Shown in pieces: positions 1 to 64,000 of a stretch of DNA of 64,000 nt (position 1 is the first letter of the stretch; the number at the start of each line of letters is the position of its first letter). Source of the stretch: an uncultured Clostridia bacterium (GTDB lineage Bacteria; Bacillota; Clostridia; Oscillospirales; Ruminococcaceae); contig CANRAS010000001.1 in the NCBI GenBank assembly GCA_947628655.1, positions 1-64,000 on the forward strand, in the 5' to 3' direction. The notes beneath the pieces are model-generated. The model saw only the letters and a program-made list of their open reading frames with translations, was not told the DNA's origin and did not search any database. A program made the position numbers and the translations under genes.

Positions 1-305
1 TACGGATAATTGCGTAAGAACCTCTAAATTAAAATAATTGTATGGGTTAATTCCAGCTTTACAGAGACTCAAATTCTAATTTATCCCGTGAGTAGTTAGA
101 GATTAGTAATTAGTAGCTGGTAATTTGCGCCGTCTAAATCATATGACCCGTCTGCAACAGTATAGTGCTTGAGTGAACAGTAATTACGCTCTCTCCCGCC
201 GACGGCGGGAGAGGGCGATTGAAACAATTGAGCGTGTTACCCCGCCGTTGGCTAATTACTATTCACTTTACACTCAACATTATAAACTGATGAACGGCGG
301 GATTT
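1..305. repeat. Intergenic repeat-rich stretch
   Basis: No gene was recognised here. From about 95 to 125 there is a TTAGTAG-type heptamer microsatellite. At 190-213 there is a CTCTCCCGCC/GGCGGGAGAG palindrome. At 239-300 there is a module (CCCCGCCGTTGGC, then TTTACACTCAACATTATAAACTG, interrupted here only to describe it, then AACGGCGGG) that recurs near 6530-6620 and 51700-51810. These look like intergenic repeats of this genome rather than genes or regulators of the next ORF. Confidence 0.6.
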
Positions 306-737
306 GTGAATTTTCATTTTAAAAAACTGCCATATAAAAAGGAGGTGAGGTATACGGTCGAACTAAAGTATAAAAAACGCTTTACATCAGCCGAAGTTCC
401 CGGCATACTCGCACGCTTTACAAAACGGTATATTGACCGGGAAAAACGGGAGAAGTATTACCTGCTGTGGAACTCACTTAACAAGGACTTGATTGTTAAG
501 TGCCTACCTATTGAAAAAATCAAAAACCTTCCGTTTCCTCCGAACAAATCCGTTTTTCTTTATGATGAACGGCAAAAGATTTTATATGACACAACAATAA
601 AGGACATTATTGATTTTGTGCAAAGTTTTGAATTGTGGGATGAAGTCGATGCTTGTATTTTTGATGAAGATATGGATTGGGGTGCTGCGATTACACATGA
701 AGACAAAATTCTCTGTTGGGGGAGAATGGCTAATTAA
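306..737 (+). CDS. Hypothetical protein, 143 aa
   Basis: The family is not recognised. The protein is charged, with a basic N-terminal half (many Lys/Arg in residues 1-60) and an acidic C-terminal third rich in Asp and Glu around residues 100-135, ending in a Trp-containing segment (WGAAITHED, then CWGRM). No signal peptide or membrane segment is visible. The start is GTG; a strong AGGAGGTGAGG sequence lies inside the reading frame at about 341-351 with no good start after it, so the start is uncertain. The gene is isolated and flanked on both sides by palindromic repeats, and it uses more A+T-rich codons than mutS2 next door. That fits an accessory or recently acquired gene. An immunity-type protein is conceivable but is only a guess. 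Confidence 0.6.
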   Translation: MNFHFKKLPYKKEVRYTVELKYKKRFTSAEVPGILARFTKRYIDREKREKYYLLWNSLNKDLIVKCLPIEKIKNLPFPPNKSVFLYDERQKILYDTTIKDIIDFVQSFELWDEVDACIFDEDMDWGAAITHEDKILCWGRMAN

Positions 738-859
738 ACAACTAGCGTTTTCCCCGCCGACAGGCGGGGCGCATTAATTAAAGGACAATCTTATACTATG
801 CACTAAAAACTATTAACTATAAACTGCGCGAAAATGTTCCTCCCGCCGACAAATAACCT

Positions 860-3241
860 TTACTCCAAATCCACAACCGTAACCCCCGCCTCGCCCTCGC
901 CGTATGCTCCTAAGCGAAAACTCTTTACCCGCGGATTTCTCTTCAGCGCAGTATGCACCGCCTCGCGCAAAGCGCCCGTGCCTTTGCCGTGGATAATCAC
1001 GACTTGCCCCATTCCCGAAAGAATAGCGCCGTCTATGAACATCTCCATTTGCATTACGCCCTCGTAGCTTTCACAACCGCGAATGTCAAGTTCCATACCG
1101 CCGCGGCGGGTCGCGTTCGATTTAAGCGACTTACTTATCTTACCGATGTTATTTTGCTGTTTTTTCGGCGGGGCTTTTTCAATTAACCTGAGATTGCCGA
1201 CGCTTGTTTTTACGGTCATTGAGCCTATCTGCACACGACATTCGCCCTTGACATTCGGAAGTGTCAGCAATTTTCCCTCGCGGTTCGTGTCGGCAAGCCT
1301 TACGCTGTCGCCCTGCGCGAACGGGCGCGGCGGAACGTATTTTTCCGCTTTCCGCTCGATCACGGGGTTAGCCTCGTCCTGCATTTTATTAAGCCTGCCC
1401 GCCGTTTTCGACTTCGCGTCCGCAAGTCCCTTTCGCAAAGCCTCCCTGTCCGTCTGCTTTTTCAGTTCCTCTAACTCGTTCAGCAGGCGGTCGGACTGCG
1501 AGCGCGTTTGCTCTATAATCGACATCGCGCGCCGCCGCGCGTTTTCGAGTTCCTTTTCCTTTTGAGTTTCAAGTTCCAGAAGTTTCGCTTTCAGCTCGTC
1601 TTCGGTAATCTTCGCATTGCGTTCTGAACGCTCGGCGCTTTCTCTTAGTTCCTCCAATTCCCGCCGCGACTGCTCCAGCCTGTCTATGACCTGCTCGAAA
1701 CGGCGGTTTTCCGTGCTGACTAATCCCTCCGCGCGTTCAATAACTAAATCGTTCATACCTAATTTTTTCGTTATCGCGAAAGCGTTCGACTTCCCCGGTA
1801 CGCCGACAATCAGGCGATAGGTGGGTTTGAGCGTATCAACGTCAAATTCACACGACGCGTTTTCCACGCCGTCCGTTTCGAGAGCGAACATCTTCACTTC
1901 CTGATAATGCGTAGTGGCAAGCACTTTGGCATGGTTTTCTTTTAACTGCGTGAGTATCGACACCGCGAGAGCCGCGCCCTCGACGGGGTCTGTACCGCTC
2001 CCCAATTCGTCGATAAGCACGAGCGAATTAACATCAGCCGCGTCAATTATTCTTATTACGTTCGTCATATGCGACGAGAACGTGGACAGGCTCTGTTCTA
2101 TCGACTGCTCGTCGCCGATGTCCACATAAATCCGCTTAAAACAGCCGATGACAGAGCCGTCCCCCGCGGGTATCATCAGCCCGCATTGAGTCATAAGAGT
2201 AAGCAGTCCGACCGTTTTTATAGCGACGGTCTTACCTCCCGTGTTCGGTCCCGTTATGATAAGGCAGTCGTATTTCTCGCCTATCTCGACATTTATCGGC
2301 ACGGCGAAATCGGGGTCGAGCAACGGGTGGCGCGCGGCGTTCAGAACAACTTTCGGCGCGTTTAAGACCGTCGCCGATACCGCTTTCATCTTCGCGCCTA
2401 AGTTTGCTTTCGCAAAGTAAAGTTCAAGCACCTGCGACAGTCGGAAATCTTCGGCTATGGCGGCGGCGTTTTCCCCGACCTGCGCCGAAAGTTCGCGCGT
2501 TATGCGTTCTATTTCAGCCTGTTCGCGGGATTTCAGCACGCGTATCTCGTTGTTCGCCTCGACGACTTCCATAGGCTCTATGAAAAACGTCTGACCCGTA
2601 GCGGAAGTATCGTGTACCAAACCGGGAACATCGCCCTTGTGTTCACTTCTTACGGGTACGACATACCGCCCGTCGCGCATTGTTACGATAGCGTCTTGAA
2701 GATAAGCGCGGGTGCTTTTGTTCTTTATCATATTATCGAGCTTGTCGCGGATATTCTGCCCTTGACGTGCAATTCTTCGGCGGATTGACGAAAGTTCCGC
2801 GCTTGCCGCGTCTGACATTTCCTCGTCGGATATTATGCTGTCGGAAATACGCTTTTCAAGCGGTTTTACGGGAACAAGCCCCTTGAAATACTCCGCAAGC
2901 GAGTTTTCGACGTTCTCGCATTGCGAAAACCAATCGCACAGCGCTGTAGTTTGCCGTAACACGGCGGCGGTATCAAGCAGTTCGCGAAACGACAGCATAG
3001 AGCCCGTTTCGGCGCGTTTCAGACTTTCCGATACGTTTTTGATTTTCCGAAACATCGGCGTTCCGAACTTCGCGGACAGCGTGAACGCGTCGTCCGTTTT
3101 CCGAAGTTCCCGCGTTATCGCCTCAAAATCCGTCTGCGGCTGAATATTCAGCGCGGCTTTGCGGCAGTCCTCGCTTATCGTCTGCTCCGCGAGAAGTTCG
3201 AGTATCTTGTCAAGTTCGAGTTTTCTGTAGTATTTGTTCAT
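860..3241 (-). CDS. mutS2: MutS2 family ATPase/endonuclease
   Basis: MutS2 is a homodimeric MutS-like ATPase that suppresses homologous recombination and, in Firmicutes, also acts on collided ribosomes (known for the family). At 793 aa the length is typical. In order: N-terminal core and lever domains; an ABC-type ATPase with Walker A GPNTGGKT near residue 330 and a Walker B ending in LIDELGSGTDP; a long charged coiled coil at about residues 510-620; and a C-terminal Smr nuclease domain from about 715, with LDIRG and HGKGTGALR motifs. It lacks the mismatch-recognition domain of MutS1. It lies 45 bp downstream of the YjbR-like gene on the same strand and is probably cotranscribed with it. Confidence 0.97.
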   Translation of the reverse strand: MNKYYRKLELDKILELLAEQTISEDCRKAALNIQPQTDFEAITRELRKTDDAFTLSAKFGTPMFRKIKNVSESLKRAETGSMLSFRELLDTAAVLRQTTALCDWFSQCENVENSLAEYFKGLVPVKPLEKRISDSIISDEEMSDAASAELSSIRRRIARQGQNIRDKLDNMIKNKSTRAYLQDAIVTMRDGRYVVPVRSEHKGDVPGLVHDTSATGQTFFIEPMEVVEANNEIRVLKSREQAEIERITRELSAQVGENAAAIAEDFRLSQVLELYFAKANLGAKMKAVSATVLNAPKVVLNAARHPLLDPDFAVPINVEIGEKYDCLIITGPNTGGKTVAIKTVGLLTLMTQCGLMIPAGDGSVIGCFKRIYVDIGDEQSIEQSLSTFSSHMTNVIRIIDAADVNSLVLIDELGSGTDPVEGAALAVSILTQLKENHAKVLATTHYQEVKMFALETDGVENASCEFDVDTLKPTYRLIVGVPGKSNAFAITKKLGMNDLVIERAEGLVSTENRRFEQVIDRLEQSRRELEELRESAERSERNAKITEDELKAKLLELETQKEKELENARRRAMSIIEQTRSQSDRLLNELEELKKQTDREALRKGLADAKSKTAGRLNKMQDEANPVIERKAEKYVPPRPFAQGDSVRLADTNREGKLLTLPNVKGECRVQIGSMTVKTSVGNLRLIEKAPPKKQQNNIGKISKSLKSNATRRGGMELDIRGCESYEGVMQMEMFIDGAILSGMGQVVIIHGKGTGALREAVHTALKRNPRVKSFRLGAYGEGEAGVTVVDLE

Positions 3242-3286
3242 CGTAATCTCCCAAAAATTTGTTTATCGCAGGTAATTTCGGCGTGG

Positions 3287-3952
3287 TCACTTCACCGCGA
3301 GCGAATAGCTTACGTCAACGCGTCGGCAGAGTTCGCCGAACTCAACCGAACCGTCAAGGATTATCGTGTACCAATGCTTTTTGTTCATATGCCACCCGCC
3401 GAAATAACGCTGTCCGTCAACGAGCGCCGACATTTCTTCGGGCGCAGTACGCAGGTCGATTATTTCCGCCTTTTCATCGCTTTGAAGTCCGAGTTTTCGG
3501 CGCGGAACGGTCAGCAGTACCGCGAACCACTTTCCCGTATCGCCGCGCCGCCAGACGGCGTTATCATCGTATTTCTCCCAAAGAAACTCAAGTTCCCGTC
3601 CGTACTTTTCGCGGACGTATTTTATAAGTTCCTTTGTCTGCTCCGACTTGAAAACGTCGCGTTCAAAGCACCGCTCGGCGATTTCCGTAAGAGTACGCGA
3701 GTATTCTTCGCGCACCGTTCCGACAAAACTGCCCGCGCTGTCCGTCAGGTGCAGAGTGTATTCGCCGACGTCGGGTTCAATAACACGGGCGGTTACTTTC
3801 CCGCCGTCCGTCACCGTGACATTCATCTGAAATCCGCTTTCGGCAAGCGTTTTTGTGTATTCGTAAACGCCCCCGCGCATTTCAAAGCCGAACCCCGCCA
3901 GCCGTGATTTAATCACTTTCCTGTTCTTAAAAAAATCTTCGGTCTTAATCAT
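3287..3952 (-). CDS. MmcQ/YjbR family protein
   Basis: This 221-aa protein has the YjbR (CyaY-like fold, DUF419) domain in its C-terminal half. The signature runs from a Trp-Arg-Arg start through KWFAVLLTV to a final HMNKKHWYTIIL segment, as in the family's conserved F..A.HMNK.HW motif. The N-terminal 100 residues are a less conserved extension often seen in clostridial members. The biochemical role of the family is unsettled; DNA binding has been proposed from the fold. The gene sits between recO and mutS2 on the same strand, which is compatible with a DNA-related role but does not prove it. Confidence 0.85.
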   Translation of the reverse strand: MIKTEDFFKNRKVIKSRLAGFGFEMRGGVYEYTKTLAESGFQMNVTVTDGGKVTARVIEPDVGEYTLHLTDSAGSFVGTVREEYSRTLTEIAERCFERDVFKSEQTKELIKYVREKYGRELEFLWEKYDDNAVWRRGDTGKWFAVLLTVPRRKLGLQSDEKAEIIDLRTAPEEMSALVDGQRYFGGWHMNKKHWYTIILDGSVEFGELCRRVDVSYSLAVK

Positions 3953-4040
3953 AATATTTTCCTTTAGCGGATATTAGCGTCAGCAGTTGAAAACGCCCGC
4001 CAAACTATACCCCAAACCGCGCACGTCTAATCTCGCATCT

Positions 4041-4152
4041 CTCTTACTTCTTACCTCTTACTTCTTACCTCTAACCTCTTACCTCTAACCTCTTACCTCT
4101 AACAGCTTACCTCTTACATCTTACATCTAACAGCTCTTCCCGCTTACATCTA
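4041..4152. repeat. Heptamer microsatellite (TTACCTC/TAACCTC) at the recO 3' end
   Basis: About fourteen imperfect tandem copies of a 7-bp unit (TTACCTC, TTACTTC, TAACCTC, TTACATC) run up to and into the last codons of recO, supplying its stop codon. Arrays of the same unit occur at or beside other gene ends, near 8050, 11680-11710, 30500-30540, 45060-45090 and 51530. Confidence 0.85.
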
Positions 4153-4909
4153 AAAAGTACCTAAGCGCGGGGAACGTTCGTTCGGTGCGGTAAAGGAAAT
4201 AGTCCTCCGTAATCCCCGCAAGCTGTTTTTCGGCGTCATTGCCTATATTGAATTTGAAACACCTGTCAAGGTCGGAAAACACGATATTCCGCATAGCGAA
4301 AAGCGTTTCGGGGAGCAGAAGAACGCGTTCGCCTTCAAATTCGGGGTTTAAGCAGTCCCCGCAGACGAGTTTCGCCTTGCGCGGCAGGAAATACATTCCG
4401 CGCGGACAAGTGTATTCTCCGCAGTTGTGGCAGGAAACGAGGTTCGGCGCGTAGCCCAAGATAACGCTGTAACGCAGTTCAAACGCGGATTTAACGGCGC
4501 TCAGCGTGCGGTTTTCGCCCGCGCGGAGCGTTTCAAAAAGTGAAATCGCGAAAAACCGCACAAGGCTGTCGCGGCTTGTTTCAAGCTGGTTCTGCTCCGA
4601 CGGCGTACAGAACTTGACCGCCTGCGCAAAGTATGACGCAAGCGCGAGTTTTTCAATATCCCCGCCAATCGCGTGAAACGAAAACTTCGGCTTTGCGGAG
4701 TTTACCGTGTAGCGCATTTTGTTTTTGTTAAGGCAAAATGTCGCATAAGAAAACAGCGCGGCGCTTGAGAGCAGATTGCTGTTTATCTTGTTAGCGCCGT
4801 GCGCCGACGCCTCAATCAGCCCCTGTTCGTCGGTCAGAATGTCAATGAAACAACTGTTTTCGCCGACCTCGCGGCGGGAAAGCACAATACCGTCGTATGT
4901 TACAAGCAA
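4127..4909 (-). CDS. recO: DNA repair protein RecO
   Basis: RecO works with RecF and RecR to load RecA onto SSB-coated DNA. The 260-aa length is normal for Firmicutes. The N-terminal OB fold begins at TYDGIVLSRREVGENSCF. The C-terminal half carries the zinc-binding Cys cluster CHNCGEYTC...CGDC (residues about 165-190) typical of Gram-positive RecO. The last residues are encoded by a heptamer microsatellite that also provides the stop, so the extreme C-terminus may vary between strains. The gene heads a minus-strand run toward yjbR and mutS2. Confidence 0.96.
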   Translation of the reverse strand: MLVTYDGIVLSRREVGENSCFIDILTDEQGLIEASAHGANKINSNLLSSAALFSYATFCLNKNKMRYTVNSAKPKFSFHAIGGDIEKLALASYFAQAVKFCTPSEQNQLETSRDSLVRFFAISLFETLRAGENRTLSAVKSAFELRYSVILGYAPNLVSCHNCGEYTCPRGMYFLPRKAKLVCGDCLNPEFEGERVLLLPETLFAMRNIVFSDLDRCFKFNIGNDAEKQLAGITEDYFLYRTERTFPALRYFLDVSGKSC

Positions 4910-5020
4910 TACTAAAGACCCCTTATAGTTAATAGTTTATAGTTATTAGTAAATAGGGAGCAAATACGCCCAAAAAAAGTGCGTCTAAACGAGCAGACGC
5001 ACTGTAATAAACACTTGAAT

Positions 5021-5416
5021 TTACCGCATATACTCGCGCCAGTCCAAGTCGCCGCGCTCCAGCGCGTGGATAAGCGCCTCCGCCGTGGCGATGTTTGTCG
5101 CGACAGGAATATTGTGAACGTCACACAAGCGCAGAATGTTGATGTCGTTCGGCTCGTGCGATTTCGCGTTCAGCGGGTCGCGGAAGAACAACAGCAAATC
5201 GACTTCGTTGCAGCTTATGCTTGACGCCAACTGTTGGTCGCCGCCTTGTGAACCGCTTAAAAACCTCTGTATGTGAAGTCCTGTAGCCTCCGATACCAAT
5301 TTTCCCGTCGTGCCTGTCGCACAAAGATTGTATCTGCTGAGAATCCCGCAATACGCAATGCAGAACTGAACCATAAGCTCCTTTTTGGAATCGTGTGCGA
5401 TAAGAGCGACGTTCAT
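5021..5416 (-). CDS. mgsA: Methylglyoxal synthase
   Basis: MgsA converts dihydroxyacetone phosphate to methylglyoxal and phosphate, a cytosolic overflow route when phosphate is limiting. At 131 aa it is slightly shorter than the E. coli enzyme. Family motifs are intact: ALIAHDSKK at the N-terminus, ATGTTGKL for phosphate binding, SGSQGGDQQLAS containing the catalytic Asp, and LLFFRDPL. The gene follows the minD-like gene by 55 bp on the same strand; a min/mgsA neighbourhood is common in Clostridia, so cotranscription is likely. Confidence 0.95.
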   Translation of the reverse strand: MNVALIAHDSKKELMVQFCIAYCGILSRYNLCATGTTGKLVSEATGLHIQRFLSGSQGGDQQLASSISCNEVDLLLFFRDPLNAKSHEPNDINILRLCDVHNIPVATNIATAEALIHALERGDLDWREYMR

Positions 5417-5471
5417 TATAAAACCCTCCTGTTTGCAGATAATACTGTTTGCAGATAATCGCTGTCTATGC

Positions 5472-6209
5472 TTAATCTATGCTGATAGTCAGCGGAACAT
5501 CTTCGCCCGCTATTCTCCTTGAAATAGCCGTATACGCCTTGTAACCTCCGCACGTCGGCGGCAGCGCAAGCCCTTTAGAACCGCATATCTTTATGTTCAC
5601 GTCCTCGGGAACAACGCCTATAAGCGGAATACCTACCGTATCCATTACGACGTCAAGGTCGAACAAAATGTCCTCTCCCTTGAAGTTCGGGCTTACTTTG
5701 TTGATTACCAGACGCTGATTTATGCAGTTTTTAACATACAGAAAATCAGAAAGCATCTGACCGTCGCGCACGCAAACCGCGTCGGGCGTCGTTACCATAA
5801 GTATAAGGTCCGCCGCCTTTACCACGCTGAACACCGAGCTGCCGATACCTGCGGTATCGAGTATTATGTAATCAAAATGCTCGCGCATTTCTTCACATAC
5901 GCCCATTATTTTTTCGGGATTGATGTCTATAAACGGATTTCTCGTCGCGCATACCAATGAAAGGTTTTCAACTCTGTCTATCTTTGTTGTAGCGGTTAAA
6001 ATATCTATTTTCCCCTCAAGGTATTCTCCAATATCATGCTTTACCTTATCTTTGATACCAAGCATAATATCAAGACAGCGCAGACCGAAGTCGAGTTCAA
6101 CAAGCAGCGTCTTATGCCCTAATGTTGCCAATCCCGTCGCAACATTGGCGGACGTTGTTGATTTGCCGGTACCACCCTTACCGGCTGTGACTGCGATAAT
6201 TTGTGACAT
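5472..6209 (-). CDS. minD: MinD/ParA-family ATPase (MinD-like)
   Basis: This is a cytosolic deviant-Walker ATPase of the MinD group, which normally dimerises on ATP and positions MinC at the membrane. Visible motifs are the deviant Walker A GKGGTGKST at residues about 10-18, a switch region VELDFGLRCLDIMLG, and Walker B YIILDTAGIG. The start was set at the ATG at 6209 because a GGAGGGGAAATT ribosome site precedes it; a longer frame to 6239 has no such site. The 245-aa product ends in RRIAGEDVPLTISID without an obvious basic amphipathic membrane helix. No minC or minE is adjacent, although mgsA follows. A related ParA-type role is possible. Confidence 0.85.
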   Translation of the reverse strand: MSQIIAVTAGKGGTGKSTTSANVATGLATLGHKTLLVELDFGLRCLDIMLGIKDKVKHDIGEYLEGKIDILTATTKIDRVENLSLVCATRNPFIDINPEKIMGVCEEMREHFDYIILDTAGIGSSVFSVVKAADLILMVTTPDAVCVRDGQMLSDFLYVKNCINQRLVINKVSPNFKGEDILFDLDVVMDTVGIPLIGVVPEDVNIKICGSKGLALPPTCGGYKAYTAISRRIAGEDVPLTISID

Positions 6210-6239
6210 AATTTCCCCTCCCGGACGCAAAAAATTCAA

Positions 6240-6628
6240 CGCCTTGCGGCGACGTTGTAAGCCATCGCCGCCGACTACATAGAAATGCTCTATTTTATTT
6301 TAGCACAAAAACTTAATTTTGAAAAGGTTTTTTTTCGTTTTTCAAGAAATTTTGTGAAAAGTTTTAATTTTAGGTATCGTTTTTTGTGGATTTTCACAAT
6401 GAAATTTACAAAATTTGCGGGTTAAGTGTATGAACGCCGATTTCCCCCGCCGTCGGCGGGGGAAATCGGCGTTAGAAATTTTGGCGTTCTCCCTGCCGTA
6501 GGCGGGATAAATGCTTTAATATTTATGCCATACCCCGCCGTTGGCGGGGTATGGGATTTACTATTCACTCAGCATTACGCCCTATAAACTGATAGCAGGC
6601 GGGGAACGGCTTTACTATTCACCCATAA
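6240..6628. repeat. Gene-free stretch with palindromic repeats
   Basis: The A+T-rich part at 6285-6420 holds the upstream region of the minD-like gene; no confident promoter could be read. From 6442 to 6625 there are successive CCCCCGCC/GGCGGGGG palindromes and the recurrent module that includes a TACTATTCACTCAGCATTA-type stretch and CTATAAACTG. Nothing protein-coding was recognised. Confidence 0.6.
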
Positions 6629-6937
6629 TCAAATCAGTTTATCTATATCCCGTGCGCTGTAAATAAATCGGCGGACTTCCATAACATCGCCAATCACGAC
6701 ATAGAAAACCGTGTAATTTCCAACGTATATGCGATAATAATCGTGTTCGCGGGGTTTTGCGGAACGGTAAGGCTCAAACGACAACGGCATTTTCTGCCGT
6801 TCCAAAATTGCCCTTTCAACTTCATCAACGAGTTTTTCCGCCGCCTGCGGATTATTCAGCACATCGGAAATATACACCGCCGCCTCGCTTAAATCGCGTT
6901 CAAAAAGCGGTAAATAGCGCAGCTTATAATTTTTCAT
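6629..6937 (-). CDS. ParE/RelE-family toxin
   Basis: This 102-aa type II toxin has the RelE/ParE fold. Its pattern starts with an early LRYLPLFERDLSEAAVYI helix, then DEVERAI, then SAKPREHDYYRIYVGNYTVFYVV, ending in RRFIYSARDIDKLI. The sheet and the terminal Arg-Arg-Ile/Phe-Y strand match ParE-like proteins. Whether it cleaves ribosome-bound mRNA or poisons gyrase cannot be told from sequence. The start overlaps the antitoxin gene by 14 nt, the usual antitoxin-first order, so translation is probably coupled. Confidence 0.9.
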   Translation of the reverse strand: MKNYKLRYLPLFERDLSEAAVYISDVLNNPQAAEKLVDEVERAILERQKMPLSFEPYRSAKPREHDYYRIYVGNYTVFYVVIGDVMEVRRFIYSARDIDKLI

Positions 6938-7187
6938 TCAGCTTTTTTCTCACCTTTCCGAAAACCTCGTCGTGTGAAAGCCTTTCATCGCTTTTTGCAG
7001 CTTGCGCGTCTGCGGCGTCAAGCATTTCCTCAATATTGTTTGTCAGCCTTGAATACTGCTCCAGACTTAAAACAACCATTGCGCCATATCCGTTTTTGGT
7101 AAGATAAACAGGCTGTCCCTCGTTCACAACGCTTTCTATTTCGGGAAATTTGTTTCGCAAATCCGACACGGGTCTAATGCAAATCAT
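6924..7187 (-). CDS. Phd/YefM-family antitoxin
   Basis: This 87-aa antitoxin starts with ICIRPVSDLRNKFPEIESVV, whose second half gives the typical Phd/YefM N-terminal DNA-binding pattern (small strand, then D-L-R-N/K-x-F). YLTKNGYGAMVVLSLEQY is the conserved N-G-x-G-x-V-V-x-S core. The C-terminal 40 residues are charged and would be the toxin-binding tail. It sits upstream of and overlaps the ParE-like toxin gene. The pair probably represses its own promoter, as is known for the family. Confidence 0.9.
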   Translation of the reverse strand: MICIRPVSDLRNKFPEIESVVNEGQPVYLTKNGYGAMVVLSLEQYSRLTNNIEEMLDAADAQAAKSDERLSHDEVFGKVRKKLNEKL

Positions 7188-7269
7188 AATAAACGCTCCT
7201 TTTGTAGTTTTTGTTATCTTTATTTTATCATAATTTTATCATTTTGTCAAGTAGTTATTAGAGAATAGT

Positions 7270-7309
7270 AGTAAGCGAGCAATCCGCTTTGCGGATTACT
7301 CGCTTACTT
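7270..7309. terminator. Palindrome between spoIIR and the antitoxin gene
   Basis: A nearly perfect inverted repeat GTAAGCGAG-N-AATCCGC / GCGGATT-N-CTCGCTTAC lies directly after the spoIIR stop codon. It can form a hairpin of about 17 bp. No clear U-run follows, so it may be a terminator or simply one of the genome's GCGGATT-type repeats, which recur near 8070, 49325, 54840, 58105 and 62260. Confidence 0.5.
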
Positions 7310-7311
7310 CT

Positions 7312-7899
7312 TTACGCGAACAATTCGCTCAGCCACTCGAACAACGCGAACTTTACAGTCACCTTTTGGGGCTTTCCGAATGTTTCGAGAACTTCCTGCT
7401 CCTCGCTGTCGGGCGTTTCTGTGACGGCGGGCAGACAAAGCTGCGGGAATATCACACACCACCAATTGTGACCCTCGCCGCTGCCTAACGTTATTCTAAG
7501 CGCCTTATAATTCCCCGCGGGCAGAATAAGGCGGTCGTATTCGCGGGTTGAAAACCACATATCCGTAAGTTCCGCGTCGGCGGTGTAGGAAAATCCGTTT
7601 TCACGCAGAAACGCGTTCGCGGTGTCCTCTATTTCGGGGAGGAGCGTTTCCGCTCGGGAAACCGCGGCGGGAAGGCTTTCGCAGTCGGACAGCATTTCAC
7701 CGTATTTCTCAAGAATAACGTCGCGCACGCGAAGTTTTATCGTTTGATCCTCCGCGCTGTCGGAATTTGCGGGGATATGCAGGCGCAGGACTTTCCCGCA
7801 AACGCCCTCGCAGTTCTCCGCAAACGTTCTGAACGCGCCGAACGCCGCGCAGCCGAATATTCCCACACAAAGCATAATTATCGTAAGTATTTTTTTCAT
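7312..7899 (-). CDS. spoIIR: Stage II sporulation protein R
   Basis: SpoIIR is made in the forespore under sigma-F, crosses the septum, and triggers SpoIIGA to process pro-sigma-E in the mother cell (known for the family). The 195-aa protein has an N-terminal hydrophobic signal/anchor (residues 4-24). It then shows the family hallmarks VLRLHIPANSDSAEDQ, KLRVRDVIL and GEGHNWWCVIFPQLCLP. It is the clearest evidence that this organism makes endospores. A TTAAAAGGAG-type ribosome site precedes the ATG. It appears to be monocistronic. Confidence 0.95.
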   Translation of the reverse strand: MKKILTIIMLCVGIFGCAAFGAFRTFAENCEGVCGKVLRLHIPANSDSAEDQTIKLRVRDVILEKYGEMLSDCESLPAAVSRAETLLPEIEDTANAFLRENGFSYTADAELTDMWFSTREYDRLILPAGNYKALRITLGSGEGHNWWCVIFPQLCLPAVTETPDSEEQEVLETFGKPQKVTVKFALFEWLSELFA

Positions 7900-8253
7900 T
7901 AATATCTCCTTTTAAGAAAATAAGCGTATTATCCGCTTTGGGATAGTCTTTAGACGGCAGTAGTTACAGCACCACCGTCAACTTCATTATTGGCAGGTTT
8001 TTACAACTTAATCACCCCAACCCAAAAACCAAGCTCGCATTGCCCCTAATCTCTTACTTCTTACCTCTTACAGGGCAATCCGCAAAGCGGATTGCTCGCT
8101 TACTTCTAAAAAGCGTTGAAAACTAATGTTTATGTTGATTATAATGTTGAAAACTTTTTGTGCAAGATACACAATTGACGGGGCTATGTTTAGTAAAAAA
8201 TACGGCAAAAAACAGAAATTAGGTTTGGAAATCGGAATTTTTTTAAATCTCTG
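7900..8253. other. Gene-free stretch
   Basis: No coding or RNA gene was recognised. It contains a short TTACTTC/TTACCTC heptamer run (about 8048-8070), a GCAATCCGC/GCGGATTGC palindrome (about 8074-8095) and A+T-rich DNA leading to the HPr promoter. Confidence 0.5.
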
Positions 8254-8282
8254 TTGACTTAATTGAAAATTTCGGCTATACT
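8254..8282 (+). promoter_or_regulatory. Sigma-A promoter for the HPr leader
   Basis: TTGACT at 8254-8259 and TATACT at 8277-8282 are separated by 17 bp. The predicted start at about 8289-8291 coincides with the first base of the long hairpin described next. Confidence 0.75.
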
Positions 8283-8289
8283 GTATTTA

Positions 8290-8462
8290 AGAGATGAGGG
8301 AGAACGAGTGATACACATTATATAGATAAATCGACGTTCCGTTCGCCCGTATCTCGGAAAAGCCAAGGCTTTAGGCGCAGATTATATAAATTCAAGACCA
8401 CGGTGGGCGTTCCTGCGCAGGCGGTTCGGCTTGACAGGCTCAGGAGATTGGTCTAAACAAAC
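8290..8462 (+). ncRNA. Structured 5' leader upstream of HPr (unidentified)
   Basis: The transcript would begin with a 16-position stem: 8291-8306 pairs with 8340-8355, with 14 pairs and two A-G mismatches, around a 33-nt loop. A second domain is closed by AGACCA/TGGTCT (about 8394 with 8451) and contains TTCCTG/CAGGAG. There is no ORF in it and no intrinsic terminator before the HPr start, so it reads as a 5' leader rather than a separate small RNA. It does not match a riboswitch class that I recognise. It may control ptsH translation or mRNA stability. Confidence 0.5.
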
Positions 8463-8488
8463 AAAATGTATATGGAGGTTGTTCTATT

Positions 8489-8752
8489 ATGTGCATGAAA
8501 GACATTGAAGTCAAAAATCAGGTTGGTTTACACGCAAGACCCGCGACTTTCTTTATTCAGAAAGCGAACGAGTACAAGTCGTCTATTTGGGTAGAGAAAG
8601 AAGAGCGCAGGGTAAATGCAAAGTCGCTTTTGGGCATTCTGTCCCTCGGTATCGTAGGCGGTGCGCAAATTCGCATTATCGCCGACGGTTCTGACGAGCA
8701 GCTTGCTGTTGACGGTCTTGTAAAGCTGGTTGAAAGCGAGTTTGCCGAGTAA
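8489..8752 (+). CDS. ptsH: HPr-family phosphocarrier protein
   Basis: HPr passes phosphate from enzyme I to sugar-specific EIIA proteins of the PTS. In Firmicutes, HPr phosphorylated on Ser46 is the co-repressor with CcpA. The 87-aa protein has the catalytic His15 in GLHARPAT and Ser46 in NAKSLLGILSLG, so it is a true HPr and not a Crh (which lacks His15). The start has a GGAGG site 8-13 bp upstream. No enzyme I gene is adjacent. A strong terminator follows, so the gene is monocistronic behind its long leader. Confidence 0.93.
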   Translation: MCMKDIEVKNQVGLHARPATFFIQKANEYKSSIWVEKEERRVNAKSLLGILSLGIVGGAQIRIIADGSDEQLAVDGLVKLVESEFAE

Positions 8753-8865
8753 TTTTGCTGATTCCGAAAACGAAACCGTATTTTTGCGCATTAGAAAACA
8801 GGGGTTCCGGGGGCAAGCGCAAACTTGCGGACTTTCGGACAATACATTCAATATCGCAATAATTT

Positions 8866-8891
8866 AAGGGGTGGTTTTCCACCCCTTGTTT
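8866..8891 (+). terminator. Intrinsic terminator after ptsH
   Basis: A perfect 9-bp stem AAGGGGTGG / CCACCCCTT with a TTTT loop is followed by GTTTTC. It lies 114 nt after the HPr stop. Confidence 0.85.
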
Positions 8892-8994
8892 TCAGTCTAC
8901 AGGCAATAGTGTTGAGTGAATAGTAAAACTGCGTTCTCCCCGCCGACGGCTGGGCAACCGTCAGAAACTTTCGTTGATTTTACCAAAAAAGTAC

Positions 8995-9023
8995 TTGACT
9001 TGTAAGGAATTATGTGTTATAAT
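8995..9023 (+). promoter_or_regulatory. Sigma-A promoter for the chemoreceptor gene
   Basis: TTGACT at 8995-9000 and TATAAT at 9018-9023 are 17 bp apart, with an extended TGT before the -10. This gives a 5' UTR of about 135 nt before the ATG at 9166. Confidence 0.8.
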
Positions 9024-9165
9024 TAATATAGCATTTTTATGTAATATAACCAAAAATGTTGAAAACTGCGCATTATATTACATTACTGCACGGTACTTAA
9101 AACAAATTGATTATCCGCCTTATCGCACGATTGGCGAAATTAATCATCGAAAGGAAATTGTACTT

Positions 9166-11076
9166 ATGAACTCACGGATTGGAAGAAAATTGCTTTTGGC
9201 TATTATTGCCTGTATCGTCGTAACGGTCGCGGTCGTGAACACGTTTACGCTGTTCCGCTCTGTCGGGTATATGCGCGAAATTATGACCGAGCAGGCGCAG
9301 TCGAATATGAACGTCCTGCTAAACGGCGAGCAAACAAAGGAGTCCGAGTTTGCCGATACGGTCGAGATTTTGAGCCTTTCCCTCAGTCAGACGGCGGGAG
9401 TGGGTCTTGAGGATTTGTGGGAAAAAGAACGCAGATCCGAAAGCGATTTCTGCGCGATTTATGACGCAAACGGCAATCAGTTCTGGAAGAGCGAGAACTT
9501 TACGCTTGCGGATTTCACCCCCGGCGACGTCGGCGACGGAATATCGGGCATTGTTGACGATTCCGCGGCGGGACTTACTATTCAAGTAGTGCGTTCGTTT
9601 GTAAAGGACGGCAAGTATAACGGCTGTATCATATTGGGTATGCTCTTGTCCGAGAACAGCTGGCTTGATGAACTCAAGGCTGAAACGGGCAGCGAGTTTA
9701 CGATATTCAGCGGGAAAACTCGTTACGCGACAACTGTTGAAAGCGACGGCAAACGCGCTGTCGGCACGGATATGGCTGAAAACGTAAGCGCAAAGGTAAT
9801 AGGTCAGGGCGAGGCATATTCGGGTATGGCGGATATTTTGGGTCAGGAACACTATGTCGATTATCAGCCGATGAAAGACATAAACGGCAAAATCGTCGGC
9901 GCGTTCTTCTCAGGACTTTCCGCGGCGGAGTTCAACAGAATGAGAACTTCTATGATAATCACGTCAATCCTTGTCGGAGTGGGCATTGCGGTAGTTGCAA
10001 TGATAGTTGTCGGCGTTATCGCAGTCAAGATTTTCGTTAAACCGATACAAGAGGCGGAGAAGATTGCAAACGATATGAGCCAGGGCAATCTCGCGCACGG
10101 CAGTTCCGCGGCTGCGCTCGGCAACGATGAACTCGGCGATTTCGTGAGAAAATTGCAGGCAACGGAAGTTACGCTTTCAAGCTACATCAACGATATAAAG
10201 AACGTCCTCTCGCAGATGGCGGCGGGCGACTTCACCGCAAAGCCGGGTGTTGAGTACATCGGCGATTTCGCAGAGATAAAGGGTTCGTTCCAGAGCATAA
10301 GCACGTCGCTGAAATCAATGATAGGCGAGATTTCGATGACCGCGAACGACGTTATGATGGAATCTTCTCAAATAGCGGAGGGTTCGCAGACGCTTGCGGA
10401 GGGTACTACACGGCAGGCGGCGTCTATCGAAGAACTTTCCGCGTCGATAAACGAGATTACCGAAAAAGTAGAGCAGACCGCGAAGAACGCCGCAGAGGCG
10501 GGCAAGATTTCTTCTGAAAGCGCGGAGAGAATAGAGTTCCAGAACGGCGAAGTGCAGAATATGCTCTCCGCAATGGACGAGATAAAAGAGAAGTCCGACA
10601 AGATTCAGAATATCATAAAGGCGATAGACGATATAGCGTTCCAGACGAATATTCTTTCGCTTAACGCGGCGATTGAGGCGGCGCGCGCGGGCGCGGCAGG
10701 CAAGGGCTTTGCCGTCGTAGCGGACGAGGTTCGCACGCTGGCGTCGAGGAGCGCGGAATCCGCTCAGCAGACGGGCGACCTTATCAATGACACGATCGCC
10801 GCCGTAGATAAGGGTACGGAAATCGCGCAGAAAACGGCTAGTACGATGAAAGAGGTAATAGACTTCTCTAACCGCACGAATGAATACATCAGCGGAATTT
10901 CCGCGGCGTCGGAAAATCAGGCGCAGTTCATTCAGCAGGTAAAGATAGGCATAGACCAGATTTCAAATGTAGTTCAGCAGAACTCCGCGACAGCGGAAGA
11001 ATCCGCCGCGTCCTGCGCCGATTTGAACAGCGAAGTCGGCAGACTGAAAGAGCAGATTGCGAAGATGAAAGTCTGA
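9166..11076 (+). CDS. Methyl-accepting chemotaxis protein
   Basis: This is a transmembrane chemoreceptor of 636 aa. Transmembrane helix 1 (residues about 8-29) is followed by an extracellular Cache-type sensor (about 30-260). That sensor has [13 protein letters not shown] and a [21 protein letters not shown]-like core spread over about 25 residues, as in single-Cache_3 domains. Transmembrane helix 2 (about 261-288), a HAMP domain, and a cytoplasmic coiled-coil signalling domain follow. The hairpin tip carries the conserved [20 protein letters not shown] segment. The start is the ATG at 9166 with AAAGGAAA upstream, rather than the longer open frame from 8974 that runs through the promoter. No CheW or CheA gene is near; the ligand is unknown, and small carboxylates are common for this sensor type. 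Confidence 0.95.
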
Positions 11077-11110
11077 TAGTTGTTTAGAGAATAGTTGTTA
11101 GTTATTAGTT

Positions 11111-11143
11111 ATGCGCGGGCGTTCGCCCGCGCATTTGCTTTTA
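11111..11143 (+). terminator. Intrinsic terminator after the chemoreceptor gene
   Basis: The stem ATGCGCGGGCG / CGCCCGCGCAT (TTCG-type tight loop) is followed by TTGCTTTTAG, 35 nt after the stop codon. Confidence 0.7.
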
Positions 11144-11714
11144 GAGGCTAGAGGCTAGAATGTGGCGTAGAACCCGTAAACCGCCCCGCCGTAGGCAACT
11201 AGAGGCTAGAAATCAGAGACTAGAAATATAAGAGAAGATAAAGTTTAAACGCTAATCCACACTCTAGCAACTAGCTTCTAATCTCTAGCTACTAGAAGGA
11301 TAGAGGGCTTTCCCCTTGCGCCTAGTGGAGCGAGCAAAGCGAGCGGAACGGTTGATTTAAAGCAACCTCCCCGCGCTCGGAATGCCGGTGGCATTCCGAG
11401 CGCCAAAAGCCACCTAGAGCGGTTTCGCAGGCTCTTCACGGTTTGCCGTGCGTTTGGCGTAGCCAAACGCCCCCGCCGACAGGCGGGGTGAAATTCGCGA
11501 CAGCGAATTTCAGACGGCAAACCGTGGCGTTTTCGAGTGCGCCCGAAATTCGACGCGCCCGTATGGGCGCGGAGAATAAGGGGGCATCGAGAAAACGCCC
11601 ACCGCGATAAGGGGGCGCGGTGACCCAAAGCCACACCCGCCCCACTAACCCGCTGTCAGGCAACATAGTGACCCGCTTTCTTACCTCTTACCTCTAACCT
11701 CTTACTTCTAACGG
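11140..11714. repeat. Gene-free repeat block of about 575 bp
   Basis: It starts with CTAGAGG-type heptamers (11142-11300). A hairpin-rich block follows at 11300-11650. Its last part (GCGCCCGTATGGGCGC, then ATAAGGGGG, then CGAGAAAACGCC, then CGGTGACCCAAA) is a diverged copy of 31000-31080. It ends with TTACCTC heptamers that abut the stop codon of the next gene. No coding region is supported. Confidence 0.6.
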
Positions 11715-13046
11715 CTAACCGTTTTCCTCCCCAAAACAGTAAACCACAACCTCGCCGATTTCCGCGTCGCACACCGACGACGGGCAGACGCTTTCGACCT
11801 TGAACGCATTGTATTCGTTATTTATCCTGTCCCGCGTATAACCTACCATTTTCCCGTGACTGTCCGCGCCTTTTATTACAAAAGAACTGTAAAACATCGC
11901 CTCTTCGGGGCAGTATAAAAAGCATATGTCGCCCTCTTTTACAAAGTCGGGCAGTATAACCGTGCGGTCGGGTTCTATCGGCAGAGAATACATCGTACCG
12001 AGCCGTGATTTCATCAACTGCATAAACAGCGCCGTCTGTATCGGTACGCCTACGTTTATCCCTCCCGCCGCAAGAGCCGCCGAAGTCTGTTCCGCGCCAA
12101 ACTGACCGATACCGTCTGTCGGGGAGTATTTCACGCATTCTATTGCATTAACACGGTCGTAGTGCTGATTTGGAATAATATAGCCGTTATCTTCATACAA
12201 GAGTATGTCCTCGTCCTTTGCGAATACGGCGGGCTGTTCCTCGCTGTCGGCATAAAAGTGGAAATAGAACACTTCAGTAAGCGGGAGCAGGCAGGACGCG
12301 CAGTCGGCGGTGTATTTAAGCGCATACTCCCCGCTGTTTTTCGGATTGTGACAGCAGACTTTCGCACGCCCCTCCTCGTCAAAGCCGACTACTATCATAG
12401 AATGTACCATCAGTCCCTCGTACGAGCAGTAAAGCTGAATTATATCGCCCTCGCGGGCGTATTTCGGCAAGGTGACTGTTTTGTCGCTGTTCATCGGCAG
12501 AAACTGCCCGAACCCCAGTCGGGAATTAACCAGCATAAGGCAGAGCGCCGTTGAACTGTCCGAACCTACCGACAGCCCGCCCGCTTTCAGACAGCGCGAT
12601 ATAAACGGCGCGCACACGTCCAGACCGTCGTTCCAATGTTCCCGCGCGAATGTCACCGCCTGTTCGGGGTCGTATTTTTCCCCAAGCGCGGATACGTTTC
12701 CCGCGCCTTTCCACAAAACGGCGCGTTTTTGTTCCCATTCAAACGGCATATAGTATCTGTCGGTAAGTTCATATGTATTGTTGATGTTGTAAAGAACGTT
12801 GTTTTCGTCCCATTCGTGAATGTCGCTGTAAAATTCCCGCTTTACTGCGGGCGCGCTTTGTTCGGCAGTCTGTTCGGAAGAACGCACGGTACTTGCGGAG
12901 TTCTCGGTTTCGGACGCGGTACTCTCGCTTTGTGCGGAGGAGGAAGAAGAAACGCTGTCCTCAAAATTCTGCCGTTCCGTCCGACTGCACGCCGAAAAAG
13001 ACAGTACAAGTACGAATACTGAAATCAGTGCAAATATTCTTTTCAT
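11715..13046 (-). CDS. Lipoprotein with two papain-like (amidase/NlpC-P60-type) repeats
   Basis: This 443-aa exported lipoprotein has a signal peptide ending in the lipobox SFSAC, giving Cys20, then a Ser/Glu-rich linker to about residue 65. Two homologous domains follow. Domain 1 (about 125-255) has Cys145 in CAPFISRCLKAGG and His215 in HSMIVVGFD, an arrangement like the putative amidase domain of the NlpC/P60-papain superfamily. Domain 2 (about 295-435) keeps the frame (SAALAAGGINVG, then SSFVIKGAD) but has lost both Cys and His, so it is probably non-catalytic. The substrate is unknown; cell-wall peptide is the guess for this fold. It is divergent from a close paralogue at 13366, with about 320 bp between them. 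Confidence 0.7.
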   Translation of the reverse strand: MKRIFALISVFVLVLSFSACSRTERQNFEDSVSSSSSAQSESTASETENSASTVRSSEQTAEQSAPAVKREFYSDIHEWDENNVLYNINNTYELTDRYYMPFEWEQKRAVLWKGAGNVSALGEKYDPEQAVTFAREHWNDGLDVCAPFISRCLKAGGLSVGSDSSTALCLMLVNSRLGFGQFLPMNSDKTVTLPKYAREGDIIQLYCSYEGLMVHSMIVVGFDEEGRAKVCCHNPKNSGEYALKYTADCASCLLPLTEVFYFHFYADSEEQPAVFAKDEDILLYEDNGYIIPNQHYDRVNAIECVKYSPTDGIGQFGAEQTSAALAAGGINVGVPIQTALFMQLMKSRLGTMYSLPIEPDRTVILPDFVKEGDICFLYCPEEAMFYSSFVIKGADSHGKMVGYTRDRINNEYNAFKVESVCPSSVCDAEIGEVVVYCFGEENG

Positions 13047-13298
13047 AATAAAATGTCCCTCGCTGAAAAAATGTAAAGTTAATAATTGCTGTTATGAAAG
13101 CATATCCGGATATTTTGCGGGAGAGCAAAGCCCTCCGATAAAAGCTCTTATAATGTCATTTTATCACACCCTCCCCCCGCTGTCAATAAATTTAACGAGA
13201 TTGTAACTATTTGTAATTTTTTGTAATATTTTCGCCGATTTTCCCCAAATCGCCCACCCGATTTTCAGTCAACTTACATATATTTCATTCACCTGACC

Positions 13299-13328
13299 TT
13301 GACAAAATGCGAAAAGATGTGATATAAT
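13299..13328 (+). promoter_or_regulatory. Sigma-A promoter for the 13366 lipoprotein
   Basis: TTGACA at 13299-13304 and TATAAT at 13323-13328 have an 18-bp spacer and a TGA extended -10. The start codon lies 37 bp past the -10. Confidence 0.8.
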
Positions 13329-13365
13329 TAATATAAGATCAGTGCAGACAAGGAAAGGTAAATTT

Positions 13366-14709
13366 ATGAAAAAACTCTTTCGAGTGTTAATACTGCCGAT
13401 TGCCGCGGTATTGCTTGCGGGGTGCGCGGGAACGGAGCGCGAAAGTTCTTCGTCGGGTTCGCAAAGTTCGTCGGGTTCATCGAGTTCGGCAAGTTCTGCG
13501 AAAGTTACATCGCAAGGTTCTTCCGAGCAAAGCACGGTTTCCGTGCCGATACAGGTTATCCCCGAACTTCCGACGGAGGATATTCCCGAAGATGTTTACG
13601 GTAAACACGACTTGTCATACGGCAACTTTATATACAATCCCAACGTTACAGACACGTCGAACGAGGCGCGCTATTACGGCGATTTCCGTTGGGAGGATGA
13701 CCCCAAAGCGCTTTGGATAAGCACGATAGAGGAAGTGCCGTGGGCGGAATACGACGCGGACGCCGCCGTGGAATACGGTCTTGCGCATTGGGACGACGGA
13801 GAGGGCATTTGTGCGCCGTTCGTTTCACGGTGTATAACAGAGGGAAATATTACCGAATACACGGAAAGTTCCACGTCGATTACGCTCCAGCTTTTGCACT
13901 CGCGGTTGGGGTTCGGGCAGTTCGTGCCGTACAATAAAAGCGACCACACGGTAACACTTCCGTCTTACGCGCGTCCCGGAGATGTTGTGCAGATTTATTG
14001 CTCTTACGAGGGCGTAATGATACACTCGCTTTTAATGGTAGGCACCGACGAACAGGGCAGACTTCGCGCCGTGTGCCACAATATGCGCAACAGCGGACAG
14101 TATGCGTTCGTCGTGGACGACCTGAACGACCCGTGCTATGACTGCGAAAGCGAAACATTCGAGATGTTCTTTTATCATTTCTACCGCGATGACGACGAGG
14201 GACTTCCTGAGGCTGTCGTGAAAAACAAGAACATAATGCTGTGGGAACAGCAGGGATATTTTATAAGCGAAACCTATAGCCGTGAGAGGGCTTTGGAATA
14301 CGCCCGCCAAAATCCCGACGACGGATTGGGCTATTACGGAGCGGAACATACAAGCGCAATTCTCCAGGCGGGCGGATTGTCTGTAGGCTATCCGAACCAG
14401 TCCGCGCTGTTTTTACAGTTGCTGAAAACTCACCTCGGCACGGCGTATTCCCAAAAAGTGCGCGCCGACCGCACGGTCATTCTGCCGTCGCAGGCGAAAG
14501 CGGGAGATATAGGGTTTGTGTACTGCCCGTATGACGGCACGATAATTTCATCGTTCATCATATCCGGGAGCGACAGCACAGGCAGAATGATAACTCTGTC
14601 CTACGACCTGCTGAACGACGGCGAGTCCGCGTTCAAAGTAGACAGTCAGTGCATAGGGTGCGGAGATGATATTAAAGAAGTGATTATTTATTGTTTTGAT
14701 GATGTTTGA
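13366..14709 (+). CDS. Lipoprotein paralogue with two papain-like repeats
   Basis: This 447-aa paralogue of the divergent neighbour shares its plan: lipobox LLAGC with Cys20, a Ser-rich linker (about 25-50), then two repeats. Repeat 1 has CAPFVSRCITEGN and a matching HSLLMVGTDEQGR; repeat 2 has SAILQAGGLSVG and SSFIISGSD without the Cys or His. Both proteins share phrases such as NSRLGFGQF/HSRLGFGQF and GDIIQLYCSYEG/GDVVQIYCSYEG. The start is the ATG at 13366 after AGGAAAGG; an upstream in-frame ATG at 13342 would spoil the signal peptide. The function is unknown, and a surface role at the wall is inferred. Confidence 0.7.
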   Translation: MKKLFRVLILPIAAVLLAGCAGTERESSSSGSQSSSGSSSSASSAKVTSQGSSEQSTVSVPIQVIPELPTEDIPEDVYGKHDLSYGNFIYNPNVTDTSNEARYYGDFRWEDDPKALWISTIEEVPWAEYDADAAVEYGLAHWDDGEGICAPFVSRCITEGNITEYTESSTSITLQLLHSRLGFGQFVPYNKSDHTVTLPSYARPGDVVQIYCSYEGVMIHSLLMVGTDEQGRLRAVCHNMRNSGQYAFVVDDLNDPCYDCESETFEMFFYHFYRDDDEGLPEAVVKNKNIMLWEQQGYFISETYSRERALEYARQNPDDGLGYYGAEHTSAILQAGGLSVGYPNQSALFLQLLKTHLGTAYSQKVRADRTVILPSQAKAGDIGFVYCPYDGTIISSFIISGSDSTGRMITLSYDLLNDGESAFKVDSQCIGCGDDIKEVIIYCFDDV

Positions 14710-14838
14710 GCAGGGGAAATAATATACCCGCCGTGCAGTCCGCACGGCGGTGAAATCCTTTAAAAGCTTTTTACGTCCTCACCGCCGCTGGCGGGGAGGA
14801 CGCGTCTGTTATTAACTCAGCACAGCGTTTTCAGCGAA

Positions 14839-15885
14839 TTAGTTTACTCTGTAATAACAGGTATTCTTTCCCGCGCCCTCGCGCTTTAGTTCGCCTAAAT
14901 CCACAAGCTTACGCAATGCGCCCTCAATGGAACTGATACTCAGCGACGGGCAAAGTCCGCGAATATCCTGTTTTGTAAATCGACCGATTTTGTTTGCGGC
15001 GGCTCGTCTTACCGTTTCAAGAGCAGGAAGTTTTGTTCCTACCAAAGCACAGCGTTCCTCAAAATCTTTATAAGCGGAAAGGAGCGTACCCAGCAGGTAT
15101 TTTATAAACGGCACGGCGTTCTCCTTGCCCTCGTGCCAGCCGTTTTGAGCTTTGCTCAGCGCGTCATAGTACAAATCCTTATTCTTCGCAATTTTTGCCT
15201 CTAACGAAATATATTTTCCAACATAAAAACCGCTCCTGTATAAAAGCAGAGTTGTAAGCAGACGGCTCATTCTGCCGTTTCCATCGTTGAACGGGTGTAT
15301 ACAAAGAAAGTCGTGAATGAAAATAGGGATCGCAATAAGCGGCTCTAATTCCATATTACCGATAACGCGGTTGTATTCCTCACAAATTCTGTCGAGAGCC
15401 TCGGACGTTTCATAGGGCGGCAGCGGTGTAAACAGGATTTCCGTATGCCCGTCGGGATAAGTCGCGCTGATGTAGTTCTGTACGTTTTTCGTTTTCCCCG
15501 CCATAGGATTATTCATATGGCTGTAAAGTATCTTGTGCATTTGAAGAATATAGTTTCGTGAGATTGGGATCACGTCAAAGCTTTCATGAATTAAACTCAG
15601 CACATCGCGGTATCCGACAATTTCCTGCTCGTTGCGGTTTTTTGGCGTTGTTTTTTCCTCGACCAACTGCCGAATACGGGTATTCGTTGTAACGATCCCC
15701 TCAATAGCGTTAGACGCCTCTGTGCTTTGCACTTTGGCAATTTCCACAAGCTTTTCAAGCTGTTCGGGGCGTTGTTTCAGATAAAGCTCCTGTTTTCCGA
15801 CTTCTTTATAAATCGCCGCGATTAGCCCCATAATCTCGCTGTCCCATTTTTGATTTTTGATTTTTGAATAATTAAATTCCCGCAT
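14839..15885 (-). CDS. Fic-domain protein with C-terminal winged helix
   Basis: Fic proteins transfer AMP (or another nucleotide or phosphate) from a nucleotide to a hydroxyl of a target protein. The 348-aa protein has the complete catalytic motif HPFNDGNGR at about residues 197-205. It also has an N-terminal inhibitory helix motif SNAIEG (S-x-A-I-E-G) that should hold the enzyme in check, a class II arrangement. The last 70 residues look like a winged-helix DNA-binding domain (KLPALETVRRAAANKIG, then FTKQDI, then ALRKLVDLGELKREG). This layout is common in stand-alone Fic proteins of bacteria. No antitoxin gene is adjacent. The target is unknown. Confidence 0.93.
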   Translation of the reverse strand: MREFNYSKIKNQKWDSEIMGLIAAIYKEVGKQELYLKQRPEQLEKLVEIAKVQSTEASNAIEGIVTTNTRIRQLVEEKTTPKNRNEQEIVGYRDVLSLIHESFDVIPISRNYILQMHKILYSHMNNPMAGKTKNVQNYISATYPDGHTEILFTPLPPYETSEALDRICEEYNRVIGNMELEPLIAIPIFIHDFLCIHPFNDGNGRMSRLLTTLLLYRSGFYVGKYISLEAKIAKNKDLYYDALSKAQNGWHEGKENAVPFIKYLLGTLLSAYKDFEERCALVGTKLPALETVRRAAANKIGRFTKQDIRGLCPSLSISSIEGALRKLVDLGELKREGAGKNTCYYRVN

Positions 15886-16018
15886 CCTTTCACCTCTTTC
15901 CCTTAAATTATAGCATATTTTAAGGGAAAAGTCAAGTAGTTATTAGTGATTAGTAGTTAGTAATTAGTTTTCCTGCGGGCTATTGCGTTGTTAGGCTGCG
16001 GGGAAACGGCTTATTATA

Positions 16019-16162
16019 TTATTTAGACTTTCTCTTTTTGCATTCCCCGCACTTCCCGCAATCTCCTCCGCACCCGTTTCGGCGTTTCCTGACAGCCCCG
16101 GCAACCGCCCCCGCGATTACCGCGATTATCAGTATTAATACTATTATATCCGCAATGTTCAT
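16019..16162 (-). CDS. FeoB-associated Cys-rich membrane peptide
   Basis: This 47-aa protein, read directly from the sequence, has one N-terminal transmembrane helix (IIVLILIIAVIAGAVAGAV, residues 6-24) and then a basic tail with four cysteines (CGGDCGKCGEC). It starts 10 bp after the feoAB stop on the same strand, with an AGGAG-like site overlapping the feoB end. Size, topology and position match the FeoB_associated family that accompanies clostridial FeoB. Its role is not established; iron binding on the cytosolic side is plausible. Confidence 0.85.
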   Translation of the reverse strand: MNIADIIVLILIIAVIAGAVAGAVRKRRNGCGGDCGKCGECKKRKSK

Positions 16163-16171
16163 AACAAACTC

Positions 16172-18517
16172 CTATGCTCCGACAGTCAGCAGGCAGACTG
16201 CCCGCACTACAAGCGCCGTCACCCACGCGAACGCGCATTGCCATATCACAACGCCTGCCGCCCACTTTGCTCCAAGTTCCCGTCGGACGGCGGCAATGGA
16301 CGCGATACACGGCGTATAAAGCAATGTGAACACGAGCATCGTAACAGCGGAAGTAACGCTTAAAACCGCGCCGATATTGCCGTCAAACAGTATATTAATC
16401 GTGGAAACCACGCTCTCCTTTGCCATAAATCCGCTGATAAGCGACGTTATTATCCGCCAGTCGCCAAGTCCGAGCGGTATGAATATCGGCACTAACAGCC
16501 CCGAAATCTTCGCCATAAGGCTTTCGGAGGAGTCGGCGGCTAAATTCAAATGCGTATCAAAACTCTGTAAGAACCACACGGCTACGGACGCTATAAGGAT
16601 TATTGTGAACGCCTTGCTTAAAAAATCCTTTGCTTTTTCCCACAAAAGACGCACTACGTTTTTTGCTCCCGGCATACGATAGTTCGGCAGTTCCATTACG
16701 AACGGCACAGCCTCGCCTTTAAACAGCGTATTTTTAAATAACAGCGCCGCGAGTATGCCCGCGATTATTCCTAAAAGATACAGCGCGGTCATAACAAGCC
16801 CGCCTTGTTTTGGGAAGAACGCGCTTACAAAAAATGCGTAAATCGGCAGTTTCGCGGTGCAGGACATAAACGGAGTAAGCAGTATAGTCATTCGGCGGTC
16901 GCGCTTGCTCGGAAGTGTGCGCGTTGACATAACGGCGGGTACTGTACAGCCAAAGCCGATAAGGAGAGGTACGATACTTCTCCCCGAAAGTCCGATTTTT
17001 CGCAGGAGCTTGTCCATAAAGAACGCGACGCGCGCGATATATCCGCTGTCCTCCATAATCGACAGAAAGAAAAACAGCGTTACGACTATCGGCAGAAAGC
17101 TGAGCACGCTCCCGACGCCGCCGAAAATTCCGTCTATTACAAGACTATGGAGCGTCGGATTTACATTCGCGGAAGTCATCATACCATCCACCGCCGATGA
17201 CAGCGCGGATATTCCGCGGTCGAGCAGGTCCTGCAAAAACGCGCCGATAACGTTGAACGTCAGCAAAAATACAGTTGCCATTATCAGAATAAAGCACGGA
17301 ATAGCAGTCCATTTTCCCGTGAGTACGCGGTCGATACGCTCACTCCTAAGGCGCTCTTTGCTTTGGCGCGGTTTCTGAACGGTGCGTTCACAGACGTATT
17401 CGATAAAGTCAAACCGCATATCCGCGATAGCCGCACTGCGGTCCATTTTGCCCTCGTGTTCCATTTGTATGATAGTATGCTCTATCATTTCAAGTTCATT
17501 CCGGTCGAGTTCAAGTTGATTTAAGACAAGTTCGTCGCCTTCGATCGTCTTTGACGCGGCGAATTGGAGCGGAAGTCCCGCTTTTTCCGCGTGATCTTCG
17601 ATAATCGCCTCAACCGTATGTATCGCGCGGTGAATTGCTCCGCCGTGGTTGTCTTTACTGCAGAAGTCCTGCTTGCGCGGTTTTTCACGGTATTTGGCGA
17701 TGTGAACGGCGTGTTCGACAAGTTCCCCGACGCCCGCGTTTTTGGCGGCTGAAATCGGCACGACGGGAACGCCCAGCAATTCCTCCATACCGTTTATATC
17801 GACAGCGCCGTTGTTGCCCGTCATTTCGTCCATCATATTCAGCGCAATAACCATCGGCGTGTTCATTTCAAGCAACTGCATTGTAAGATACAGGTTGCGT
17901 TCGATGTTTGTAGCGTCGATTATGTTTATTATCGCGGTAGGCTTTTCGGCAAGCACGAAGTTCCTTGAAACTATCTCTTCACTGCTGTAGGGCGACATTG
18001 AGTAAATTCCCGGCAGATCCGTCACGCTCGTGTTCGGAAACCCCTTAATAGCGCCGTCTTTTCTGTCAACGGTAACGCCGGGGAAGTTGCCTACATGCTG
18101 ATTTGAACCCGTAAGCTGATTGAAAAGCGTTGTCTTTCCGCAGTTCTGATTTCCGACAAGCGCAAACGTCAGCTTTGTTTCGTCAGGCAAAGGGTCGCCG
18201 TCGGTTTTCAGATGATACTTCCCGTCCTCGCCCAAACCGGGGTGCGGCGACGGGAATATCGTGTCGATGCGCTTATGCGCGTTGCTCCGCGCCGCTATCG
18301 GCTCTATTTCTATGTTTTCCGCGTCCGCAAGGCGCAGAGTAAGTTCGTATCCGTGGATTTGAAGTTCCATAGGGTCGCCCATCGGCGCGAATTTCGTCAC
18401 GGTGGTTTCCGCTCCCGGTATTACGCCCATATCGAGAAAGTGCTGGCGCAATGCGCCCACGCCGCCAACGCTCGTTATTACGGCGCTTTCTCCGACTTTA
18501 AGTTCTTTCAGTTTCAT
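16172..18517 (-). CDS. feoB: Ferrous iron transporter, FeoA-FeoB fusion
   Basis: This inner-membrane Fe(II) importer of 781 aa has FeoA and FeoB in one chain. Residues 1-75 form the SH3-like FeoA domain (KLKELKVGESAVI, then LRQHFLDMGVIPG). A G domain follows from about residue 95: G1 GNQNCGKTT, G3 DLPGIYSMSPYS, G4 NMMD. The C-terminal half is the membrane core with the two Gate motifs, seen in FLPIVVTLFFFLSIMEDSGY and the FGCTVPAVMSTR region. The G1 has Gln-Asn-Cys where many FeoB have Asn-x-x-x. An associated Cys-rich peptide follows at once. Anaerobic iron uptake fits the inferred lifestyle. No Fur-box was read with confidence. Confidence 0.96.
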   Translation of the reverse strand: MKLKELKVGESAVITSVGGVGALRQHFLDMGVIPGAETTVTKFAPMGDPMELQIHGYELTLRLADAENIEIEPIAARSNAHKRIDTIFPSPHPGLGEDGKYHLKTDGDPLPDETKLTFALVGNQNCGKTTLFNQLTGSNQHVGNFPGVTVDRKDGAIKGFPNTSVTDLPGIYSMSPYSSEEIVSRNFVLAEKPTAIINIIDATNIERNLYLTMQLLEMNTPMVIALNMMDEMTGNNGAVDINGMEELLGVPVVPISAAKNAGVGELVEHAVHIAKYREKPRKQDFCSKDNHGGAIHRAIHTVEAIIEDHAEKAGLPLQFAASKTIEGDELVLNQLELDRNELEMIEHTIIQMEHEGKMDRSAAIADMRFDFIEYVCERTVQKPRQSKERLRSERIDRVLTGKWTAIPCFILIMATVFLLTFNVIGAFLQDLLDRGISALSSAVDGMMTSANVNPTLHSLVIDGIFGGVGSVLSFLPIVVTLFFFLSIMEDSGYIARVAFFMDKLLRKIGLSGRSIVPLLIGFGCTVPAVMSTRTLPSKRDRRMTILLTPFMSCTAKLPIYAFFVSAFFPKQGGLVMTALYLLGIIAGILAALLFKNTLFKGEAVPFVMELPNYRMPGAKNVVRLLWEKAKDFLSKAFTIILIASVAVWFLQSFDTHLNLAADSSESLMAKISGLLVPIFIPLGLGDWRIITSLISGFMAKESVVSTINILFDGNIGAVLSVTSAVTMLVFTLLYTPCIASIAAVRRELGAKWAAGVVIWQCAFAWVTALVVRAVCLLTVGA

Positions 18518-18639
18518 CTGAAACGCCCCGCTCTCTTGAATTTATTCAGCTTTACTATTATAACACAAACGCAATTATTTTTCAAGTACTTGCAATATAA
18601 CGCGAGATGTGATAAATTTCACGAATTTTCAAAATGCTA

Positions 18640-18668
18640 TTGACAATTCGCGGGAGGTGTGGTATAAT
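18640..18668 (+). promoter_or_regulatory. Sigma-A promoter for a structured RNA
   Basis: TTGACA (18640-18645) and TATAAT (18663-18668) have a 17-bp spacer and a TGG extended -10. Transcription would start at about 18675, at the base of the long stem described next. Confidence 0.85.
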
Positions 18669-18671
18669 TAG

Positions 18672-18836
18672 GTTGCAATACAATTCTTTAATAGGCGCAC
18701 AAAGTATACGCTTTGCCTTTTCGGTAAAAGTGCATGCTCTATTTTCGTATGCTTTGTGTGGACGGAATTGTGTTGCAGCAATCGGAGCTGTGCATTTTTC
18801 AGTGCGTGGTTTCGGCTGCGCACTTTTTTATTGAAA
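18672..18836 (+). ncRNA. Rod-shaped structured RNA with its own terminator
   Basis: Residues 18672-18686 pair with 18765-18779 in 15 continuous pairs. After an asymmetric internal bulge (18687-18695 against 18761-18763), 18696-18710 pairs with 18746-18760 in another 15 or so pairs. The tip holds a smaller CUUU-GCC/GGU-AAAG hairpin. An intrinsic terminator follows (GTGCGTGG, then GCTGCGCAC, then TTTTTT, about 18802-18832). The region has its own promoter and no convincing ORF. The layout recalls 6S RNA (closing stem, open bulge, apical stem), but it is short for that family and I cannot confirm it. A leader for the downstream ABC transporter is the alternative. Confidence 0.55.
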
Positions 18837-18851
18837 GGCGAAGAATTATGT

Positions 18852-18971
18852 GTGATAAAAAATTATAGCTGTTTTGACAACAGTATTATTGACGCTGACC
18901 GTGACGGCAGTAAAAACATCGGCGCATTTGCGTATAAATTTGACCGCGAAAAAGGCGGTATGGCGATTTAG
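18852..18971 (+). CDS. Possible 39-aa small protein
   Basis: A GTG-initiated frame after the RNA terminator encodes a hydrophilic peptide containing DADRDGSKNIGAFAYKF. The AAAGGCG ribosome site is rather far upstream (about 12 nt). No family is recognised. It ends 45 bp before the ABC transporter gene. It is listed because the frame is clean and lies in otherwise unexplained DNA; it may well be non-coding. Confidence 0.25.
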   Translation: MIKNYSCFDNSIIDADRDGSKNIGAFAYKFDREKGGMAI

Positions 18972-19016
18972 GAGTATTTTACTAATAAAGTAAATATAGA
19001 CAAAGGAGCATTGAAT

Positions 19017-19916
19017 ATGGGCTTGACGGTAGATAATATCGTAAAAAAATACGGCGACAAAACCGTCGTTGACGGGCTTTCGTTCGAGATGAACGAACCG
19101 GGCGTGTTCGCCCTGCTCGGCACAAACGGCGCGGGGAAAACCACGTCTATCCGAATTATTCTGGGAATGTTGGCGCAGGACGGCGGGGAGGTCACATGGG
19201 ACGGGAAAAAGTTCCTCGCGGCGGAAAAACCCGTCGGCTATCTCGCGGAGGAACGCGGACTTTACCCGAAGTACAAGGTAATCGATCAGCTTGTGTACTT
19301 CTGCACTCTGCGCGGAATGAACAGACAGGGCGCGCTGAAAACGCTTGATTATTGGTTTGAACGGCTGAATGTTTCGGAGTATAAGCAAAAACGCGCCGAC
19401 CAGCTTTCAAAGGGCAATCAGCAGAAAATACAGCTTATCGCCGCGCTTGCTCCGAACCCCGAACTCGTCGTGCTTGACGAACCGCTGTCGGGTCTTGACC
19501 CCGTAAACGCCGAACTGTTCAAGTCCGTTATCCGTGAACAGATAAAGCAGAACCGTTATATTATAATGAGTTCCCACCAAATGGCAACTATCGAGGAATT
19601 TTGCAAGGATATTGTGATACTCGACAAGGGCAAAACCGTGCTGAAAGGCAATCTGAACGCTATCAAAAAGGGATATGGACGCGTAAAACTCACCGTGAAA
19701 GCGGAGGGCGACATAAACCGCTTAGCGCGGGAATGTGAACTCACGGTAGCCGAAGATACGCCGAACGGAGTGAGTTTCAACGTGCAGAGCGAGGAACAGG
19801 CGCATAAACTGCTCAAAATGATTATGGACGAGAAAATTCCGCTTATTAAGTACGAACTTCGCGAACCTACGCTTAATGAGATATTTATAGAAAAAGCAGG
19901 AGGTGACGCGCAGTGA
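19017..19916 (+). CDS. ABC transporter ATPase, Nat/DUF4162 type
   Basis: This is a cytosolic ATP-binding subunit of a two-gene exporter. Walker A is GTNGAGKTT, the Q-loop region is AEERGLYPKY, the signature is LSKGNQQKIQ, and Walker B is ELVVLDEPLSGLDP, followed by the H-loop in MSSHQM. A C-terminal DUF4162-like domain (about residues 215-299) follows, as in NatA and YhaQ. The ATG at 19017 is preferred because AAAGGAG lies 8 bp upstream; a TTG at 19011 is too close to the site. It overlaps the permease gene by 4 nt (GTGA), so the two are translationally coupled. The substrate (sodium, drug or peptide) cannot be told. Confidence 0.93.
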   Translation: MGLTVDNIVKKYGDKTVVDGLSFEMNEPGVFALLGTNGAGKTTSIRIILGMLAQDGGEVTWDGKKFLAAEKPVGYLAEERGLYPKYKVIDQLVYFCTLRGMNRQGALKTLDYWFERLNVSEYKQKRADQLSKGNQQKIQLIAALAPNPELVVLDEPLSGLDPVNAELFKSVIREQIKQNRYIIMSSHQMATIEEFCKDIVILDKGKTVLKGNLNAIKKGYGRVKLTVKAEGDINRLARECELTVAEDTPNGVSFNVQSEEQAHKLLKMIMDEKIPLIKYELREPTLNEIFIEKAGGDAQ

Positions 19917-21361
19917 AAACACGAGGCTGGCAGAAGATTTTTTCATTCACATTTGTTCAGTATGTGAAATCCAAAGCGTTCATAGTTTCAAGCATTATAA
20001 TATGTGTGCTTGTAGCGGCTGTCTGCGTTATGACAAATATCCTGCCGAACGTTTTGAACGACGGGAGCGATGTTTCGGACGGCGAAATTACCGAAACGGA
20101 CGATTTCTACAAGAACGGCGAACTAATGCTGTTCGATAATTCCGAGATACTCACCGAGGACGACAAAACTGTGTTGTCCGATATGTTCGGCGAGCGGTAT
20201 TCCGAGCCGAAAACTCCGCTTGAAGATACCGTAAAGGAGCTTGAAAACACCGAGGACGGCAAACTCGCCGTCGGCATTTCACCGATAAAAGACGACGGGA
20301 AATTGATAGGCTACGAGGTTCACGGGTATTATTCCGAAAGCGCGGAGAGCGCGGCGGGCGAGATGAACGCCGTTATTTCCGAAATGATAAACCGCCGTGT
20401 TTTGCTGAACGCGGGCGTTGCTCCCGAAAAGTACGAGGAAACTCAGCTTTTCATAAACGCCGTGACAACGCAGGCGGGCGGTACGCGGGTAGGCGAACTG
20501 CAGGGGCTTGTGAATTACGCCCTGCCTATGCTGATTTCAATAATGCTGTTTTTTCTGATTTTCACATACGGTTCAATCGTCGCGCAGTCGGTCGCTGTCG
20601 AAAAAACAAGCCGCGTTATAGAACTGCTCTTAACGTCGGTTCGTCCGCTTGCTATAGTAATAGGTAAGGTGCTTGCGATGTGTGCGGTAAGTTTCGCGCA
20701 GTTCTTCCTTATTTTGGGAGTAGGCGCGGGGAGTTTCGCGCTGTCCGCGCCGTTCGGCTGGATAAGCAGGGCGCAGGAATTGCTCGAAAACCCCGATGTT
20801 CAGTCGGCGCTGTCGCAGGTCGGACAGTCAGGGTTCACGGGCGCGGGCGCGGGCGTTTCGGCGAGCGACCTCGAAATGGCGCAGGTTATGAACATTTTCA
20901 ACGAAATGATTACCCCCGTGAATATAATCTGCGTGATTATCTTGTTTATAATGGGATTTTTGTTCTATTCGCTGATTGCCGCGCTGGTGGGCGCGTCTAT
21001 ATCGCGTATGGAGGACTTGCAGGCGGCTATGAGCCCATATTCCGTTATAGGAATAATCGGACTGTATCTGTCATATTGCCCGCTGATGTTCAACGCGGAT
21101 AAGCTGATGAGCGGGGAACTTACCGTGAACAGCGTACAGCTTTTCTCGTATTACTGCCCGCTGTCCGCGCCGTTTTCACTGCCAAGCGCGGTAATGCTCG
21201 GCACGCTTTCCCCCGTGAATATCGCCGTAGCAATGCTGGTTCTCGCGGCGTTTGTCGTGCTGATTGCGATATTAGTAAGCAAGGTTTACGAGGCAATAAT
21301 CCTCCATAACGGCAACCGCATAAAGCCCGCCGATATAATCAAAATGGCGGTGAGGAGGTAG
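19913..21361 (+). CDS. ABC transporter permease, NatB/YhaP type
   Basis: The membrane subunit of the exporter has 482 aa. Transmembrane helix 1 lies at residues about 20-42. A large extracellular domain (about 43-205) with many Asp and Glu residues follows. A block of transmembrane helices runs from LPMLISIMLFFLIFTYGSIVAQSV onward (described here as about residues 205-460), as in the ABC-2 family CcmB/NatB group. The family hallmark VAVEKTSRVIELLLTSVRP is present just after the second helix. The start is GTG, overlapping the ATPase stop codon, with AGGAGG upstream. It pairs with the ATPase to form the full exporter. Confidence 0.92.
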   Translation: MKTRGWQKIFSFTFVQYVKSKAFIVSSIIICVLVAAVCVMTNILPNVLNDGSDVSDGEITETDDFYKNGELMLFDNSEILTEDDKTVLSDMFGERYSEPKTPLEDTVKELENTEDGKLAVGISPIKDDGKLIGYEVHGYYSESAESAAGEMNAVISEMINRRVLLNAGVAPEKYEETQLFINAVTTQAGGTRVGELQGLVNYALPMLISIMLFFLIFTYGSIVAQSVAVEKTSRVIELLLTSVRPLAIVIGKVLAMCAVSFAQFFLILGVGAGSFALSAPFGWISRAQELLENPDVQSALSQVGQSGFTGAGAGVSASDLEMAQVMNIFNEMITPVNIICVIILFIMGFLFYSLIAALVGASISRMEDLQAAMSPYSVIGIIGLYLSYCPLMFNADKLMSGELTVNSVQLFSYYCPLSAPFSLPSAVMLGTLSPVNIAVAMLVLAAFVVLIAILVSKVYEAIILHNGNRIKPADIIKMAVRR

Positions 21362-21400
21362 CTATATTATAATAGTATAGGGTGTGAAAGGAGAAGTTTT

Positions 21401-21622
21401 ATGTCTATCGAAATCAAATTGACTAAAAAGGAAAAGAAGTTGGTTAAAAGTTATGCGCGTTTGCACGCCGTAACGGTTGAACAGGCGTTCAAGCGGGCGT
21501 TGTTTGAACTGATTGAAGATGAATACGACGCAGCTGTCGCTGACCTCGCACACGATGAATTTGTTGCAAGCGGGGAAGAAGCCATTCCGATTGATGAGGT
21601 TTGGAAGGAGCTTGACGCATGA
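21401..21622 (+). CDS. relB: RelB-family antitoxin (DUF6290-like)
   Basis: The 73-aa protein starts with SIEIKLTKKEKKLVKSYARL, a ribbon-helix-helix N-terminus, then VEQAFKRALFELIEDEYD, and ends in an acidic tail with PIDEVWKELD. That matches the RelB-like antitoxins called DUF6290. The stop overlaps the RelE start by 4 nt (ATGA). The antitoxin should bind RelE and repress the operon. Confidence 0.9.
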   Translation: MSIEIKLTKKEKKLVKSYARLHAVTVEQAFKRALFELIEDEYDAAVADLAHDEFVASGEEAIPIDEVWKELDA

Positions 21623-21885
21623 AGTATTCGCTTGTAGTTACGCCGAAGTGTAAAAAAGAGTTGAGCAAACTCGACAATTTCACGCGAAAGAAAATCCAAA
21701 ATTGGATGAACGCCAATTTGAAAGACTGCGAAAACCCCCGCGCGTTTGGCAAGCCGTTGACAGGCAACAAAAGCGGACAATGGCGTTATCGTATAGGCGA
21801 TTATAGGCTTATTTGTGAAATACACGATGATAAGCTTTATGTTCTTGCTGTTGAAATAGGTCACAGGCGGGATATTTACGATTAA
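21619..21885 (+). CDS. relE: RelE-family mRNA interferase toxin
   Basis: This 88-aa toxin has the full RelE pattern: YSLVVTPKCKKELSKLD at the N-terminus, then GKPLTGNKSGQWRYRIGDYRLICEI, and the C-terminal strand VLAVEIGHRRDIYD with its His-Arg-Arg-x-x-Y ending. The Arg, Arg and Tyr residues correspond to those needed for ribosome-dependent mRNA cleavage in the family. It is coupled to the RelB gene upstream, and a terminator follows 45 bp later. Confidence 0.93.
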   Translation: MKYSLVVTPKCKKELSKLDNFTRKKIQNWMNANLKDCENPRAFGKPLTGNKSGQWRYRIGDYRLICEIHDDKLYVLAVEIGHRRDIYD

Positions 21886-21930
21886 ACCCCCTATATATTA
21901 TAATAAGTATACAAACCCAAACAAAATAAA

Positions 21931-21958
21931 AGCGTCCGAAATTCGGGCGCTGTTTTTT
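21931..21958 (+). terminator. Intrinsic terminator after relBE
   Basis: The stem AGCGTCCG / CGGGCGCT (one U-G pair) is followed by GTTTTTTAT. Confidence 0.8.
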
Positions 21959-22002
21959 ATATTCAATTTTATACTACAAAAAACAGAGCCGACAAACATC
22001 TG

Positions 22003-22299
22003 TTATCTTATAGAATAGATAGAACTGATAAAATCCGCGAGGGCGGTTTGTTGGTCGTCGGTGAGTTTTTTTGCCGCGCTTGTCAGAAAAGGGTTCAGTT
22101 CGCTTTCGTCGTTGAAAAATTCGCAAAGCGAGATACCCAACGCGTCGCAAAAGTATGAAAGGGTATCCACAGTCGGACATCTTGTGTTCATTTCAATCTC
22201 TCTCAAATGGCTTTGCGACACACCCGCCATATTTGCCAATTTATTTGTGGTTATACCCCGCATATTGCGTAGTTCAATAAGCCTTTGTGCAACATTCAT
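22003..22299 (-). CDS. XRE-family HTH regulator
   Basis: This 98-aa protein is a Cro/CI-type helix-turn-helix: RLIELRNMRGITTNKLANMAGVSQSHLREIE forms helices 1-3, with recognition helix residues about 28-36 (described, not quoted in full). CPTVDTLSYFCDALGISLCEFF is the typical second half. A short tail follows. The ATG at 22299 was chosen because GGAGGTG sits 7 bp upstream; the frame could extend to a TTG at 22314 that overlaps this site. It is monocistronic and faces away from the surface protein gene, so it could regulate that promoter. No direct evidence links them. Confidence 0.85.
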   Translation of the reverse strand: MNVAQRLIELRNMRGITTNKLANMAGVSQSHLREIEMNTRCPTVDTLSYFCDALGISLCEFFNDESELNPFLTSAAKKLTDDQQTALADFISSIYSIR

Positions 22300-22365
22300 A
22301 AAAAACACCTCCAATTTTTAAAAATATTATAACACAATTTAAGGAAAAAATCTATATTAATATAC

Positions 22366-22394
22366 TTGACAAACTATATTTATTGTGATATAAT
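22366..22394 (+). promoter_or_regulatory. Strong sigma-A promoter for the surface protein
   Basis: TTGACA (22366-22371), 17 bp, and TATAAT (22389-22394) with a TGA extension: a consensus promoter. AAGGAGGAAATTTT before the ATG is also a near-ideal ribosome site, so high expression is expected. Confidence 0.88.
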
Positions 22395-22463
22395 GTTAGC
22401 AGGATAGAGATAACCGCTCTATCCGCATAAACTTGAATATATGAAATATAAGGAGGAAATTTT

Positions 22464-23879
22464 ATGAGTTCCAAAAAGATTTGGGCAGCGTCCCTCGCTG
22501 CCGTAATCGCAGGCAGTGCATTTGCTGTTGTAGCTAGTGCAACAGGTGCGGAAGACAAAGAAACAGCTGACCCTGGCTATACCGAAAGCGGTGTAGAAGT
22601 AGGCGATGCAACAATGGATTTTTCATTGTCTAATACTAGCCAGTTTGATAAAGAAAAAACCAAGCTTGCTGATGACAAGAAGTCTTTTGTAATTCTCCCG
22701 AACATCGACGCTTACGATGACGAGAGCACAAAGATTGACATCACTTTGACACTTAAAAGTGATACGTTCAAGGGCTTGAACGAGTTGAACTTTGATATTA
22801 CTGGTGCAACATTTGACAGCGTAAAAGATGATGTTCTGGTAGTTAAAATCAAGGAATATGACTTCAAGGCAAATGCTGGTCAGACAACTAAGGTTAAGGT
22901 TGTAGCGACTACAACTGATAAGAAGACACACGATTATGAGTTTGCCGTTGACAACCAAGGTCAGTTTAAGGTTGGCACAGTATCTTATGATGTTAGTGGC
23001 AATGATTTCGTAGTTAAGGTAGATACTGAAAAGAAGAAGGATAGAGTTCTTGTTGTATACGATGGCGAAGCTGTTGGTAAGGATTTTAACAAGAATATCA
23101 AGAAAGTTAGTGTTACGGCAATCGGAACTGGTTCTGTAAACAACCGCGACATTGAACTTGAGCAGGAAATCAGCTATCCTACTGGCAACGAGCAGGGTAT
23201 TACAACTGCGACGTTGAATTATAAAGGTTATGCAACAGATGATAGCCAGTATACAACACTTTACAAAACTGATGTTAAGTTCCAGTTTGTAAGTGAAGAC
23301 AAGTACAACAACATTGAGGCTGACCCTGAGGACGAGAGCAAGCCTGCTGACGAGAGCAGCAACACAAGCACTGAAGAGAGCAAGCCCACAGTAAGCACAA
23401 GCGAAGTTAAGGTTGAAGTCGGCGAGGACGGCGTTCTTGAGGGCGCAGACCTCACAAAGGCTGTATTCGTTGATACTCTCGCAAACAAGACATGGAACGA
23501 TGTTAAGACTGTTACATTCAAGTCTGAAGTTCCGTTCTCTCTCGGCTTTGCAGTAAAGGCTGGCGCTGTTAAGGATAAGGCTGACGCTACTTGGTATCAG
23601 AAGGGCGTTGACGAACTCGCTAAGGAAGATCTCCCCGAAAGCGCATTCGCTACCGAGTGGACGCTTACCGAGGAAGAAGTTGCAGCTATGATAGAGGGCA
23701 GCGAAACTGACACTCTCAAGCTCACAACTAAGGACGGCAAGGCTGCTACAATCACAGCAAACGTAACTGTTAAGGAAACCGCTCCTAACACAGGTATCGC
23801 ACTTGCTATAGCTCCTGCTGCACTTGCAACTGCATTCGTAACAGTTGCTGCTGTAATGAGCAAGAAGAAAAAGGGCTAA
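22464..23879 (+). CDS. Exported cell-surface protein, 471 aa
   Basis: An N-terminal signal peptide (SSKKIWAASLAAVIAGSAFA) is followed by a long, acidic and Lys-rich beta-type region. A Ser/Glu/Pro linker (DESKPADESSNTSTEESKP) lies at about residues 290-310, then a second domain to about 430. The C-terminus is PNTG, a hydrophobic helix (about 20 residues) and KKKKG. This resembles a sortase-type anchor with PNTG in place of LPXTG, or a plain membrane anchor. Codon use differs sharply from the neighbours (GTT, GCA, ACA and AAG rather than GCG and CGC), as in highly expressed genes. With the near-perfect promoter and ribosome site this suggests an abundant wall protein. No homologous family is recognised. 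Confidence 0.75.
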   Translation: MSSKKIWAASLAAVIAGSAFAVVASATGAEDKETADPGYTESGVEVGDATMDFSLSNTSQFDKEKTKLADDKKSFVILPNIDAYDDESTKIDITLTLKSDTFKGLNELNFDITGATFDSVKDDVLVVKIKEYDFKANAGQTTKVKVVATTTDKKTHDYEFAVDNQGQFKVGTVSYDVSGNDFVVKVDTEKKKDRVLVVYDGEAVGKDFNKNIKKVSVTAIGTGSVNNRDIELEQEISYPTGNEQGITTATLNYKGYATDDSQYTTLYKTDVKFQFVSEDKYNNIEADPEDESKPADESSNTSTEESKPTVSTSEVKVEVGEDGVLEGADLTKAVFVDTLANKTWNDVKTVTFKSEVPFSLGFAVKAGAVKDKADATWYQKGVDELAKEDLPESAFATEWTLTEEEVAAMIEGSETDTLKLTTKDGKAATITANVTVKETAPNTGIALAIAPAALATAFVTVAAVMSKKKKG

Positions 23880-23996
23880 TTAAAACATAACGTTTACTTT
23901 CCGACATTCGGGAGTTTACATTCGTGAGCAAAATCACGTCGGGCAAGTACTGCGGCACGACAGATGATTTTTCCTCAATATATGTTTTTTTTCGGG

Positions 23997-24028
23997 AACG
24001 CTCCGAGCATAACGCTCGGAGCGTTTTC
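23997..24028 (+). terminator. Intrinsic terminator after the surface protein
   Basis: A 12-bp stem AACGCTCCGAGC / GCTCGGAGCGTT is followed by TTTCC. It ends about 15 bp before the next promoter. Confidence 0.85.
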
Positions 24029-24042
24029 CGTTTAAAAAGCAT

Positions 24043-24071
24043 TTGACATTCGGGGAAAAGTGTGGTATAAT
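24043..24071 (+). promoter_or_regulatory. Sigma-A promoter ahead of the small ORF and TerY operon
   Basis: TTGACA (24043-24048), 17 bp, and TATAAT (24066-24071) with TGG extension. It probably serves the 68-aa gene and, if the downstream palindromes do not terminate, the vWA-PP2C-SseB genes as well. Confidence 0.82.
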
Positions 24072-24117
24072 AGAAAAGAGGGTTTTAGATTGGAAACCGA
24101 AAGGAGATGAACCCGCT

Positions 24118-24324
24118 ATGACGGCTAGAGATTACGCAACGCCCGTTTTCAATTCCCTTGACGAAAGCCAGCTTTTGGATTTTATGAGATTTTTCGCCGA
24201 TGATAACACACTCGCGCGAATGGAAAGCGACATGATTGCCGCAGGCGCTCACAGAAAAATTTACAACAATTTCCAAGAACTCCTTGACGAAATTGAGGAC
24301 GATGAAAGCCGTGGGCGGGGATAA
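24118..24324 (+). CDS. Small acidic protein, 68 aa (antitoxin-like?)
   Basis: The family is not recognised. The start is set at the ATG preceded by AAAGGAGATG; an upstream in-frame TTG lies inside the promoter and is discarded. The protein is helical and acidic, with LDESQLLDFMRFFADDNTLARMESD-like content (about residues 14-38) and an acidic C-terminus (DEIEDDES). Size and charge resemble type II antitoxins, but no toxin gene follows. It is separated from the TerY-like gene by two GTACCCCCGCC/GGCGGGGGTAC palindromes. Confidence 0.55.
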   Translation: MTARDYATPVFNSLDESQLLDFMRFFADDNTLARMESDMIAAGAHRKIYNNFQELLDEIEDDESRGRG

Positions 24325-24373
24325 ATCATATTTCCGCTTGTCCCCCCGCAGGGGGGCAAGCAAAAAAACATCT

Positions 24374-24535
24374 CCACGGCGTACCCCCGCCGTAGGCGGG
24401 GGTACGCCCCAAAAAGCGCATTACCCCTCACGCGGGAACGCCCGCATAAACCCACGGCGTACCCCCGCCGCAGGCGGGGGTACGCCCCCAAACTAACGCA
24501 CATTCGCGTTTCCCCTCACACGGAAACGCCCACTA
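24374..24535. repeat. Two-copy palindromic repeat
   Basis: Two direct copies of a unit starting CCACGGCGTACCCCCGCCG and continuing through an inverted GGCGGGGGTACGCCCC (at about 24375-24410 and 24453-24487) are each followed by a C(A/T)CACGCGGGAACGCCC-like or CACACGGAAACGCCC stretch. Each copy can form a 14-bp hairpin. They may act as processing or partial termination signals ahead of the TerY-like gene. Confidence 0.7.
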
Positions 24536-24557
24536 TATAAAACACAGGAGGTAAAAT

Positions 24558-25295
24558 ATGGCTGATAAACCTTTAAACCCGTTTGACGAGGCGGAGGAAA
24601 TCGCCAAAAAATCAATGGTGCTGTTTTTCCTTATCGACTGTTCGGGAAGTATGAACGGCGCGAAAATCGGCACGGTCAATTCCGTAATGGAGGAACTTAT
24701 TCCCGAAATACGCGGTATTGGCGGCGCGGACGCGGATATTAAAATCGCCGTGCTGAAATTTTCGGGCGGAAGTTCGTGGATGTACGACGAACCCGTGTCC
24801 GTTGACAAGTTTGAGTGGAAACCTATCGAGGCGGAAAACGTCACCGATTTGGGCAGCGCGTTCTCGGAACTCGCGGGAAAACTTTCGCGCAGTTCGTTTA
24901 TGAGTTCGCCGAGCCTTTCTTTCGCGCCCGTTATGATACTTATGTCCGACGGCTACCCCACAGATAACTTTGAAAAAGGTCTGGAAGAACTTCGCAAGAA
25001 CAAGTGGTATTCCGCGGGAATAAAGGCGGCTGTCGCTATAGGCGAGGACGCCGACCACGATATTCTTTCAAGGTTCACGGGCAGTCCCGACAGCGTAGTA
25101 ACCGCGCATAACGGCGAGGCGCTCGCAAAACTCGTGAAGTTCGTAGCGGTAACAAGTTCGCAGATAGGCAGCCGTTCCATGCGCCTTGCCGAAACCGAGG
25201 AGGACTTCAAGACCAAACAGGACAGCGCGGCGGAACAAATACGCGAATTTGCCGATTCCGCCGAAATTACCGACGATATTGACGAGGGCTGGTAA
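24558..25295 (+). CDS. vWA-domain protein, TerY-like
   Basis: This 245-aa cytosolic protein is a single von Willebrand factor A domain. The MIDAS metal site is Asp27-x-Ser29-x-Ser31 in LIDCSGSM, with a later MSDGYPTD as the third MIDAS loop. The middle loop lacks the classical GGT (VTDLGSAFSE). Sequence and length match TerY-like vWA proteins, which in the TerY-P triad act with a PP2C phosphatase and a kinase to control stress responses (established by comparative genomics). Here the phosphatase gene is next (31-bp gap) and an SseB-like gene follows. No kinase gene is in this operon. Confidence 0.88.
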   Translation: MADKPLNPFDEAEEIAKKSMVLFFLIDCSGSMNGAKIGTVNSVMEELIPEIRGIGGADADIKIAVLKFSGGSSWMYDEPVSVDKFEWKPIEAENVTDLGSAFSELAGKLSRSSFMSSPSLSFAPVMILMSDGYPTDNFEKGLEELRKNKWYSAGIKAAVAIGEDADHDILSRFTGSPDSVVTAHNGEALAKLVKFVAVTSSQIGSRSMRLAETEEDFKTKQDSAAEQIREFADSAEITDDIDEGW

Positions 25296-25326
25296 ACCCG
25301 CGTAACTACTACTTTGGGGTGATTTG

Positions 25327-26124
25327 ATGTTCAAGGGTCACGCATTGTCGGTGCGGGGCGCGTCCCACGAGGAGGACGGCACGCCGTGCCAGGACAGCGC
25401 GCGCATATACATAGCCGATGATTTCGCGGTAGCCGCCGTTTCCGACGGTCACGGCAGCGAGAAACATTTCCGCTCCGCGTCGGGCAGCGAAATGGCAACG
25501 CGCGTCGCGATACGTTCCCTTTGCGATTTTAAGGAACGCAACGGCAGTTTTTCCGAGATGTTCGCCCGTGACGAACATAACGCGGCAAGGCGTATCGCCG
25601 CGAATATGATATGCGGCTGGAACAGCGAGATTGCCGCGCATATCGCGCTAATACCGATAAACAAGCGCGAACAGTCAATACTTGAAAAATACGGCGGTAT
25701 TCCGAATGAAGTGATTTACGGCGCGACGTTAATTGTGGCGTGTATGTTTGACGGCGGGTGTTTTGGTCTGCAAATAGGCGACGGCGATTTCTGCGCGCTG
25801 TCCGACAGCGGAATGATTTTCCCAATGCCCGAGGACGCGAAACTCGTCGGCAACCTCACAACATCGCTCTGCGACAGCGACGCTATTGCGAACTTCCGCT
25901 ATTTTTACACCTCAAGCGAGTTTTCGGGAGTAATGCTTTCAAGCGACGGTCTGATAAATTCGTTTGTGAATACGCAGGATTACCTGAACTTCGGTCTGCG
26001 CGTACTTTCATCAGTCGAAAGCGACACAGCGCGCCCATTGGAAGAGCATTTGAAAACGCGCTCCCGCAGCGGCAGCCGCGACGATATTTCCATAGCGGCG
26101 CTTATAGAAACCGCATCAAGATAA
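25327..26124 (+). CDS. PP2C-type protein phosphatase
   Basis: This 265-aa metal-dependent Ser/Thr phosphatase has the early CQDSARI motif, AVAAVSDGHGSEKHFRSASGS with the metal-binding Asp of SDGHG (about residue 39), a GATLIVACMF strand, LQIGDGDFCAL, and a final SRDDISIAALI. These are the PP2C motifs in order, in the short form seen with TerY. The ATG at 25327 follows a GGGGTGA site. It lies between the vWA and SseB-like genes in one operon, which suggests it dephosphorylates a partner of the vWA protein. The opposing kinase must be encoded elsewhere. Confidence 0.9.
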   Translation: MFKGHALSVRGASHEEDGTPCQDSARIYIADDFAVAAVSDGHGSEKHFRSASGSEMATRVAIRSLCDFKERNGSFSEMFARDEHNAARRIAANMICGWNSEIAAHIALIPINKREQSILEKYGGIPNEVIYGATLIVACMFDGGCFGLQIGDGDFCALSDSGMIFPMPEDAKLVGNLTTSLCDSDAIANFRYFYTSSEFSGVMLSSDGLINSFVNTQDYLNFGLRVLSSVESDTARPLEEHLKTRSRSGSRDDISIAALIETASR

Positions 26125-26161
26125 AACCCCGCGAATTTCCCCATAAAGAGAGGATTTGATT

Positions 26162-26944
26162 ATGGAACATAAACTTCACTTAAACGAAAAACTCGAAAAG
26201 CAAAAGCTGAACGACCTGTTCAATGAACGCGCCGCGATTGACAGCGACAGCAAAGAGGCGCGTATGGAACTTCTGAACAGGATAATCGGCGAACTTGTTA
26301 TGAACACAAGTTTCCTGTCCCCCGTGACCGTAGAGGACGCGGAGGGCGGTGACAAGAACATCACGTTCAACCTTATCCGCAGTCCCGAAAACACAAAGTA
26401 CCTGCCGATTTTCACGTCAACAGAGGACTTACAGCTTATGGAAAGCGCGGAAAACAAGCAGTACGCGCGTTTCATCTTCGACGATTACGCGGGCTTGCTT
26501 GCCGCGAACAGCGAAATAGCGGGGTTTGTCGTAAACCCGTTTTCGGACAATTTCAAGGTTGACAAAGCGCTCGCCGCTAGCTGGCTTGAAAACAAGCAAT
26601 TGCTTGTGGACGGTCACACCAGCCACCGTATCACAAAAGACACGGAATACGAATTTTACGCGCCGTCCCCGTATCCGCACGAACTTTCTGAAAACTTAGC
26701 CGACGAGGCGAAGAACCACGCGGAAGTAAACCGCATTTGGCTGCGCGGCATAAAGCTGGAGGGCGCGGAGGGCTACATTGCCGTAGTAGAACTCGACGGT
26801 GACAGGGAACCCGCGTTTATCGCGCTCGGCGAACGCGCAAAGCAGTACCTGAACGGCTTGCCTATCCACTTTGTGCAGTACGCTCCCGGTTTCGGCGAGG
26901 AGGCTGTCGGCGATGTTCTGCCGATATATACAAAGGCAAAATAA
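26162..26944 (+). CDS. SseB-family protein
   Basis: This 260-aa protein has both SseB domains. The N-terminal one holds FLSPVTVEDAE, LIRSPENTKYLPIFTS and AGFVVNPFSDNF; the C-terminal one has NRIWLRGIKLEGAEGYIAVVEL and ends with LPIYTKAK. SseB was named for a serine-sensitivity effect in E. coli, and its molecular role is unknown. The ATG at 26162 follows AGAGAGGA. It is third in the operon with the TerY-like and PP2C genes, which suggests it takes part in the same phospho-signalling pathway (inference). Confidence 0.85.
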   Translation: MEHKLHLNEKLEKQKLNDLFNERAAIDSDSKEARMELLNRIIGELVMNTSFLSPVTVEDAEGGDKNITFNLIRSPENTKYLPIFTSTEDLQLMESAENKQYARFIFDDYAGLLAANSEIAGFVVNPFSDNFKVDKALAASWLENKQLLVDGHTSHRITKDTEYEFYAPSPYPHELSENLADEAKNHAEVNRIWLRGIKLEGAEGYIAVVELDGDREPAFIALGERAKQYLNGLPIHFVQYAPGFGEEAVGDVLPIYTKAK

Positions 26945-27102
26945 TCCGTTAATTTTGTAAAATTTTCACGCTTGTTACACGAAACCTTTGTGAATACTGC
27001 ACAAAAATCAGCATTAAAATTCTTGACATATTATTATGGACTTTTTTAAGTTAATGTGATATAATGTTATCAGAGAAATACCCTTTGAATGGAGGTAATT
27101 TT

Positions 27103-27318
27103 ATGGCTAAGAAGAAACTTTTCGGCAACAATATCAACCCGTCCTGCAAATACTGCGAACTCGGCAAGGCAGGCGAGGGCGACAAAATCAACTGCGAGAA
27201 GTTCGGAGAGGTTAAGGCTTACGATTCCTGCAAGAAGTTCGTATACAACCCGCTTAAACGTATCCCGAAAAAAGAGCTTTCGCTCGCAAATTCGGCTGTC
27301 AACGATATTGATTTCTGA
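27103..27318 (+). CDS. Small four-Cys protein, 71 aa
   Basis: This short basic protein has CKYCELGKAGEGDKINCEKFG and DSCKKFVYNPLKRIP, that is, four cysteines spaced C-x2-C-x12-C-x12-C that could bind a metal. Proteins with this pattern are common in Clostridia, but I know of no function. The start is the ATG at 27103 with a GGAGG site; a -10 TATAAT with TGA extension lies at 27058-27063, but no good -35 was read at the right spacing. A strong terminator follows the stop. A role in zinc or redox sensing is conceivable. Confidence 0.75.
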   Translation: MAKKKLFGNNINPSCKYCELGKAGEGDKINCEKFGEVKAYDSCKKFVYNPLKRIPKKELSLANSAVNDIDF

Positions 27319-27322
27319 TTAA

Positions 27323-27350
27323 AAAAGCCCGCGCGGTGCGGGCTTTTCTT
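27323..27350 (+). terminator. Intrinsic terminator
   Basis: The stem AAAAGCCCGC / GCGGGCTTTT with a short GCGGT loop is followed by CTTTTAG, 5 nt after the four-Cys gene. Confidence 0.9.
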
Positions 27351-27383
27351 TTAGTTCCGGAAAAAATTACGGAGGAAATAAAC

Positions 27384-27737
27384 GTGAGCAGAGATTTGGC
27401 GTTCCGGAAATATGACGACGGTGAATACCTCGATAACAAAGCGGTTTACGGGCAAACGTGCATAGAGGGCGTCGAAACGGCGGGACTGTCCGCTCTCCCG
27501 ATAAGCAGGATTTTGGCGAAAGTAAGCGAGGTTTTCGGCGATTATGAAAAACTCGACGAATATAACTACGAAAGCCAAAACGGCGGGTTTACGATAACCG
27601 CGACAGTGCAGAGCGTTCTGTTTAGCTGTAGTTTTAGTATGCCCGAAACGGATTTAAACAAGATTATTGAAATAATGGCGGGATATGCGTGTCCGCTTTA
27701 TGACCCGCAAATTGACGTTCGGTTTGACGGCAGGTGA
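27384..27737 (+). CDS. Hypothetical protein, 117 aa
   Basis: The family is not recognised. The GTG at 27384 is chosen because ACGGAGGAAATAAAC precedes it; the longer frame from 27336 begins inside the terminator. The protein is soluble and acidic, with mixed alpha/beta character (RILAKVSEVFGDYEKLDEY, then FTITATVQSVLFSCSFSM). It overlaps or abuts the RimI-like gene, so the two are cotranscribed. Confidence 0.6.
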   Translation: MSRDLAFRKYDDGEYLDNKAVYGQTCIEGVETAGLSALPISRILAKVSEVFGDYEKLDEYNYESQNGGFTITATVQSVLFSCSFSMPETDLNKIIEIMAGYACPLYDPQIDVRFDGR

Positions 27738-27769
27738 CCGCGTATTTTTTGCAAAGCGGGGGAGAACCA

Positions 27770-28177
27770 ATGGTGGACTTTGAAGAACTTTACGCGCTTG
27801 AAACGGCTTGTTTCGGCAATTCGTGGACGCGCGAAATGTTAGCGCGGGAACTCGAAAACCCGCTGTCTGTCCTCGTATGCGATTATAGGGACGGAAAACT
27901 CGCGGCGTTCGCGTTAGGACGCGTCATAGCGGACGAGGCGGAACTTTTTCAAATAGGCACGCGCCCCGATTTGCGCGGAAAAGGACTTGCAAAGGCGTTG
28001 CTCGAAAAACTCCACGCCGAAATGCGGGGCAGGGGCGCCCACACGTGTTATCTCGAAGTGCGCAGCCGCAATATTACCGCCGTGTCGCTCTACGAAAAAA
28101 GCGGTTACGAGCGCGTTTCGATCCGCCCAAACTACTACCCCGACGATGACGCGGTTGTGATGTGCAGGCGTTTGTAA
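27770..28177 (+). CDS. rimI: GNAT N-acetyltransferase, RimI-like
   Basis: This 135-aa GNAT-fold enzyme matches RimI, which acetylates the N-terminal alanine of ribosomal protein S18. Motifs are ETACFGNSWTREMLARELENP (N-terminal), the acetyl-CoA site IGTRPDLRGKGLAKALLEKL-like region centred on R-G-K-G-L-A, and LEVRSRNITAVSLYEKSGYE with the typical N-x-x-A-x-x-L/Y-Y-E-K-x-G-F/Y. The ATG at 27770 after GGGGGAG is preferred over an upstream GTG overlapping the previous stop. No tsaB or tsaD gene is adjacent, so a relative of RimI with another target is possible. Confidence 0.85.
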   Translation: MVDFEELYALETACFGNSWTREMLARELENPLSVLVCDYRDGKLAAFALGRVIADEAELFQIGTRPDLRGKGLAKALLEKLHAEMRGRGAHTCYLEVRSRNITAVSLYEKSGYERVSIRPNYYPDDDAVVMCRRL

Positions 28178-28188
28178 ACGAAATAGTA

Positions 28189-28929
28189 TTATAATCCCAA
28201 TTCCGTACTGAACGCGAATTTGTCGCGGTATTTTTTCGGCGTCATACCCTCAATACTGCGGAAAATCTTCGTGAAATAGCTCTGCGACGAAAAAGCAAGC
28301 GACAGCGCGATGTCCGACACCGAACGTTCTGTATATTTTAACATATTCTTCGCGGAGGCTATCTTTTTCAGAATAATATAATCCGTTATCGTCTGTCCCG
28401 TTTCCTTTTTGAAAAGCCGTGACAAATAGCTTTCGCTCAAATCCGTATACAGCGCGAGTTCCCGCAGGGTTATCCGACGGTGGAGATTTTCGTAAATATA
28501 GTTCATACACAAAACTATCTGCTTTGAGAAAACCTTGCTCTTGCTGAGTTCCTTCATACGCTTTGTAAAGTGCAGAACCATTTCTCGGTGAAGTTCGGAA
28601 ATCTCGCGGAGCGTTCGCAGTTTGTCGCATTTTTGTATGTACAGGTCGCTTAAACTGTACGCGCTTTCAAGCTCCATACCACCGTCAATCGAGTAACGCG
28701 CAAGCATCGCGGCGGTTATCGTGAAGTGATATTTCATACTCTGCACGGGGTCGTCGCTTAGTTTTCCAAGCCCGCTTTTTTGTGTGAAATCCTCCTCGCA
28801 CAGCCTGGTTACTTTCTCAATATCCCCGTTTTTCACGGCATAGTAAAAGTCAAATTCGGGGATAAACGGCGCGTGCAGTTCGTCGTTTTCTGCTACCAGC
28901 ATTTTGTTTATCTCGCTGTCGATACTCAA
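28189..28929 (-). CDS. AraC-family transcriptional regulator
   Basis: This 246-aa regulator has two C-terminal helix-turn-helix motifs: ITLRELALYTDLSESYLSRLFKKETGQTI is HTH 1 (about residues 155-183), and SVSDIALSLAFSSQSYFTKIFR with GMTPKKYR is HTH 2 and the family signature. The N-terminal 130 residues are helical and resemble the variable sensor part of clostridial members. It is transcribed divergently from the GH16 glucanase gene with 139 bp between, so it probably senses a breakdown product and activates the glucanase (inference). Confidence 0.92.
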   Translation of the reverse strand: MSIDSEINKMLVAENDELHAPFIPEFDFYYAVKNGDIEKVTRLCEEDFTQKSGLGKLSDDPVQSMKYHFTITAAMLARYSIDGGMELESAYSLSDLYIQKCDKLRTLREISELHREMVLHFTKRMKELSKSKVFSKQIVLCMNYIYENLHRRITLRELALYTDLSESYLSRLFKKETGQTITDYIILKKIASAKNMLKYTERSVSDIALSLAFSSQSYFTKIFRSIEGMTPKKYRDKFAFSTELGL

Positions 28930-28956
28930 AACTTCACCCCCTCTGTCGTTAAATAA

Positions 28957-28985
28957 ATTATATCACGAAATTGACAAAAAAGCAA
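28957..28985 (-). promoter_or_regulatory. Sigma-A promoter for the AraC-type gene
   Basis: On the minus strand, TTGCTT (28985-28980), 17 bp, and TATAAT (28962-28957) with TGA extension. On the plus strand a -10 TATAAT at 29018-29023 serves the glucanase gene but has no good -35, as expected for an activator-dependent promoter. Confidence 0.7.
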
Positions 28986-29068
28986 TAATATTTATATATT
29001 TTTGCGTTTGCGGGAAGTATAATAAAATTAATTAAACTCTTGAAATATTTGAAAGGGGAACGGTTTTT

Positions 29069-30496
29069 ATGAAGAAAAGATTAGCATTATCAATAACCGC
29101 ATTGCTTACCGCGGTAAGCGTGCTTTCGGGCTGTAACGGCAGTTCGGGAAGTTCGTCAAATTCCTCGACGGCAACAGAACAGTCGACGAGTTCGGTGCAG
29201 TCCACAAGTTCGGCGCAGACAAGCGAGCCTGCGAGCGGTGAAGTACCGCAGATTTCGGGCTACAATCTTTTGTGGAACGACGAGTTTGACGGCACGGCGC
29301 TTGATGAAAGCATCTGGAACAGGGAACTCCGCGAACCCGGCTGGACAAACAACGAACTTCAGGAATATACGGATTCCGACGATAATATTTTCCTGCGCGA
29401 CGGAAAGCTTGTCCTGAAAGCAATTAAGACCGAGAAAGACGGCAAGGATTATTACACATCGGGCAAACTCAATTCTCAAAGCAAAAAGCAGTTCACATAC
29501 GGCAAAGTAGTCGTTTCCGCGAAAGCGCCTGCGGGCAAGGGACTTTGGCCCGCCGTCTGGATGATGCCCGAGGACGAAAGCTATTACGGTCAATGGCCGA
29601 AGTGCGGTGAAATTGACATTATGGAAGTACTCGGTCACGATTTGTCAACGGCTTACTGCACGATACACTACGGCGAACCCCACGCTGAACAGCAGGGAAC
29701 GCTTGCAGGAAACTTCGGCGACGGTTTCCACGAATACAGCGTTGAATGGGAACCCGGCGAGATACGCTGGTATATCGACAACACGGAAGTGCTTGTTGTA
29801 AACGATTGGTTCACAGCGGTAAACGGCGAAGATGAAAAGCCGTACCCCGCGCCGTTTGACCAGCCGTTCTTCGTTCAGATGAACCTCGCTGTCGGCGGTG
29901 ACTGGCCGGGAAATCCCGACGCGTCCACGGATTTTGACAAGGCGGAATTTGAGATAGACTATGTCCGCGTTTATCAGAAAGACAGCTATGACACTAACGT
30001 AACAAAGCCCGAAAAGAACTACCGCGAACCGCTGGAGGACGGCAACTACATCTTCAACGGCGACTTTGCCGAGGCGGAGGATCTGGACGACGATACGAAT
30101 TGGAAGTTCATCTTGCTTGAAGGCGGCGACGGCGCGGCGGAGATAAAGGATAATCAGATAGTTATTTCCACGAAAGCGGTCGGAACGCAGGATTATTCCG
30201 TGCAGTTAGTTCAGCCCGAACTGCCGATGATAAAGGGGAACACCTATCGTGTAACGTTTGACGCATACGCTGATGAACCGCGTGATATGATAGTAGCGGT
30301 AACCGCGCCGACAGCGGGTTGGGTACGCTACCTTGACGACACGAAGTTCGGAATTACCGCTGAAAAGCAGACGTACACATTTGACTTCACAATGACCCAA
30401 AAGGACGACCCGAACGGCAGATTGGAGTTCAATATGGGCAATTGCGGCTCAACCGCGACGATTTACATTTCCAATGTGCGCGTTGAAAAGGTGTAG
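29069..30496 (+). CDS. GH16 beta-glucanase lipoprotein with C-terminal CBM
   Basis: This secreted, lipid-anchored glycoside hydrolase of 475 aa has a lipobox VLSGC (Cys22), a Ser/Thr-rich linker to about 55, and a GH16 domain at about 60-305. The catalytic E-I-D-I-M-E is at Glu181-Asp183-Glu186 in GEIDIMEVLGH, with Trp-rich substrate loops (GLWPAVWMMP, then FHEYSVEWEPGEIRWYID). A beta-sandwich of CBM4/9 type (about 320-475, starting NYIFNGDF) follows. The family cleaves beta-1,3 or mixed beta-1,3-1,4 glucans; laminarinase or lichenase activity is likely. It points to use of plant or fungal glucans. The divergent AraC-type gene probably controls it. Confidence 0.95.
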   Translation: MKKRLALSITALLTAVSVLSGCNGSSGSSSNSSTATEQSTSSVQSTSSAQTSEPASGEVPQISGYNLLWNDEFDGTALDESIWNRELREPGWTNNELQEYTDSDDNIFLRDGKLVLKAIKTEKDGKDYYTSGKLNSQSKKQFTYGKVVVSAKAPAGKGLWPAVWMMPEDESYYGQWPKCGEIDIMEVLGHDLSTAYCTIHYGEPHAEQQGTLAGNFGDGFHEYSVEWEPGEIRWYIDNTEVLVVNDWFTAVNGEDEKPYPAPFDQPFFVQMNLAVGGDWPGNPDASTDFDKAEFEIDYVRVYQKDSYDTNVTKPEKNYREPLEDGNYIFNGDFAEAEDLDDDTNWKFILLEGGDGAAEIKDNQIVISTKAVGTQDYSVQLVQPELPMIKGNTYRVTFDAYADEPRDMIVAVTAPTAGWVRYLDDTKFGITAEKQTYTFDFTMTQKDDPNGRLEFNMGNCGSTATIYISNVRVEKV

Positions 30497-30700
30497 TAGA
30501 GGTAAGCGGTAAGAGGTAAGAAGTAAGAGGTAAGAAGTAAGAGCGCCCCCGCCGTTGGCGGGGGCGTTTGGCGTAGCAACCGTAACCGACCCCGCCTTTA
30601 GCAGTTTATAGTTAAGAGTGAATAGCGCATAGTAATGACGTTCTCCCCGCCTACGGCGGGGAGAACGCTGTACAAAAATCCCCCCGCCGTTGGCGGGGTG
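30497..30700. repeat. Heptamer array and palindromes after the glucanase
   Basis: Directly after the stop codon are about six GGTAAGA/AGTAAGA heptamers (30503-30540). Then GCGCCCCCGCC/GGCGGGGGCG (30542-30566), a TTATAGTTAAGAGTGAATAGC module and two CCCCGCC/GGCGGGG palindromes follow. No gene was seen. Confidence 0.7.
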
Positions 30701-30945
30701 TATTTGTGGCACTTTGTGTGGCACTTCTTGTGGCACTTACAAACCGCATTGTACTGCGGGTTGGGCAGACTTGTGCCACAAATCGCAAATTCTATACGTT
30801 TTTTCGTATGCAGTTTTGTGCATATGATTTATAAAAATGTTCTTAGAAATAGAAAATAAGTGCCACAAGTGCCAAACCCGCATTGTTAAGCCAAATAAAG
30901 TGCCACATCAAAGTGCCACAAGAAGTGCCGCAAGTGCCACAAATT
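30700..30945. repeat. Constant-core, variable-arm element, copy A (GTGGCAC unit)
   Basis: GTGGCACTT occurs at 30706, 30718 and 30730 (12-bp period). The inverse unit AAGTGCCAC occurs near 30770 and at 30858, 30867 (partial), 30898, 30911, 30923 (one change) and 30932. Between the arms lies an A+T-rich core (30827-30851, containing AAATGTTCTTAGAA), the reverse complement of the core in copies B and C. A TTGGCTTAAC box (minus strand, about 30885-30895) and a CGCATTG palindromic box (30743-30760) are also shared. It is oriented opposite to B and C and lies just upstream of the ATPase-helicase promoter. Confidence 0.8.
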
Positions 30946-30959
30946 TCCGCGATTTTCCA

Positions 30960-31085
30960 AACACGCCGTCGGCAGGGCGTATTGACTTAAAGACAATCTT
31001 TCCGCGCCCGTATGGTCGCGGAAAATAAGGGGACGCGAGAAAACGCCTTACCGCAACGAGCAACGCCGTGACCCAAATTCCCACC
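30960..31085. repeat. Diverged copy of a hairpin-rich repeat
   Basis: This segment (GGGCGTATTGACTTAAAGA, then CAATCTTTCCGCGCCCGTATGG-like sequence, then ATAAGGGGACGCGAGAAAACGCC, described in parts) is related to 11540-11650 and shares its first words with 58010-58060 and 60630-60650. Confidence 0.65.
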
Positions 31086-31096
31086 GTATTAACCGC

Positions 31097-31125
31097 TTGC
31101 TTTTTTGAAATAGATGTGGTATAAT
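31097..31125 (+). promoter_or_regulatory. Sigma-A promoter for the ATPase-helicase pair
   Basis: TTGCTT (31097-31102), 17 bp, TATAAT (31120-31125) with TGG extension, 48 bp before the ATPase start codon. Confidence 0.78.
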
Positions 31126-31173
31126 AAAAGTTAACGATAAATTTCGATAATTTATAATCAAAGGGTTGATACT

Positions 31174-32481
31174 ATGCAAATTCCGAAACGAATAGCGCAG
31201 GGGTTGATTAACGCGCTTAAAGGCGGTGTTGTTCCGCGCGTGGGATTGGGATATATCGCGGTAGGGCGCGACAGGGAAATTGAAACCTTGCTCCGTGATG
31301 TTGGGATAGCCGAGGACGGCGGGGCGTTTTTCCGCTTTATAGTCGGGAAATACGGCAGCGGAAAGAGTTTCCTTTTGCAAACTATGCGGGCGCACGTTAT
31401 GGACAGGGGCTTTGCGGCGGCGGACGCAGATTTGTCGCCCGAACGAAGGCTTATGGGAACAAAAGGGCAGGGTCTTGCCACTTACCGCGAACTTATGAAG
31501 TCGCTTTCCGTAAAGGCAAAACCCGACGGCGGGGCGCTTTCGCTGATACTCGAAAAGTGGATAGATAAACTGCGCGGCGAAGTTTTAAGCACGGGAATGG
31601 AGCGCGATAACCCGTTCTTTAACGTAGAAGTCAAAAAGAAGATTTTCGCGGAGATAAACGGACTTAATGATATGGTTCACGGGTTTGATTTCGCGAAAGT
31701 CATTGACGCGTATTACTACAGCTTGTCAAACGGCGACGACGCGGGCGCTGTAAACGCGGTACGGTGGCTTAGAGGAGAATATTCGTCAAAATCCGAGGCA
31801 CGCGCCGATTTGGGCGTCGGTGTTATAATCTCCGACGACAATTGGTATGACTATATAAAGCTGATGTGCGCGTTTTTAGTAAGCGCGGGATACAAGGGTC
31901 TTGTCGTGATGATTGACGAACTTGTTAATATTATGAAGATACCGAACTCCGTCACACGGCAGTATAATTACGAAAAAATGCTGATGATGTACAACGACTG
32001 TATGCAGGGAAAGGCGTCGCATCTGGGGATTATAATGGGCGGAACACCGCAGTGCATAGAGGACACGCGGCGCGGAGTATTCAGCTATGACGCTTTGCGT
32101 TCGCGCCTTGAAAGCGGTCGTTTCGCCGTCGAGGGTTCGCACGATATGTTAGCGCCTATAATCCGCCTTGACCCGCTGACTTATGAGGAACTCACGGTGC
32201 TGACTGAGAAACTCGCGGACATTCACGCGGGGCTTTACGGCTATGAGCCGAAGATTACGCTGGAGGACAGAATTTTCTTTGTCAAAGCCGAATTTCAGCG
32301 CATAGGCGCACAAACAAACATCACCCCGCGCGAAATGATACGCGATTTTATCGAACTGCTGAATATTTCATACCAGCACCCCGAAAAGCCGATAGCGGAA
32401 CTTATGGGCGAGGACGAGTTCAAGTTCTCGGAAAGCGACGACAACGGTGACAGCGACGGCTTTGAAGATTTCGATTTGTAA
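31174..32481 (+). CDS. BrxD-like P-loop ATPase (DUF2791)
   Basis: This 435-aa ATPase matches the DUF2791 family, called BrxD in BREX/Pgl defence loci and also found in Ter-linked DNA-processing modules. It opens with IPKRIAQGLINALKGGVVPRVG, a family hallmark. Walker A GKYGSGKS is at residues 58-65, DLSPERRLMGTKGQG follows, and the Walker B strand LVVMIDELVNI is near 245. The last 25 residues are acidic. It is followed 65 bp later by the helicase that usually accompanies it. No pglX, pglZ or other BREX gene is in the window, so this is a stand-alone pair. A vWA-PP2C-SseB operon lies about 4 kb upstream. Confidence 0.85.
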   Translation: MQIPKRIAQGLINALKGGVVPRVGLGYIAVGRDREIETLLRDVGIAEDGGAFFRFIVGKYGSGKSFLLQTMRAHVMDRGFAAADADLSPERRLMGTKGQGLATYRELMKSLSVKAKPDGGALSLILEKWIDKLRGEVLSTGMERDNPFFNVEVKKKIFAEINGLNDMVHGFDFAKVIDAYYYSLSNGDDAGAVNAVRWLRGEYSSKSEARADLGVGVIISDDNWYDYIKLMCAFLVSAGYKGLVVMIDELVNIMKIPNSVTRQYNYEKMLMMYNDCMQGKASHLGIIMGGTPQCIEDTRRGVFSYDALRSRLESGRFAVEGSHDMLAPIIRLDPLTYEELTVLTEKLADIHAGLYGYEPKITLEDRIFFVKAEFQRIGAQTNITPREMIRDFIELLNISYQHPEKPIAELMGEDEFKFSESDDNGDSDGFEDFDL

Positions 32482-32546
32482 ACAAAATCACACTGCAAAT
32501 AAAAGCGAATATAATGTACTAAGCGGTTTTCAGAGGAATGTAAAAA

Positions 32547-34757
32547 ATGAGCGAGAGTGTTTTCAACCGATTTGCGCCGTTCATACGCGATTATATCTAC
32601 AGTCACAAGTGGGAAGAACTCCATGAGATACAAGTCGCGGCGGCGAATATCATTTTCGACACGGAATATAATCTACTGCTGACTTCGGGTACGGCAAGCG
32701 GAAAGACCGAGGCGGCGTTTCTTCCCGTGCTGACTCAGCTTTGGGAAAATCCGTCGGGGAGCGTCGGGGTGCTGTATGTATCTCCGCTGAAAGCGCTGAT
32801 AAACGACCAGTTCGAGCGGTTGGAGGAACTTCTCGAAGAGGCGGATATTCCCGTGACAAAGTGGCACGGCGACGCCTCTCCGTCCAAAAAGAAACGCTTG
32901 TTGCAAACGCCGCGCGGCGTTATGCAGACGACGCCCGAAAGCCTTGAAAGCCTGCTTATACGAAACAGCGCGGGCATAAATCGGCTGTTTTCAGACCTGC
33001 GGTTTGTGATAATTGATGAAGTTCATTACTTTATGGACGGCGACAGGGGATTGCAGCTGCTGTCGATTTTGGAGCGACTTCAGCGGATAATCGGCTATGA
33101 ACCGCGCCGAATTGGGCTTTCCGCTACGCTCGGCGACCCGACGAACGCCGAAAAGTGGCTTTCTATGGGAACTTCCGCAGAGTGCGTAACGCCGAAAGTT
33201 ACCGAAAAAAGCCGTAAGGTGCGCCTGTCGGTTGACTTTTTCCCGATAGCAGAGAAAATCCCGCAAAAGGACAGCAAGGTGTTGCTCGACAATTACTACA
33301 GTTATCTTTACAAGATAACAAGCGGAAAACGGTGTATTCTGTTTTCCAACAGCAAGGGCGAGGTGGAGGAAAACATCGGGCATTTAAAGCGCATTTCCGC
33401 CGAAAAGCACGGGCGCGATGTTTACCTTGTCCACCACGCGAATGTTTCCCCCGCTTTGCGCGAGTTCGCCGAAGAACGTATGCGCGGGGGAGAACTCCCC
33501 GTTTGTACGGGCGCTACCGTAACGCTTGAACTCGGAATTGACCTCGGTCATCTTGAAAGAATAGTCCAGACGGGCTGTCCGCTGACTGTATCGGGATTTG
33601 TCCAAAGACTAGGCAGAACGGGACGGCGCGGCGGTACGGGGGAGATGTACTTTGCGTTCCGTCAGGATATGAGCGTTCCGCAGAATTTGTTTTATAAGGA
33701 CATAAACTGGGATTTCGTGATGTGCATAGCGCAAATTCTGCTTTACACCCGCGAAAAGTGGGTAGAGCCGATGTATCTGCCGAAAATGCCGTTCAGTATG
33801 CTTTATCACCAGACAATGGCGATAATGGCGTCGTCGGGGAGCGTTCAGCCGAGGGATTTGGCACGGCAGATATTAACGCTGAATGTGTTCTCCGATATTT
33901 CAAAGGACGATTATCTTCTGCTTTTACGGCACCTGCTCGAAAACGAACACCTCGAACGCTCCGAGGACGGCGGACTGCTTATCGGGAAAAAGGGCGAGGG
34001 GATAGTCAATAATTACGAGTTTTTGGCGGTGTTTTCCGTACCGCTTGAATTTACCGTTCGGCAGGGTTCGGAGGTTATCGGCACGGTGCAGAACCCGTTC
34101 CCGCCGAAGTCGCAGTTCGCGCTTGCGGGTCAGCCGTGGGAAGTCACCGAACTTGACAAAAAGGAACTTATCATCTATGTAAAGAAGATAGAGGGCGTAT
34201 CCGCTAATATGTGGACGGACACGGGAAACGAATACGTTCACACAATGGTTATGAAGAAAATTCTGGAAATTATTCAAAGCGACGAGGAGTATATGTTCCT
34301 GAGCGCGTCGGCGAAAAAACGGCTGTCGGACATTCGTATGCTCTGCCGAAATGCGGATTATTCGGATGATTTCTCGGATAAAATGATTGAGGACAAAACG
34401 CACGGGGAACGTATGGTTCTGCCGATTTCCGATAGTGGTTTCGCCGTGTTCCCGTTTTTGGGAACGCGCGGAACAATGGCTCTGCTGTACGCCCTGCGCG
34501 AACGCGGTTTCCGCGCGGAGGTTTACCTGTCAAAGTACATTCCGATTTGCATTGAAGTGACGACCGACAGGGGAAAACAAACGCTGATTAACGCGTTAAA
34601 CGAGATAAAGGCAAACGGCGCGGACAAATACAAGTTCACGATACCCGATAACTGCGAGATAGCGGGGAAGTTCAACGACTATATCCCGCGCGGACTGTTA
34701 AAAAAGCAGTATATTGAGGATTATCTCGACACGGACGATTTGGCGAATATCGAATAA
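32547..34757 (+). CDS. BrxHI-like DEAD/DEAH-box helicase
   Basis: This 736-aa superfamily 2 helicase has motif I TSGTASGKTEAAF (about residues 46-58), motif Ia YVSPLKALINDQ, motif II DEVH (about 156-159), motif III LSATLGD, and motif VI QRLGRTGRRGG (about 351-361). The C-terminal half of about 370 residues has no recognised domain. The pattern matches Lhr-type helicases such as BrxHI, which pair with BrxD. It probably moves on or unwinds DNA together with the ATPase upstream. A role in phage defence or in stress-linked DNA processing is inferred from relatives only. Confidence 0.87.
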   Translation: MSESVFNRFAPFIRDYIYSHKWEELHEIQVAAANIIFDTEYNLLLTSGTASGKTEAAFLPVLTQLWENPSGSVGVLYVSPLKALINDQFERLEELLEEADIPVTKWHGDASPSKKKRLLQTPRGVMQTTPESLESLLIRNSAGINRLFSDLRFVIIDEVHYFMDGDRGLQLLSILERLQRIIGYEPRRIGLSATLGDPTNAEKWLSMGTSAECVTPKVTEKSRKVRLSVDFFPIAEKIPQKDSKVLLDNYYSYLYKITSGKRCILFSNSKGEVEENIGHLKRISAEKHGRDVYLVHHANVSPALREFAEERMRGGELPVCTGATVTLELGIDLGHLERIVQTGCPLTVSGFVQRLGRTGRRGGTGEMYFAFRQDMSVPQNLFYKDINWDFVMCIAQILLYTREKWVEPMYLPKMPFSMLYHQTMAIMASSGSVQPRDLARQILTLNVFSDISKDDYLLLLRHLLENEHLERSEDGGLLIGKKGEGIVNNYEFLAVFSVPLEFTVRQGSEVIGTVQNPFPPKSQFALAGQPWEVTELDKKELIIYVKKIEGVSANMWTDTGNEYVHTMVMKKILEIIQSDEEYMFLSASAKKRLSDIRMLCRNADYSDDFSDKMIEDKTHGERMVLPISDSGFAVFPFLGTRGTMALLYALRERGFRAEVYLSKYIPICIEVTTDRGKQTLINALNEIKANGADKYKFTIPDNCEIAGKFNDYIPRGLLKKQYIEDYLDTDDLANIE

Positions 34758-34815
34758 TCGGGCGGATTTGTGCAAAGTTCACAAAAAGTGCCGTGGGAAA
34801 TTGACGAATACGTCA

Positions 34816-34844
34816 TTGAAATTCTTATAGGAATGTGTTATAAT
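34816..34844 (+). promoter_or_regulatory. Sigma-A promoter for the cys operon
   Basis: TTGAAA (34816-34821), 17 bp, TATAAT (34839-34844) with TGT extension. Transcription would start near 34851, at the head of the T-box leader. Confidence 0.8.
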
Positions 34845-34850
34845 ATATTA

Positions 34851-35100
34851 TAAGTTTTGTAAATAACAAAGGCGTTAATGCAGTCAGAGTAACCGAAAAA
34901 GTGATGCCCAGAGAGCCGCGCGGCGCTGAAAGCGCGGAGTTCACGTTCGGAGAAGTGCGTCTGTACAGCCGGCGCGGGGAAATAAAGTATCCGCGCACGT
35001 TTTCCGCGTTAAGGAGAATGAGGGGCAAAGTTCTGCCTAAAGCGAAGTGGAACAGCGTTTTTGTACGCCTTCGCGCTTTTTAAGCGCGGGGGCTTTTCTT
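34851..35100 (+). promoter_or_regulatory. T-box leader, cysteine specifier
   Basis: This tRNA-sensing riboswitch precedes cysE-cysS. The Stem I features are an AGAGAG sequence at about 34908 and, on the 3' side, a specifier loop GAAG-TGC-GTC with the Cys codon TGC at 34956-34958. The T-box bulge region is AAGTGGAACAGCG (35045-35057), where TGGA can pair with the tRNA 3' end. The antiterminator pairs GCGAAG (35042-35047) with CTTCGC (35068-35073). The competing terminator is a 12-bp stem, 35067-35093, followed by TTTTCTT. Uncharged tRNA-Cys should therefore allow read-through when cysteine is short. Confidence 0.92.
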
Positions 35101-35111
35101 ATGGAGGCATT

Positions 35112-35780
35112 ATGTTTGATAAATTAAAGGCTGAAATAGAATCTATAAAAGCCCGCGACCCCGCCGTTCATTCGGCGTGGGAGGTGATTTTTCTCTATCC
35201 GTCGTTCAAGGCGGTGAGGAGTTATCGCCGCGCGCATTGGTTTCATACGCACGGACATACGTTCATTGCAAGGTGGATTTCCCAGCGTTCGCGCCACAAG
35301 ACGGGCATTGAAATTCACCCCGCCGCGAAAATCGGCAAGGGCTTGTTTATCGACCACGGCGCGGGCGTTGTTATCGGCGAAACAACAGAGATAGGCGACT
35401 ACTGCACGCTCTATCAGAATGTAACGCTCGGCGGTACGGGAAAGGACGTCGGAAAGCGCCACCCGACGCTCGGAAATAACGTTATGGTGGGCGCGGGCGC
35501 AAGGGTATTGGGTCCTTTTAAGATAGGGGATAATTCCAAAATCGCGGCGAACGCCGTGGTTCTCGAAGAAGTCCCGCCGAACTGCACGGCGGTCGGCGTT
35601 CCCGCAAGGGTAGTAAAGCGCGACGGCGTTCGCGTAAACAACAGCGACCTCGACCAGATACATATTCCCGACCCCGTAAGCCAGCTTATCTGTGAACAGC
35701 AGATGTGCATTGACAGGCTTACAAAGGAAATAGAACAGCTTAAAAGCGACATCAAAGCCGTTAAGGAGGAGAAAAAGTGA
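35112..35780 (+). CDS. cysE: Serine O-acetyltransferase
   Basis: CysE acetylates L-serine to O-acetylserine, the first committed step of cysteine synthesis. The 222-aa form lacks most of the N-terminal domain of the E. coli enzyme, as is usual in Firmicutes. A left-handed beta-helix of hexapeptide repeats is visible (IEIHPAAKIGKGLFIDHGAG, VVIGETTEIGDYCTLYQNV, TLGGTGKD). The catalytic Asp-His is in FIDHG. The start is the ATG at 35112 after GGAGG, immediately downstream of the T-box terminator. It overlaps cysS by 4 nt (GTGA). Control by tRNA-Cys charging is indicated. Confidence 0.96.
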   Translation: MFDKLKAEIESIKARDPAVHSAWEVIFLYPSFKAVRSYRRAHWFHTHGHTFIARWISQRSRHKTGIEIHPAAKIGKGLFIDHGAGVVIGETTEIGDYCTLYQNVTLGGTGKDVGKRHPTLGNNVMVGAGARVLGPFKIGDNSKIAANAVVLEEVPPNCTAVGVPARVVKRDGVRVNNSDLDQIHIPDPVSQLICEQQMCIDRLTKEIEQLKSDIKAVKEEKK

Positions 35781-37168
35781 AAATCTACAACACTATGACG
35801 CGCAAAAAGGAAGAATTAAAGCCGATTACGGAAAATACCGTCAAGATATACTGCTGCGGACCTACGGTTTATAATCTTATCCACATCGGAAACGCCCGCG
35901 CATTATGCGTATTCGACACATTGCGCAGGTATCTCGAATACAGAGGGTACAAGGTTTTCTATGTGCAGAACTTCACGGACGTTGACGATAAGATAATCAA
36001 AAAGGCGAACGAACTCGGAAAAACCGCGCTTGAAGTTTCCGAAAACGCGATAAAGGAGTATTTCACGGACGCGGAGGGTCTGAACGTGCGCCGCGCGGAC
36101 GTTCACCCGAAAGTCACGGAAAATATGGATATTATAATCGACATCGTGAAAACGCTCGTCGATAAAGGCTACGCGTATGAAGCTGACGGCGATGTGTATT
36201 TTGACGTGAGCAAATTTCCCGAATACGGCAAGCTGTCGCACCAGCCTCTTGAGGAACTTCAGGCGGGCGCGAGGATAGAAGTCGGCGAGAAGAAACGCGA
36301 CCCTATGGATTTTGCCGTATGGAAAGCCGCGAAACCGGGCGAACCGTTCTGGGAGTCGCCGTTCGGACAGGGCAGACCCGGCTGGCATATCGAATGTTCC
36401 GCGATGAGCAGGCACTACATCGGCGATACAATCGACATTCACGGCGGGGGAGCGGATCTTATCTTCCCGCACCACGAAAACGAGATTGCCCAAAGCGAAT
36501 GTGCGACGGGCTGTACCCTCGCGAATATCTGGATGCACAACGGTATGCTGAACGTCGATAACAAGAAGATGTCGAAGTCGGCGGGGAACTTCTTCCTTGT
36601 GCGCGATATGGCGAAAGAGTTTGGCTATGAACCCATTCGCTTTATGCTGTTGTCCGTGCATTACAGAGGACAATTGAATTACACGACCGAGGTAATCGAA
36701 AGCTGTAAATCCGCGCTCGCAAGGCTTTATAACTGCCGTGATACAATGGAGAGAACGCTCGGCACGGCAAAGGACGGGGGAGCGTCCGAGTTCGCGAAAA
36801 ACAGCGCAAGCACCGCCCGCGACGCGTTCATAAAGGCAATGGACGACGACCTTAACACCGCCGACGCGATTTCCGCAGTTTTCGACCTCGTAAGGGTAAT
36901 AAACACCGCCCTTGCCGATAAAGACGTTACAAACGGAGATATTTCTGTATATCTTGACGAATTTAATTCATTGACAAATGTGTTAGGGTTGTTGTATAAT
37001 AAGAGTAAGGACGATATTCCCGCGGATATTCTTGAACTTTTAGAACAGCGCAAAGAGGCGAGAAAAGCAAAGGACTTCGCGCAGGCGGATAAACTAAGAG
37101 ATGAAATAACCGCCCGCGGATATATCGTAGAGGAAACGCGTCAGGGAACTGTAATTAAAAAAGCGTGA
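35777..37168 (+). CDS. cysS: Cysteinyl-tRNA synthetase
   Basis: CysS charges tRNA-Cys with cysteine. The 463-aa class I enzyme has YCCGPTVYNLIHIGNAR at residues about 27-43 (zinc-binding Cys and HIGH-type motif HIGN), WHIECSAMS with HHENEIAQSE for zinc and cysteine binding, and KMSKSAGNF as the KMSKS loop. The start is GTG, overlapping the cysE stop. Pairing cysteine supply (cysE) and use (cysS) behind a Cys T-box is a coherent unit. Confidence 0.97.
   Translation: MKIYNTMTRKKEELKPITENTVKIYCCGPTVYNLIHIGNARALCVFDTLRRYLEYRGYKVFYVQNFTDVDDKIIKKANELGKTALEVSENAIKEYFTDAEGLNVRRADVHPKVTENMDIIIDIVKTLVDKGYAYEADGDVYFDVSKFPEYGKLSHQPLEELQAGARIEVGEKKRDPMDFAVWKAAKPGEPFWESPFGQGRPGWHIECSAMSRHYIGDTIDIHGGGADLIFPHHENEIAQSECATGCTLANIWMHNGMLNVDNKKMSKSAGNFFLVRDMAKEFGYEPIRFMLLSVHYRGQLNYTTEVIESCKSALARLYNCRDTMERTLGTAKDGGASEFAKNSASTARDAFIKAMDDDLNTADAISAVFDLVRVINTALADKDVTNGDISVYLDEFNSLTNVLGLLYNKSKDDIPADILELLEQRKEARKAKDFAQADKLRDEITARGYIVEETRQGTVIKKA
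36971..37000 (+). promoter_or_regulatory. Promoter-like sequence inside cysS
   Basis: TTGACA (36971-36976) and TATAAT (36995-37000) with an 18-bp spacer and a TTG before the -10 lie within the 3' part of cysS. They could give the downstream cyclophilin genes expression independent of the T-box. Confidence 0.5.
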
Positions 37169-37188
37169 GATTTGAAAGGAAAAAGGAT

Positions 37189-38049
37189 TTGAAAAAGTTT
37201 ATTTTTGCCGTATTAGCGGCGGTGTGCGCTTTGACGTTTTCGGGCTGTATGCCACAGCAGGAAACCCACGAAAACGGAATGGCAGGCTATGATTTCAAGC
37301 AGATGAACACGGATTTTATTCAGCTCAAACCGCCGTCGGCGGGGGATAAAATCGCGGTTATTGATACCGATTACGGTGAAATCCGCGTTGTACTGTACGA
37401 ACAGTACGCGCCGAACGCCGTGGCGAACTTCATTAAAAACGCCGAGGCGGGCAATTACAACGATATGCCGATAAAAGGCGTGCGCGACGGCGTGTATTTC
37501 CTCACGGGGGGCTGGGAGGACAAAAAGGGCAACTACGTCGGCAGAAACAGCGATGATGAATTGGTAGCCGACGAGTATTCCGTTGACCTCTGGCCGTTTA
37601 CGGGCGCGCTTATGGGATTTTCGGAGGACACGGGATACAGCGACGCGCGGTGGTTTATCGCGAATAACGATGAAGAATCGCTTACAAAAGAGGCGATAGA
37701 CGAACTGAAAGCGCAGACCGCGGAAACCCGCGACGACCCCGTCGAGCGCGAAAAACTCCTCACGATGTTCGACAAGTTCTATGAATACGGCGGAGTTTTC
37801 GGATACGCCGGGGAATATGCCGTATACGGGCAGACGTATCTGGGTCTTGACGTTGTGAAGAAACTCACGCACATATCGTCAAACGACGAAGGCGAGGCGC
37901 TCGAAGAAGTTATGATAAACAGCGTGACGATTTCGGAGTTTAAAGAGGGGGACGCGACGGACGTTTATCCGCGCGAACCGCTCCACCCGCTTGATGAAAG
38001 CGAAGTTTCAGACAGCGGTTCAAAAGAAAGTTCGGAGGTATCGCAGTGA
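37189..38049 (+). CDS. Divergent cyclophilin-like lipoprotein (copy 1)
   Basis: This exported lipoprotein of 286 aa (TTG start at 37189 after GGAAAAAGGA; a GTG at 37165 overlapping cysS is the alternative) has lipobox TFSGC. The cyclophilin-like domain (KIAVIDTDYGEIRVVLYEQYAPNAVANF, about residues 50-80) keeps the first strands of a PPIase. The catalytic Arg motif is replaced (IKGVRDGVYFLTGG), and a long helical insert (about 145-215) separates it from VYGQTYLGLDVVKKL. The fold is kept but isomerase activity is doubtful. It is first of three tandem paralogues. Confidence 0.8.
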   Translation: MKKFIFAVLAAVCALTFSGCMPQQETHENGMAGYDFKQMNTDFIQLKPPSAGDKIAVIDTDYGEIRVVLYEQYAPNAVANFIKNAEAGNYNDMPIKGVRDGVYFLTGGWEDKKGNYVGRNSDDELVADEYSVDLWPFTGALMGFSEDTGYSDARWFIANNDEESLTKEAIDELKAQTAETRDDPVEREKLLTMFDKFYEYGGVFGYAGEYAVYGQTYLGLDVVKKLTHISSNDEGEALEEVMINSVTISEFKEGDATDVYPREPLHPLDESEVSDSGSKESSEVSQ

Positions 38050-38900
38050 AGTTAAGATATGCGCTTATGAGCGTCCTGCTGGCGGGGACAGCGCTGTTCG
38101 CGGGGTGCAATAGCAATAAATTTGAAGTGAAAAGCGAAAAGCCGAAAGAAATCGCAGACTTCGACGGCAATGTAAAGGACGTAACGCCGAAAAGCGGTGA
38201 TTTAATAGCGACAATAGAAATCGAGGGCTACGGCACAATGAAAGCCGTGCTGTTCCCCGAAGCCGCGCCCGTGGGCGTTGAGAACTTCCAAAAGCTGTGC
38301 GACGCTAAGTATTATGACGGGCTGAAAATTCACAGGGTGATGAAAGGCTTTATGATGCAAGGCGGAAGTGCAAACGGCGACGGCACGGGCGGAGATGCTT
38401 TGGTAAACGGCGGTAAATTCTCGATTGAAACCGCGCAGAACGCCCGCCACTTCTACGGCGCGCTGAGTTACGCTAACGCGGGCATTGACAACAACACAAC
38501 GCAGTTCTTTATAATCAACAACAAAACGCCCGTCACGCTCGACACGTCAAACCTTGACGCAGCTCAACAGCAGATAAACTCGGATCTTGAATATCTCAAA
38601 GAATACGAAAAGGAGTTTGACCCTGCGGTTTTAGACAGGTATTTAAGCGAGGTTAAAAGCAGTCAGTATACGCTAGACTTTACAAAATACGCAACCGATG
38701 AAATAAAGGCGCGGTACGCCGAAAAGGGCGGTTATCCGTGGCTTGACGGCGGGTATACGGTGTTCGGGCAGGTGTACGAGGGCTTTGACGTTATCGACGC
38801 TGTCGCCGACGCGGAAGTCGTCACAAACGCGGGCGGTGAAAAATCCGAGCCTAAAGAGGATATTATCATAAAGACTATAACGGTGTCTACTTTTGAATAA
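38046..38900 (+). CDS. Cyclophilin-type peptidyl-prolyl isomerase lipoprotein (copy 2)
   Basis: This 284-aa lipoprotein (lipobox LFAGC, Cys21) is translationally coupled by a 4-nt GTGA overlap to copy 1. Its cyclophilin domain is the most canonical of the three: YGTMKAVLFPEAAPVGVENF, IHRVMKGFMMQGG with the catalytic Arg, GDGTGG, and YANAGIDNNTTQFFII. A helical insert of about 70 residues precedes the final WLDGGYTVFGQVYEGFDVI. It is probably an extracytoplasmic foldase for exported proteins. Confidence 0.92.
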   Translation: MKLRYALMSVLLAGTALFAGCNSNKFEVKSEKPKEIADFDGNVKDVTPKSGDLIATIEIEGYGTMKAVLFPEAAPVGVENFQKLCDAKYYDGLKIHRVMKGFMMQGGSANGDGTGGDALVNGGKFSIETAQNARHFYGALSYANAGIDNNTTQFFIINNKTPVTLDTSNLDAAQQQINSDLEYLKEYEKEFDPAVLDRYLSEVKSSQYTLDFTKYATDEIKARYAEKGGYPWLDGGYTVFGQVYEGFDVIDAVADAEVVTNAGGEKSEPKEDIIIKTITVSTFE

Positions 38901-38917
38901 AAAAGCGGAGGTGCAAG

Positions 38918-39772
38918 ATGAAACTGAAAAATATTTTGATGTGCGGAGTTCTCGCCGTGTCAAGCGCGCTGTGCTTTTCGGGCTGTAAGGGCGGTTCGTC
39001 CGCGGGAAATCTCTCCGAAGAACTGACGTTTAAGGACGGCGACAAGATAGCGGAAATCACTATTGAGGATTACGGCACGATTAAGTTTAAGCTGTTCCCC
39101 GACATTGCTCCGACGGCGGTCGAGAATTTTGAAATGCTCGCAAACGACGGTTATTACGACGGCTTGAAAATCCACAGCGTTGCAAAAGACCTCTGCATAC
39201 AGGGCGGTTCGCTTTACGGCGACGGCACGGGCGGTTCGGCTCTTGTAAACGACGACGGCTATTTCCCCGTTGAAACAAGCCCCGACGCGCGGAACTTCTA
39301 CGGCGCTTTGGGCTATTCCGCGAATGAATTCGGCGAAAACACGGCTGTTTTCTATATCGTGAACAGCAAGAAAACAAGCGATATAACGCAGTATTCCCCC
39401 GACCTTATAAAAAGCAAGGCGAACACCTACGCCGACCAAAAGGAGGGTCTTGAGGAAATGGACCCCGTGGCAATGGAACTTACATACCAAGAGCAGAGCC
39501 TGAATAACCTCGCGGATATGTTAAGCAAGGCGGGCGACGATGTTGTAAAGCGCTACGCCGAAAAGGGCGGTTATCCGCTTTGGGACGGCAGTTACACGGT
39601 GTTCGGGCAGACGTTTGAGGGCTTTGAAGTTCTCGATAAAATATCGAACGCCGAAACGACAATGGGCAAGGACGGCACAAATTCCAAGCCGAAAACGGAT
39701 ATTATCATTTCAAGCGTTGTAGTTTACGAATATGTAACGCCCGAAGCGCCCGAAGAAGAAGTATCCGAATAA
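38918..39772 (+). CDS. Cyclophilin-like lipoprotein (copy 3)
   Basis: This 284-aa lipoprotein (lipobox CFSGC) follows copy 2 by 17 bp with an AGCGGAGG site. The domain is like copy 2 (YGTIKFKLFPDIAPTAVENF, then IQGGSLYGDGTGG, then WDGSYTVFGQTFEGFEVLDKI). The catalytic Arg position is Ser in IHSVAKDLCIQGG, and the FxIxN-type segment reads AVFYIVN. It may bind rather than isomerise proline peptides. The tail is acidic (EAPEEEVSE). A terminator follows. Confidence 0.88.
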   Translation: MKLKNILMCGVLAVSSALCFSGCKGGSSAGNLSEELTFKDGDKIAEITIEDYGTIKFKLFPDIAPTAVENFEMLANDGYYDGLKIHSVAKDLCIQGGSLYGDGTGGSALVNDDGYFPVETSPDARNFYGALGYSANEFGENTAVFYIVNSKKTSDITQYSPDLIKSKANTYADQKEGLEEMDPVAMELTYQEQSLNNLADMLSKAGDDVVKRYAEKGGYPLWDGSYTVFGQTFEGFEVLDKISNAETTMGKDGTNSKPKTDIIISSVVVYEYVTPEAPEEEVSE

Positions 39773-39792
39773 CCGCAGAAATTTGAGGGCAA

Positions 39793-39830
39793 AAAATTCC
39801 CGCGCGGATTTCCGTGCGGGATTTTTGTTG
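39793..39830. terminator. Bidirectional intrinsic terminator
   Basis: The stem CCCGCGCGG / CCGTGCGGG (39799-39820) is flanked by AAAAAATT on the left and ATTTTTG on the right. It can end the cyclophilin operon and the converging gatCAB-membrane protein operon. Confidence 0.88.
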
Positions 39831-39839
39831 TTTTGTATC

Positions 39840-40751
39840 TTATTTTGTATCATCGAAAACCGCCGTTTCGCTGTAGAAATATGTGATGAACGGAAACGCG
39901 CCGATAGAGTTACATTCTTTTCTGAACATCATTTCCTTGCCCTTTAAATCAAGCGCGAAAAGCGGTATGCATAACAGCACGTCGTCATAGCTTAAATACT
40001 CGCGCGGGCGGGCGTAACTGCACCGCGCGGAAAATTGCATAAGGGGGCGAGAATATCTTAAATACTCGCGCGGGCGGGCGTAACTGCACATTTCCTGCGC
40101 GGTAACGCGGTAAATCGTCAGATTTTGTTTCCCGCCGAGATACGGCTCCGCCCAGTTTCGCAGGAAGTTTAACACCGCCGTATCGGGCGCGCCTGTCATT
40201 ACGAGCGTCGGCGGGTTCTCACGGAATAAATCGCGCATATCAGCGGGTTTTTCAGCATTGATATACTTCTCGCCGTTTTTGATAACATAAAACTTCTTTG
40301 CCGAAACGGATTTGTAAATAATCACGGTTAAGAACGGCTCTATAACCATTAAAACCAACATCGCGAACCCCAGCGCGAGATGCACATATTCGCCGAGCAG
40401 ATACGCCGCGAACAGAAAAACCAGTATGCCACCCATAACGAATATTGCGACAAACGTCGCCGCGCCTGTGTGCCTTATCTCGCTGATTTCCATAACCTTG
40501 CGGGAAATCTGCCTTTGTATCTGCGCGTTGACGTCGCTTTCGGGAGTGATTTTCTGTTTTATAAGCTTAATTATAACAGGCGTTCCCGCGACGATAAACA
40601 GCCCCGCCAAGAACGTGAATACTATCACGGGATAGCACCAATCGTCAAAGCCCTCCATCGCGGAAATCACGAGAAACCCGAAGTCCGCAAGCAGTACCGC
40701 CCAGCCTATAATCTGCCAAAACAAATACGGATGACGCCGTCTGAATTTCAT
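39840..40751 (-). CDS. Membrane protein, 303 aa, with a local tandem duplication
   Basis: Four hydrophobic segments are visible (about residues 10-30, 40-60, 95-120 and 125-150). The first two are paired with a charged loop, and a soluble C-terminal domain of about 150 aa follows. The family is not recognised. Near residues 222-265 a 22-codon stretch is duplicated in frame: CSYARPREYL occurs twice, encoded by the repeated DNA at about 39991-40023 and 40057-40089 (66-bp offset). The gene overlaps gatB by 4 nt and is the last of the gat operon. Confidence 0.7.
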   Translation of the reverse strand: MKFRRRHPYLFWQIIGWAVLLADFGFLVISAMEGFDDWCYPVIVFTFLAGLFIVAGTPVIIKLIKQKITPESDVNAQIQRQISRKVMEISEIRHTGAATFVAIFVMGGILVFLFAAYLLGEYVHLALGFAMLVLMVIEPFLTVIIYKSVSAKKFYVIKNGEKYINAEKPADMRDLFRENPPTLVMTGAPDTAVLNFLRNWAEPYLGGKQNLTIYRVTAQEMCSYARPREYLRYSRPLMQFSARCSYARPREYLSYDDVLLCIPLFALDLKGKEMMFRKECNSIGAFPFITYFYSETAVFDDTK

Positions 40752-42187
40752 GAATTGCCCTCCAGTTTACTGCGGATATATTCCTGTATAGCCTTAGGGG
40801 AAGCCGCGCCTTTAAGCGCCTTGTTCGCCTGCCCCATAAAGAACCCGAACACCTTTTGGTCGCCTTTTTTGTACTGCTCGACGGCTTTCGGGTTGTTCGC
40901 GATTATCTCGTCTACGACCAAGGCTATAGCCCCGCTGTCCTCTTTTATCCACAAATCGTCCCTGTCGGCTATATCTTTTGGAGAACCGCCGTTTTCAATC
41001 ATTTCGCGCAGGATAGTCTTTGCGTTCGCCTGCGAGATTTTGTCGGTCTGCATAAACTCAACAAGCTGAGCAAATTCCGCACCGCCGAAGTTCAGATTTT
41101 CCATATCAGCCTCGCCGCGGTTTATGCGGTTCATAAGTTCGCCGATGATATAATTCGCGACGGCTTTCGGGTTGTTGTACTCCGCGATTGCCTCGTCAAA
41201 GAAATCGCATATCGTCTTGTTTCCGACGATGATGTCCGCGTCCGCTTTTTTAATGCCGTATTCGTTCACATAACGCTCTACGCGCTGTTCGGGAAGTTCG
41301 GGGATAGAACGCCGAATTTCTTCCAACTCTTCTTCCGTGAAAATAATCGGAGGAATGTCGGGGTCGGGGAAGTAGCGATAATCGTGCGCGTCCTCTTTCG
41401 AGCGCATAGCCGTGGTTTCGCCGAGCTGTTCGTTAAAACGGCGCGTCTGCTGAATTACGCGTTCGCCATTGTCGAGAAGTTCCTCCTGCCGTTCTATCTC
41501 CGCCTCAATAGCGCGGGAAATAGCTTTAAGGGAATTCAGGTTTTTAAGTTCCGTGCGCGTTCCGAGTTCATTTGAGCCTTTGGGCGCAATAGAAATATTC
41601 ACGTCGCACCGAATAGAACCCTGCTCCATTTTGCAGTCGCAGATACCCGCGTATTGCAAGAGCAGTTTTATCTTTTCGATAAACGCTATTACCTCGTCCG
41701 CGCTGTGAAAATCAGGCTCTGTTACTATCTCAATCAAAGGAACACCACAGCGGTTGTAGTCCGCGAGAGATATTCTGTTCACATCATCGTGAACGAGTTT
41801 CCCCGCGTCCTCTTCAAGGTGTATGCGGTTTATGCGGATATTCTTCTCCGCACCGTTTACGTTTATTTTAACATTGCCCGAAAGGCAGACGGGGCGCGGC
41901 ATTTGCGAAATCTGATATGCTTTCGGCAGGTCGGGGTAGAAATAGTTCTTTCTGTCCCATTTTGTAAATCGGGAAATCTCGCAGTTCATAACATATCCAG
42001 CCTTGATGATGTATTCGACGGCTTTTCGGTTCAAAACGGGCAGAGTTCCCGGCAGTCCGCTGCATACGGGACAGCACCGCGAGTTCGGCGTACCGCCGAA
42101 TTCCGCTGAGCAGGTGCAGAAAACCTTGGATTTTGTAAGAAGTTCCGCGTGTATTTCAAGACCCATTGTGGGAAAATATGCGCTCAT
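40748..42187 (-). CDS. gatB: Asp/Glu-tRNA amidotransferase subunit B
   Basis: GatB is the tRNA-binding and kinase subunit of GatCAB, which turns Glu-tRNA-Gln into Gln-tRNA-Gln (and Asp-tRNA-Asn into Asn-tRNA-Asn). The 479-aa length is usual. The cradle domain has GLEIHAELLTKSKVFC, CPVCSGLPGTLPVLN, KNYFYPDLPKAYQISQ and DYNRCGVPLIEIVTEPD. The helical and YqeY domains end in QEYIRSKLEGN. It lies 12 bp after gatA and overlaps the next gene. Its presence implies that the organism makes Gln-tRNA indirectly. Confidence 0.98.
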   Translation of the reverse strand: MSAYFPTMGLEIHAELLTKSKVFCTCSAEFGGTPNSRCCPVCSGLPGTLPVLNRKAVEYIIKAGYVMNCEISRFTKWDRKNYFYPDLPKAYQISQMPRPVCLSGNVKINVNGAEKNIRINRIHLEEDAGKLVHDDVNRISLADYNRCGVPLIEIVTEPDFHSADEVIAFIEKIKLLLQYAGICDCKMEQGSIRCDVNISIAPKGSNELGTRTELKNLNSLKAISRAIEAEIERQEELLDNGERVIQQTRRFNEQLGETTAMRSKEDAHDYRYFPDPDIPPIIFTEEELEEIRRSIPELPEQRVERYVNEYGIKKADADIIVGNKTICDFFDEAIAEYNNPKAVANYIIGELMNRINRGEADMENLNFGGAEFAQLVEFMQTDKISQANAKTILREMIENGGSPKDIADRDDLWIKEDSGAIALVVDEIIANNPKAVEQYKKGDQKVFGFFMGQANKALKGAASPKAIQEYIRSKLEGNS

Positions 42188-42199
42188 CTTAACACCCCC

Positions 42200-43648
42200 T
42201 TAAAGTTTCGGAGAAATCGGAGCAAATCCGTTTTCCCATTCATCGGCGACTTGAAGAACAGTCGTCTCGTCAAACCGCCGTCCGATAATCGACATTCCGA
42301 CAGGCAAGCCGTTTTCGGTGTAACCGCACGTCGTGGAAACGGCGGGCAGTTTCGCTATGTTCACGGTGACTGTGCAGATGTCTGCCATATACATCTTTAC
42401 GGGGTCGTTGTCCTGCTCGCCTATTTTGTACGCGGGAGTCGGCGCGGTCGGCGTGAGGATAACGTCCGCTATGCCGAATATATCGTTGTATTCCTTGATT
42501 ATCTCCTGTTTTAACGCCAGCGCTTTCTTGTAGTAAGCGTCATAATATCCGCTTGAAAGCGCGTAGTTGCCGAGCAGGATACGGCGCTTTACTTCCTCGC
42601 CGAACCCGCGCGAACGGCTGTCGCGGATAAGTTCCTCGTAAGTCCTGCCCTCGCCTCGGAAACCGTATTTTATCCCGTCGAACCTTGACAGGTTTGACGC
42701 CGCCTCCGCGCAAGCTATAAGATAATAAGCGGGAACGGCGTATTTAAGCCCCGGCATTGAGCAGTCAACAAGCACCGCGCCGCGCTTTTCGAGTTCTTTT
42801 GACGCGTCAAGGACGTGCTGTTTTACGGCAGGCTCTACTGCGTCGGAGAAGAACTCTTTCGGCAGGGCGATTTTAAGTCCGCTTATCGGCTTGCCTATCT
42901 TCTCCGAAAAATCGGGCGTATCAACGTTCGCCGAAGTCGCGTCGTGCCTGTCGTGACCGCATATCGCGTTCAGCAGAAGAGCGCAGTCGCGCGCGTCGTT
43001 CGCAATAGGTCCTATCTGGTCGAGCGAACTTGCGAACGCGACAAGTCCGTAGCGCGAAACGCGTCCGTAGGTGGGCTTTATTCCCGTGACGCCGCAGAAA
43101 CTCGCGGGCTGTCTGATAGAACCGCCCGTATCCGAGCCTAGCGCGGCAGGCGCAAGCCCCGCCGCCACCGCCGCCGCCGAACCGCCCGAAGAACCTCCCG
43201 GTACGCGTTCGAGGTCATACGGGTTTCTCGTTTTGGCAAACGCCGATGTTTGTGTAGAACCGCCCATCGCGAACTCGTCCATAGACGTTTTGCCGAGCAG
43301 AACATACCCCTGCGCGTTCAGCTTTTCGATAACCGCTGCGTTATACGGCGGAATGAAGTTCTCCAGCATTTTGGAGGCGCACGTCGTCCGAACGCCGTCA
43401 ATGCAGATGTTATCCTTGACGGCAAGCGGAATGCCCGTAAGCGGTGCGGAATTTCCCGCATTGATAACCGCCTGCGCTTTCTCCGCGTCTTGCAGAGCCT
43501 TTTCTTTCGTCACCGTAATGTATGAAAGCAGGCGCGGGTCGGCGTCTTCAATTCTCTTGAAATACTCTCCGCATAGCTCCGCCGCGCTTATTTCCTTGCT
43601 GTCAAGCGCTTTGCGCAGAGCGCGGATATTTGTTCGTTTTATATCCAT
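42200..43648 (-). CDS. gatA: Asp/Glu-tRNA amidotransferase subunit A
   Basis: GatA is the glutaminase of GatCAB. The 482-aa amidase-signature protein has the Ser-cisSer-Lys triad: Lys in PLAVKDNI, the two Ser in GGSSGGSAAAVAAG and GSDTGGSIRQPASFC. It lies 20 bp downstream of gatC and upstream of gatB. Confidence 0.98.
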   Translation of the reverse strand: MDIKRTNIRALRKALDSKEISAAELCGEYFKRIEDADPRLLSYITVTKEKALQDAEKAQAVINAGNSAPLTGIPLAVKDNICIDGVRTTCASKMLENFIPPYNAAVIEKLNAQGYVLLGKTSMDEFAMGGSTQTSAFAKTRNPYDLERVPGGSSGGSAAAVAAGLAPAALGSDTGGSIRQPASFCGVTGIKPTYGRVSRYGLVAFASSLDQIGPIANDARDCALLLNAICGHDRHDATSANVDTPDFSEKIGKPISGLKIALPKEFFSDAVEPAVKQHVLDASKELEKRGAVLVDCSMPGLKYAVPAYYLIACAEAASNLSRFDGIKYGFRGEGRTYEELIRDSRSRGFGEEVKRRILLGNYALSSGYYDAYYKKALALKQEIIKEYNDIFGIADVILTPTAPTPAYKIGEQDNDPVKMYMADICTVTVNIAKLPAVSTTCGYTENGLPVGMSIIGRRFDETTVLQVADEWENGFAPISPKL

Positions 43649-43668
43649 ACTTCCACTCCTTTATCAGA

Positions 43669-43953
43669 CTATTCGACAACCTTTGGAACGACATAGCACC
43701 CGTCGGTGTTTTCCGCGTTGGAAAGCAGTTTTTCCGTCGGGAAACTCTCTTCGGCTATATCCTCGCGGGTATCGGAGAGAGAAATCTCGTTTTCGTCTTT
43801 CGTGTCGTCATACACGAGGTCGAACGCTTTTATTTCGTCCATAAGTTCGATGATGTCGCTCATTTCGCCCATAACTTTTTTCATTCCCGCCTCGTCATAG
43901 TCCAGCTTTGAAAGCTCGCAAAGGTGCTTTATCGTGCTAAGTTCTACAGCCAT
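43669..43953 (-). CDS. gatC: Asp/Glu-tRNA amidotransferase subunit C
   Basis: This 94-aa GatC wraps between GatA and GatB. The sequence shows the family pattern: TIKHLCELSKLDYDEAGMKK, then MSDIIELMDEIKAFD, then LREDIAEESFPTEKLLSNAEN-like (present as TREDIAEES and TEKLLSNAEN) and a final GCYVVPKVVE. It is first gene of the gatCAB operon. The repeat elements B and C lie upstream of it. Confidence 0.96.
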   Translation of the reverse strand: MAVELSTIKHLCELSKLDYDEAGMKKVMGEMSDIIELMDEIKAFDLVYDDTKDENEISLSDTREDIAEESFPTEKLLSNAENTDGCYVVPKVVE

Positions 43954-44089
43954 AAAAACCTGTCCTTTCGTGTAAAATTATCCATACATTGTTATTATAT
44001 CCTATATTCGCCTATTTTTCAAGTGCATTTTAAAAAATTTCTCGCTTTGCGCGTTTTCCGTTGTGCAACAAGCACAAATATGCTTTTCG

Positions 44090-44345
44090 GGTGTAAAAAT
44101 ATCGGGGCATATTGACGAGCGCGCGCAGAGGCTGGAGGGCTCGTTCCCGTAGTTGCTGGAGAATAGTTGCTGGTTATTAGTTTAGAGTGTCCCCTGTTTC
44201 GCTTTTTTGCGTCGGCATCGTGCCGACGCTTTGGGCGAAACGGTGCGGCATCCTGCCGCAGCCTTCGGCGGACGGAAAGATTGTCTTTGAGTTCAGAGGT
44301 TGTTTTTCTGGGGAATACAACGCCCCCGCGGTAGCGGGGGCGGTT
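44090..44345. repeat. Gene-free palindromic stretch upstream of gatC
   Basis: It contains a GCGTCGGCA/TGCCGACGC hairpin (44210-44232), GCGGCATCCTGCCGC, the widespread GGAAAGATTGTCTTTGAG module, and CGCCCCCGC/GCGGGGGCG just before element B. No gene was recognised. Confidence 0.55.
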
Positions 44346-44690
44346 TTGCTGAGAGAGTACTGACAAGATTTGGGCGGACTTTGCGCCTTGGGCAGACTTT
44401 TGGGCGGACTTTCGGGCGGAGTTTGAACCTGAATTTGGCTTAATACCGCCGTTTGGGCGGAGTTTAATATATTTTTATATATTCTAAGAACATTTTTATA
44501 ATACACATAAAAATTAAAGAAGCAGAAAAAAGTTATAAGAAATTCGATTTTTTTGCGCAACTCCGCCCAAATCGCATAACAATGCGGAATTTTCACGAAA
44601 AGTCCGCCCAGAATTCCGCCCGCAGCTCCGCCCAACCGTCAATCTCCGCCCAAAACTTCCCCTCTTAACCCACAAAAACCGCCCCGCCGT
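44345..44690. repeat. Constant-core, variable-arm element, copy B (GGGCGGA unit)
   Basis: GGGCGGA occurs at 44372, 44402, 44414 and 44455. The inverse TCCGCCC occurs at 44562, 44603, 44615, 44627 and 44645, mostly 12 bp apart. The core TATATTCTAAGAACATTTTT lies at 44478-44497 and continues as ATAAT. A TTTGGCTTAA box is at 44434-44443 and a CGCATAACAATGCGG box at 44573-44587. The left flank GGTTTTGCTGAGA and the right flank CTTAACCC-CAAAAAC-CGCC are shared with copy C. Confidence 0.85.
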
Positions 44691-45060
44691 TGGCGGGGGC
44701 GGTTTTGCTGAGAAAATTCGTACAGGCTATTTGGCTTAACAGAGCCGTTCGTACAGGTTGTGTACAGGTTGCGTACAGGTTGCGTACAGGTTAGTTGGCT
44801 TAACAGAGCCACGCGTACAGGTTGAGCCTGTTTTTTTTATATTCTAAGAACATTTTTTATAATGCAATTAACTGCACGAGGAGCAACAGAAAAACGTCTA
44901 AGGATTTGGCAAAATACCCGTCAACCTGTACGAACCCGCATTGCTATGCGATTTAACCTGTACACAAACCTGTACATAACCTGTACATAACCTGTACAAC
45001 CTGTACCAAACTTCCCTCTTAACCCGCAAAAACACACCCCGCCAACGGCGGGGCGCTCTT
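44691..45060. repeat. Constant-core, variable-arm element, copy C (GTACAGG unit)
   Basis: GTACAGG occurs at 44720, 44751, 44762, 44773, 44784 and 44815 (11-bp period in the centre). The inverse CCTGTAC occurs at 44925, 44957, 44969, 44980, 44991 and 45000. The core matches copy B (44838-44863, with one extra T). TTGGCTTAACAGAGCC occurs twice (44731 and 44795), and a GCATTGCTATGCG box at 44938-44950 corresponds to the box of copy B. It is directly adjacent to copy B in the same orientation. Confidence 0.88.
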
Positions 45061-45093
45061 ACCTCTAACCTCTAACCTCTTACCTCTTACCGG

Positions 45094-45762
45094 CTATGCT
45101 CCGGCTTCTAAAAACCAAACCGTAACAATCGCCCAATCCGCGAACATATGCACTATCCACGACGGGTAAATCCTACCGCTTTTATCGTCGATATAGTCAA
45201 AAATCAGCCCGCCTGCCGCAAGCCCCGCAAGCGACGCTATAAATAACGGCAACGGGAACGCCGCGCCTATGAATGCAATGTGATAAACGGCGAACATCAG
45301 CGAACTGAAAATATACGCCGTGCGTTTTGACGCGTATTCGGACAGCGTAATAAACGAGATAAGGCGAAACAGAAATTCCTCTAAAAACGAGTTGCCGAGC
45401 GAAATATACACGGCAACAAGCACGAAATAATCGCTGTTCACCTGCTGATCTTCGAGCATTGACTGCACAAGTTTTGGGTAATCGACAACCCCGCGCGTTG
45501 CCAGGTAAACGCCGAAAATTATCCCGTAAATCACCGCGCCGAGCGCGATTAGCTTTAGTATGCTTTTCCTGTCGAGCGAAAACGCCGAGCGTTTGATTTT
45601 TATGCCCGAAATCTTCAGCACGACAAGCGGAACGCCCGCGAACAGCGCAATTTTTACTGCGGATTTTATAAGGTACGGCGGTTCTGCAAGCGTTTCCGCA
45701 AGCGCCATAATTATACAGCACGCGACCGTCAGCGCGGGGATAATGTATTTTCTTTTTTGCAT
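45094..45762 (-). CDS. CPBP-family intramembrane metalloprotease
   Basis: This 222-aa membrane protein has about seven hydrophobic helices. It contains the CPBP (ABI/CAAX) motifs: NSFLEEFLFRL with the paired Glu and Arg (about residues 124-134), a second motif AVYHIAFIG with the catalytic His, and a final IVHMFADWAI. The family includes CAAX-type proteases and bacteriocin self-immunity proteins. It is not next to a bacteriocin gene. The stop codon abuts a TTACCTC heptamer array. Confidence 0.9.
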   Translation of the reverse strand: MQKRKYIIPALTVACCIIMALAETLAEPPYLIKSAVKIALFAGVPLVVLKISGIKIKRSAFSLDRKSILKLIALGAVIYGIIFGVYLATRGVVDYPKLVQSMLEDQQVNSDYFVLVAVYISLGNSFLEEFLFRLISFITLSEYASKRTAYIFSSLMFAVYHIAFIGAAFPLPLFIASLAGLAAGGLIFDYIDDKSGRIYPSWIVHMFADWAIVTVWFLEAGA

Positions 45763-45873
45763 ATTTTTCCTTTCAGATGTAAGAAATTAGAGGTAAGAGA
45801 TTGAGCAGTCCGAACTGCGGATTGTCCTTATCAGCACGCGAAACCCGCTGTCATGCAGGAAAGCCGATAGGGG

Positions 45874-45902
45874 TTGACAAACGTTCGGCGGGGTGGTATA
45901 AT
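45874..45902 (+). promoter_or_regulatory. Sigma-A promoter for two small genes
   Basis: TTGACA (45874-45879), 17 bp, TATAAT (45897-45902) with TGG extension, 26 bp before the start codon at 45928. Confidence 0.85.
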
Positions 45903-45927
45903 TCATTTATCGGAGGTGAAACGCATT

Positions 45928-46260
45928 ATGGGCTTATCATTTACGCTCAAATTAACATGGAATCAGTTTTGGGACGCTCAGCAAAACAATCCTAATAATG
46001 AACTGCTGTTCATGTATAAAGGCAAATGCTATATTCTACAGCATGGTGATTACATATGGGAAATTGCTGAGTATAACAATGATACAGATGATATAGGAAG
46101 AACGCTCGTCAGCGCGGCTGAAAAGAACTACGGTCACAGGAACTATCACGACCAAGCAAATTGGGATGATTTGATTGCCAAATGCTATGACGTTGTGACA
46201 GCGCCAATCTTTGACGGCAAGTCTTTCCGTGATGTAATTGAAGAAATGCTCTTCTATTAA
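45928..46260 (+). CDS. Hypothetical protein, 110 aa
   Basis: No family is recognised. The ATG at 45928 follows CGGAGGTGAAAC; the longer frame from 45874 starts inside the promoter. The protein is acidic and Trp/Tyr-rich (LTWNQFWDAQQ, then YILQHGDYIWEIAEY, then DDLIAKCYDVV), soluble, with a final helical IFDGKSFRDVIEEML. Codon use is more A+T-rich than in gatA or leuS. Together with the next gene it looks like an accessory two-gene unit, perhaps an immunity or regulatory pair, which is a guess. Confidence 0.65.
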   Translation: MGLSFTLKLTWNQFWDAQQNNPNNELLFMYKGKCYILQHGDYIWEIAEYNNDTDDIGRTLVSAAEKNYGHRNYHDQANWDDLIAKCYDVVTAPIFDGKSFRDVIEEMLFY

Positions 46261-46331
46261 AACCCGTTCTGTTATCGCTTTACGGCGAAAAGTAATCTTG
46301 CATGGCAGTGCGTTGCCCAAGGAGGGAAAAG

Positions 46332-46610
46332 ATGATTAATCCGCATGAAACAAAGGCTTTTGAGTTGCTGTATCACTTTGTTCATCATCATTCCGGAGGA
46401 GTTTATCGGTTAACATTTCAAAATGGCTCTGAAATGACAGCGGTATATGATACGGACTACGAAACCGACAATGGACTTGAATTTGAAAAAGACGGTTACG
46501 AGGAATATATCACTATTCTTTTCAAAAACATTGCCGACAACGCTTTATTTGAAGTAAACTGTTTTAATTTTCCCGAAAAGGTGCTTTATAACGGCGAACA
46601 AATAATTTGA
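46332..46610 (+). CDS. Hypothetical protein, 92 aa
   Basis: No family is recognised. The ATG at 46332 follows GGAGGG. The protein is acidic with a beta-rich centre (GVYRLTFQNGSEMTAVYDTDYETD, described as residues about 22-45; then EEYITILFKNI) and ends in VLYNGEQII. It follows the 110-aa gene by 71 bp on the same strand and shares its A+T-rich codon use. Confidence 0.62.
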   Translation: MINPHETKAFELLYHFVHHHSGGVYRLTFQNGSEMTAVYDTDYETDNGLEFEKDGYEEYITILFKNIADNALFEVNCFNFPEKVLYNGEQII

Positions 46611-46671
46611 TTTATTCATAAACCAGCACAGATTTATGACTGTTGTCAAATCAGCAGTTGCAATTATTTAA

Positions 46672-46706
46672 CAACAGCGGTCAACCACATCGGCTGACCG
46701 CTGTTG
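46672..46706. terminator. Convergent-gene terminator hairpin
   Basis: A 12-bp perfect stem CAACAGCGGTCA / TGACCGCTGTTG sits between the 92-aa gene (+) and leuS (-). On the minus strand it is followed by TTAAATAATT, and on the plus strand by CTTTGC. Confidence 0.7.
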
Positions 46707-46741
46707 CTTTGCGAAATCCTTTATATATCTCGCTTTATAAC

Positions 46742-49165
46742 TTATTTCACCACGATATTCACAAGTTTATTAGGCACGGCTATTTTCTTTATTATCGTCT
46801 TGCCGTCGGTCTGAGATTTGATTTCGGGGAGTTCCAGAGCCATTTGGATAAGCGTTTCGGCGGGGGAATTTACGGGCGCGTTAAATCTCGCCTTGATTTT
46901 TCCGTTCACCTGAACGGCAAGTTCTGCCGTGCTTTCCGCGCAGAGCGTTTCGTCATACTCCGCCCACTTCTGTTCGTGTATCATACCGAAACCTAACGTT
47001 TCAAACAGTTCCGACGCGATATGCGGTGCAAACGGATAAAGCAGGATAAGCAGAGTGCGAAATTCCGCTTTGTTGAAACCGCCCGCCTCGTCCGCCGCGT
47101 TCAGCAGAGCCATCATCGCGGCGATTGCCGTGTTGAATTTCAGCGTTTCAACGTCGTCTGTAACTTTCTTAATCGTCTTGTGCATAGCCGCACGGAGCGC
47201 GTCGCTGTACTCGTCCCCGTCCTTTAGGTTTTCGGACATATTCCAGATACGCTCCAGAAAACGCCGACAGCCCTTTATTCCGTTTTCCTGCCACGGCGCG
47301 GCTTTCTCAAAATCGCCTACAAACATCTCGTAAAGGCGCATTGTATCAGCGCCGTATTCCTTAACGACTTCATCGGGATTTACTACGTTGTGCAGTGACT
47401 TTGACATCTTGCAGAATTTCCCCGGATTTTGCGGGTCAACTCCTAATATCATTCCGTGCGAAGTGCGTTTTGCATACGGCTCTTTTGTCGGCACTATTCC
47501 CTCGTCATATAAGAACTTGTGCCAGAAACGGCTGTAAAGCAAGTGCAGGGTAGTGTGTTCCATACCGCCGTTGTACCAGTCAACGGGCAGCCAATATTTA
47601 AGCGCGTCTTTTGACGCGAGTTCCTTGTCGTTCGTCGGGTCGGTATAGCGCAGAAAATACCAGCTTGAACCCGCCCATTGAGGCATTGTGTCGGTTTCGC
47701 GCTTTGCAGGACCTCCGCACTTGGGACACGTTGTATTAATAAAGCTGTCAAGCGCCGAAAGCGGACTTTCGCCGTTGTCTGTCGGCATATAGCTTTCCAC
47801 TTCGGGCAGAGTAAGCGGAAGTTCGCTTTCGGGAAGTCCTACCCAACCGCATTTTTCGCAGTAAACCACGGGGATAGGCTCGCCCCAGTATCTTTGCCGT
47901 GAGAACACCCAGTCGCGCAGTTTGAAGTTCACTTTTTCGTGACCTATACCCTTTTCGGTAAGCCACCCCTTTATCTTGACCTTAGCGTCCTCAACGGAAA
48001 GTCCGTCAAGAAATTCGGAGTTTACGAGAACGCCCGTCGCGCAGTCGGTGAACGCCTCTTTCTCTACGTCCTCCCCGCCCTTTACGACTTCTATTATCGG
48101 CAGATTAAACTTCTTTGCAAATTCCCAGTCGCGGGTATCGTGCGCGGGAACTGCCATAATCGCGCCCGTGCCGTAACTCATCAGAACATAGTCCGAAATA
48201 AAAATCGGTATTTCCTTGCCGTTCACGGGATTTACCGCCATAACGCCGTCGAGCTTAACGCCTGTTTTGTCCTTGTTCATTTCCGTGCGGTCGAAGTCGG
48301 ACTTGCGCGCCGCCTCCTGCTGATACGCGCGAACCTCGTCCATATTGCCGAGTTTGTCCGCCCACTTTTCAATAAGCGGGTGTTCGGGGGAAATTACCAT
48401 ATAAGTCGCGCCGAAAAGCGTATCGGGGCGCGTTGTGTATACTACGAGATTATCGCCGAGCGTTGTCGGGAAATTCACCTCCGCGCCCGTCGAGCGTCCT
48501 ATCCAGTTTATCTGCGCGGTTTTGATTTTCTCAAAATAATCAACGGAGTCCAAATCGTCAAGCAGTTTCTGCGCATAGTCCGTGATTTTCAGCATCCATT
48601 GATTTTTAACCTTATGGATTACTTCGCCGTGGCAGCGTTCGCAAGTGCCGTTCACGACTTCTTCATTTGCGAGGACAACCTTGCATTTCGTACACCAATT
48701 GACGTTCATTTCCTTTTTATACGCAAGTCCCGCATTGAATAATTTCAGGAAAATCCATTGCGTCCACTTGAAGTAATTCGGGTCGGTAGTGTTCACCTCG
48801 CGCTGCCAGTCGAACGACAGACCCAGCATTTTAAGCTGATTTCTAAACCGCTCCACATTGCGCTCAGTAACTTTAGCGGGGTGGATTTTATGCTCAATTG
48901 CATAATTTTCGGTAGGCAGACCGAAAGCGTCCCAGCCCATAGGGAACAGCACGTTATATCCCTGCATACGGCGTTTTCTCGCGACAATATCCATTGCCGT
49001 GTACGGGCGCGGGTGTCCGACGTGCAGACCCTCTCCCGACGGGTACGGGAACTCCACAAGCGCGTAATATTTCGGCTTTGAGTAATCGTTTTCCGCGTGG
49101 AATGTGCGGTGTTCTTCCCAATATTTTTGCCATTTGTTTTCAATGGCGGCAAAATCGTACTTCAT
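46742..49165 (-). CDS. leuS: Leucyl-tRNA synthetase
   Basis: LeuS charges tRNA-Leu. This 807-aa class I synthetase of the bacterial type has the HIGH motif as HVGH in [15 protein letters not shown] (about residues 40-55), an editing (CP1) domain with [12 protein letters not shown] and [13 protein letters not shown], a zinc-type Cys pair CPKCGG, and the KMSKS motif in [12 protein letters not shown] (about 580). The anticodon-binding helix bundle follows. The ATG at 49165 after GAAAGGAAATGG is preferred over a TTG at 49183. No T-box is visible upstream. Confidence 0.98.
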
Positions 49166-49239
49166 AAGTCCATTTCCTTTCAAGTATTAAATATACATAT
49201 TAATTTTAGCACATTTATACTGAAATGTCAAGTAGTTGT

Positions 49240-49740
49240 TAGTTGATAGAGAGTAGTAGTTAGTAGCTAGTTATTTGGGTCAGCTCGTTGATTTAAAGAA
49301 GTAAGAGGTTAGAGGTAAGAGGTAAGCGGGCAATCCACTTCGCGGATTGCCCTAAGGTGCGCCCTGCGGGCGCGGAAAGATTGTATGCGGGTCAGAACGC
49401 CCCTGCGCCGACCGTGGGGTCTGGCGTGGCTCAATTCAAGCGACCCTCTCCCTTATCCCGCAATAGCTTACCGCCAAGCGTATTAACGCGCCCTTACCGC
49501 CCGTGCCGAGCCGTTGCCCGACCGCCCGCAATTCGCCTGACGGCGAATTAACGGCGCTTACGCGCCGTTGTTTTGCGCTCCGCGCAAAACGCGGGCTACA
49601 TTAACACAGCGCCCTGCCAACGGCGGGGCGCAACTTTAGGGACTGCACTTTAAGTCTGGCATCTAGCCTTTAACTTCTAGTTTCTTGTAGTACTAACTGC
49701 TAAAAACTAATCTCTAACAACTATCTGTCATAAAACGAAC
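49240..49740. repeat. Hairpin-rich composite repeat, copy 1 (reverse)
   Basis: TTAGTAG and AGTAAGAGGTTAGAGG heptamers (49240-49330) are followed by a block at about 49365-49640. This block is the reverse complement of 54890-55210 and 60330-60620. Successive hairpins are AATTCGCC/GGCGAATT, CGGCGC/GCGCCG and GCGTTTTGCGC/GCGCAAAAC. No coding region is supported. Confidence 0.75.
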
Positions 49741-49802
49741 ACAATCCCGCGCTATAATAAAATTAATAAATCATTGATTTTGCAATTTTCGGAGGGAGTA
49801 AA

Positions 49803-51524
49803 ATGAAACTGCGCATTGCGTCTATGGCGGTTTTTTGCGCTTATATGCTGTCGGGGTGTTCGGGGAAAAGTTCGGCTGACGGCGGGACTTCCAGCCCGCT
49901 TTTGACTTCCGCAAACGTCGAAACGTCCGACAGCACCACAACTGCCGAGAGTTCTGTACCCGACCCGACAGGTGCGGACTGCGTTGTCAAAATAGACGGC
50001 GCGGGCGGTTCCGTGTCGGGAAACGGCGCGAAAGTACAAAACGGCGTGGTTTCCATAACGCAGGCGGGAACATATAAACTCGCCGGGAAATCAGATAATT
50101 GCTGTGTTAAAGTAAACGCGGGCGATAATGACGAGGTAACGCTTGTTCTGGACGGAGTTGCTTTACATTCCGAAAGCGGAAGCGTTATCGACTGCGAAAG
50201 CGCGGGTGCGCTTACTTTGTATTTGGAAAGCGGAAGTGAAAATTCCCTCTCCGACAGCGAAAGCTATCCCGACGGGGAAACGGACGCGGTTGTATTTGTG
50301 CGTTCGGACTTGAAAATAAGCGGTGCGGGCAAATTGTCCGTGAACTCCGTACACGGCGACGCAATAAAATGCAAAGATAACCTCGCGGTATTTGACGGAG
50401 TTTTGGACGTGGTTTCCGCTGATGACGGAATAGTGGGCAAGGACGGAGTTTATCTCTGCGGGGGAAAAGTCTCCGTAAACGCGGGCGGTGACGGGCTGAA
50501 ATCTACAAACGATACCGATCCCGACAAGGGAAGTATTTATATTAAAGGCGGGGAACTTGCCGTTACAAGCGGAGCGGACGCTGTTCAGGCGGAGCGCGGT
50601 TTGATAATCAAAGGCGGGAAAATCACGGCGCAGGCAGGCGGAGGAATAACCGAAATTCCCGAAAATCAGACGGCTTGGGATTTTGACTTGAATAATTCGG
50701 ATACAAGCCAAAAAGGTTTGAAAGCAGGCGGGAATATCAAGATAAGCGGAGGAGAACTTGCGATAAATTCCGCAGACGACAGCGTTCACTCAAACGGCAG
50801 TATCACGATAAGCAACGCGGTTCTTGAACTCACGTCGGGCGACGACGCCGTTCACGCCGATGAAAATATCACGATATTAAGCGGTGAGATAAATATTCCT
50901 CAAAGCTATGAAGGAATTGAGGGCAAGAGCATTGATATTGACGGCGGGAACATCACGCTCACGGCAACGGACGACGGCTTGAACGCCGCAGGCGGTGACA
51001 ACGCGAATGTATTCGGTTTTGGGCAGGCTGTCGATGATTACTACGTCAGCATTTCGGGCGGGAATATAACCGTAAGCGCAGAGGGTGACGGCGTTGACAG
51101 CAACGGTACAATAGCGCAGAGCGGCGGCGTTCTCACGGTGTTCGGTCCGACAAATTCGGGCAACGGCGCTTTGGATTACGATTTAAGTTATGTATTAAGC
51201 GGAGGTACGCTGATAGCGGTCGGCGCGTCGGGAATGGCAAAAGCCCCGTCAACGCTTTCTCAGCCGTGTCTTTCGATAAACAGCGAAGTGCCTGCCGAAA
51301 GCAGGATAGAAGTTCGCGGCGCGGATAAAATCATTCTTGAAGTGACAAACCCCAAACCCGCGCAGTCGTTGATACTCTCGTGCGAGGAAATGGCGGTCGG
51401 CGAGGAGTACGGGATATATATTAACGGCGAACTTGCCGTATCCGTTACCGCAGAGGACGGCGTTTCGGGGAATGGGGTTCAGGACGGTATGCACGGGGTA
51501 ACATTGTTCGGACGGCGCAATTAG
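49803..51524 (+). CDS. Carbohydrate-binding beta-helix lipoprotein (Cthe_2159-like)
   Basis: This 573-aa exported lipoprotein has lipobox MLSGC (Cys19) and a Ser/Thr linker to about 55. A right-handed parallel beta-helix with about fifteen coils follows. The coils repeat Gly-Gly-x-(I/L/V) and Asp-Asp/Gly-(A/G/I)-(V/H) turns (for example GGKVSVNAGGDGLKS, GGELAVTSGADAVQAE, ISGGELAINSADDSVHS, GGNITLTATDDGLNAAGGD). Asp-rich turns probably bind calcium. The pattern matches the family of Clostridium thermocellum Cthe_2159, which binds cellulose and polygalacturonate. A role in plant polysaccharide adhesion is likely; enzymatic activity is uncertain. Confidence 0.85.
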   Translation: MKLRIASMAVFCAYMLSGCSGKSSADGGTSSPLLTSANVETSDSTTTAESSVPDPTGADCVVKIDGAGGSVSGNGAKVQNGVVSITQAGTYKLAGKSDNCCVKVNAGDNDEVTLVLDGVALHSESGSVIDCESAGALTLYLESGSENSLSDSESYPDGETDAVVFVRSDLKISGAGKLSVNSVHGDAIKCKDNLAVFDGVLDVVSADDGIVGKDGVYLCGGKVSVNAGGDGLKSTNDTDPDKGSIYIKGGELAVTSGADAVQAERGLIIKGGKITAQAGGGITEIPENQTAWDFDLNNSDTSQKGLKAGGNIKISGGELAINSADDSVHSNGSITISNAVLELTSGDDAVHADENITILSGEINIPQSYEGIEGKSIDIDGGNITLTATDDGLNAAGGDNANVFGFGQAVDDYYVSISGGNITVSAEGDGVDSNGTIAQSGGVLTVFGPTNSGNGALDYDLSYVLSGGTLIAVGASGMAKAPSTLSQPCLSINSEVPAESRIEVRGADKIILEVTNPKPAQSLILSCEEMAVGEEYGIYINGELAVSVTAEDGVSGNGVQDGMHGVTLFGRRN

Positions 51525-51820
51525 TTAGAAGTAAGAGGTAAGAGCGCGCGTCGCGCGCAGTTTATAGTTAAAAGTGCACGCATTATCCGCTTCGCGGAAA
51601 ACGCTGTGCACAGTATTTGGTGTCCGCTCTCGCGGACGATTAGATTGTCTTTAAGTCAATGCGCCCCGCCAAAGGCGGGGTGTATTTTGTAATGCGATTG
51701 CCCCGCCGTTGGCTAATTAAACAACTAGCGTTCTCCCCGCCGTAGGCGGGGAGAACGTCATTACTATTCACTTTACACCCAACACTATAAACTGTTAAAC
51801 GGCGGGTGAAACGGCATAAA
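51525..51820. repeat. Repeat stretch after the beta-helix gene
   Basis: It holds AGTAAGAGGTAAGAG heptamers abutting the stop, GCGCGCGTCGCGCGC, GTCCGC-TCTC-GCGGAC, the GATTGTCTTTAAGTCAAT module, and a copy of the CCCCGCCGTTGGCTAATT(AA) unit seen near 245 and 735. Confidence 0.7.
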
Positions 51821-51831
51821 AATATTTAACC

Positions 51832-51859
51832 TTGCCGAAACCGAGAAGTTTGGTATAAT
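51832..51859 (+). promoter_or_regulatory. Promoter of the 136-aa gene
   Basis: TTGCCG (51832-51837) and TATAAT (51854-51859) are 16 bp apart with TGG extension. It is weaker than the other promoters listed. Confidence 0.55.
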
Positions 51860-51897
51860 ATTTAAATCTCTCCGCAAACTAACCGCGAGGTGAGTTT

Positions 51898-52308
51898 ATG
51901 GGAACGGTTGTGATAATCGGCGAAAGCCGTGCGGGGGAACTTATCGGCGGTCTGCCTAAGATTGCGGTGCGGGATTTTGCCTGCGTGGACTGCGAGGACG
52001 CTGTTGTAATCTTAGGGAAAAACGCGCATTGCGAGGTAAAAAACGCCCTTAGCGTTATCGCAGACGGCGACGAACCCGCCGAACTCCCGCGCGGTGTTCA
52101 GCTGATAACATGCGGTGTTTCGCCGAAAAATACGGTCAGCGTAACTTCGCGCACTCCCGAACGGCTCACGCTGTCGCTTAACCGCTCAATCCGCACGGCG
52201 AAAGGCGTTGTAGAACCGCTCGAACTTCCCGCGCCCGTACTTCAGGGCTTTTCGGAATACGACATAATGGCAAATTTCGCCGTTCAGCTGTTAGAGAATA
52301 GTAGTTAG
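51898..52308 (+). CDS. Hypothetical Rossmann-like protein, 136 aa
   Basis: No family is assigned. The protein opens with GTVVIIGESRAGELIGGLP, then FACVDCEDAVVILG and VQLITCGVSPKNTVSVTS. The strand-loop-helix start and later segments resemble the ATP-independent part of Mur-ligase-like or Rossmann folds, but no catalytic motif is visible. An AACCGCGAGGTGAG site precedes the ATG at 51898. It is monocistronic. The C-terminal Leu-Glu-Asn-Ser-Ser is encoded next to a TTAGAGAATAGTAG repeat. Confidence 0.6.
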   Translation: MGTVVIIGESRAGELIGGLPKIAVRDFACVDCEDAVVILGKNAHCEVKNALSVIADGDEPAELPRGVQLITCGVSPKNTVSVTSRTPERLTLSLNRSIRTAKGVVEPLELPAPVLQGFSEYDIMANFAVQLLENSS

Positions 52309-52410
52309 CGAGTAATCCGACTGTTATCAGTTTATAGGGTATAGTGCCGAGTGTAAAGTAATAAGCCGTTCCACCGCCAACGGCGGGGGAAAACGCATTA
52401 AAAGCCACAA

Positions 52411-52438
52411 GAAAATCCCCCCGCGACTGCGGGGAGAA
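52411..52438 (-). terminator. Intrinsic terminator of amt
   Basis: On the minus strand CTCCCCGCAGTCGCGGGG is followed by GGATTTTCTT. It sits 35 bp after the amt stop. Confidence 0.8.
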
Positions 52439-52470
52439 TTTCTTTATTGTTAAGGGAATGTTATAAGCGA

Positions 52471-54282
52471 TTACTCGTTGTCCTGCAATGCGTCGTATCC
52501 GCTTTCGCCCGTGCGGACTTTCACAACGTCCGCTACGTCGTAAACGAATATCTTGCCGTCGCCTATTCTGCCCGTGTAAAGCACGTTCTTTGCCGTTTCA
52601 ACGACTGTTTCAACAGGAACTTTGCACACAACGATTTCCATTTTGATTTTCGGCAGCAGGTGCGTTTCAATCGGAACACCGCGGTAAAACTCTGTCGAGC
52701 CTTTCTGCATACCGCAGCCCAAAACGTTCGTTACCGTCATACCCGTAATGCCGATAGCCGACATCGCGTTTTTGAGAGCCTCGATGTGTTCGGGTTTCGT
52801 GACGATAACGACCTTCGACATATTGCCGTCCTTGGACGGAGTGTATTTTTTGTGAACGACGGGAACATCGCCCGTGCTTGCCGCGTCCGCCGCTTTTGCC
52901 TCAACTTGGGCGAGCGTATCAACTTCCTTGTCGCGTCCTGACGCGGTAGTTTCAACCTGCATAGACGGAATGAAGTCCGCATACGAACTCGGCAGACCGT
53001 GTTCCGTAGCGTCCAGTCCGACAATTTCTTCGTGGCGCGAAACGCGCAAGCCGATTGTTTTCTTGATAATCAGGAATGTAAGCGAAATAGCCGCCGCTGT
53101 CCATGCGCAGATAGCTACCGCGCCGAGCGCCTGTACTCCCAACTGCTTGAAACCGCCGCCGTAGAACAAGCCTTTTACAGCAACGCCGTCCGCGCCGATG
53201 TTTTGACCCGTACCCGTTGCGAACAAACCTACCGCGAGAGTACCCCAGATACCGTTGCAGAAGTGAACGCCTACCGCGCCGACAGGGTCGTCGATGTGAA
53301 GTTTGTAGTCGAGGAGCCAAACGCCGAATACTACCAAAAATCCCGATACAAGACCGATTATCGCCGCGCCGAGGCAGTCAACGTCAGCGCACGGCGCTGT
53401 TACGCCGACAAGTCCCGCGAGCGACGCGTTAAGGCACATCGAAACATCGGGCTTGCCGTTTTTCAGCCAAGTGAAAATCATCGTCGTGCAAGTAGCAACC
53501 GCAGGCGCTACCGTCGTTGTAAGGAATATCCTCGCAAGGCTTTCAACGCTGTTTGCCGCCGCGCCGTTAAAGCCGTACCAGCCGAACCAGAGGATAAACA
53601 CGCCCAAAGCGCCGAGGGTCATCGAGTGACCGAGGATAGCGCGAGGTTTTTTATCCTTGCCGAATTTGCCGATACGCGGACCTACCATTGCCGCGCCGAT
53701 AAGCGCGCACAAGCCGCCGCACATATGAATTGCCGCCGAACCCGCGAAATCTACAAATCCCATTTGCGCGAGCCAGCCGCCGCCCCATACCCAGTGCGCC
53801 TCGATAGGGTAGATTACAGCCGAGATAACTCCCGAATAGATACAGTAGCTTATGAACTTAGTACGTTCCGCCATTGCGCCCGAAACTATCGTCGCCGCCG
53901 TCGCGCAGAACACGAGGTTGAATACAAATTCCGCGCACCTGTCGAAGTTCGAGAAGTTTCCGAGAATGTCGAGCGTCGGCATACCGACAAGTCCCGCCAA
54001 AGCGTCCTCGCCGAGCATAAGCCCGAAACCTATCAGCACGAACACTACCGTGCCGATACAGAAATCCATAAGGTTCTTCATTATGATGTTGCCGGCGTTC
54101 TTTGCCCTTGTCATACCGGTTTCCACCATTGCAAATCCTGCCTGCATAAAGAATACCAGCGCCGCGCCGATAAGATACCAGATACCGTTGCCGTCGCCGA
54201 CGTTAAACATCGTCGCGTTGACGACTTCTTCGGCGGTAGGCTCCATAGCCTCTGCAAGCGCCGCCGTTAAAATTGCGTTCAT
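52471..54282 (-). CDS. amt: Ammonium transporter fused to a PII domain
   Basis: This 603-aa protein has an Amt channel of about eleven transmembrane helices (residues about 25-430; for example AGFAMVETGMTRAKNAGNI, then GALGVFILWFGWYGFNGAA). After a linker a complete PII signal-transduction domain follows (residues 488-603, starting MSKVVIVTKPEHIEAL). The PII part aligns without gaps to E. coli GlnB through the T-loop: QKGSTEFYRG is kept, but position 51 is Ile instead of the uridylylated Tyr. Covalent control by GlnD is therefore unlikely, whereas direct 2-oxoglutarate/ATP gating of the fused channel is plausible. The start is ATG after GGGAGCG. An ANTAR-type leader precedes it. Confidence 0.95.
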   Translation of the reverse strand: MNAILTAALAEAMEPTAEEVVNATMFNVGDGNGIWYLIGAALVFFMQAGFAMVETGMTRAKNAGNIIMKNLMDFCIGTVVFVLIGFGLMLGEDALAGLVGMPTLDILGNFSNFDRCAEFVFNLVFCATAATIVSGAMAERTKFISYCIYSGVISAVIYPIEAHWVWGGGWLAQMGFVDFAGSAAIHMCGGLCALIGAAMVGPRIGKFGKDKKPRAILGHSMTLGALGVFILWFGWYGFNGAAANSVESLARIFLTTTVAPAVATCTTMIFTWLKNGKPDVSMCLNASLAGLVGVTAPCADVDCLGAAIIGLVSGFLVVFGVWLLDYKLHIDDPVGAVGVHFCNGIWGTLAVGLFATGTGQNIGADGVAVKGLFYGGGFKQLGVQALGAVAICAWTAAAISLTFLIIKKTIGLRVSRHEEIVGLDATEHGLPSSYADFIPSMQVETTASGRDKEVDTLAQVEAKAADAASTGDVPVVHKKYTPSKDGNMSKVVIVTKPEHIEALKNAMSAIGITGMTVTNVLGCGMQKGSTEFYRGVPIETHLLPKIKMEIVVCKVPVETVVETAKNVLYTGRIGDGKIFVYDVADVVKVRTGESGYDALQDNE

Positions 54283-54321
54283 TTAAGTACGCTCCCTTCT
54301 TTTCTTTCTTAAATGCAAAAG

Positions 54322-54376
54322 GGCTATGACGCAGGCGTACTTCTCTGTACATCCGCATCATAGCCTCGTTGCTATG
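54322..54376 (-). promoter_or_regulatory. ANTAR-type dual-hairpin antiterminator leader of amt
   Basis: On the minus strand the RNA begins with hairpin 1, CAUAGC-AACGAG-GCUAUG (54376-54359), a 6-bp stem with a hexaloop having A1 and G4. It shares GCUAUG with a long hairpin, 54365-54322. That hairpin is a 19-position stem with one mismatch and hexaloop AGAGAA (54346-54341), also A1 and G4, followed by CUUUUGC. Two hexaloop hairpins with A1/G4, the first overlapping the terminator stem, is the described recognition element of ANTAR antiterminators, which act on nitrogen genes in Firmicutes. No ANTAR protein gene is in this window. Confidence 0.85.
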
Positions 54377-54381
54377 TTTAC

Positions 54382-54410
54382 ATTATAGCGCTTTCACTTA
54401 GATTTGTCAA
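54382..54410 (-). promoter_or_regulatory. Consensus sigma-A promoter of amt
   Basis: On the minus strand TTGACA (54410-54405), 17 bp, TATAAT (54387-54382). The predicted start near 54375 falls at the first base of hairpin 1. Confidence 0.9.
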
Positions 54411-54660
54411 TAGCTTTTTGCAACTTTTTGAAATTAAACTTGCATTTTGTAGAAATTCACAAAATTCTTTCCACATTTCCCCATTGTTGCTAAATATTAC
54501 ACAAAGCCGCAGTCAAAAGAGCATAAATCCCGCATATTTTGTCACGATAACGTTCCGTTCCCGAAAATGTTTCCTGTTACTTCCTGCCGATAAAGCAGAA
54601 TATATTTCAAGATTTTGCAAAAAATATGTGCGTAAACTTTCAAAAAAGGAGATGAACACG

Positions 54661-54825
54661 TTGAGCAGAGAAACGCAGAGCATTATAAAAGCGACCGTCG
54701 CGGGTACTATCGCAGGCGGGCTGGCGTTCGCCGCGGTGAAAACCCTAACCAACAACAGCAAATTCAAGCGCAAGACTACCGCTAAAGCGTTTAAGATGAT
54801 AGGCAACTTTATGGATAGTCTTTAA
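54661..54825 (+). CDS. Small hydrophobic protein, 54 aa
   Basis: A TTG start at 54661 after AAAAAAGGAGATGAACACG has a 9-nt spacing. An ATG at 54652 sits directly on the ribosome site and is less likely. The peptide has a single hydrophobic segment (ATVAGTIAGGLAFAAVKTL, residues about 11-29) and a basic tail (KFKRKTTAKAFKMIG), so one membrane span with the basic side in the cytosol. The family is not recognised, although short proteins of this type are common in Clostridia. Confidence 0.65.
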   Translation: MSRETQSIIKATVAGTIAGGLAFAAVKTLTNNSKFKRKTTAKAFKMIGNFMDSL

Positions 54826-55284
54826 GAAGTAAGTGGTCAATCCGCTTTGCGGATTGACCTGTAAGAGGTAAGATTTCAAAGTGCGCCCTTGCAGGCGCGG
54901 AAAGATTGTCTTAGGGTCAATACGTTGATTATCTAGGGAAAAGCAACGCCCCTGCACCACGGTGCAGGGGCGTATTGAATACGTTCACATAGCCCGCGTT
55001 TTGCGCGGAGCGCAAAACAACGGCGCGAAAGCGCCGTTAATTCGCCGTAGGCGAATTGCGGGCGGTCGGGCAAAGGCGCGTACACGGTCGGCGCAGGCGC
55101 GTTAATACGTTTGGCGGTAAGCTAATGCTTGATAAGGGAAAAGGTCGCACGAATTGAGCCACGCCAAACCCCACCGCAACAGCGGGGCGCACTTACCCGC
55201 AGACAATCTTTATTGTGCGCGGAGCGCACACAATAGGGTAATCCGCCAACGGCGGATTACTCGCTAACTACTAACTACTATTCT
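54826..55284. repeat. Hairpin-rich composite repeat, copy 2
   Basis: This gene-free stretch begins with a GGTCAATCCGC/GCGGATTGACC palindrome. From about 54885 it contains the composite repeat: GCGGAAAGATTGTCTTAGGG, then TCAATACGTTGATTATCTAGG, then a CGCCCCTGCACC/GGTGCAGGGGCG hairpin, GCGTTTTGCGC-GGA-GCGCAAAAC, CGGCGC-GAAA-GCGCCG, and AATTCGCC-GTA-GGCGAATT. It ends with TGAGCCACGCCAAACCCC. The stems agree with the copy at 60330, while the loops differ. Confidence 0.8.
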
Positions 55285-56787
55285 CTAGCTGCTCACATAC
55301 CAGCGATAGTTGTTGCGTCCGCTTTCTTTGACAATGTACAGCGCATTGTCCGCGTTTGCGCAGAGTTTGTCGAGATTGTCCGCGTCCTGCGGGAAACGCG
55401 CCGCGCCGCAGCTGAATGTCAGCGTAAAACCGCCGTATTCCTGCGGGTCGTCGCAGGGCTTGATGTCTTTGGCGCGCTCTTGCAGTTTGCGGAGAAGTTC
55501 GTTCACGCGTTCGGTATCAACCGTCCGCACAAGTATTACAAACTCGTCCCCGCCGTATCGTGAAATGTAGCTTATCTCGCCGAACAGTTCGCGCAGAGCC
55601 GACGAAAACTCTTTCAATATACGGTCGCCCGCGTCGTGACCGAAACGGTCGTTTACCTGCTTGAAATAGTCCACGTCAATAAACAGCAGAGAACTTTCCG
55701 CTTTCAAGCCTTTGGCAAGATATTTCCTAGCCGTGAAATCAAACGCCCTGCGGTTCATAACCGATGTGAGCGGGTCGTGGATAGAGAGATTTTCGAGGAC
55801 GCGTTTTTCCGCCGTTTCCCGTTTGTGAGAAACTAGGAACATTAGTAACGTCGCGATAAACCAAATCGACAGGAACCAGATAATATTCGTTCTGAACTGC
55901 TGAATGGCAAACGACAGCGAACGGCTCGGAATACGCACTACTACATACCAGCCGTACATAAAATCTATCTGCGAATACACCTGCGTGTAGGTTTCGTTTC
56001 CGATGTGGTAGACAACTCCCGCGGTTTTTTCACCGCTTGACATTTTGTTTTTCCAATCAATATAATCCTGCTTGTCTTTCTCGTCAATCGCCATTTGCAT
56101 TGAGATAATCGCGTTGTTCCAACTGCCGATAGACGCGCTGTTTGAACCCGCGCATTGAATGATATTCTCCGAATTTGCCTCCATAAGCCAAATTTCCGTT
56201 TCTTCGGCAAGACTTTCCGTGTACGCCATAGTTTGGATTTCTTTAAGCGGATAGGTGAGGAATCAATACCCGTTTTTCCCGCCGCCGTATGTGAAATCGG
56301 CGAACATCGTGTAAACGGACTGTCCTGTCGCCGCCGAGCGGTACGGCGCGGAAATTGACACGGGACTTGCAAGTTCCGCAGTTTCCAAAAGTCCCCACTT
56401 CTTAAACTCGTCAAGTTCGGTAGGGGAGGCGTAAATTTTCTTGTCCGCGTCGATAAATCCGATGCTTATGTAATTACAGCCCGCGTGCGTTCCGTTTATC
56501 TGGTCGTACAGCGCCTGCAAATCATCGCAGTCCTGCGCCGACAGCACGGACGACATATTCTCAACTGCGCTTGTCATATAGCGAATGGAATTGTTCATCT
56601 TCTCCGCGACAAGACTGCATATCTCGTTTGTAAGCTGTTTATCCTGACTTCGGATAAGCAGATTAAACCTAATCAGCAAAAACGTAATACCCGCGGCGCA
56701 AATCACAAGATAAATTACAAGTATTCTGAAAAACGGTATGTTCCCGCTTATTTCTTTGGAATACGGTGTTTCTTGCTTTTCTTTCAT
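55285..56787 (-). pseudogene. Diguanylate cyclase gene broken by one in-frame TGA
   Basis: A single reading frame of about 500 codons runs from the ATG at 56787 to 55285, interrupted only by TGA at 56265-56263. The first part (174 aa) has a transmembrane helix (about residues 20-42) and the start of a Cache-type sensor ending GGGKNGY. After the TGA the frame continues with FLTYPLKEIQTMAYTESL, the rest of the sensor, a second helix (IIWFLSIWFIATLLMFLV) and a GGDEF domain with RYGGDEFVIL. TGG (Trp) is the likely original codon. The sense of both parts is intact, so this is a fresh nonsense mutation, a sequencing error, or read-through. The enzyme would make cyclic di-GMP. The GGDEF portion alone could restart at an internal ATG (56229). 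Confidence 0.85.
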
Positions 56788-56807
56788 ATCTTACCCCACC
56801 CCAAACC

Positions 56808-57842
56808 TCAATTGTGCGAAAGCGCGTCTTTTACGTCGTCGTTTTCGAGAGTATCTCTGTTCACGATAATTACGCCCGTATCCACGAACTTCACGGACGT
56901 TTCTTCGCCGTTTATCAGCGACAGCGCTGTTTCAACGCTTTTGTAGCCCATATCGTACTGTTTTTGAAGAATGGTTGACGCGCTGTAGCCTTCATCGGCG
57001 ATAAGTTCGGCAATTTCGCTTGAATAGTCAAACCCGACTATCGCGACGTCGTGGCGTTCGTTTTGCTTTACGACCTGCGCGAAACCGACCGTCGAGCCGT
57101 TATTCGCGCCGAACACTCCCTTTATTTCGGGGTTCGCGAGCAATTCCTCTGCGCACTCAACCGCCTTTGCCGTGTCGCCCTCGTTGCACTTTATATCCTG
57201 CAAAATTTCCCACGACGGCGGCGCGTACTTGCTCCAATATTGGAAAAATCCCGCGAGCCGTTCTATTATCGTAAGAGAGGACGTTGACCCTACTTGAATA
57301 CCTACCTTAACGGCGTCCGCGTCGGCGTAACCGTCGGCTTTCAGCCGTGCTATCATTTCCCGTGCCGCCTCTTGTCCTGCCATAAGGTTGTCTGTCATAT
57401 AGCACACATTGTAATTATCCGTATTCGCTATTGTATCAATAAGCACTATCGGAATGCCGCCGTTATAGATTTCGTCTATCTTGCCCGAAAGATTTACGGA
57501 ATCATCGGGGGCAATCAGTATCGCGTCCGCGCCTGCCGTTTTCGCCTCGTGAAGTAAGCGTTCGTGCGACGCCCAGTCCGTTTCGACATACGAACCGCTG
57601 TAATACACGTTGCAGTCCAGAGCGTCGCCGCAGTCCCGCGCACCGTCCATAATAACCTGCCAGTAACTGCTGTTTTCGAGAACTTTCACAATCAAATAAA
57701 TATCCCGCCGACCGTCTACGATTTCGGTCAACGGCATAAATTCGGGCGCAGGCTTCACGTCCTGCGGAGCGTTGTCGGGCTTGCACCCGCAAAGCGCAAT
57801 ACAAAGCCACAAACAAATGAATGTTACGGCAAATCGTTTCAT
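56808..57842 (-). CDS. Sugar-binding lipoprotein (periplasmic-binding protein type 1)
   Basis: This 344-aa lipoprotein has lipobox ALCGC and a two-lobed sugar-binding fold of the RbsB/XylF type. Features are IYLIVKVLENSSYWQVIMDGA (first strand and helix), GADAILIAPDDS, IPIVLIDTI, GVFGANNGSTVGFAQVV and VAIVGFDYSSE. The ATG at 57842 is preferred. No ABC ATPase or permease gene follows; the next gene is the broken diguanylate cyclase, 20 bp downstream on the same strand. It may present a ligand to that sensor protein rather than to a transporter, which is an inference from gene order. Confidence 0.88.
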   Translation of the reverse strand: MKRFAVTFICLWLCIALCGCKPDNAPQDVKPAPEFMPLTEIVDGRRDIYLIVKVLENSSYWQVIMDGARDCGDALDCNVYYSGSYVETDWASHERLLHEAKTAGADAILIAPDDSVNLSGKIDEIYNGGIPIVLIDTIANTDNYNVCYMTDNLMAGQEAAREMIARLKADGYADADAVKVGIQVGSTSSLTIIERLAGFFQYWSKYAPPSWEILQDIKCNEGDTAKAVECAEELLANPEIKGVFGANNGSTVGFAQVVKQNERHDVAIVGFDYSSEIAELIADEGYSASTILQKQYDMGYKSVETALSLINGEETSVKFVDTGVIIVNRDTLENDDVKDALSHN

Positions 57843-57882
57843 TCCAACCAAATCCCCTTTAAAGAAGTAAAGTATTAATTAC

Positions 57883-57911
57883 ATTATATCATATTTTAAC
57901 TAAATTGTCAA
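57883..57911 (-). promoter_or_regulatory. Sigma-A promoter of the sugar-binding/GGDEF operon
   Basis: On the minus strand TTGACA (57911-57906), 17 bp, TATAAT (57888-57883) with TGA extension. Confidence 0.88.
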
Positions 57912-57924
57912 AAGTCAATTATTA

Positions 57925-58195
57925 AATGCCGTTCCCCGCCGAACGGCGGGGAACGGCATAAATATTAAAGCGTTCCACCCGCCGTCAGCGGGGAGAACGC
58001 TGTACAAAAACGCCCCGCCGTCGGCGGGGCGTTTTGACTTAAAGACAATCTAATCGTCCGCGAGAGCGGACACTCAAATAAACAGCAGGCAAAGTCTGCT
58101 GTTTGAGGGTAATCCGCCGTAGGCGGATTACTCGCTAACCTCCAGCCTCTGCGATGTTCCGCGTAAGCGGAACGAGCACTTCTAGCCTCTTGCCC
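57925..58195. repeat. Palindrome cluster
   Basis: Consecutive inverted repeats: GCCGTTCCCCGCCG / CGGCGGGGAACGGC (57929-57957), CGCCCCGCC/GGCGGGGCG (58011-58032), CGTCCGCGAGAGCGGAC (58048-58064), AAACAGCAG/CTGCTGTTT (58080-58103), GTAATCCGCC/GGCGGATTAC (58110-58131) and GTTCCGC/GCGGAAC (58154-58172). No gene was recognised. Confidence 0.7.
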
Positions 58196-58198
58196 GCC

Positions 58199-58807
58199 TT
58201 AAATCCCGTATTTAAAGCGTTTCAGATAAAACCACGTTCCAAAGCCTAAGCCCGAAACTCCTCCGCAGATGTGTCCGAAGTGGGAGATGTTATCTTCTAT
58301 CGCGATACCCGCAAAGATTTCCTTGCCGAGATAAATCGCCGCTACCAAAATCAGCGTCAGCGGGATTTCGCCTTTCTTCATATTGCCGAACGCGGACAGG
58401 ATAATCAGCATAAACACGATACCCGACGCGCCTAAAATTCCCGTGCTGAAAAACGCCGTGTTAAGCACTCCGCCCGCGAGAGCGGTCACGAGCATCATAA
58501 CAGCGAGGTTCCAGCTCCCGTAGCGTTCCTCGACGACGGGTCCCACGACGAGCAGGAGGGAAATGTTCCCCGCGAAATGCGAAAAATCAGCGTGTCCGAA
58601 AACGTATGTTATCGTGCGCAGATACGTCATCGGGTTCAGCAGACTGCCGTGTCCGTAGCAGATAAACAGCGTGCGCGTCGTGCCGTAATTCGTTATGTAC
58701 CCCAATATCAGCGACGCCAGACAAATCGCCGAAAACGTCAGCACAACAGGGGAGTTGTAGCTTAATTTGTACTTGTGCCTAGCCGTAGAAAAACTTGTTT
58801 TGCTCAA
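58199..58807 (-). CDS. Rhomboid-family intramembrane serine protease
   Basis: This 202-aa membrane protein has six hydrophobic helices. The catalytic Ser is in GASGIVF (G-x-S-G, about residue 130) and the catalytic His in HFGHICGGVSGLGFG (about 180-184). The HFAGN segment (about residue 77) is also typical of rhomboids, and the L1 loop is short. Rhomboids cut transmembrane helices of partner proteins; the substrate is unknown. The 44-46 bp palindrome array lies upstream of its start. Confidence 0.92.
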   Translation of the reverse strand: MSKTSFSTARHKYKLSYNSPVVLTFSAICLASLILGYITNYGTTRTLFICYGHGSLLNPMTYLRTITYVFGHADFSHFAGNISLLLVVGPVVEERYGSWNLAVMMLVTALAGGVLNTAFFSTGILGASGIVFMLIILSAFGNMKKGEIPLTLILVAAIYLGKEIFAGIAIEDNISHFGHICGGVSGLGFGTWFYLKRFKYGI

Positions 58808-58874
58808 TTAAATTACCTCCTAATAGTCGCTGGTTTTATAGTCGCTAGTAATTAGTTTACTGCGAACCGCGAAC

Positions 58875-59580
58875 TTGATTTTTGTATTTCCCGCAGTTGG
58901 CGGGGAACGCGTGGTGATAGTTTTGTGGCATTGCACCGCCGTTGGCGGGAAACCGCGCGGTAATGTTTTTTGGGCATTTCCCCACCTGTGGCGGGGGAAC
59001 GCGCGGTAATAGTTTTGGCATTTCCCCGCTTACGGCGGGGGAAAGCGCTGTAATAGTTTTGGCATTTCCCCGCCTGTGGCGGGGGGAAACGCTGTAATAG
59101 TTTTGGGCATTTCCCCGCCTGTGGCGGGGGAACGCGCGGTAATAGTTTTGGCATTTCCCCGCCTACGGCGGGGGAACGCGCTGTAATAGTTTTTGCATTT
59201 CCCCGCTTACGGCGGGGGAAAGCGCTGTAATAGTTTTTGGCATTTCCCCGCTTACGGCGGGGGAAAGCGCTGTAATAGTTTTGGGCATTTCCCCGCCTAC
59301 GGGGGGGAAAGCGCTGTAATAGTTTTGGCATTTCCCCGCCTACGGCGGGGGAAAGCGCTGTAATAGTTTTGGGCATTTCCCCGCCTGTGGCGGGGGAAAG
59401 CGCTGTAATAGTTTTGGGCATTTCCCCGCCTGTGGCGGGGGAAAGCGCTGTAATAGTTTTGGCATTTCCCCGCTTACGGCGGGGGAAAGCGCTGTAATAG
59501 TTTTGGCATTTCCCCGCCTACGGCGGGGGAAAGCGCGGTAATGGTTTTTGGGCATTTCCCCGCCTACGGCGGGAAATGCG
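58875..59580. repeat. Tandem array of about 16 palindromic units, 44-46 bp each
   Basis: The unit is GGCATTTCCCCGCC-TAC-GGCGGGGG followed by AAAGCGCTGTAATAGTTTT. Each unit contains a 9-10 bp hairpin whose 3-nt loop varies (TAC, TGT or TTAC-like). Units are contiguous with no spacers. The 5' units are the most diverged, and the last is truncated. The array lies between maf (3' side) and rhomboid (5' side). Open frames of about 190 aa across it are artefacts of the repetition. Confidence 0.93.
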
Positions 59581-59633
59581 TAAAAAAACAACCCTCAAAA
59601 CTTGCGCAGCAACTAACTACTAACTACTAATCT

Positions 59634-60191
59634 CTAATTAACTTGCATCAACTTTAATTCCCGATAAACCCTTGCTACGGGTAACCCTACGACGTTGAAA
59701 AAATCTCCGTCTATGCGTTTAATTAAAAGCGCGCCTTTTTCTTGAATACCGTACGCGCCCGCCTTGTCGAGCGGTTCGCCCGTGGCTATGTAGTCGGAGA
59801 TTTCCGCGTCTGTCAGCGGGTAAAACTCGACTTTTGTTTCCTCGCAAAACGTTTTCTCACCGCCGTTTTCCGCTATGATACAAACGCCCGTGAATACGCT
59901 GTGCGTTCTGCCCGAAAGCTGTTTCAGCATTTCCCGTGCGTTCTCGCCGTCGGCGGGCTTTCCGAGAATTTTCCCGTCAACCGCGACAACCGTGTCGGCG
60001 GCGATTATCAATTCGCCCTTGTGTTCGGCGAAAATCTCCCGCGCCTTTTGTTTCGCAAGGAGCATTACCGCGGTATCGGCGGGAGTACCCACGGGGATAT
60101 TTTCCTCGCCGTGCGCGGGGATTATCTCAAATTCCGCAGAAATCATCCGCAAAAGTTCCCGCCTGCGCGGACTTTGACTTGCAAGTATCAT
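59634..60191 (-). CDS. maf: Maf-family nucleotide pyrophosphatase
   Basis: Maf proteins hydrolyse non-canonical or modified nucleoside triphosphates (dTTP/UTP and methylated forms). The 185-aa protein shows MILASQSPRRRELL at the N-terminus, GTPADTAVMLLAKQKA, IIAADTVVAVDGKILGKP with the catalytic Asp, and YIATGEPLDKAGAYGIQEKG. The ATG at 60191 (AAAAGGTGA upstream) gives the normal start. It is often near mreB or radC, but here it stands alone. Confidence 0.96.
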   Translation of the reverse strand: MILASQSPRRRELLRMISAEFEIIPAHGEENIPVGTPADTAVMLLAKQKAREIFAEHKGELIIAADTVVAVDGKILGKPADGENAREMLKQLSGRTHSVFTGVCIIAENGGEKTFCEETKVEFYPLTDAEISDYIATGEPLDKAGAYGIQEKGALLIKRIDGDFFNVVGLPVARVYRELKLMQVN

Positions 60192-60229
60192 CACAATCAC
60201 CTTTTCTTGAACTTTAGTATATTATACTA

Positions 60230-60780
60230 TATTATTGCGGAAAAATCAAGGGGCTTTTAGTAAATAAAGAATAGAGGTAAGAGAGAGTAGCTAGAGAATA
60301 GTTGTTAGAGATTAGTTTAGGTGCGCGCTCCGCGCGCGATTAGATTGTCTTAGGGTCAATACGTTGATTATCTAGGAAAAGCAACGCCCCTGCACCGTGG
60401 TGCAGGGGTGTATTGAACACGTCCACATAGCCCGCGTTTTGCGCAAAGCGCAAAACAACGGCGCGACCGCGCCGTTAATTCGCCGACAGGCGAATTGCGG
60501 GCGGGCGGGCAAAGGCGCGTACACGGCGGTAAAGGCGCGTTAATACGAGGGACGGTAATCTAATGCGGGATAAGGGAAAGGGGCGCTTGAATTGAGCCAC
60601 GCCGAACCTCACCGCGTTGGCGGGGCGTATTGACTTAAAGACAATCTAATCCGCGCCAAAAGTTGCGCCCCATAAGGAAGTACGGCTAGTGGCATTTCCT
60701 ATGATAGGGGGCGCAACTTTAGGGGCTGCACACTAGAATCTAGCCTCTGTCTTCTGCGCGTTCCCGCGCAAGCGGGAACG
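60230..60780. repeat. Hairpin-rich composite repeat, copy 3
   Basis: The block at about 60330-60655 matches the copy at 54885-55210 in the same orientation, with loop changes. It is followed by GTTGCGCCCC-ATAAG and GGGGGCGCAACTTTAGGGGCTGCAC-like DNA (60660-60735, described in parts). The GGGGCGCAACTTTAGGG words are also at 49625-49645. CTAGCCTC heptamers lie at both ends. No gene was seen. Confidence 0.75.
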
Positions 60781-60818
60781 CGCACATCTAGCCTCTTGCG
60801 CCCTAACAAATCAACGCC

Positions 60819-60847
60819 TTGACAAAATCCGCATACAGTGATATAAT
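60819..60847 (+). promoter_or_regulatory. Sigma-A promoter of the MATE gene
   Basis: TTGACA (60819-60824), 17 bp, TATAAT (60842-60847) with TGA extension. Confidence 0.87.
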
Positions 60848-60873
60848 ATTCTTGTAATTAGGAAGGTGAGTTT

Positions 60874-62238
60874 ATGTCTAAATCACATACAATGGATTTA
60901 ACCACGGGCGCGGTACTGCCGAAAATGCTGAGGTTTTCTCTGCCGATAATGGCGTCGGGGGTATTGCAGCTGCTGTTTAACGCCGCCGATATAATCGTTG
61001 TCGGACGGTTTGCAAGCGACGATTCAATGGGCGCGGTCGGGTCTACGTCCTCGCTTATCAACCTGTTCACGAACCTGTTTATCGGGCTGGCGGTCGGCGT
61101 GAACGTAATAGCCGCGCGTTCGCACGGCGCAAACTCCAAGGACGATATGCAGGACATCGTACATACGTCGGTTTTGCTGTCCGTCCTTTGCGGAATTGTA
61201 CTCGCGATAGTCGGCGTCGTGTTTTCCCCGGAAATACTTGAGCTTATGGAAACCACGCCCGAACAGTTGCCGCTTGCGGTTACTTATCTTCGGATATATT
61301 TTCTGGGAATGCCCGCTATGCTGTTATATAACTTCGGCTCCGCCGTGTTAAGGGCGGTGGGCGATACGAAACGACCGCTTTATTTTCTGATAACGGCGGG
61401 CGTTATAAACGTCCTACTGAACCTGCTGTTCGTTATCGTGTTCAAAATGGACGTCGCGGGCGTAGCGGTCGCTACGGTTGTTTCGGAATGTACGTCCGCC
61501 GCGCTCACCGTCATTTGCCTTGTCAAGGAACACGGCGCAATTCACTTGGATTTTAGGAAACTGAAACTTCACAAAATAGTAATGAAAGCCGTCGTGCGCG
61601 TCGGACTTCCCGCGGGATTTCAAGGCGTTATCTTCTCGCTGTCGAACGTCGTTATTCAGTCGTCGGTAAACCTGTTCGGAAACACCGTAGTTACGGGAAA
61701 CTCCGCCGCCGCGTCGATAGAGGGATTTGTCTACATCGCGATGAACACGTTTTATCAAGCGGCGATTTCGTTCACGGGGCAGAATGTCGGCGCAAAGAAA
61801 TACGACCGCATACCGCGGATACTGCTATGTGCGCAGGGCTGTGTAATCGTCACGGGATTGGTTTTAGGCTGGGCGGCGTATCTGCTCGGCGCTAATCTGC
61901 TGTCGATTTACTCAAAAAGTCCGAACGTAATAGACGCGGGGCTTGTCCGCGAACAGATAATTCTGACGACCTACGCGCTGTGCGGGTGTATGGACGTTAT
62001 GGTAGGAATGATGCGCGGTATCGGCTATTCGGTTCTGCCGATGATAGTATCGCTTGTCGGCGCGTGCGGACTGCGGATACTCTGGATAGCGACCGTATTC
62101 CAAATGCCCGAATATCACACAATAAAGTCCGTCTACATATCCTACCCGATAACCTGGGCGGTAACCTTGTTAGCGCACATTGTGTGCTGGGCGATTGTTT
62201 TTAGAAAGTTCAAGAAAAAAGTTGCGGGTAGTTGCTAG
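60874..62238 (+). CDS. MATE-family efflux transporter
   Basis: This 454-aa membrane protein has twelve predicted helices in two pseudo-symmetrical halves. The MATE pattern is clear in MLRFSLPIMASGVLQLLFN, AADIIVVGRFASDDSMGAVG and the second-half NTVVTGNSAAASIEGFVYI. MATE proteins export drugs or metabolites by antiport with Na+ or H+. GGAAGGTGAG precedes the ATG. It is monocistronic. The substrate is unknown. Confidence 0.95.
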   Translation: MSKSHTMDLTTGAVLPKMLRFSLPIMASGVLQLLFNAADIIVVGRFASDDSMGAVGSTSSLINLFTNLFIGLAVGVNVIAARSHGANSKDDMQDIVHTSVLLSVLCGIVLAIVGVVFSPEILELMETTPEQLPLAVTYLRIYFLGMPAMLLYNFGSAVLRAVGDTKRPLYFLITAGVINVLLNLLFVIVFKMDVAGVAVATVVSECTSAALTVICLVKEHGAIHLDFRKLKLHKIVMKAVVRVGLPAGFQGVIFSLSNVVIQSSVNLFGNTVVTGNSAAASIEGFVYIAMNTFYQAAISFTGQNVGAKKYDRIPRILLCAQGCVIVTGLVLGWAAYLLGANLLSIYSKSPNVIDAGLVREQIILTTYALCGCMDVMVGMMRGIGYSVLPMIVSLVGACGLRILWIATVFQMPEYHTIKSVYISYPITWAVTLLAHIVCWAIVFRKFKKKVAGSC

Positions 62239-62433
62239 AGATTAGTTATTAGAGAACAGTTCGCAATCCGCAAAGCGGATTGCTCGATGTGTCCGCTCTC
62301 TCGCGGACGATTAGATTGTCATTAGGTCAATACGTTGATTATCTAGGGAATACAACGCCCCGCCGACGGCGGGGCGTATTAATTAAAAGACAATCTTTCT
62401 GCGCACGAAGTGCGCACATTATACTGTGCACTC
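62239..62433. repeat. Short repeat stretch
   Basis: It holds GCAATCCGC/GCGGATTGC, GTCCGC/GCGGAC, the GATTGTCATTAGGTCAATACG module, TTGATTATCTAGGG and CGCCCCGCC/GGCGGGGCG. No gene was recognised. Confidence 0.6.
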
Positions 62434-63369
62434 TTAACTGTAAACTGCGGACACTATCTCGGTCAAGGCGTTCAAAGCGACCTTACGTTCCGCGTCGCTT
62501 AAACTCCCGCCTCCGCGCGTTCTGAACTTCGCCGAAACGCGCCAGACGTTCCTGCCGTCCGCTGAAACGTCCTTTATTTTTATCGAGTACGCTTCGCACG
62601 TCTTTTCGTCGTTCCCGATACGATAGTTCAGCGTTATGCGGTCGGTTTTGCCTGCCGTAAGCATAAGCGCCGTGGTTTTCACTTCGTCAAAGCTGTCGCC
62701 CAAAACGCCGTCCGAAAGATACCTTGAACCTTTCAAAACAGCGGTTTTGCCGTCATCCGAGTTCGTCATACCGCTGCCGTTTTCGGAAATTCCTATCATC
62801 GGCAAGAGCGACGGCTTTCCGCCGATATTGTCGCTCAGTACGTCAAGCAGAGTAGCCTTTGGCGAAACGCCCATACGTTCGCCGTTTTCAATCAGCGAGA
62901 GGAGTTTATCCGCTGAAGTTATCCCCTCGGTAAAGCGCAGGTCGCTGATGTCCGACGCGCTGTTACCGCTTTCTACACAGCACACGGGCATATTCAGACT
63001 GCACCGCATATCGAAACACAGCGTTTCGAGAGCCTCGGTCGTGTTTTCTTCGGAAAATCCGTCGCCTAATATAAGCAGTTTTGTTTCGCTCATATAGATA
63101 CGCTTGCCGTCAGCCAGAGCAATGCGGTCTATTGCGCCCGAAAGCGTACTGCCTGCGCCCGTCACGCGTATGACGTTCTCCTGCGACGCGTCTATTGTAG
63201 AACCCGCGCTCCCGCCGCTGCTGAACAGCATTGCGCTGACATGATATTCGCCGTCATAGTCTATCGCGGCGGCTTGTATTATCGCGCGGTCGCCAAGTTC
63301 CGTGCCGTCGGAACAGCCCGTCATAATAATCAAAGCGCAAAGCGCGGCGAATATTTTTGTGATTTTCAA
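62434..63369 (-). CDS. Spore germination protein, GerAC family
   Basis: This lipoprotein subunit of a spore germinant receptor is 311 aa. The TTG at 63369 is chosen because AGGAGG lies 9 bp upstream and the frame then begins with a proper signal peptide and lipobox IMTGC. The frame extends to 63450 but without a good site. Typical segments are TELGDRAIIQAAAIDYDGEYHV, then RVTGAGSTLSGAIDRI, SETKLLILGDGF, and the C-terminal RVSAKFRTRGG with ALTEIVS. It is shorter than most GerAC. It is preceded by a GerAB-type gene in the same direction. Confidence 0.9.
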   Translation of the reverse strand: MKITKIFAALCALIIMTGCSDGTELGDRAIIQAAAIDYDGEYHVSAMLFSSGGSAGSTIDASQENVIRVTGAGSTLSGAIDRIALADGKRIYMSETKLLILGDGFSEENTTEALETLCFDMRCSLNMPVCCVESGNSASDISDLRFTEGITSADKLLSLIENGERMGVSPKATLLDVLSDNIGGKPSLLPMIGISENGSGMTNSDDGKTAVLKGSRYLSDGVLGDSFDEVKTTALMLTAGKTDRITLNYRIGNDEKTCEAYSIKIKDVSADGRNVWRVSAKFRTRGGGSLSDAERKVALNALTEIVSAVYS

Positions 63370-63478
63370 GAAACTTTTCCTCCTTGATTTTGTGTAGTTG
63401 TTTTGGCGGGGTATACCGCGTTGACTGCGGTCGCCGATGATGTTCTCCAAACGCGTATTTGCATTGCTTTCAGAGAAC

Positions 63479-64000
63479 CTAGCCTCCTTGTTTTTGTGCG
63501 GTTATTTTAGCCGTGTACACCGCCTTGACGGCACAGCCTGCGGAGAGGAGCAGAACACCGCTGCGGAACGCCGCGCACAGCGACCACACCGCCGCCGCAA
63601 GCCCGTCTAACCTCTTGAACAGGGAGATGTCGGCAAGCGACGCGGCGGCAAGAAACGGAAACTCGCTGCGCCCGTATAATTCGCGTAAAACAAGGCAGTT
63701 CATCACGGTGACCGCCGATGTCAACACAGCCGAAACAAGCGCGAAAGAAAGCCCTGTCTTTCCCAAACTGCCGTTGTCTTTCCTTGAAACATACGGCAGC
63801 AGCGCGGCAAATATCAGATAATCCCCGCCGCGAAAAACACGTTCGATAACGTCGCCCACAATCGAAGAGCCGTCCTCAAAGCGTATAAGGCTCAAAAACG
63901 AGTTCACGCCCATATACGGAATGTCCGCAAGCGCTGCGGTAAGCGTTATCAGCGCGGCGGCGATTAAGAATATCGCGCCCGACCGCGCAAGCCCCTCAAC
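63479..64000 (-). CDS. GerAB-type germination permease, 3' part (cut by window edge)
   Basis: This is an open frame of 174 codons running off the right end of the window on the minus strand. At least four hydrophobic helices are visible (AIFLIAAALITLTAALADI, then YLIFAALLPYVS, then LSFALVSAVLTSAVTVMNCLVL, described in parts, then GLAAAVWSLCAAFRSGVLLLSAG). The pattern and position before gerAC match the integral-membrane GerAB/spore permease family. The start lies outside the window. Confidence 0.8.
   Translation of the reverse strand, partial: VEGLARSGAIFLIAAALITLTAALADIPYMGVNSFLSLIRFEDGSSIVGDVIERVFRGGDYLIFAALLPYVSRKDNGSLGKTGLSFALVSAVLTSAVTVMNCLVLRELYGRSEFPFLAAASLADISLFKRLDGLAAAVWSLCAAFRSGVLLLSAGCAVKAVYTAKITAQKQGG

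Follow-up and report, generated by a model that had tools for sequence, protein, structure and literature searches.

The genome from which the 64-kb window (the whole stretch of DNA analysed, 64,000 nucleotides) derives contains 16 full copies of a non-coding element of about 300 bases, dispersed in intergenic DNA. Each copy (16/16) displays two inverted arms made mainly from one word of 7-9 bp, and 12 different words are found among the 16 copies. The initial annotation had described a three-copy element with a constant core and copy-specific words; the constant core and the specific words are borne out, and the three copies are all where it had placed them, but they belong to a larger set of 16. 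A pattern search of the genome detected 12 places, versus one with the backward-read control, and a sequence model added four full copies. A degenerate additional copy is localized at C5:47.6k. Tandem CAGRCTT words searched in the same genome gave 14 matches, all inside known copies (control, 1).

The window was scanned blindly for places where a 7-mer occurs at least three times on the left and its reverse complement at least three times on the right. Exactly three places were recovered, which correspond to the copies e1, e2 and e3 (Table 1). A core identical to TTCTAAGAACATTTTTATAA lies at 30829-30848 (minus strand) and at 44482-44501 (plus strand); at 44842-44861 (plus strand), the core contains one additional T. 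The interior of e2 is identical to that of a copy at G000:C5:115594. The unit AAGTCTGCCC in the right arm of e1 resembles the word of a sister copy. Concerning coding capacity, a 152-aa reverse ORF (44177-44635) partly coincides with e2 and has matching ORFs in other copies, which was taken as shared DNA. Some copies have small ORFs running through their right half, but the frames shift between the copies compared by eye, and coding was therefore dropped.

Table 1. Positions of the three element copies and of their parts in the 64-kb window.
Feature	Position	Strand	Description
Copy e1, word GTGGCAC / GGCACTT	30681..30977	-	Flanked by GC-rich hairpins; hairpin 30960-30977 degenerate
Core of e1	30829..30848	-	0 mismatches
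Left arm of e1 (element orientation)	30858..30943	-	Six GGCACTT units; box TTTGGCTTAACAATGC at 30880-30895
Right arm of e1	30704..30779	-	Three inverted GGCACTT, one AAGTCTGCCC, one GTGGCAC in opposite orientation
Copy e2, word GGGCGGA	44321..44698	+	Extends from hairpin to hairpin
Left arm of e2	44372..44461	+	Units 44372, 44390 (variant GGGCAGA), 44402, 44414, inner 44455; box near 44434-44450
Core of e2	44474..44502	+	Promoter-like TTTATA-17-TATAAT (10/12)
Right arm of e2	44559..44654	+	Inverted units 44562, 44603, 44615, 44627, 44645; box CGCATAACAATGCG near 44573-44586
Copy e3, word GTACAGG	44682..45056	+	Head to tail with e2; GC hairpin common to both
Left arm of e3	44720..44821	+	Units 44720, 44751, 44762, 44773, 44784, inner 44815; boxes near 44730-44746 and 44795-44810
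Core of e3	44836..44863	+	Promoter-like TTTATA-16-TATAAT
Right arm of e3	44922..45006	+	Inverted units 44925, 44957, 44969, 44980, 44991, 45000; box CGCATTGCTATGCG near 44938-44951
GC hairpin and T-run, left border of e2	44321..44347	.	Terminator-like
GC hairpin, right border of e3	45034..45056	.	Terminator-like on minus strand

The cores were examined genome-wide for flanking arms: in all 16 copies the arms are inverted and share their word copy by copy. The matches of the left words summed over their own right arms reach 63.6, versus a mean of 8.2 and a maximum of 41.9 in 100,000 permutations; with the 12 non-redundant copies, these values are 47.4, 5.6 and 36.1. The observed match was reached by none of the permutations (0/100,000), and the proposed covariation of the two arms is upheld. 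The word common to both arms shows an identity of 0.91-1.00 at its seven positions, whereas positions at least four bases outside the word display a left-right identity of 0.26-0.42, the spacers being hardly common to the two arms. In one pair of sister copies, the word differs between the sisters in the left and in the right arm alike. The rule of one word per copy holds mainly, but the arms of e6 are heterogeneous (GGCAGAC, GGCATAC and GGCAGGC are mixed) and the right arm of e1 has one word in reversed orientation. AGACG and ATACG units are intermixed in both arms of e14; its kinship with e5 rests on the arm alignment, the tree being without an e14-e5 grouping. As to the suggestion that the arms pair as RNA, it is unsupported in mirror register: identity is 0.872 versus 0.867 in random register, and the same variant word occurs in both arms in only one of 15 pairs.

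Matched arms could also stem from a foldback repeat that evolves neutrally and in concert: hairpins would form at replication, and short word-word stems would undergo template switching or mismatch correction, which would homogenise the arms and units of each copy. Homogenisation of arms by template switching is a real rival, which we hold to be rather unlikely. Strong hairpins are possible on both strands in every copy (z from -3.1 to -16.6; 30 shuffles each), template switching is already described as homogenising inverted-repeat arms in an extract of PMC8604942, the mixed units of e14 are present in its two arms, and unpaired spacers could escape repair. Changes in three same-word pairs affect 6 of 217 word columns versus 67 of 673 other columns, where "word" denotes any stretch that departs from the word by at most one mismatch in one or more copies, a definition that favours low word counts, and one of the three pairs does not reach significance by itself (p 0.16); such fewer word changes fit homogenisation equally well. 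On the other hand, at like places between copies the words are 0.36 and the spacers 0.37 identical, yet spacing is largely kept, and in-register mirrored variants are limited to the single pair mentioned above, although pairing out of register may occur.

The spacing of 11-12 bp had been likened to about one DNA turn. Distances are indeed near whole turns; 58 of the 100 neighbour distances in the 12 non-redundant copies are of 11-12 bp; steps across a box (31-33 or 41 bp) represent 22, one distance is of 53 bp and 19 are of 8-9, 13 or 17-20 bp. The within-arm distances (n=268) have a phase concentration of 0.61 at 10.5-10.75 bp; it does not exceed 0.21 for 8-9.5 bp, 0.19 for 12-13 bp or 0.27 for 14 bp. 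With long steps drawn at random, no trial reaches the observed phase (0/5,000); with the long steps of one side shifted together, 74 of 5,000 (10.5 bp) and 243 of 5,000 (10.75 bp) do. Since such a joint shift, allowed by common descent, at times reaches the observed phase, the phase evidence is moderate. From the sequence, the whole-turn spacing, the unshared spacers and the unmirrored variants favour a protein bound on one DNA face over hairpin pairing of RNA or DNA in register.

Between the arms, the 40-base core contains 78-90% A+T (arms, 38-65%) and looks like an AT-rich promoter; the AT-rich region that iteron origins have beside their iterons is present. A parC centromere has tandem direct repeats of 10-20 bp around or before the par promoter; in the elements, steps of 11-12 bp flank the promoter-like core left and right, but the two sides are inverted. 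An autoregulated small RNA, by which the core promoter would drive a right-arm RNA ending at the GC hairpin and the words would be operators or pairing sites, appears very improbable. The promoter-like core, an excess of terminator-like hairpins (7 found, 1.6 expected) and a conserved AAAAA...TAAGGATTT-like block downstream are consistent with it. Against it, promoter-like sites in the region are close to expectation (2 found versus 1.1 +- 1.0), the Rfam search gave no match above the gathering score at the elements, pairing in mirror register is not favoured and the right-half reading frames are not kept between the copies compared by eye.

The elements share with MITEs, REP/BIME and other interspersed bacterial repeats the features of being short, non-coding, intergenic, palindromic and multicopy. 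Copies of one MITE family typically have ends in common; in the elements, the arms vary by copy whereas the centre is constant. That the family is a non-autonomous MITE-like transposon, the arms being subterminal repeats bound by a transposase, is improbable. The 16 dispersed intergenic copies, two copies at separate places with the same sequence between their GC hairpins, and the flanking inverted AGATTGTC modules and TGCGGGTTAAGAG end motifs of part of the copies would agree with such an origin. A single transposase, however, could not easily serve 12 words. The identity ends at GC hairpins that are also present in other repeats, which fits recombination equally. When shared terminal inverted repeats were examined, TGCGGGTTAAGAG-like ends were found in part of the copies; the motif occurs at 16 places, 11 of them in known copies, and the other five are the C10 array described below and four places that are armless by eye.

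Apart from ORFs inside the elements, no family of genes is common to three or more of the examined loci. The 20 proteins near 13 copies (all but e12, e15 and e16) belong by Pfam to families other than ParM and ParR. One of them is MreB, a relative of actin, yet a chromosomal cell-shape protein. No linked cognate initiator gene was found at the elements; an initiator-like gene is present only at the separate C10 array of the same genome. This array contains seven TTTGGTAA units in one orientation, of which three pairs are 11-12 bp apart, and box-like motifs; it lies about 200 bases and more upstream of the gene, which encodes 161 aa (phrog_2514, E 4e-9) and lacks a good paralogue elsewhere in the genome (the next best match has E 0.025). 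Among 20 congener matches of this protein, five carry direct repeats within the gene, spaced by 11-12 bp or by roughly double that distance. The element words weakly resemble the iterons of the congeners' initiator genes (score 78; null mean 69, maximum 75 of 500), a comparison that is not conclusive, since the reverse-complement control reaches almost the same score (75).

Among known systems, parC of plasmid R1 is described as split around its promoter in an extract of PMC5016525, and an extract of PMC9426499 describes plasmid incompatibility as set by ParR specificity. R1 parC and the ParMRC dialects of Clostridium perfringens plasmids have, like the elements, repeats of about 11 bp in two blocks around a promoter, and the ParR dialects that set incompatibility may be likened to the copy-specific words. 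The R1 parC repeats are reportedly direct and not inverted, with which the title of Dam and Gerdes agrees. Contrary to ParMRC, the elements have inverted arms, are chromosomal with 16 copies and 12 words, and have no parM or parR beside the examined copies. The iterons of phage O-like and DnaD-like initiators also display short words, steps of 11-12 bp, differences from gene to gene and an AT-rich neighbour. The PER element of phage Sfi21 is a non-coding, origin-like element of 302 bp, comparable in size to the elements. The elements differ from these phage arrays and PER by the lack of an initiator family beside the copies, by their inverted arms, by their many chromosomal copies and by the fact that no phage with the same word was recognised.

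Filtered searches detected no full-length copies in 42 congeners or in a sample of 394 genomes of the order; filters were stricter in these same-genus and order searches, and the latter scored nine candidates per genome. Matches to the model in seven other genomes of the genus and 11 others of the order do not exceed 22.7 bits, versus 57-88 for the 16 copies, and those retrieved are armless by the arm detector. This detector recovers 13 of the 16 known copies, and absence in the sampled relatives is therefore no proof. It gave one match in 40 stretches of eight congeners (750 kb) and, at the same threshold, none in 20 stretches of six congeners (353 kb). Tandem CAGRCTT triples were found in 0/42 congeners. 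Core matches in three congeners and in two named records were discarded, being without arms by eye. A distantly similar element exists in two congeners (G016:C4:3573-4004 and G019:C111:3903-4342), with inverted arrays of one word (GGTAGACA), similar boxes and an AT-rich centre. These elements have a different core, with one copy found per genome so far, and are 84% identical with the same word in both species, whereas the copies described here vary by word.

The plasmid search gave no match, and a match to a Lactobacillus phage was rejected, as it covers 55 query bases of word repeats. Scans of viral contigs for triple words gave 77, at least 120, 2, 15 and 6 stretches; the words searched were those of e3, e4, e6-e8, e10, e12 and e16 (not those of e1, e2, e5, e11 and e14 as triples), and for these no phage array with element words was recognised. 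Filtering for element words retained six rows in three loci from the 157 listed stretches of the first two scans and six rows in two loci from the 40 remaining stretches. All 22 viral places looked at are in an open frame and are probably coding repeats.

Our tentative proposal, held with somewhat less than even confidence, is that the copies represent orphan nucleoprotein sites with phased units, comparable to parC/tubC or to phage origins, and that each has its own putative reader. Each copy would be an orphan non-coding site whose 7-9 bp words are recognised, roughly once per helical turn, by a sequence-specific protein able to assemble along the DNA; the units would form phased arrays on either side of the AT-rich promoter-like core. 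The arms facing each other would fold the core into one complex, like ParR on R1 parC or an initiator on an iteron origin. Word and reader may have diverged as in partition or initiator dialects, so that each copy would have its own reader and no cross-talk would occur among copies. In favour of this proposal are the copy-specific matched words, the spacing close to whole turns, the scarcity of changes within the words of same-word pairs, the word difference of two sisters in both arms, the unmirrored variants and the AT-rich core, together with the C10 array and the cited parC and ParR work. Against it stand the lack of a recurrent gene family, the near-expected number of promoter-like sites, the inverted orientation of the arms and the absence of a recognised phage array for the words searched. 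The purpose would most likely be that of chromosomal decoys that titrate or interfere with incoming replicons (phage, plasmid or ICE). Predicted here are the existence of a protein reader, its membership of a winged-helix initiator-like or a ParR/TubR-like class, and the decoy purpose; because no reader was found, we count function as inferred. A quite improbable variant is a heritable DNA defence free of protein, a chromosomal bank of decoy origins or centromeres in which each copy would hold the landing word of one invader, the dialects would stay separate and both arms would be updated jointly.

According to the proposal of orphan nucleoprotein sites, a single genome would hold one phased design of site in 12 natural dialects, plus one mixed state. 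This set of dialects would allow a direct test of the joint change of a DNA word and its reader, and a test of whether orphan sites on the chromosome have an effect on incoming replicons.

The window's three copies of the element (e1, e2 and e3) described in the initial annotation are real, and a whole-window scan for inverted arrays of one 7-mer returned them exclusively. Across the 34 contigs (2.09 Mb) of the own genome, 12 places carry the core pattern with at most 3 mismatches; the backward-read control gave one. A sequence-only model built from 11 element cores gave 16 matches at E ≤1.9e-15 in this genome (e1 to e16), plus weaker matches that include a degenerate copy. In all 16 copies the common left 7-mer reappears as its reverse complement on the right, and 12 distinct words are observed. 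When the right arms were permuted among copies, the observed left-right match was reached in 0 of 100,000 permutations, with the 16 copies as with the 12 non-redundant ones. The proposal of copy-specific words with matched arms is supported genome-wide.

Arm words of the element copies and positions of associated features
Feature	Location	Word or content
e1	window	GGCACTT
e2, e9	e2 in window	GGGCGGA
e3, e13	e3 in window	GTACAGG
e4		GACAGAC
e5, e15		AGACGTT
e6		GGCAGAC/TATGGCA
e7		GGACAGG
e8		GCACGAG
e10		GGGCAGG
e11		TACACAC/TTACACA
e12, e16		GTGCAGA
e14		ATACGTT (word scan itself puts CGTTTTT first)
Degenerate copy	own genome, C5:47.6k	
Relative element	congener G016:C4:3573-4004	GGTAGACA
Chromosomal iteron array (L212)	own genome, C10:55.9-57.0k	TTTGGTAAACG
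Arrays beside elements, also near other copies	window 30500-30541, 45056-45091	tandem 7-bp, GGTAAGA-type
Two genes adjoining e1	window 31174-34757	match Shango defence proteins SngB, SngC
Three related genes in succession	window 37165-39772	mutual identity 26-43%
T-box leader	stretch L060, 11002-11224	
Tandem 40-bp units	congener stretch L091, 1501-1640	around box TTTGGCTTAACAGCGC
Phage-type initiator-like gene	stretch L236, 1824-2005	ten GGGCACAA units in open frame, mostly 12-bp steps

From the outside in, each half of the element usually has outer units, a box and a single inner unit, and the core lies between the halves. The left boxes resemble TTTGGCTTAACANNGC, the right boxes are CGCAT....ATGCG-like palindromes or boxes of the left type, and A+T makes up 78-90% of the 40-base core. 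In the 12 non-redundant copies, adjacent units are separated by steps of 11-12 bp in 58 of 100 cases, of 31-33 or 41 bp in 22, of 53 bp in one, and of 8-9, 13 or 17-20 bp in the remaining 19. Within-arm unit distances (n=268) show a concentration of 0.61 at a period of 10.5-10.75 bp (0.56 at 11 bp, 0.46 at 10 bp, and at most 0.27 outside 10-11.75 bp). This phase concentration was reached in 0 of 5,000 trials with random long steps, but in 74 and 243 of 5,000 when the long steps of one side were shifted jointly, a control which mimics inherited spacing. Short unit blocks alone give a broad periodicity peak at 10-12 bp. Helical phasing is therefore suggestive and not conclusive.

The seven word positions have an identity of 0.89-1.00 within and between the arms of one copy, the three flanking bases on each side 0.40-0.84 and the bases further outside 0.21-0.42. 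Unit identity is 0.872 in mirror register versus 0.867 in random register (4,544 of 20,000 shuffles reach the mirror value), and a variant is common to both mirror partners in only one of the 15 pairs carrying one. The arms therefore have a consensus word in common, without helix-like base-by-base matching, which, at least for mirror register, argues against the pairing of RNA arms offered as an alternative in the initial annotation. In three same-word copy pairs, 6 of 217 word columns have changed against 67 of 673 other columns (Fisher p 2e-4; singly, p 0.02, 0.16 and 0.02). The core tree groups e1 and e6 as sisters (core identity 0.90, clade support 100/100); their words differ in both arms, and the e1 unit AAGTCTGCCC reads like the word of e6. 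Copy e14 aligns with e5 via the arms; of its units, 4 of the 5 in the left arm and 3 of the 4 in the right arm read ATACG, and the others AGACG. It is unplaced in the core tree, with core identities of 0.75 to e13 and 0.73 to e5. Template switching that homogenises inverted arms (described in PMC8604942) could render the arms alike, and is the strongest rival to the reading of the elements as protein-bound sites. It gains weight from the joint-shift control, which weakens the phase argument, and from a core tree that does not confirm the e5-e14 kinship. For these two reasons the protein-bound reading is rated a little lower, at somewhat less than an even chance, and template switching a little higher, as a less likely but real rival.

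Copies e2 and e9 are identical from GC hairpin to GC hairpin and diverge outside. Four head-to-tail pairs were observed (e2-e3, e5-e4, e14-e13, and e8 with the degenerate copy), the words differing within each pair. In the flanks of L003, L005, L007, L012 and other stretches there are outer modules, AGATTGTC...GACAATCT, which are inverted and accompanied by GC hairpins; they form a second repeat layer enclosing several copies. None of the 16 copies lies between divergent genes (longest-ORF layout). Twenty proteins encoded near 13 of the 16 copies form a mixed set that includes SpoIVA, MreB, KARI, CheD, GatC, a Fic protein, two Shango-like proteins and two without family. ORFs inside elements aside, no gene family was common to at least three of the 12 examined stretches; some pairs have paralogues in common (e.g. 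L059/L061, 52% over 450 aa).

In filtered searches of 43 genomes from the genus and 394 from the order, strong model matches are confined to the own genome. The box motif alone was found in 21 of 42 other congeners versus 3 of 42 with the backward control, and the six places read were small hairpins or tandem arrays. The box TTTGGCTTAACAGCGC also forms, in further congeners, small hairpins whose stems differ. Apart from the own copy, a laxer arm detector applied to 30 loci returned box repeats, two rows with low counts and nothing else. Sampling of congeners yielded one related element, in G016, of which G019 has a homologue with 84% identity and the same word (BLAST).

The array on contig C10 has seven TTTGGTAA units, all pointing the same way and accompanied by box-like motifs, and lies upstream of a short, initiator-like gene. 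Its 161-aa product resembles phage DnaD-like loaders and O-like initiators (phrog_2514, 4e-9; phrog_345, 1e-4) and matches Pfam DnaD_N at 0.004, below the cut-off of that family. Matches to this protein occur in 14 of the 43 genomes of the genus, own included; 5 of 20 congener matches contain direct repeats within the open frame, spaced by 11-12 bp or roughly double that distance, and some of these could be protein-coding repeats. The C10 array and these in-gene repeats make an initiator-like reader of the element words plausible; no element word matched an initiator in the comparisons made.

Related behaviours are described for other systems: the specificity of ParR for its cognate parC determines plasmid incompatibility (PMC9426499), a promoter splits the parC of R1 (PMC5016525), and a non-coding phage element of 302 bp is reported to act as an origin that infection activates and to give copy-dependent protection (PMC6356513). 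No published case of such sites in 12 dialects on one chromosome was found in the literature searched. We regard the elements as putative phased nucleoprotein sites read by proteins; the readers would most likely be of the initiator or ParR/TubR kind, and the sites would most likely serve for decoy or incompatibility.
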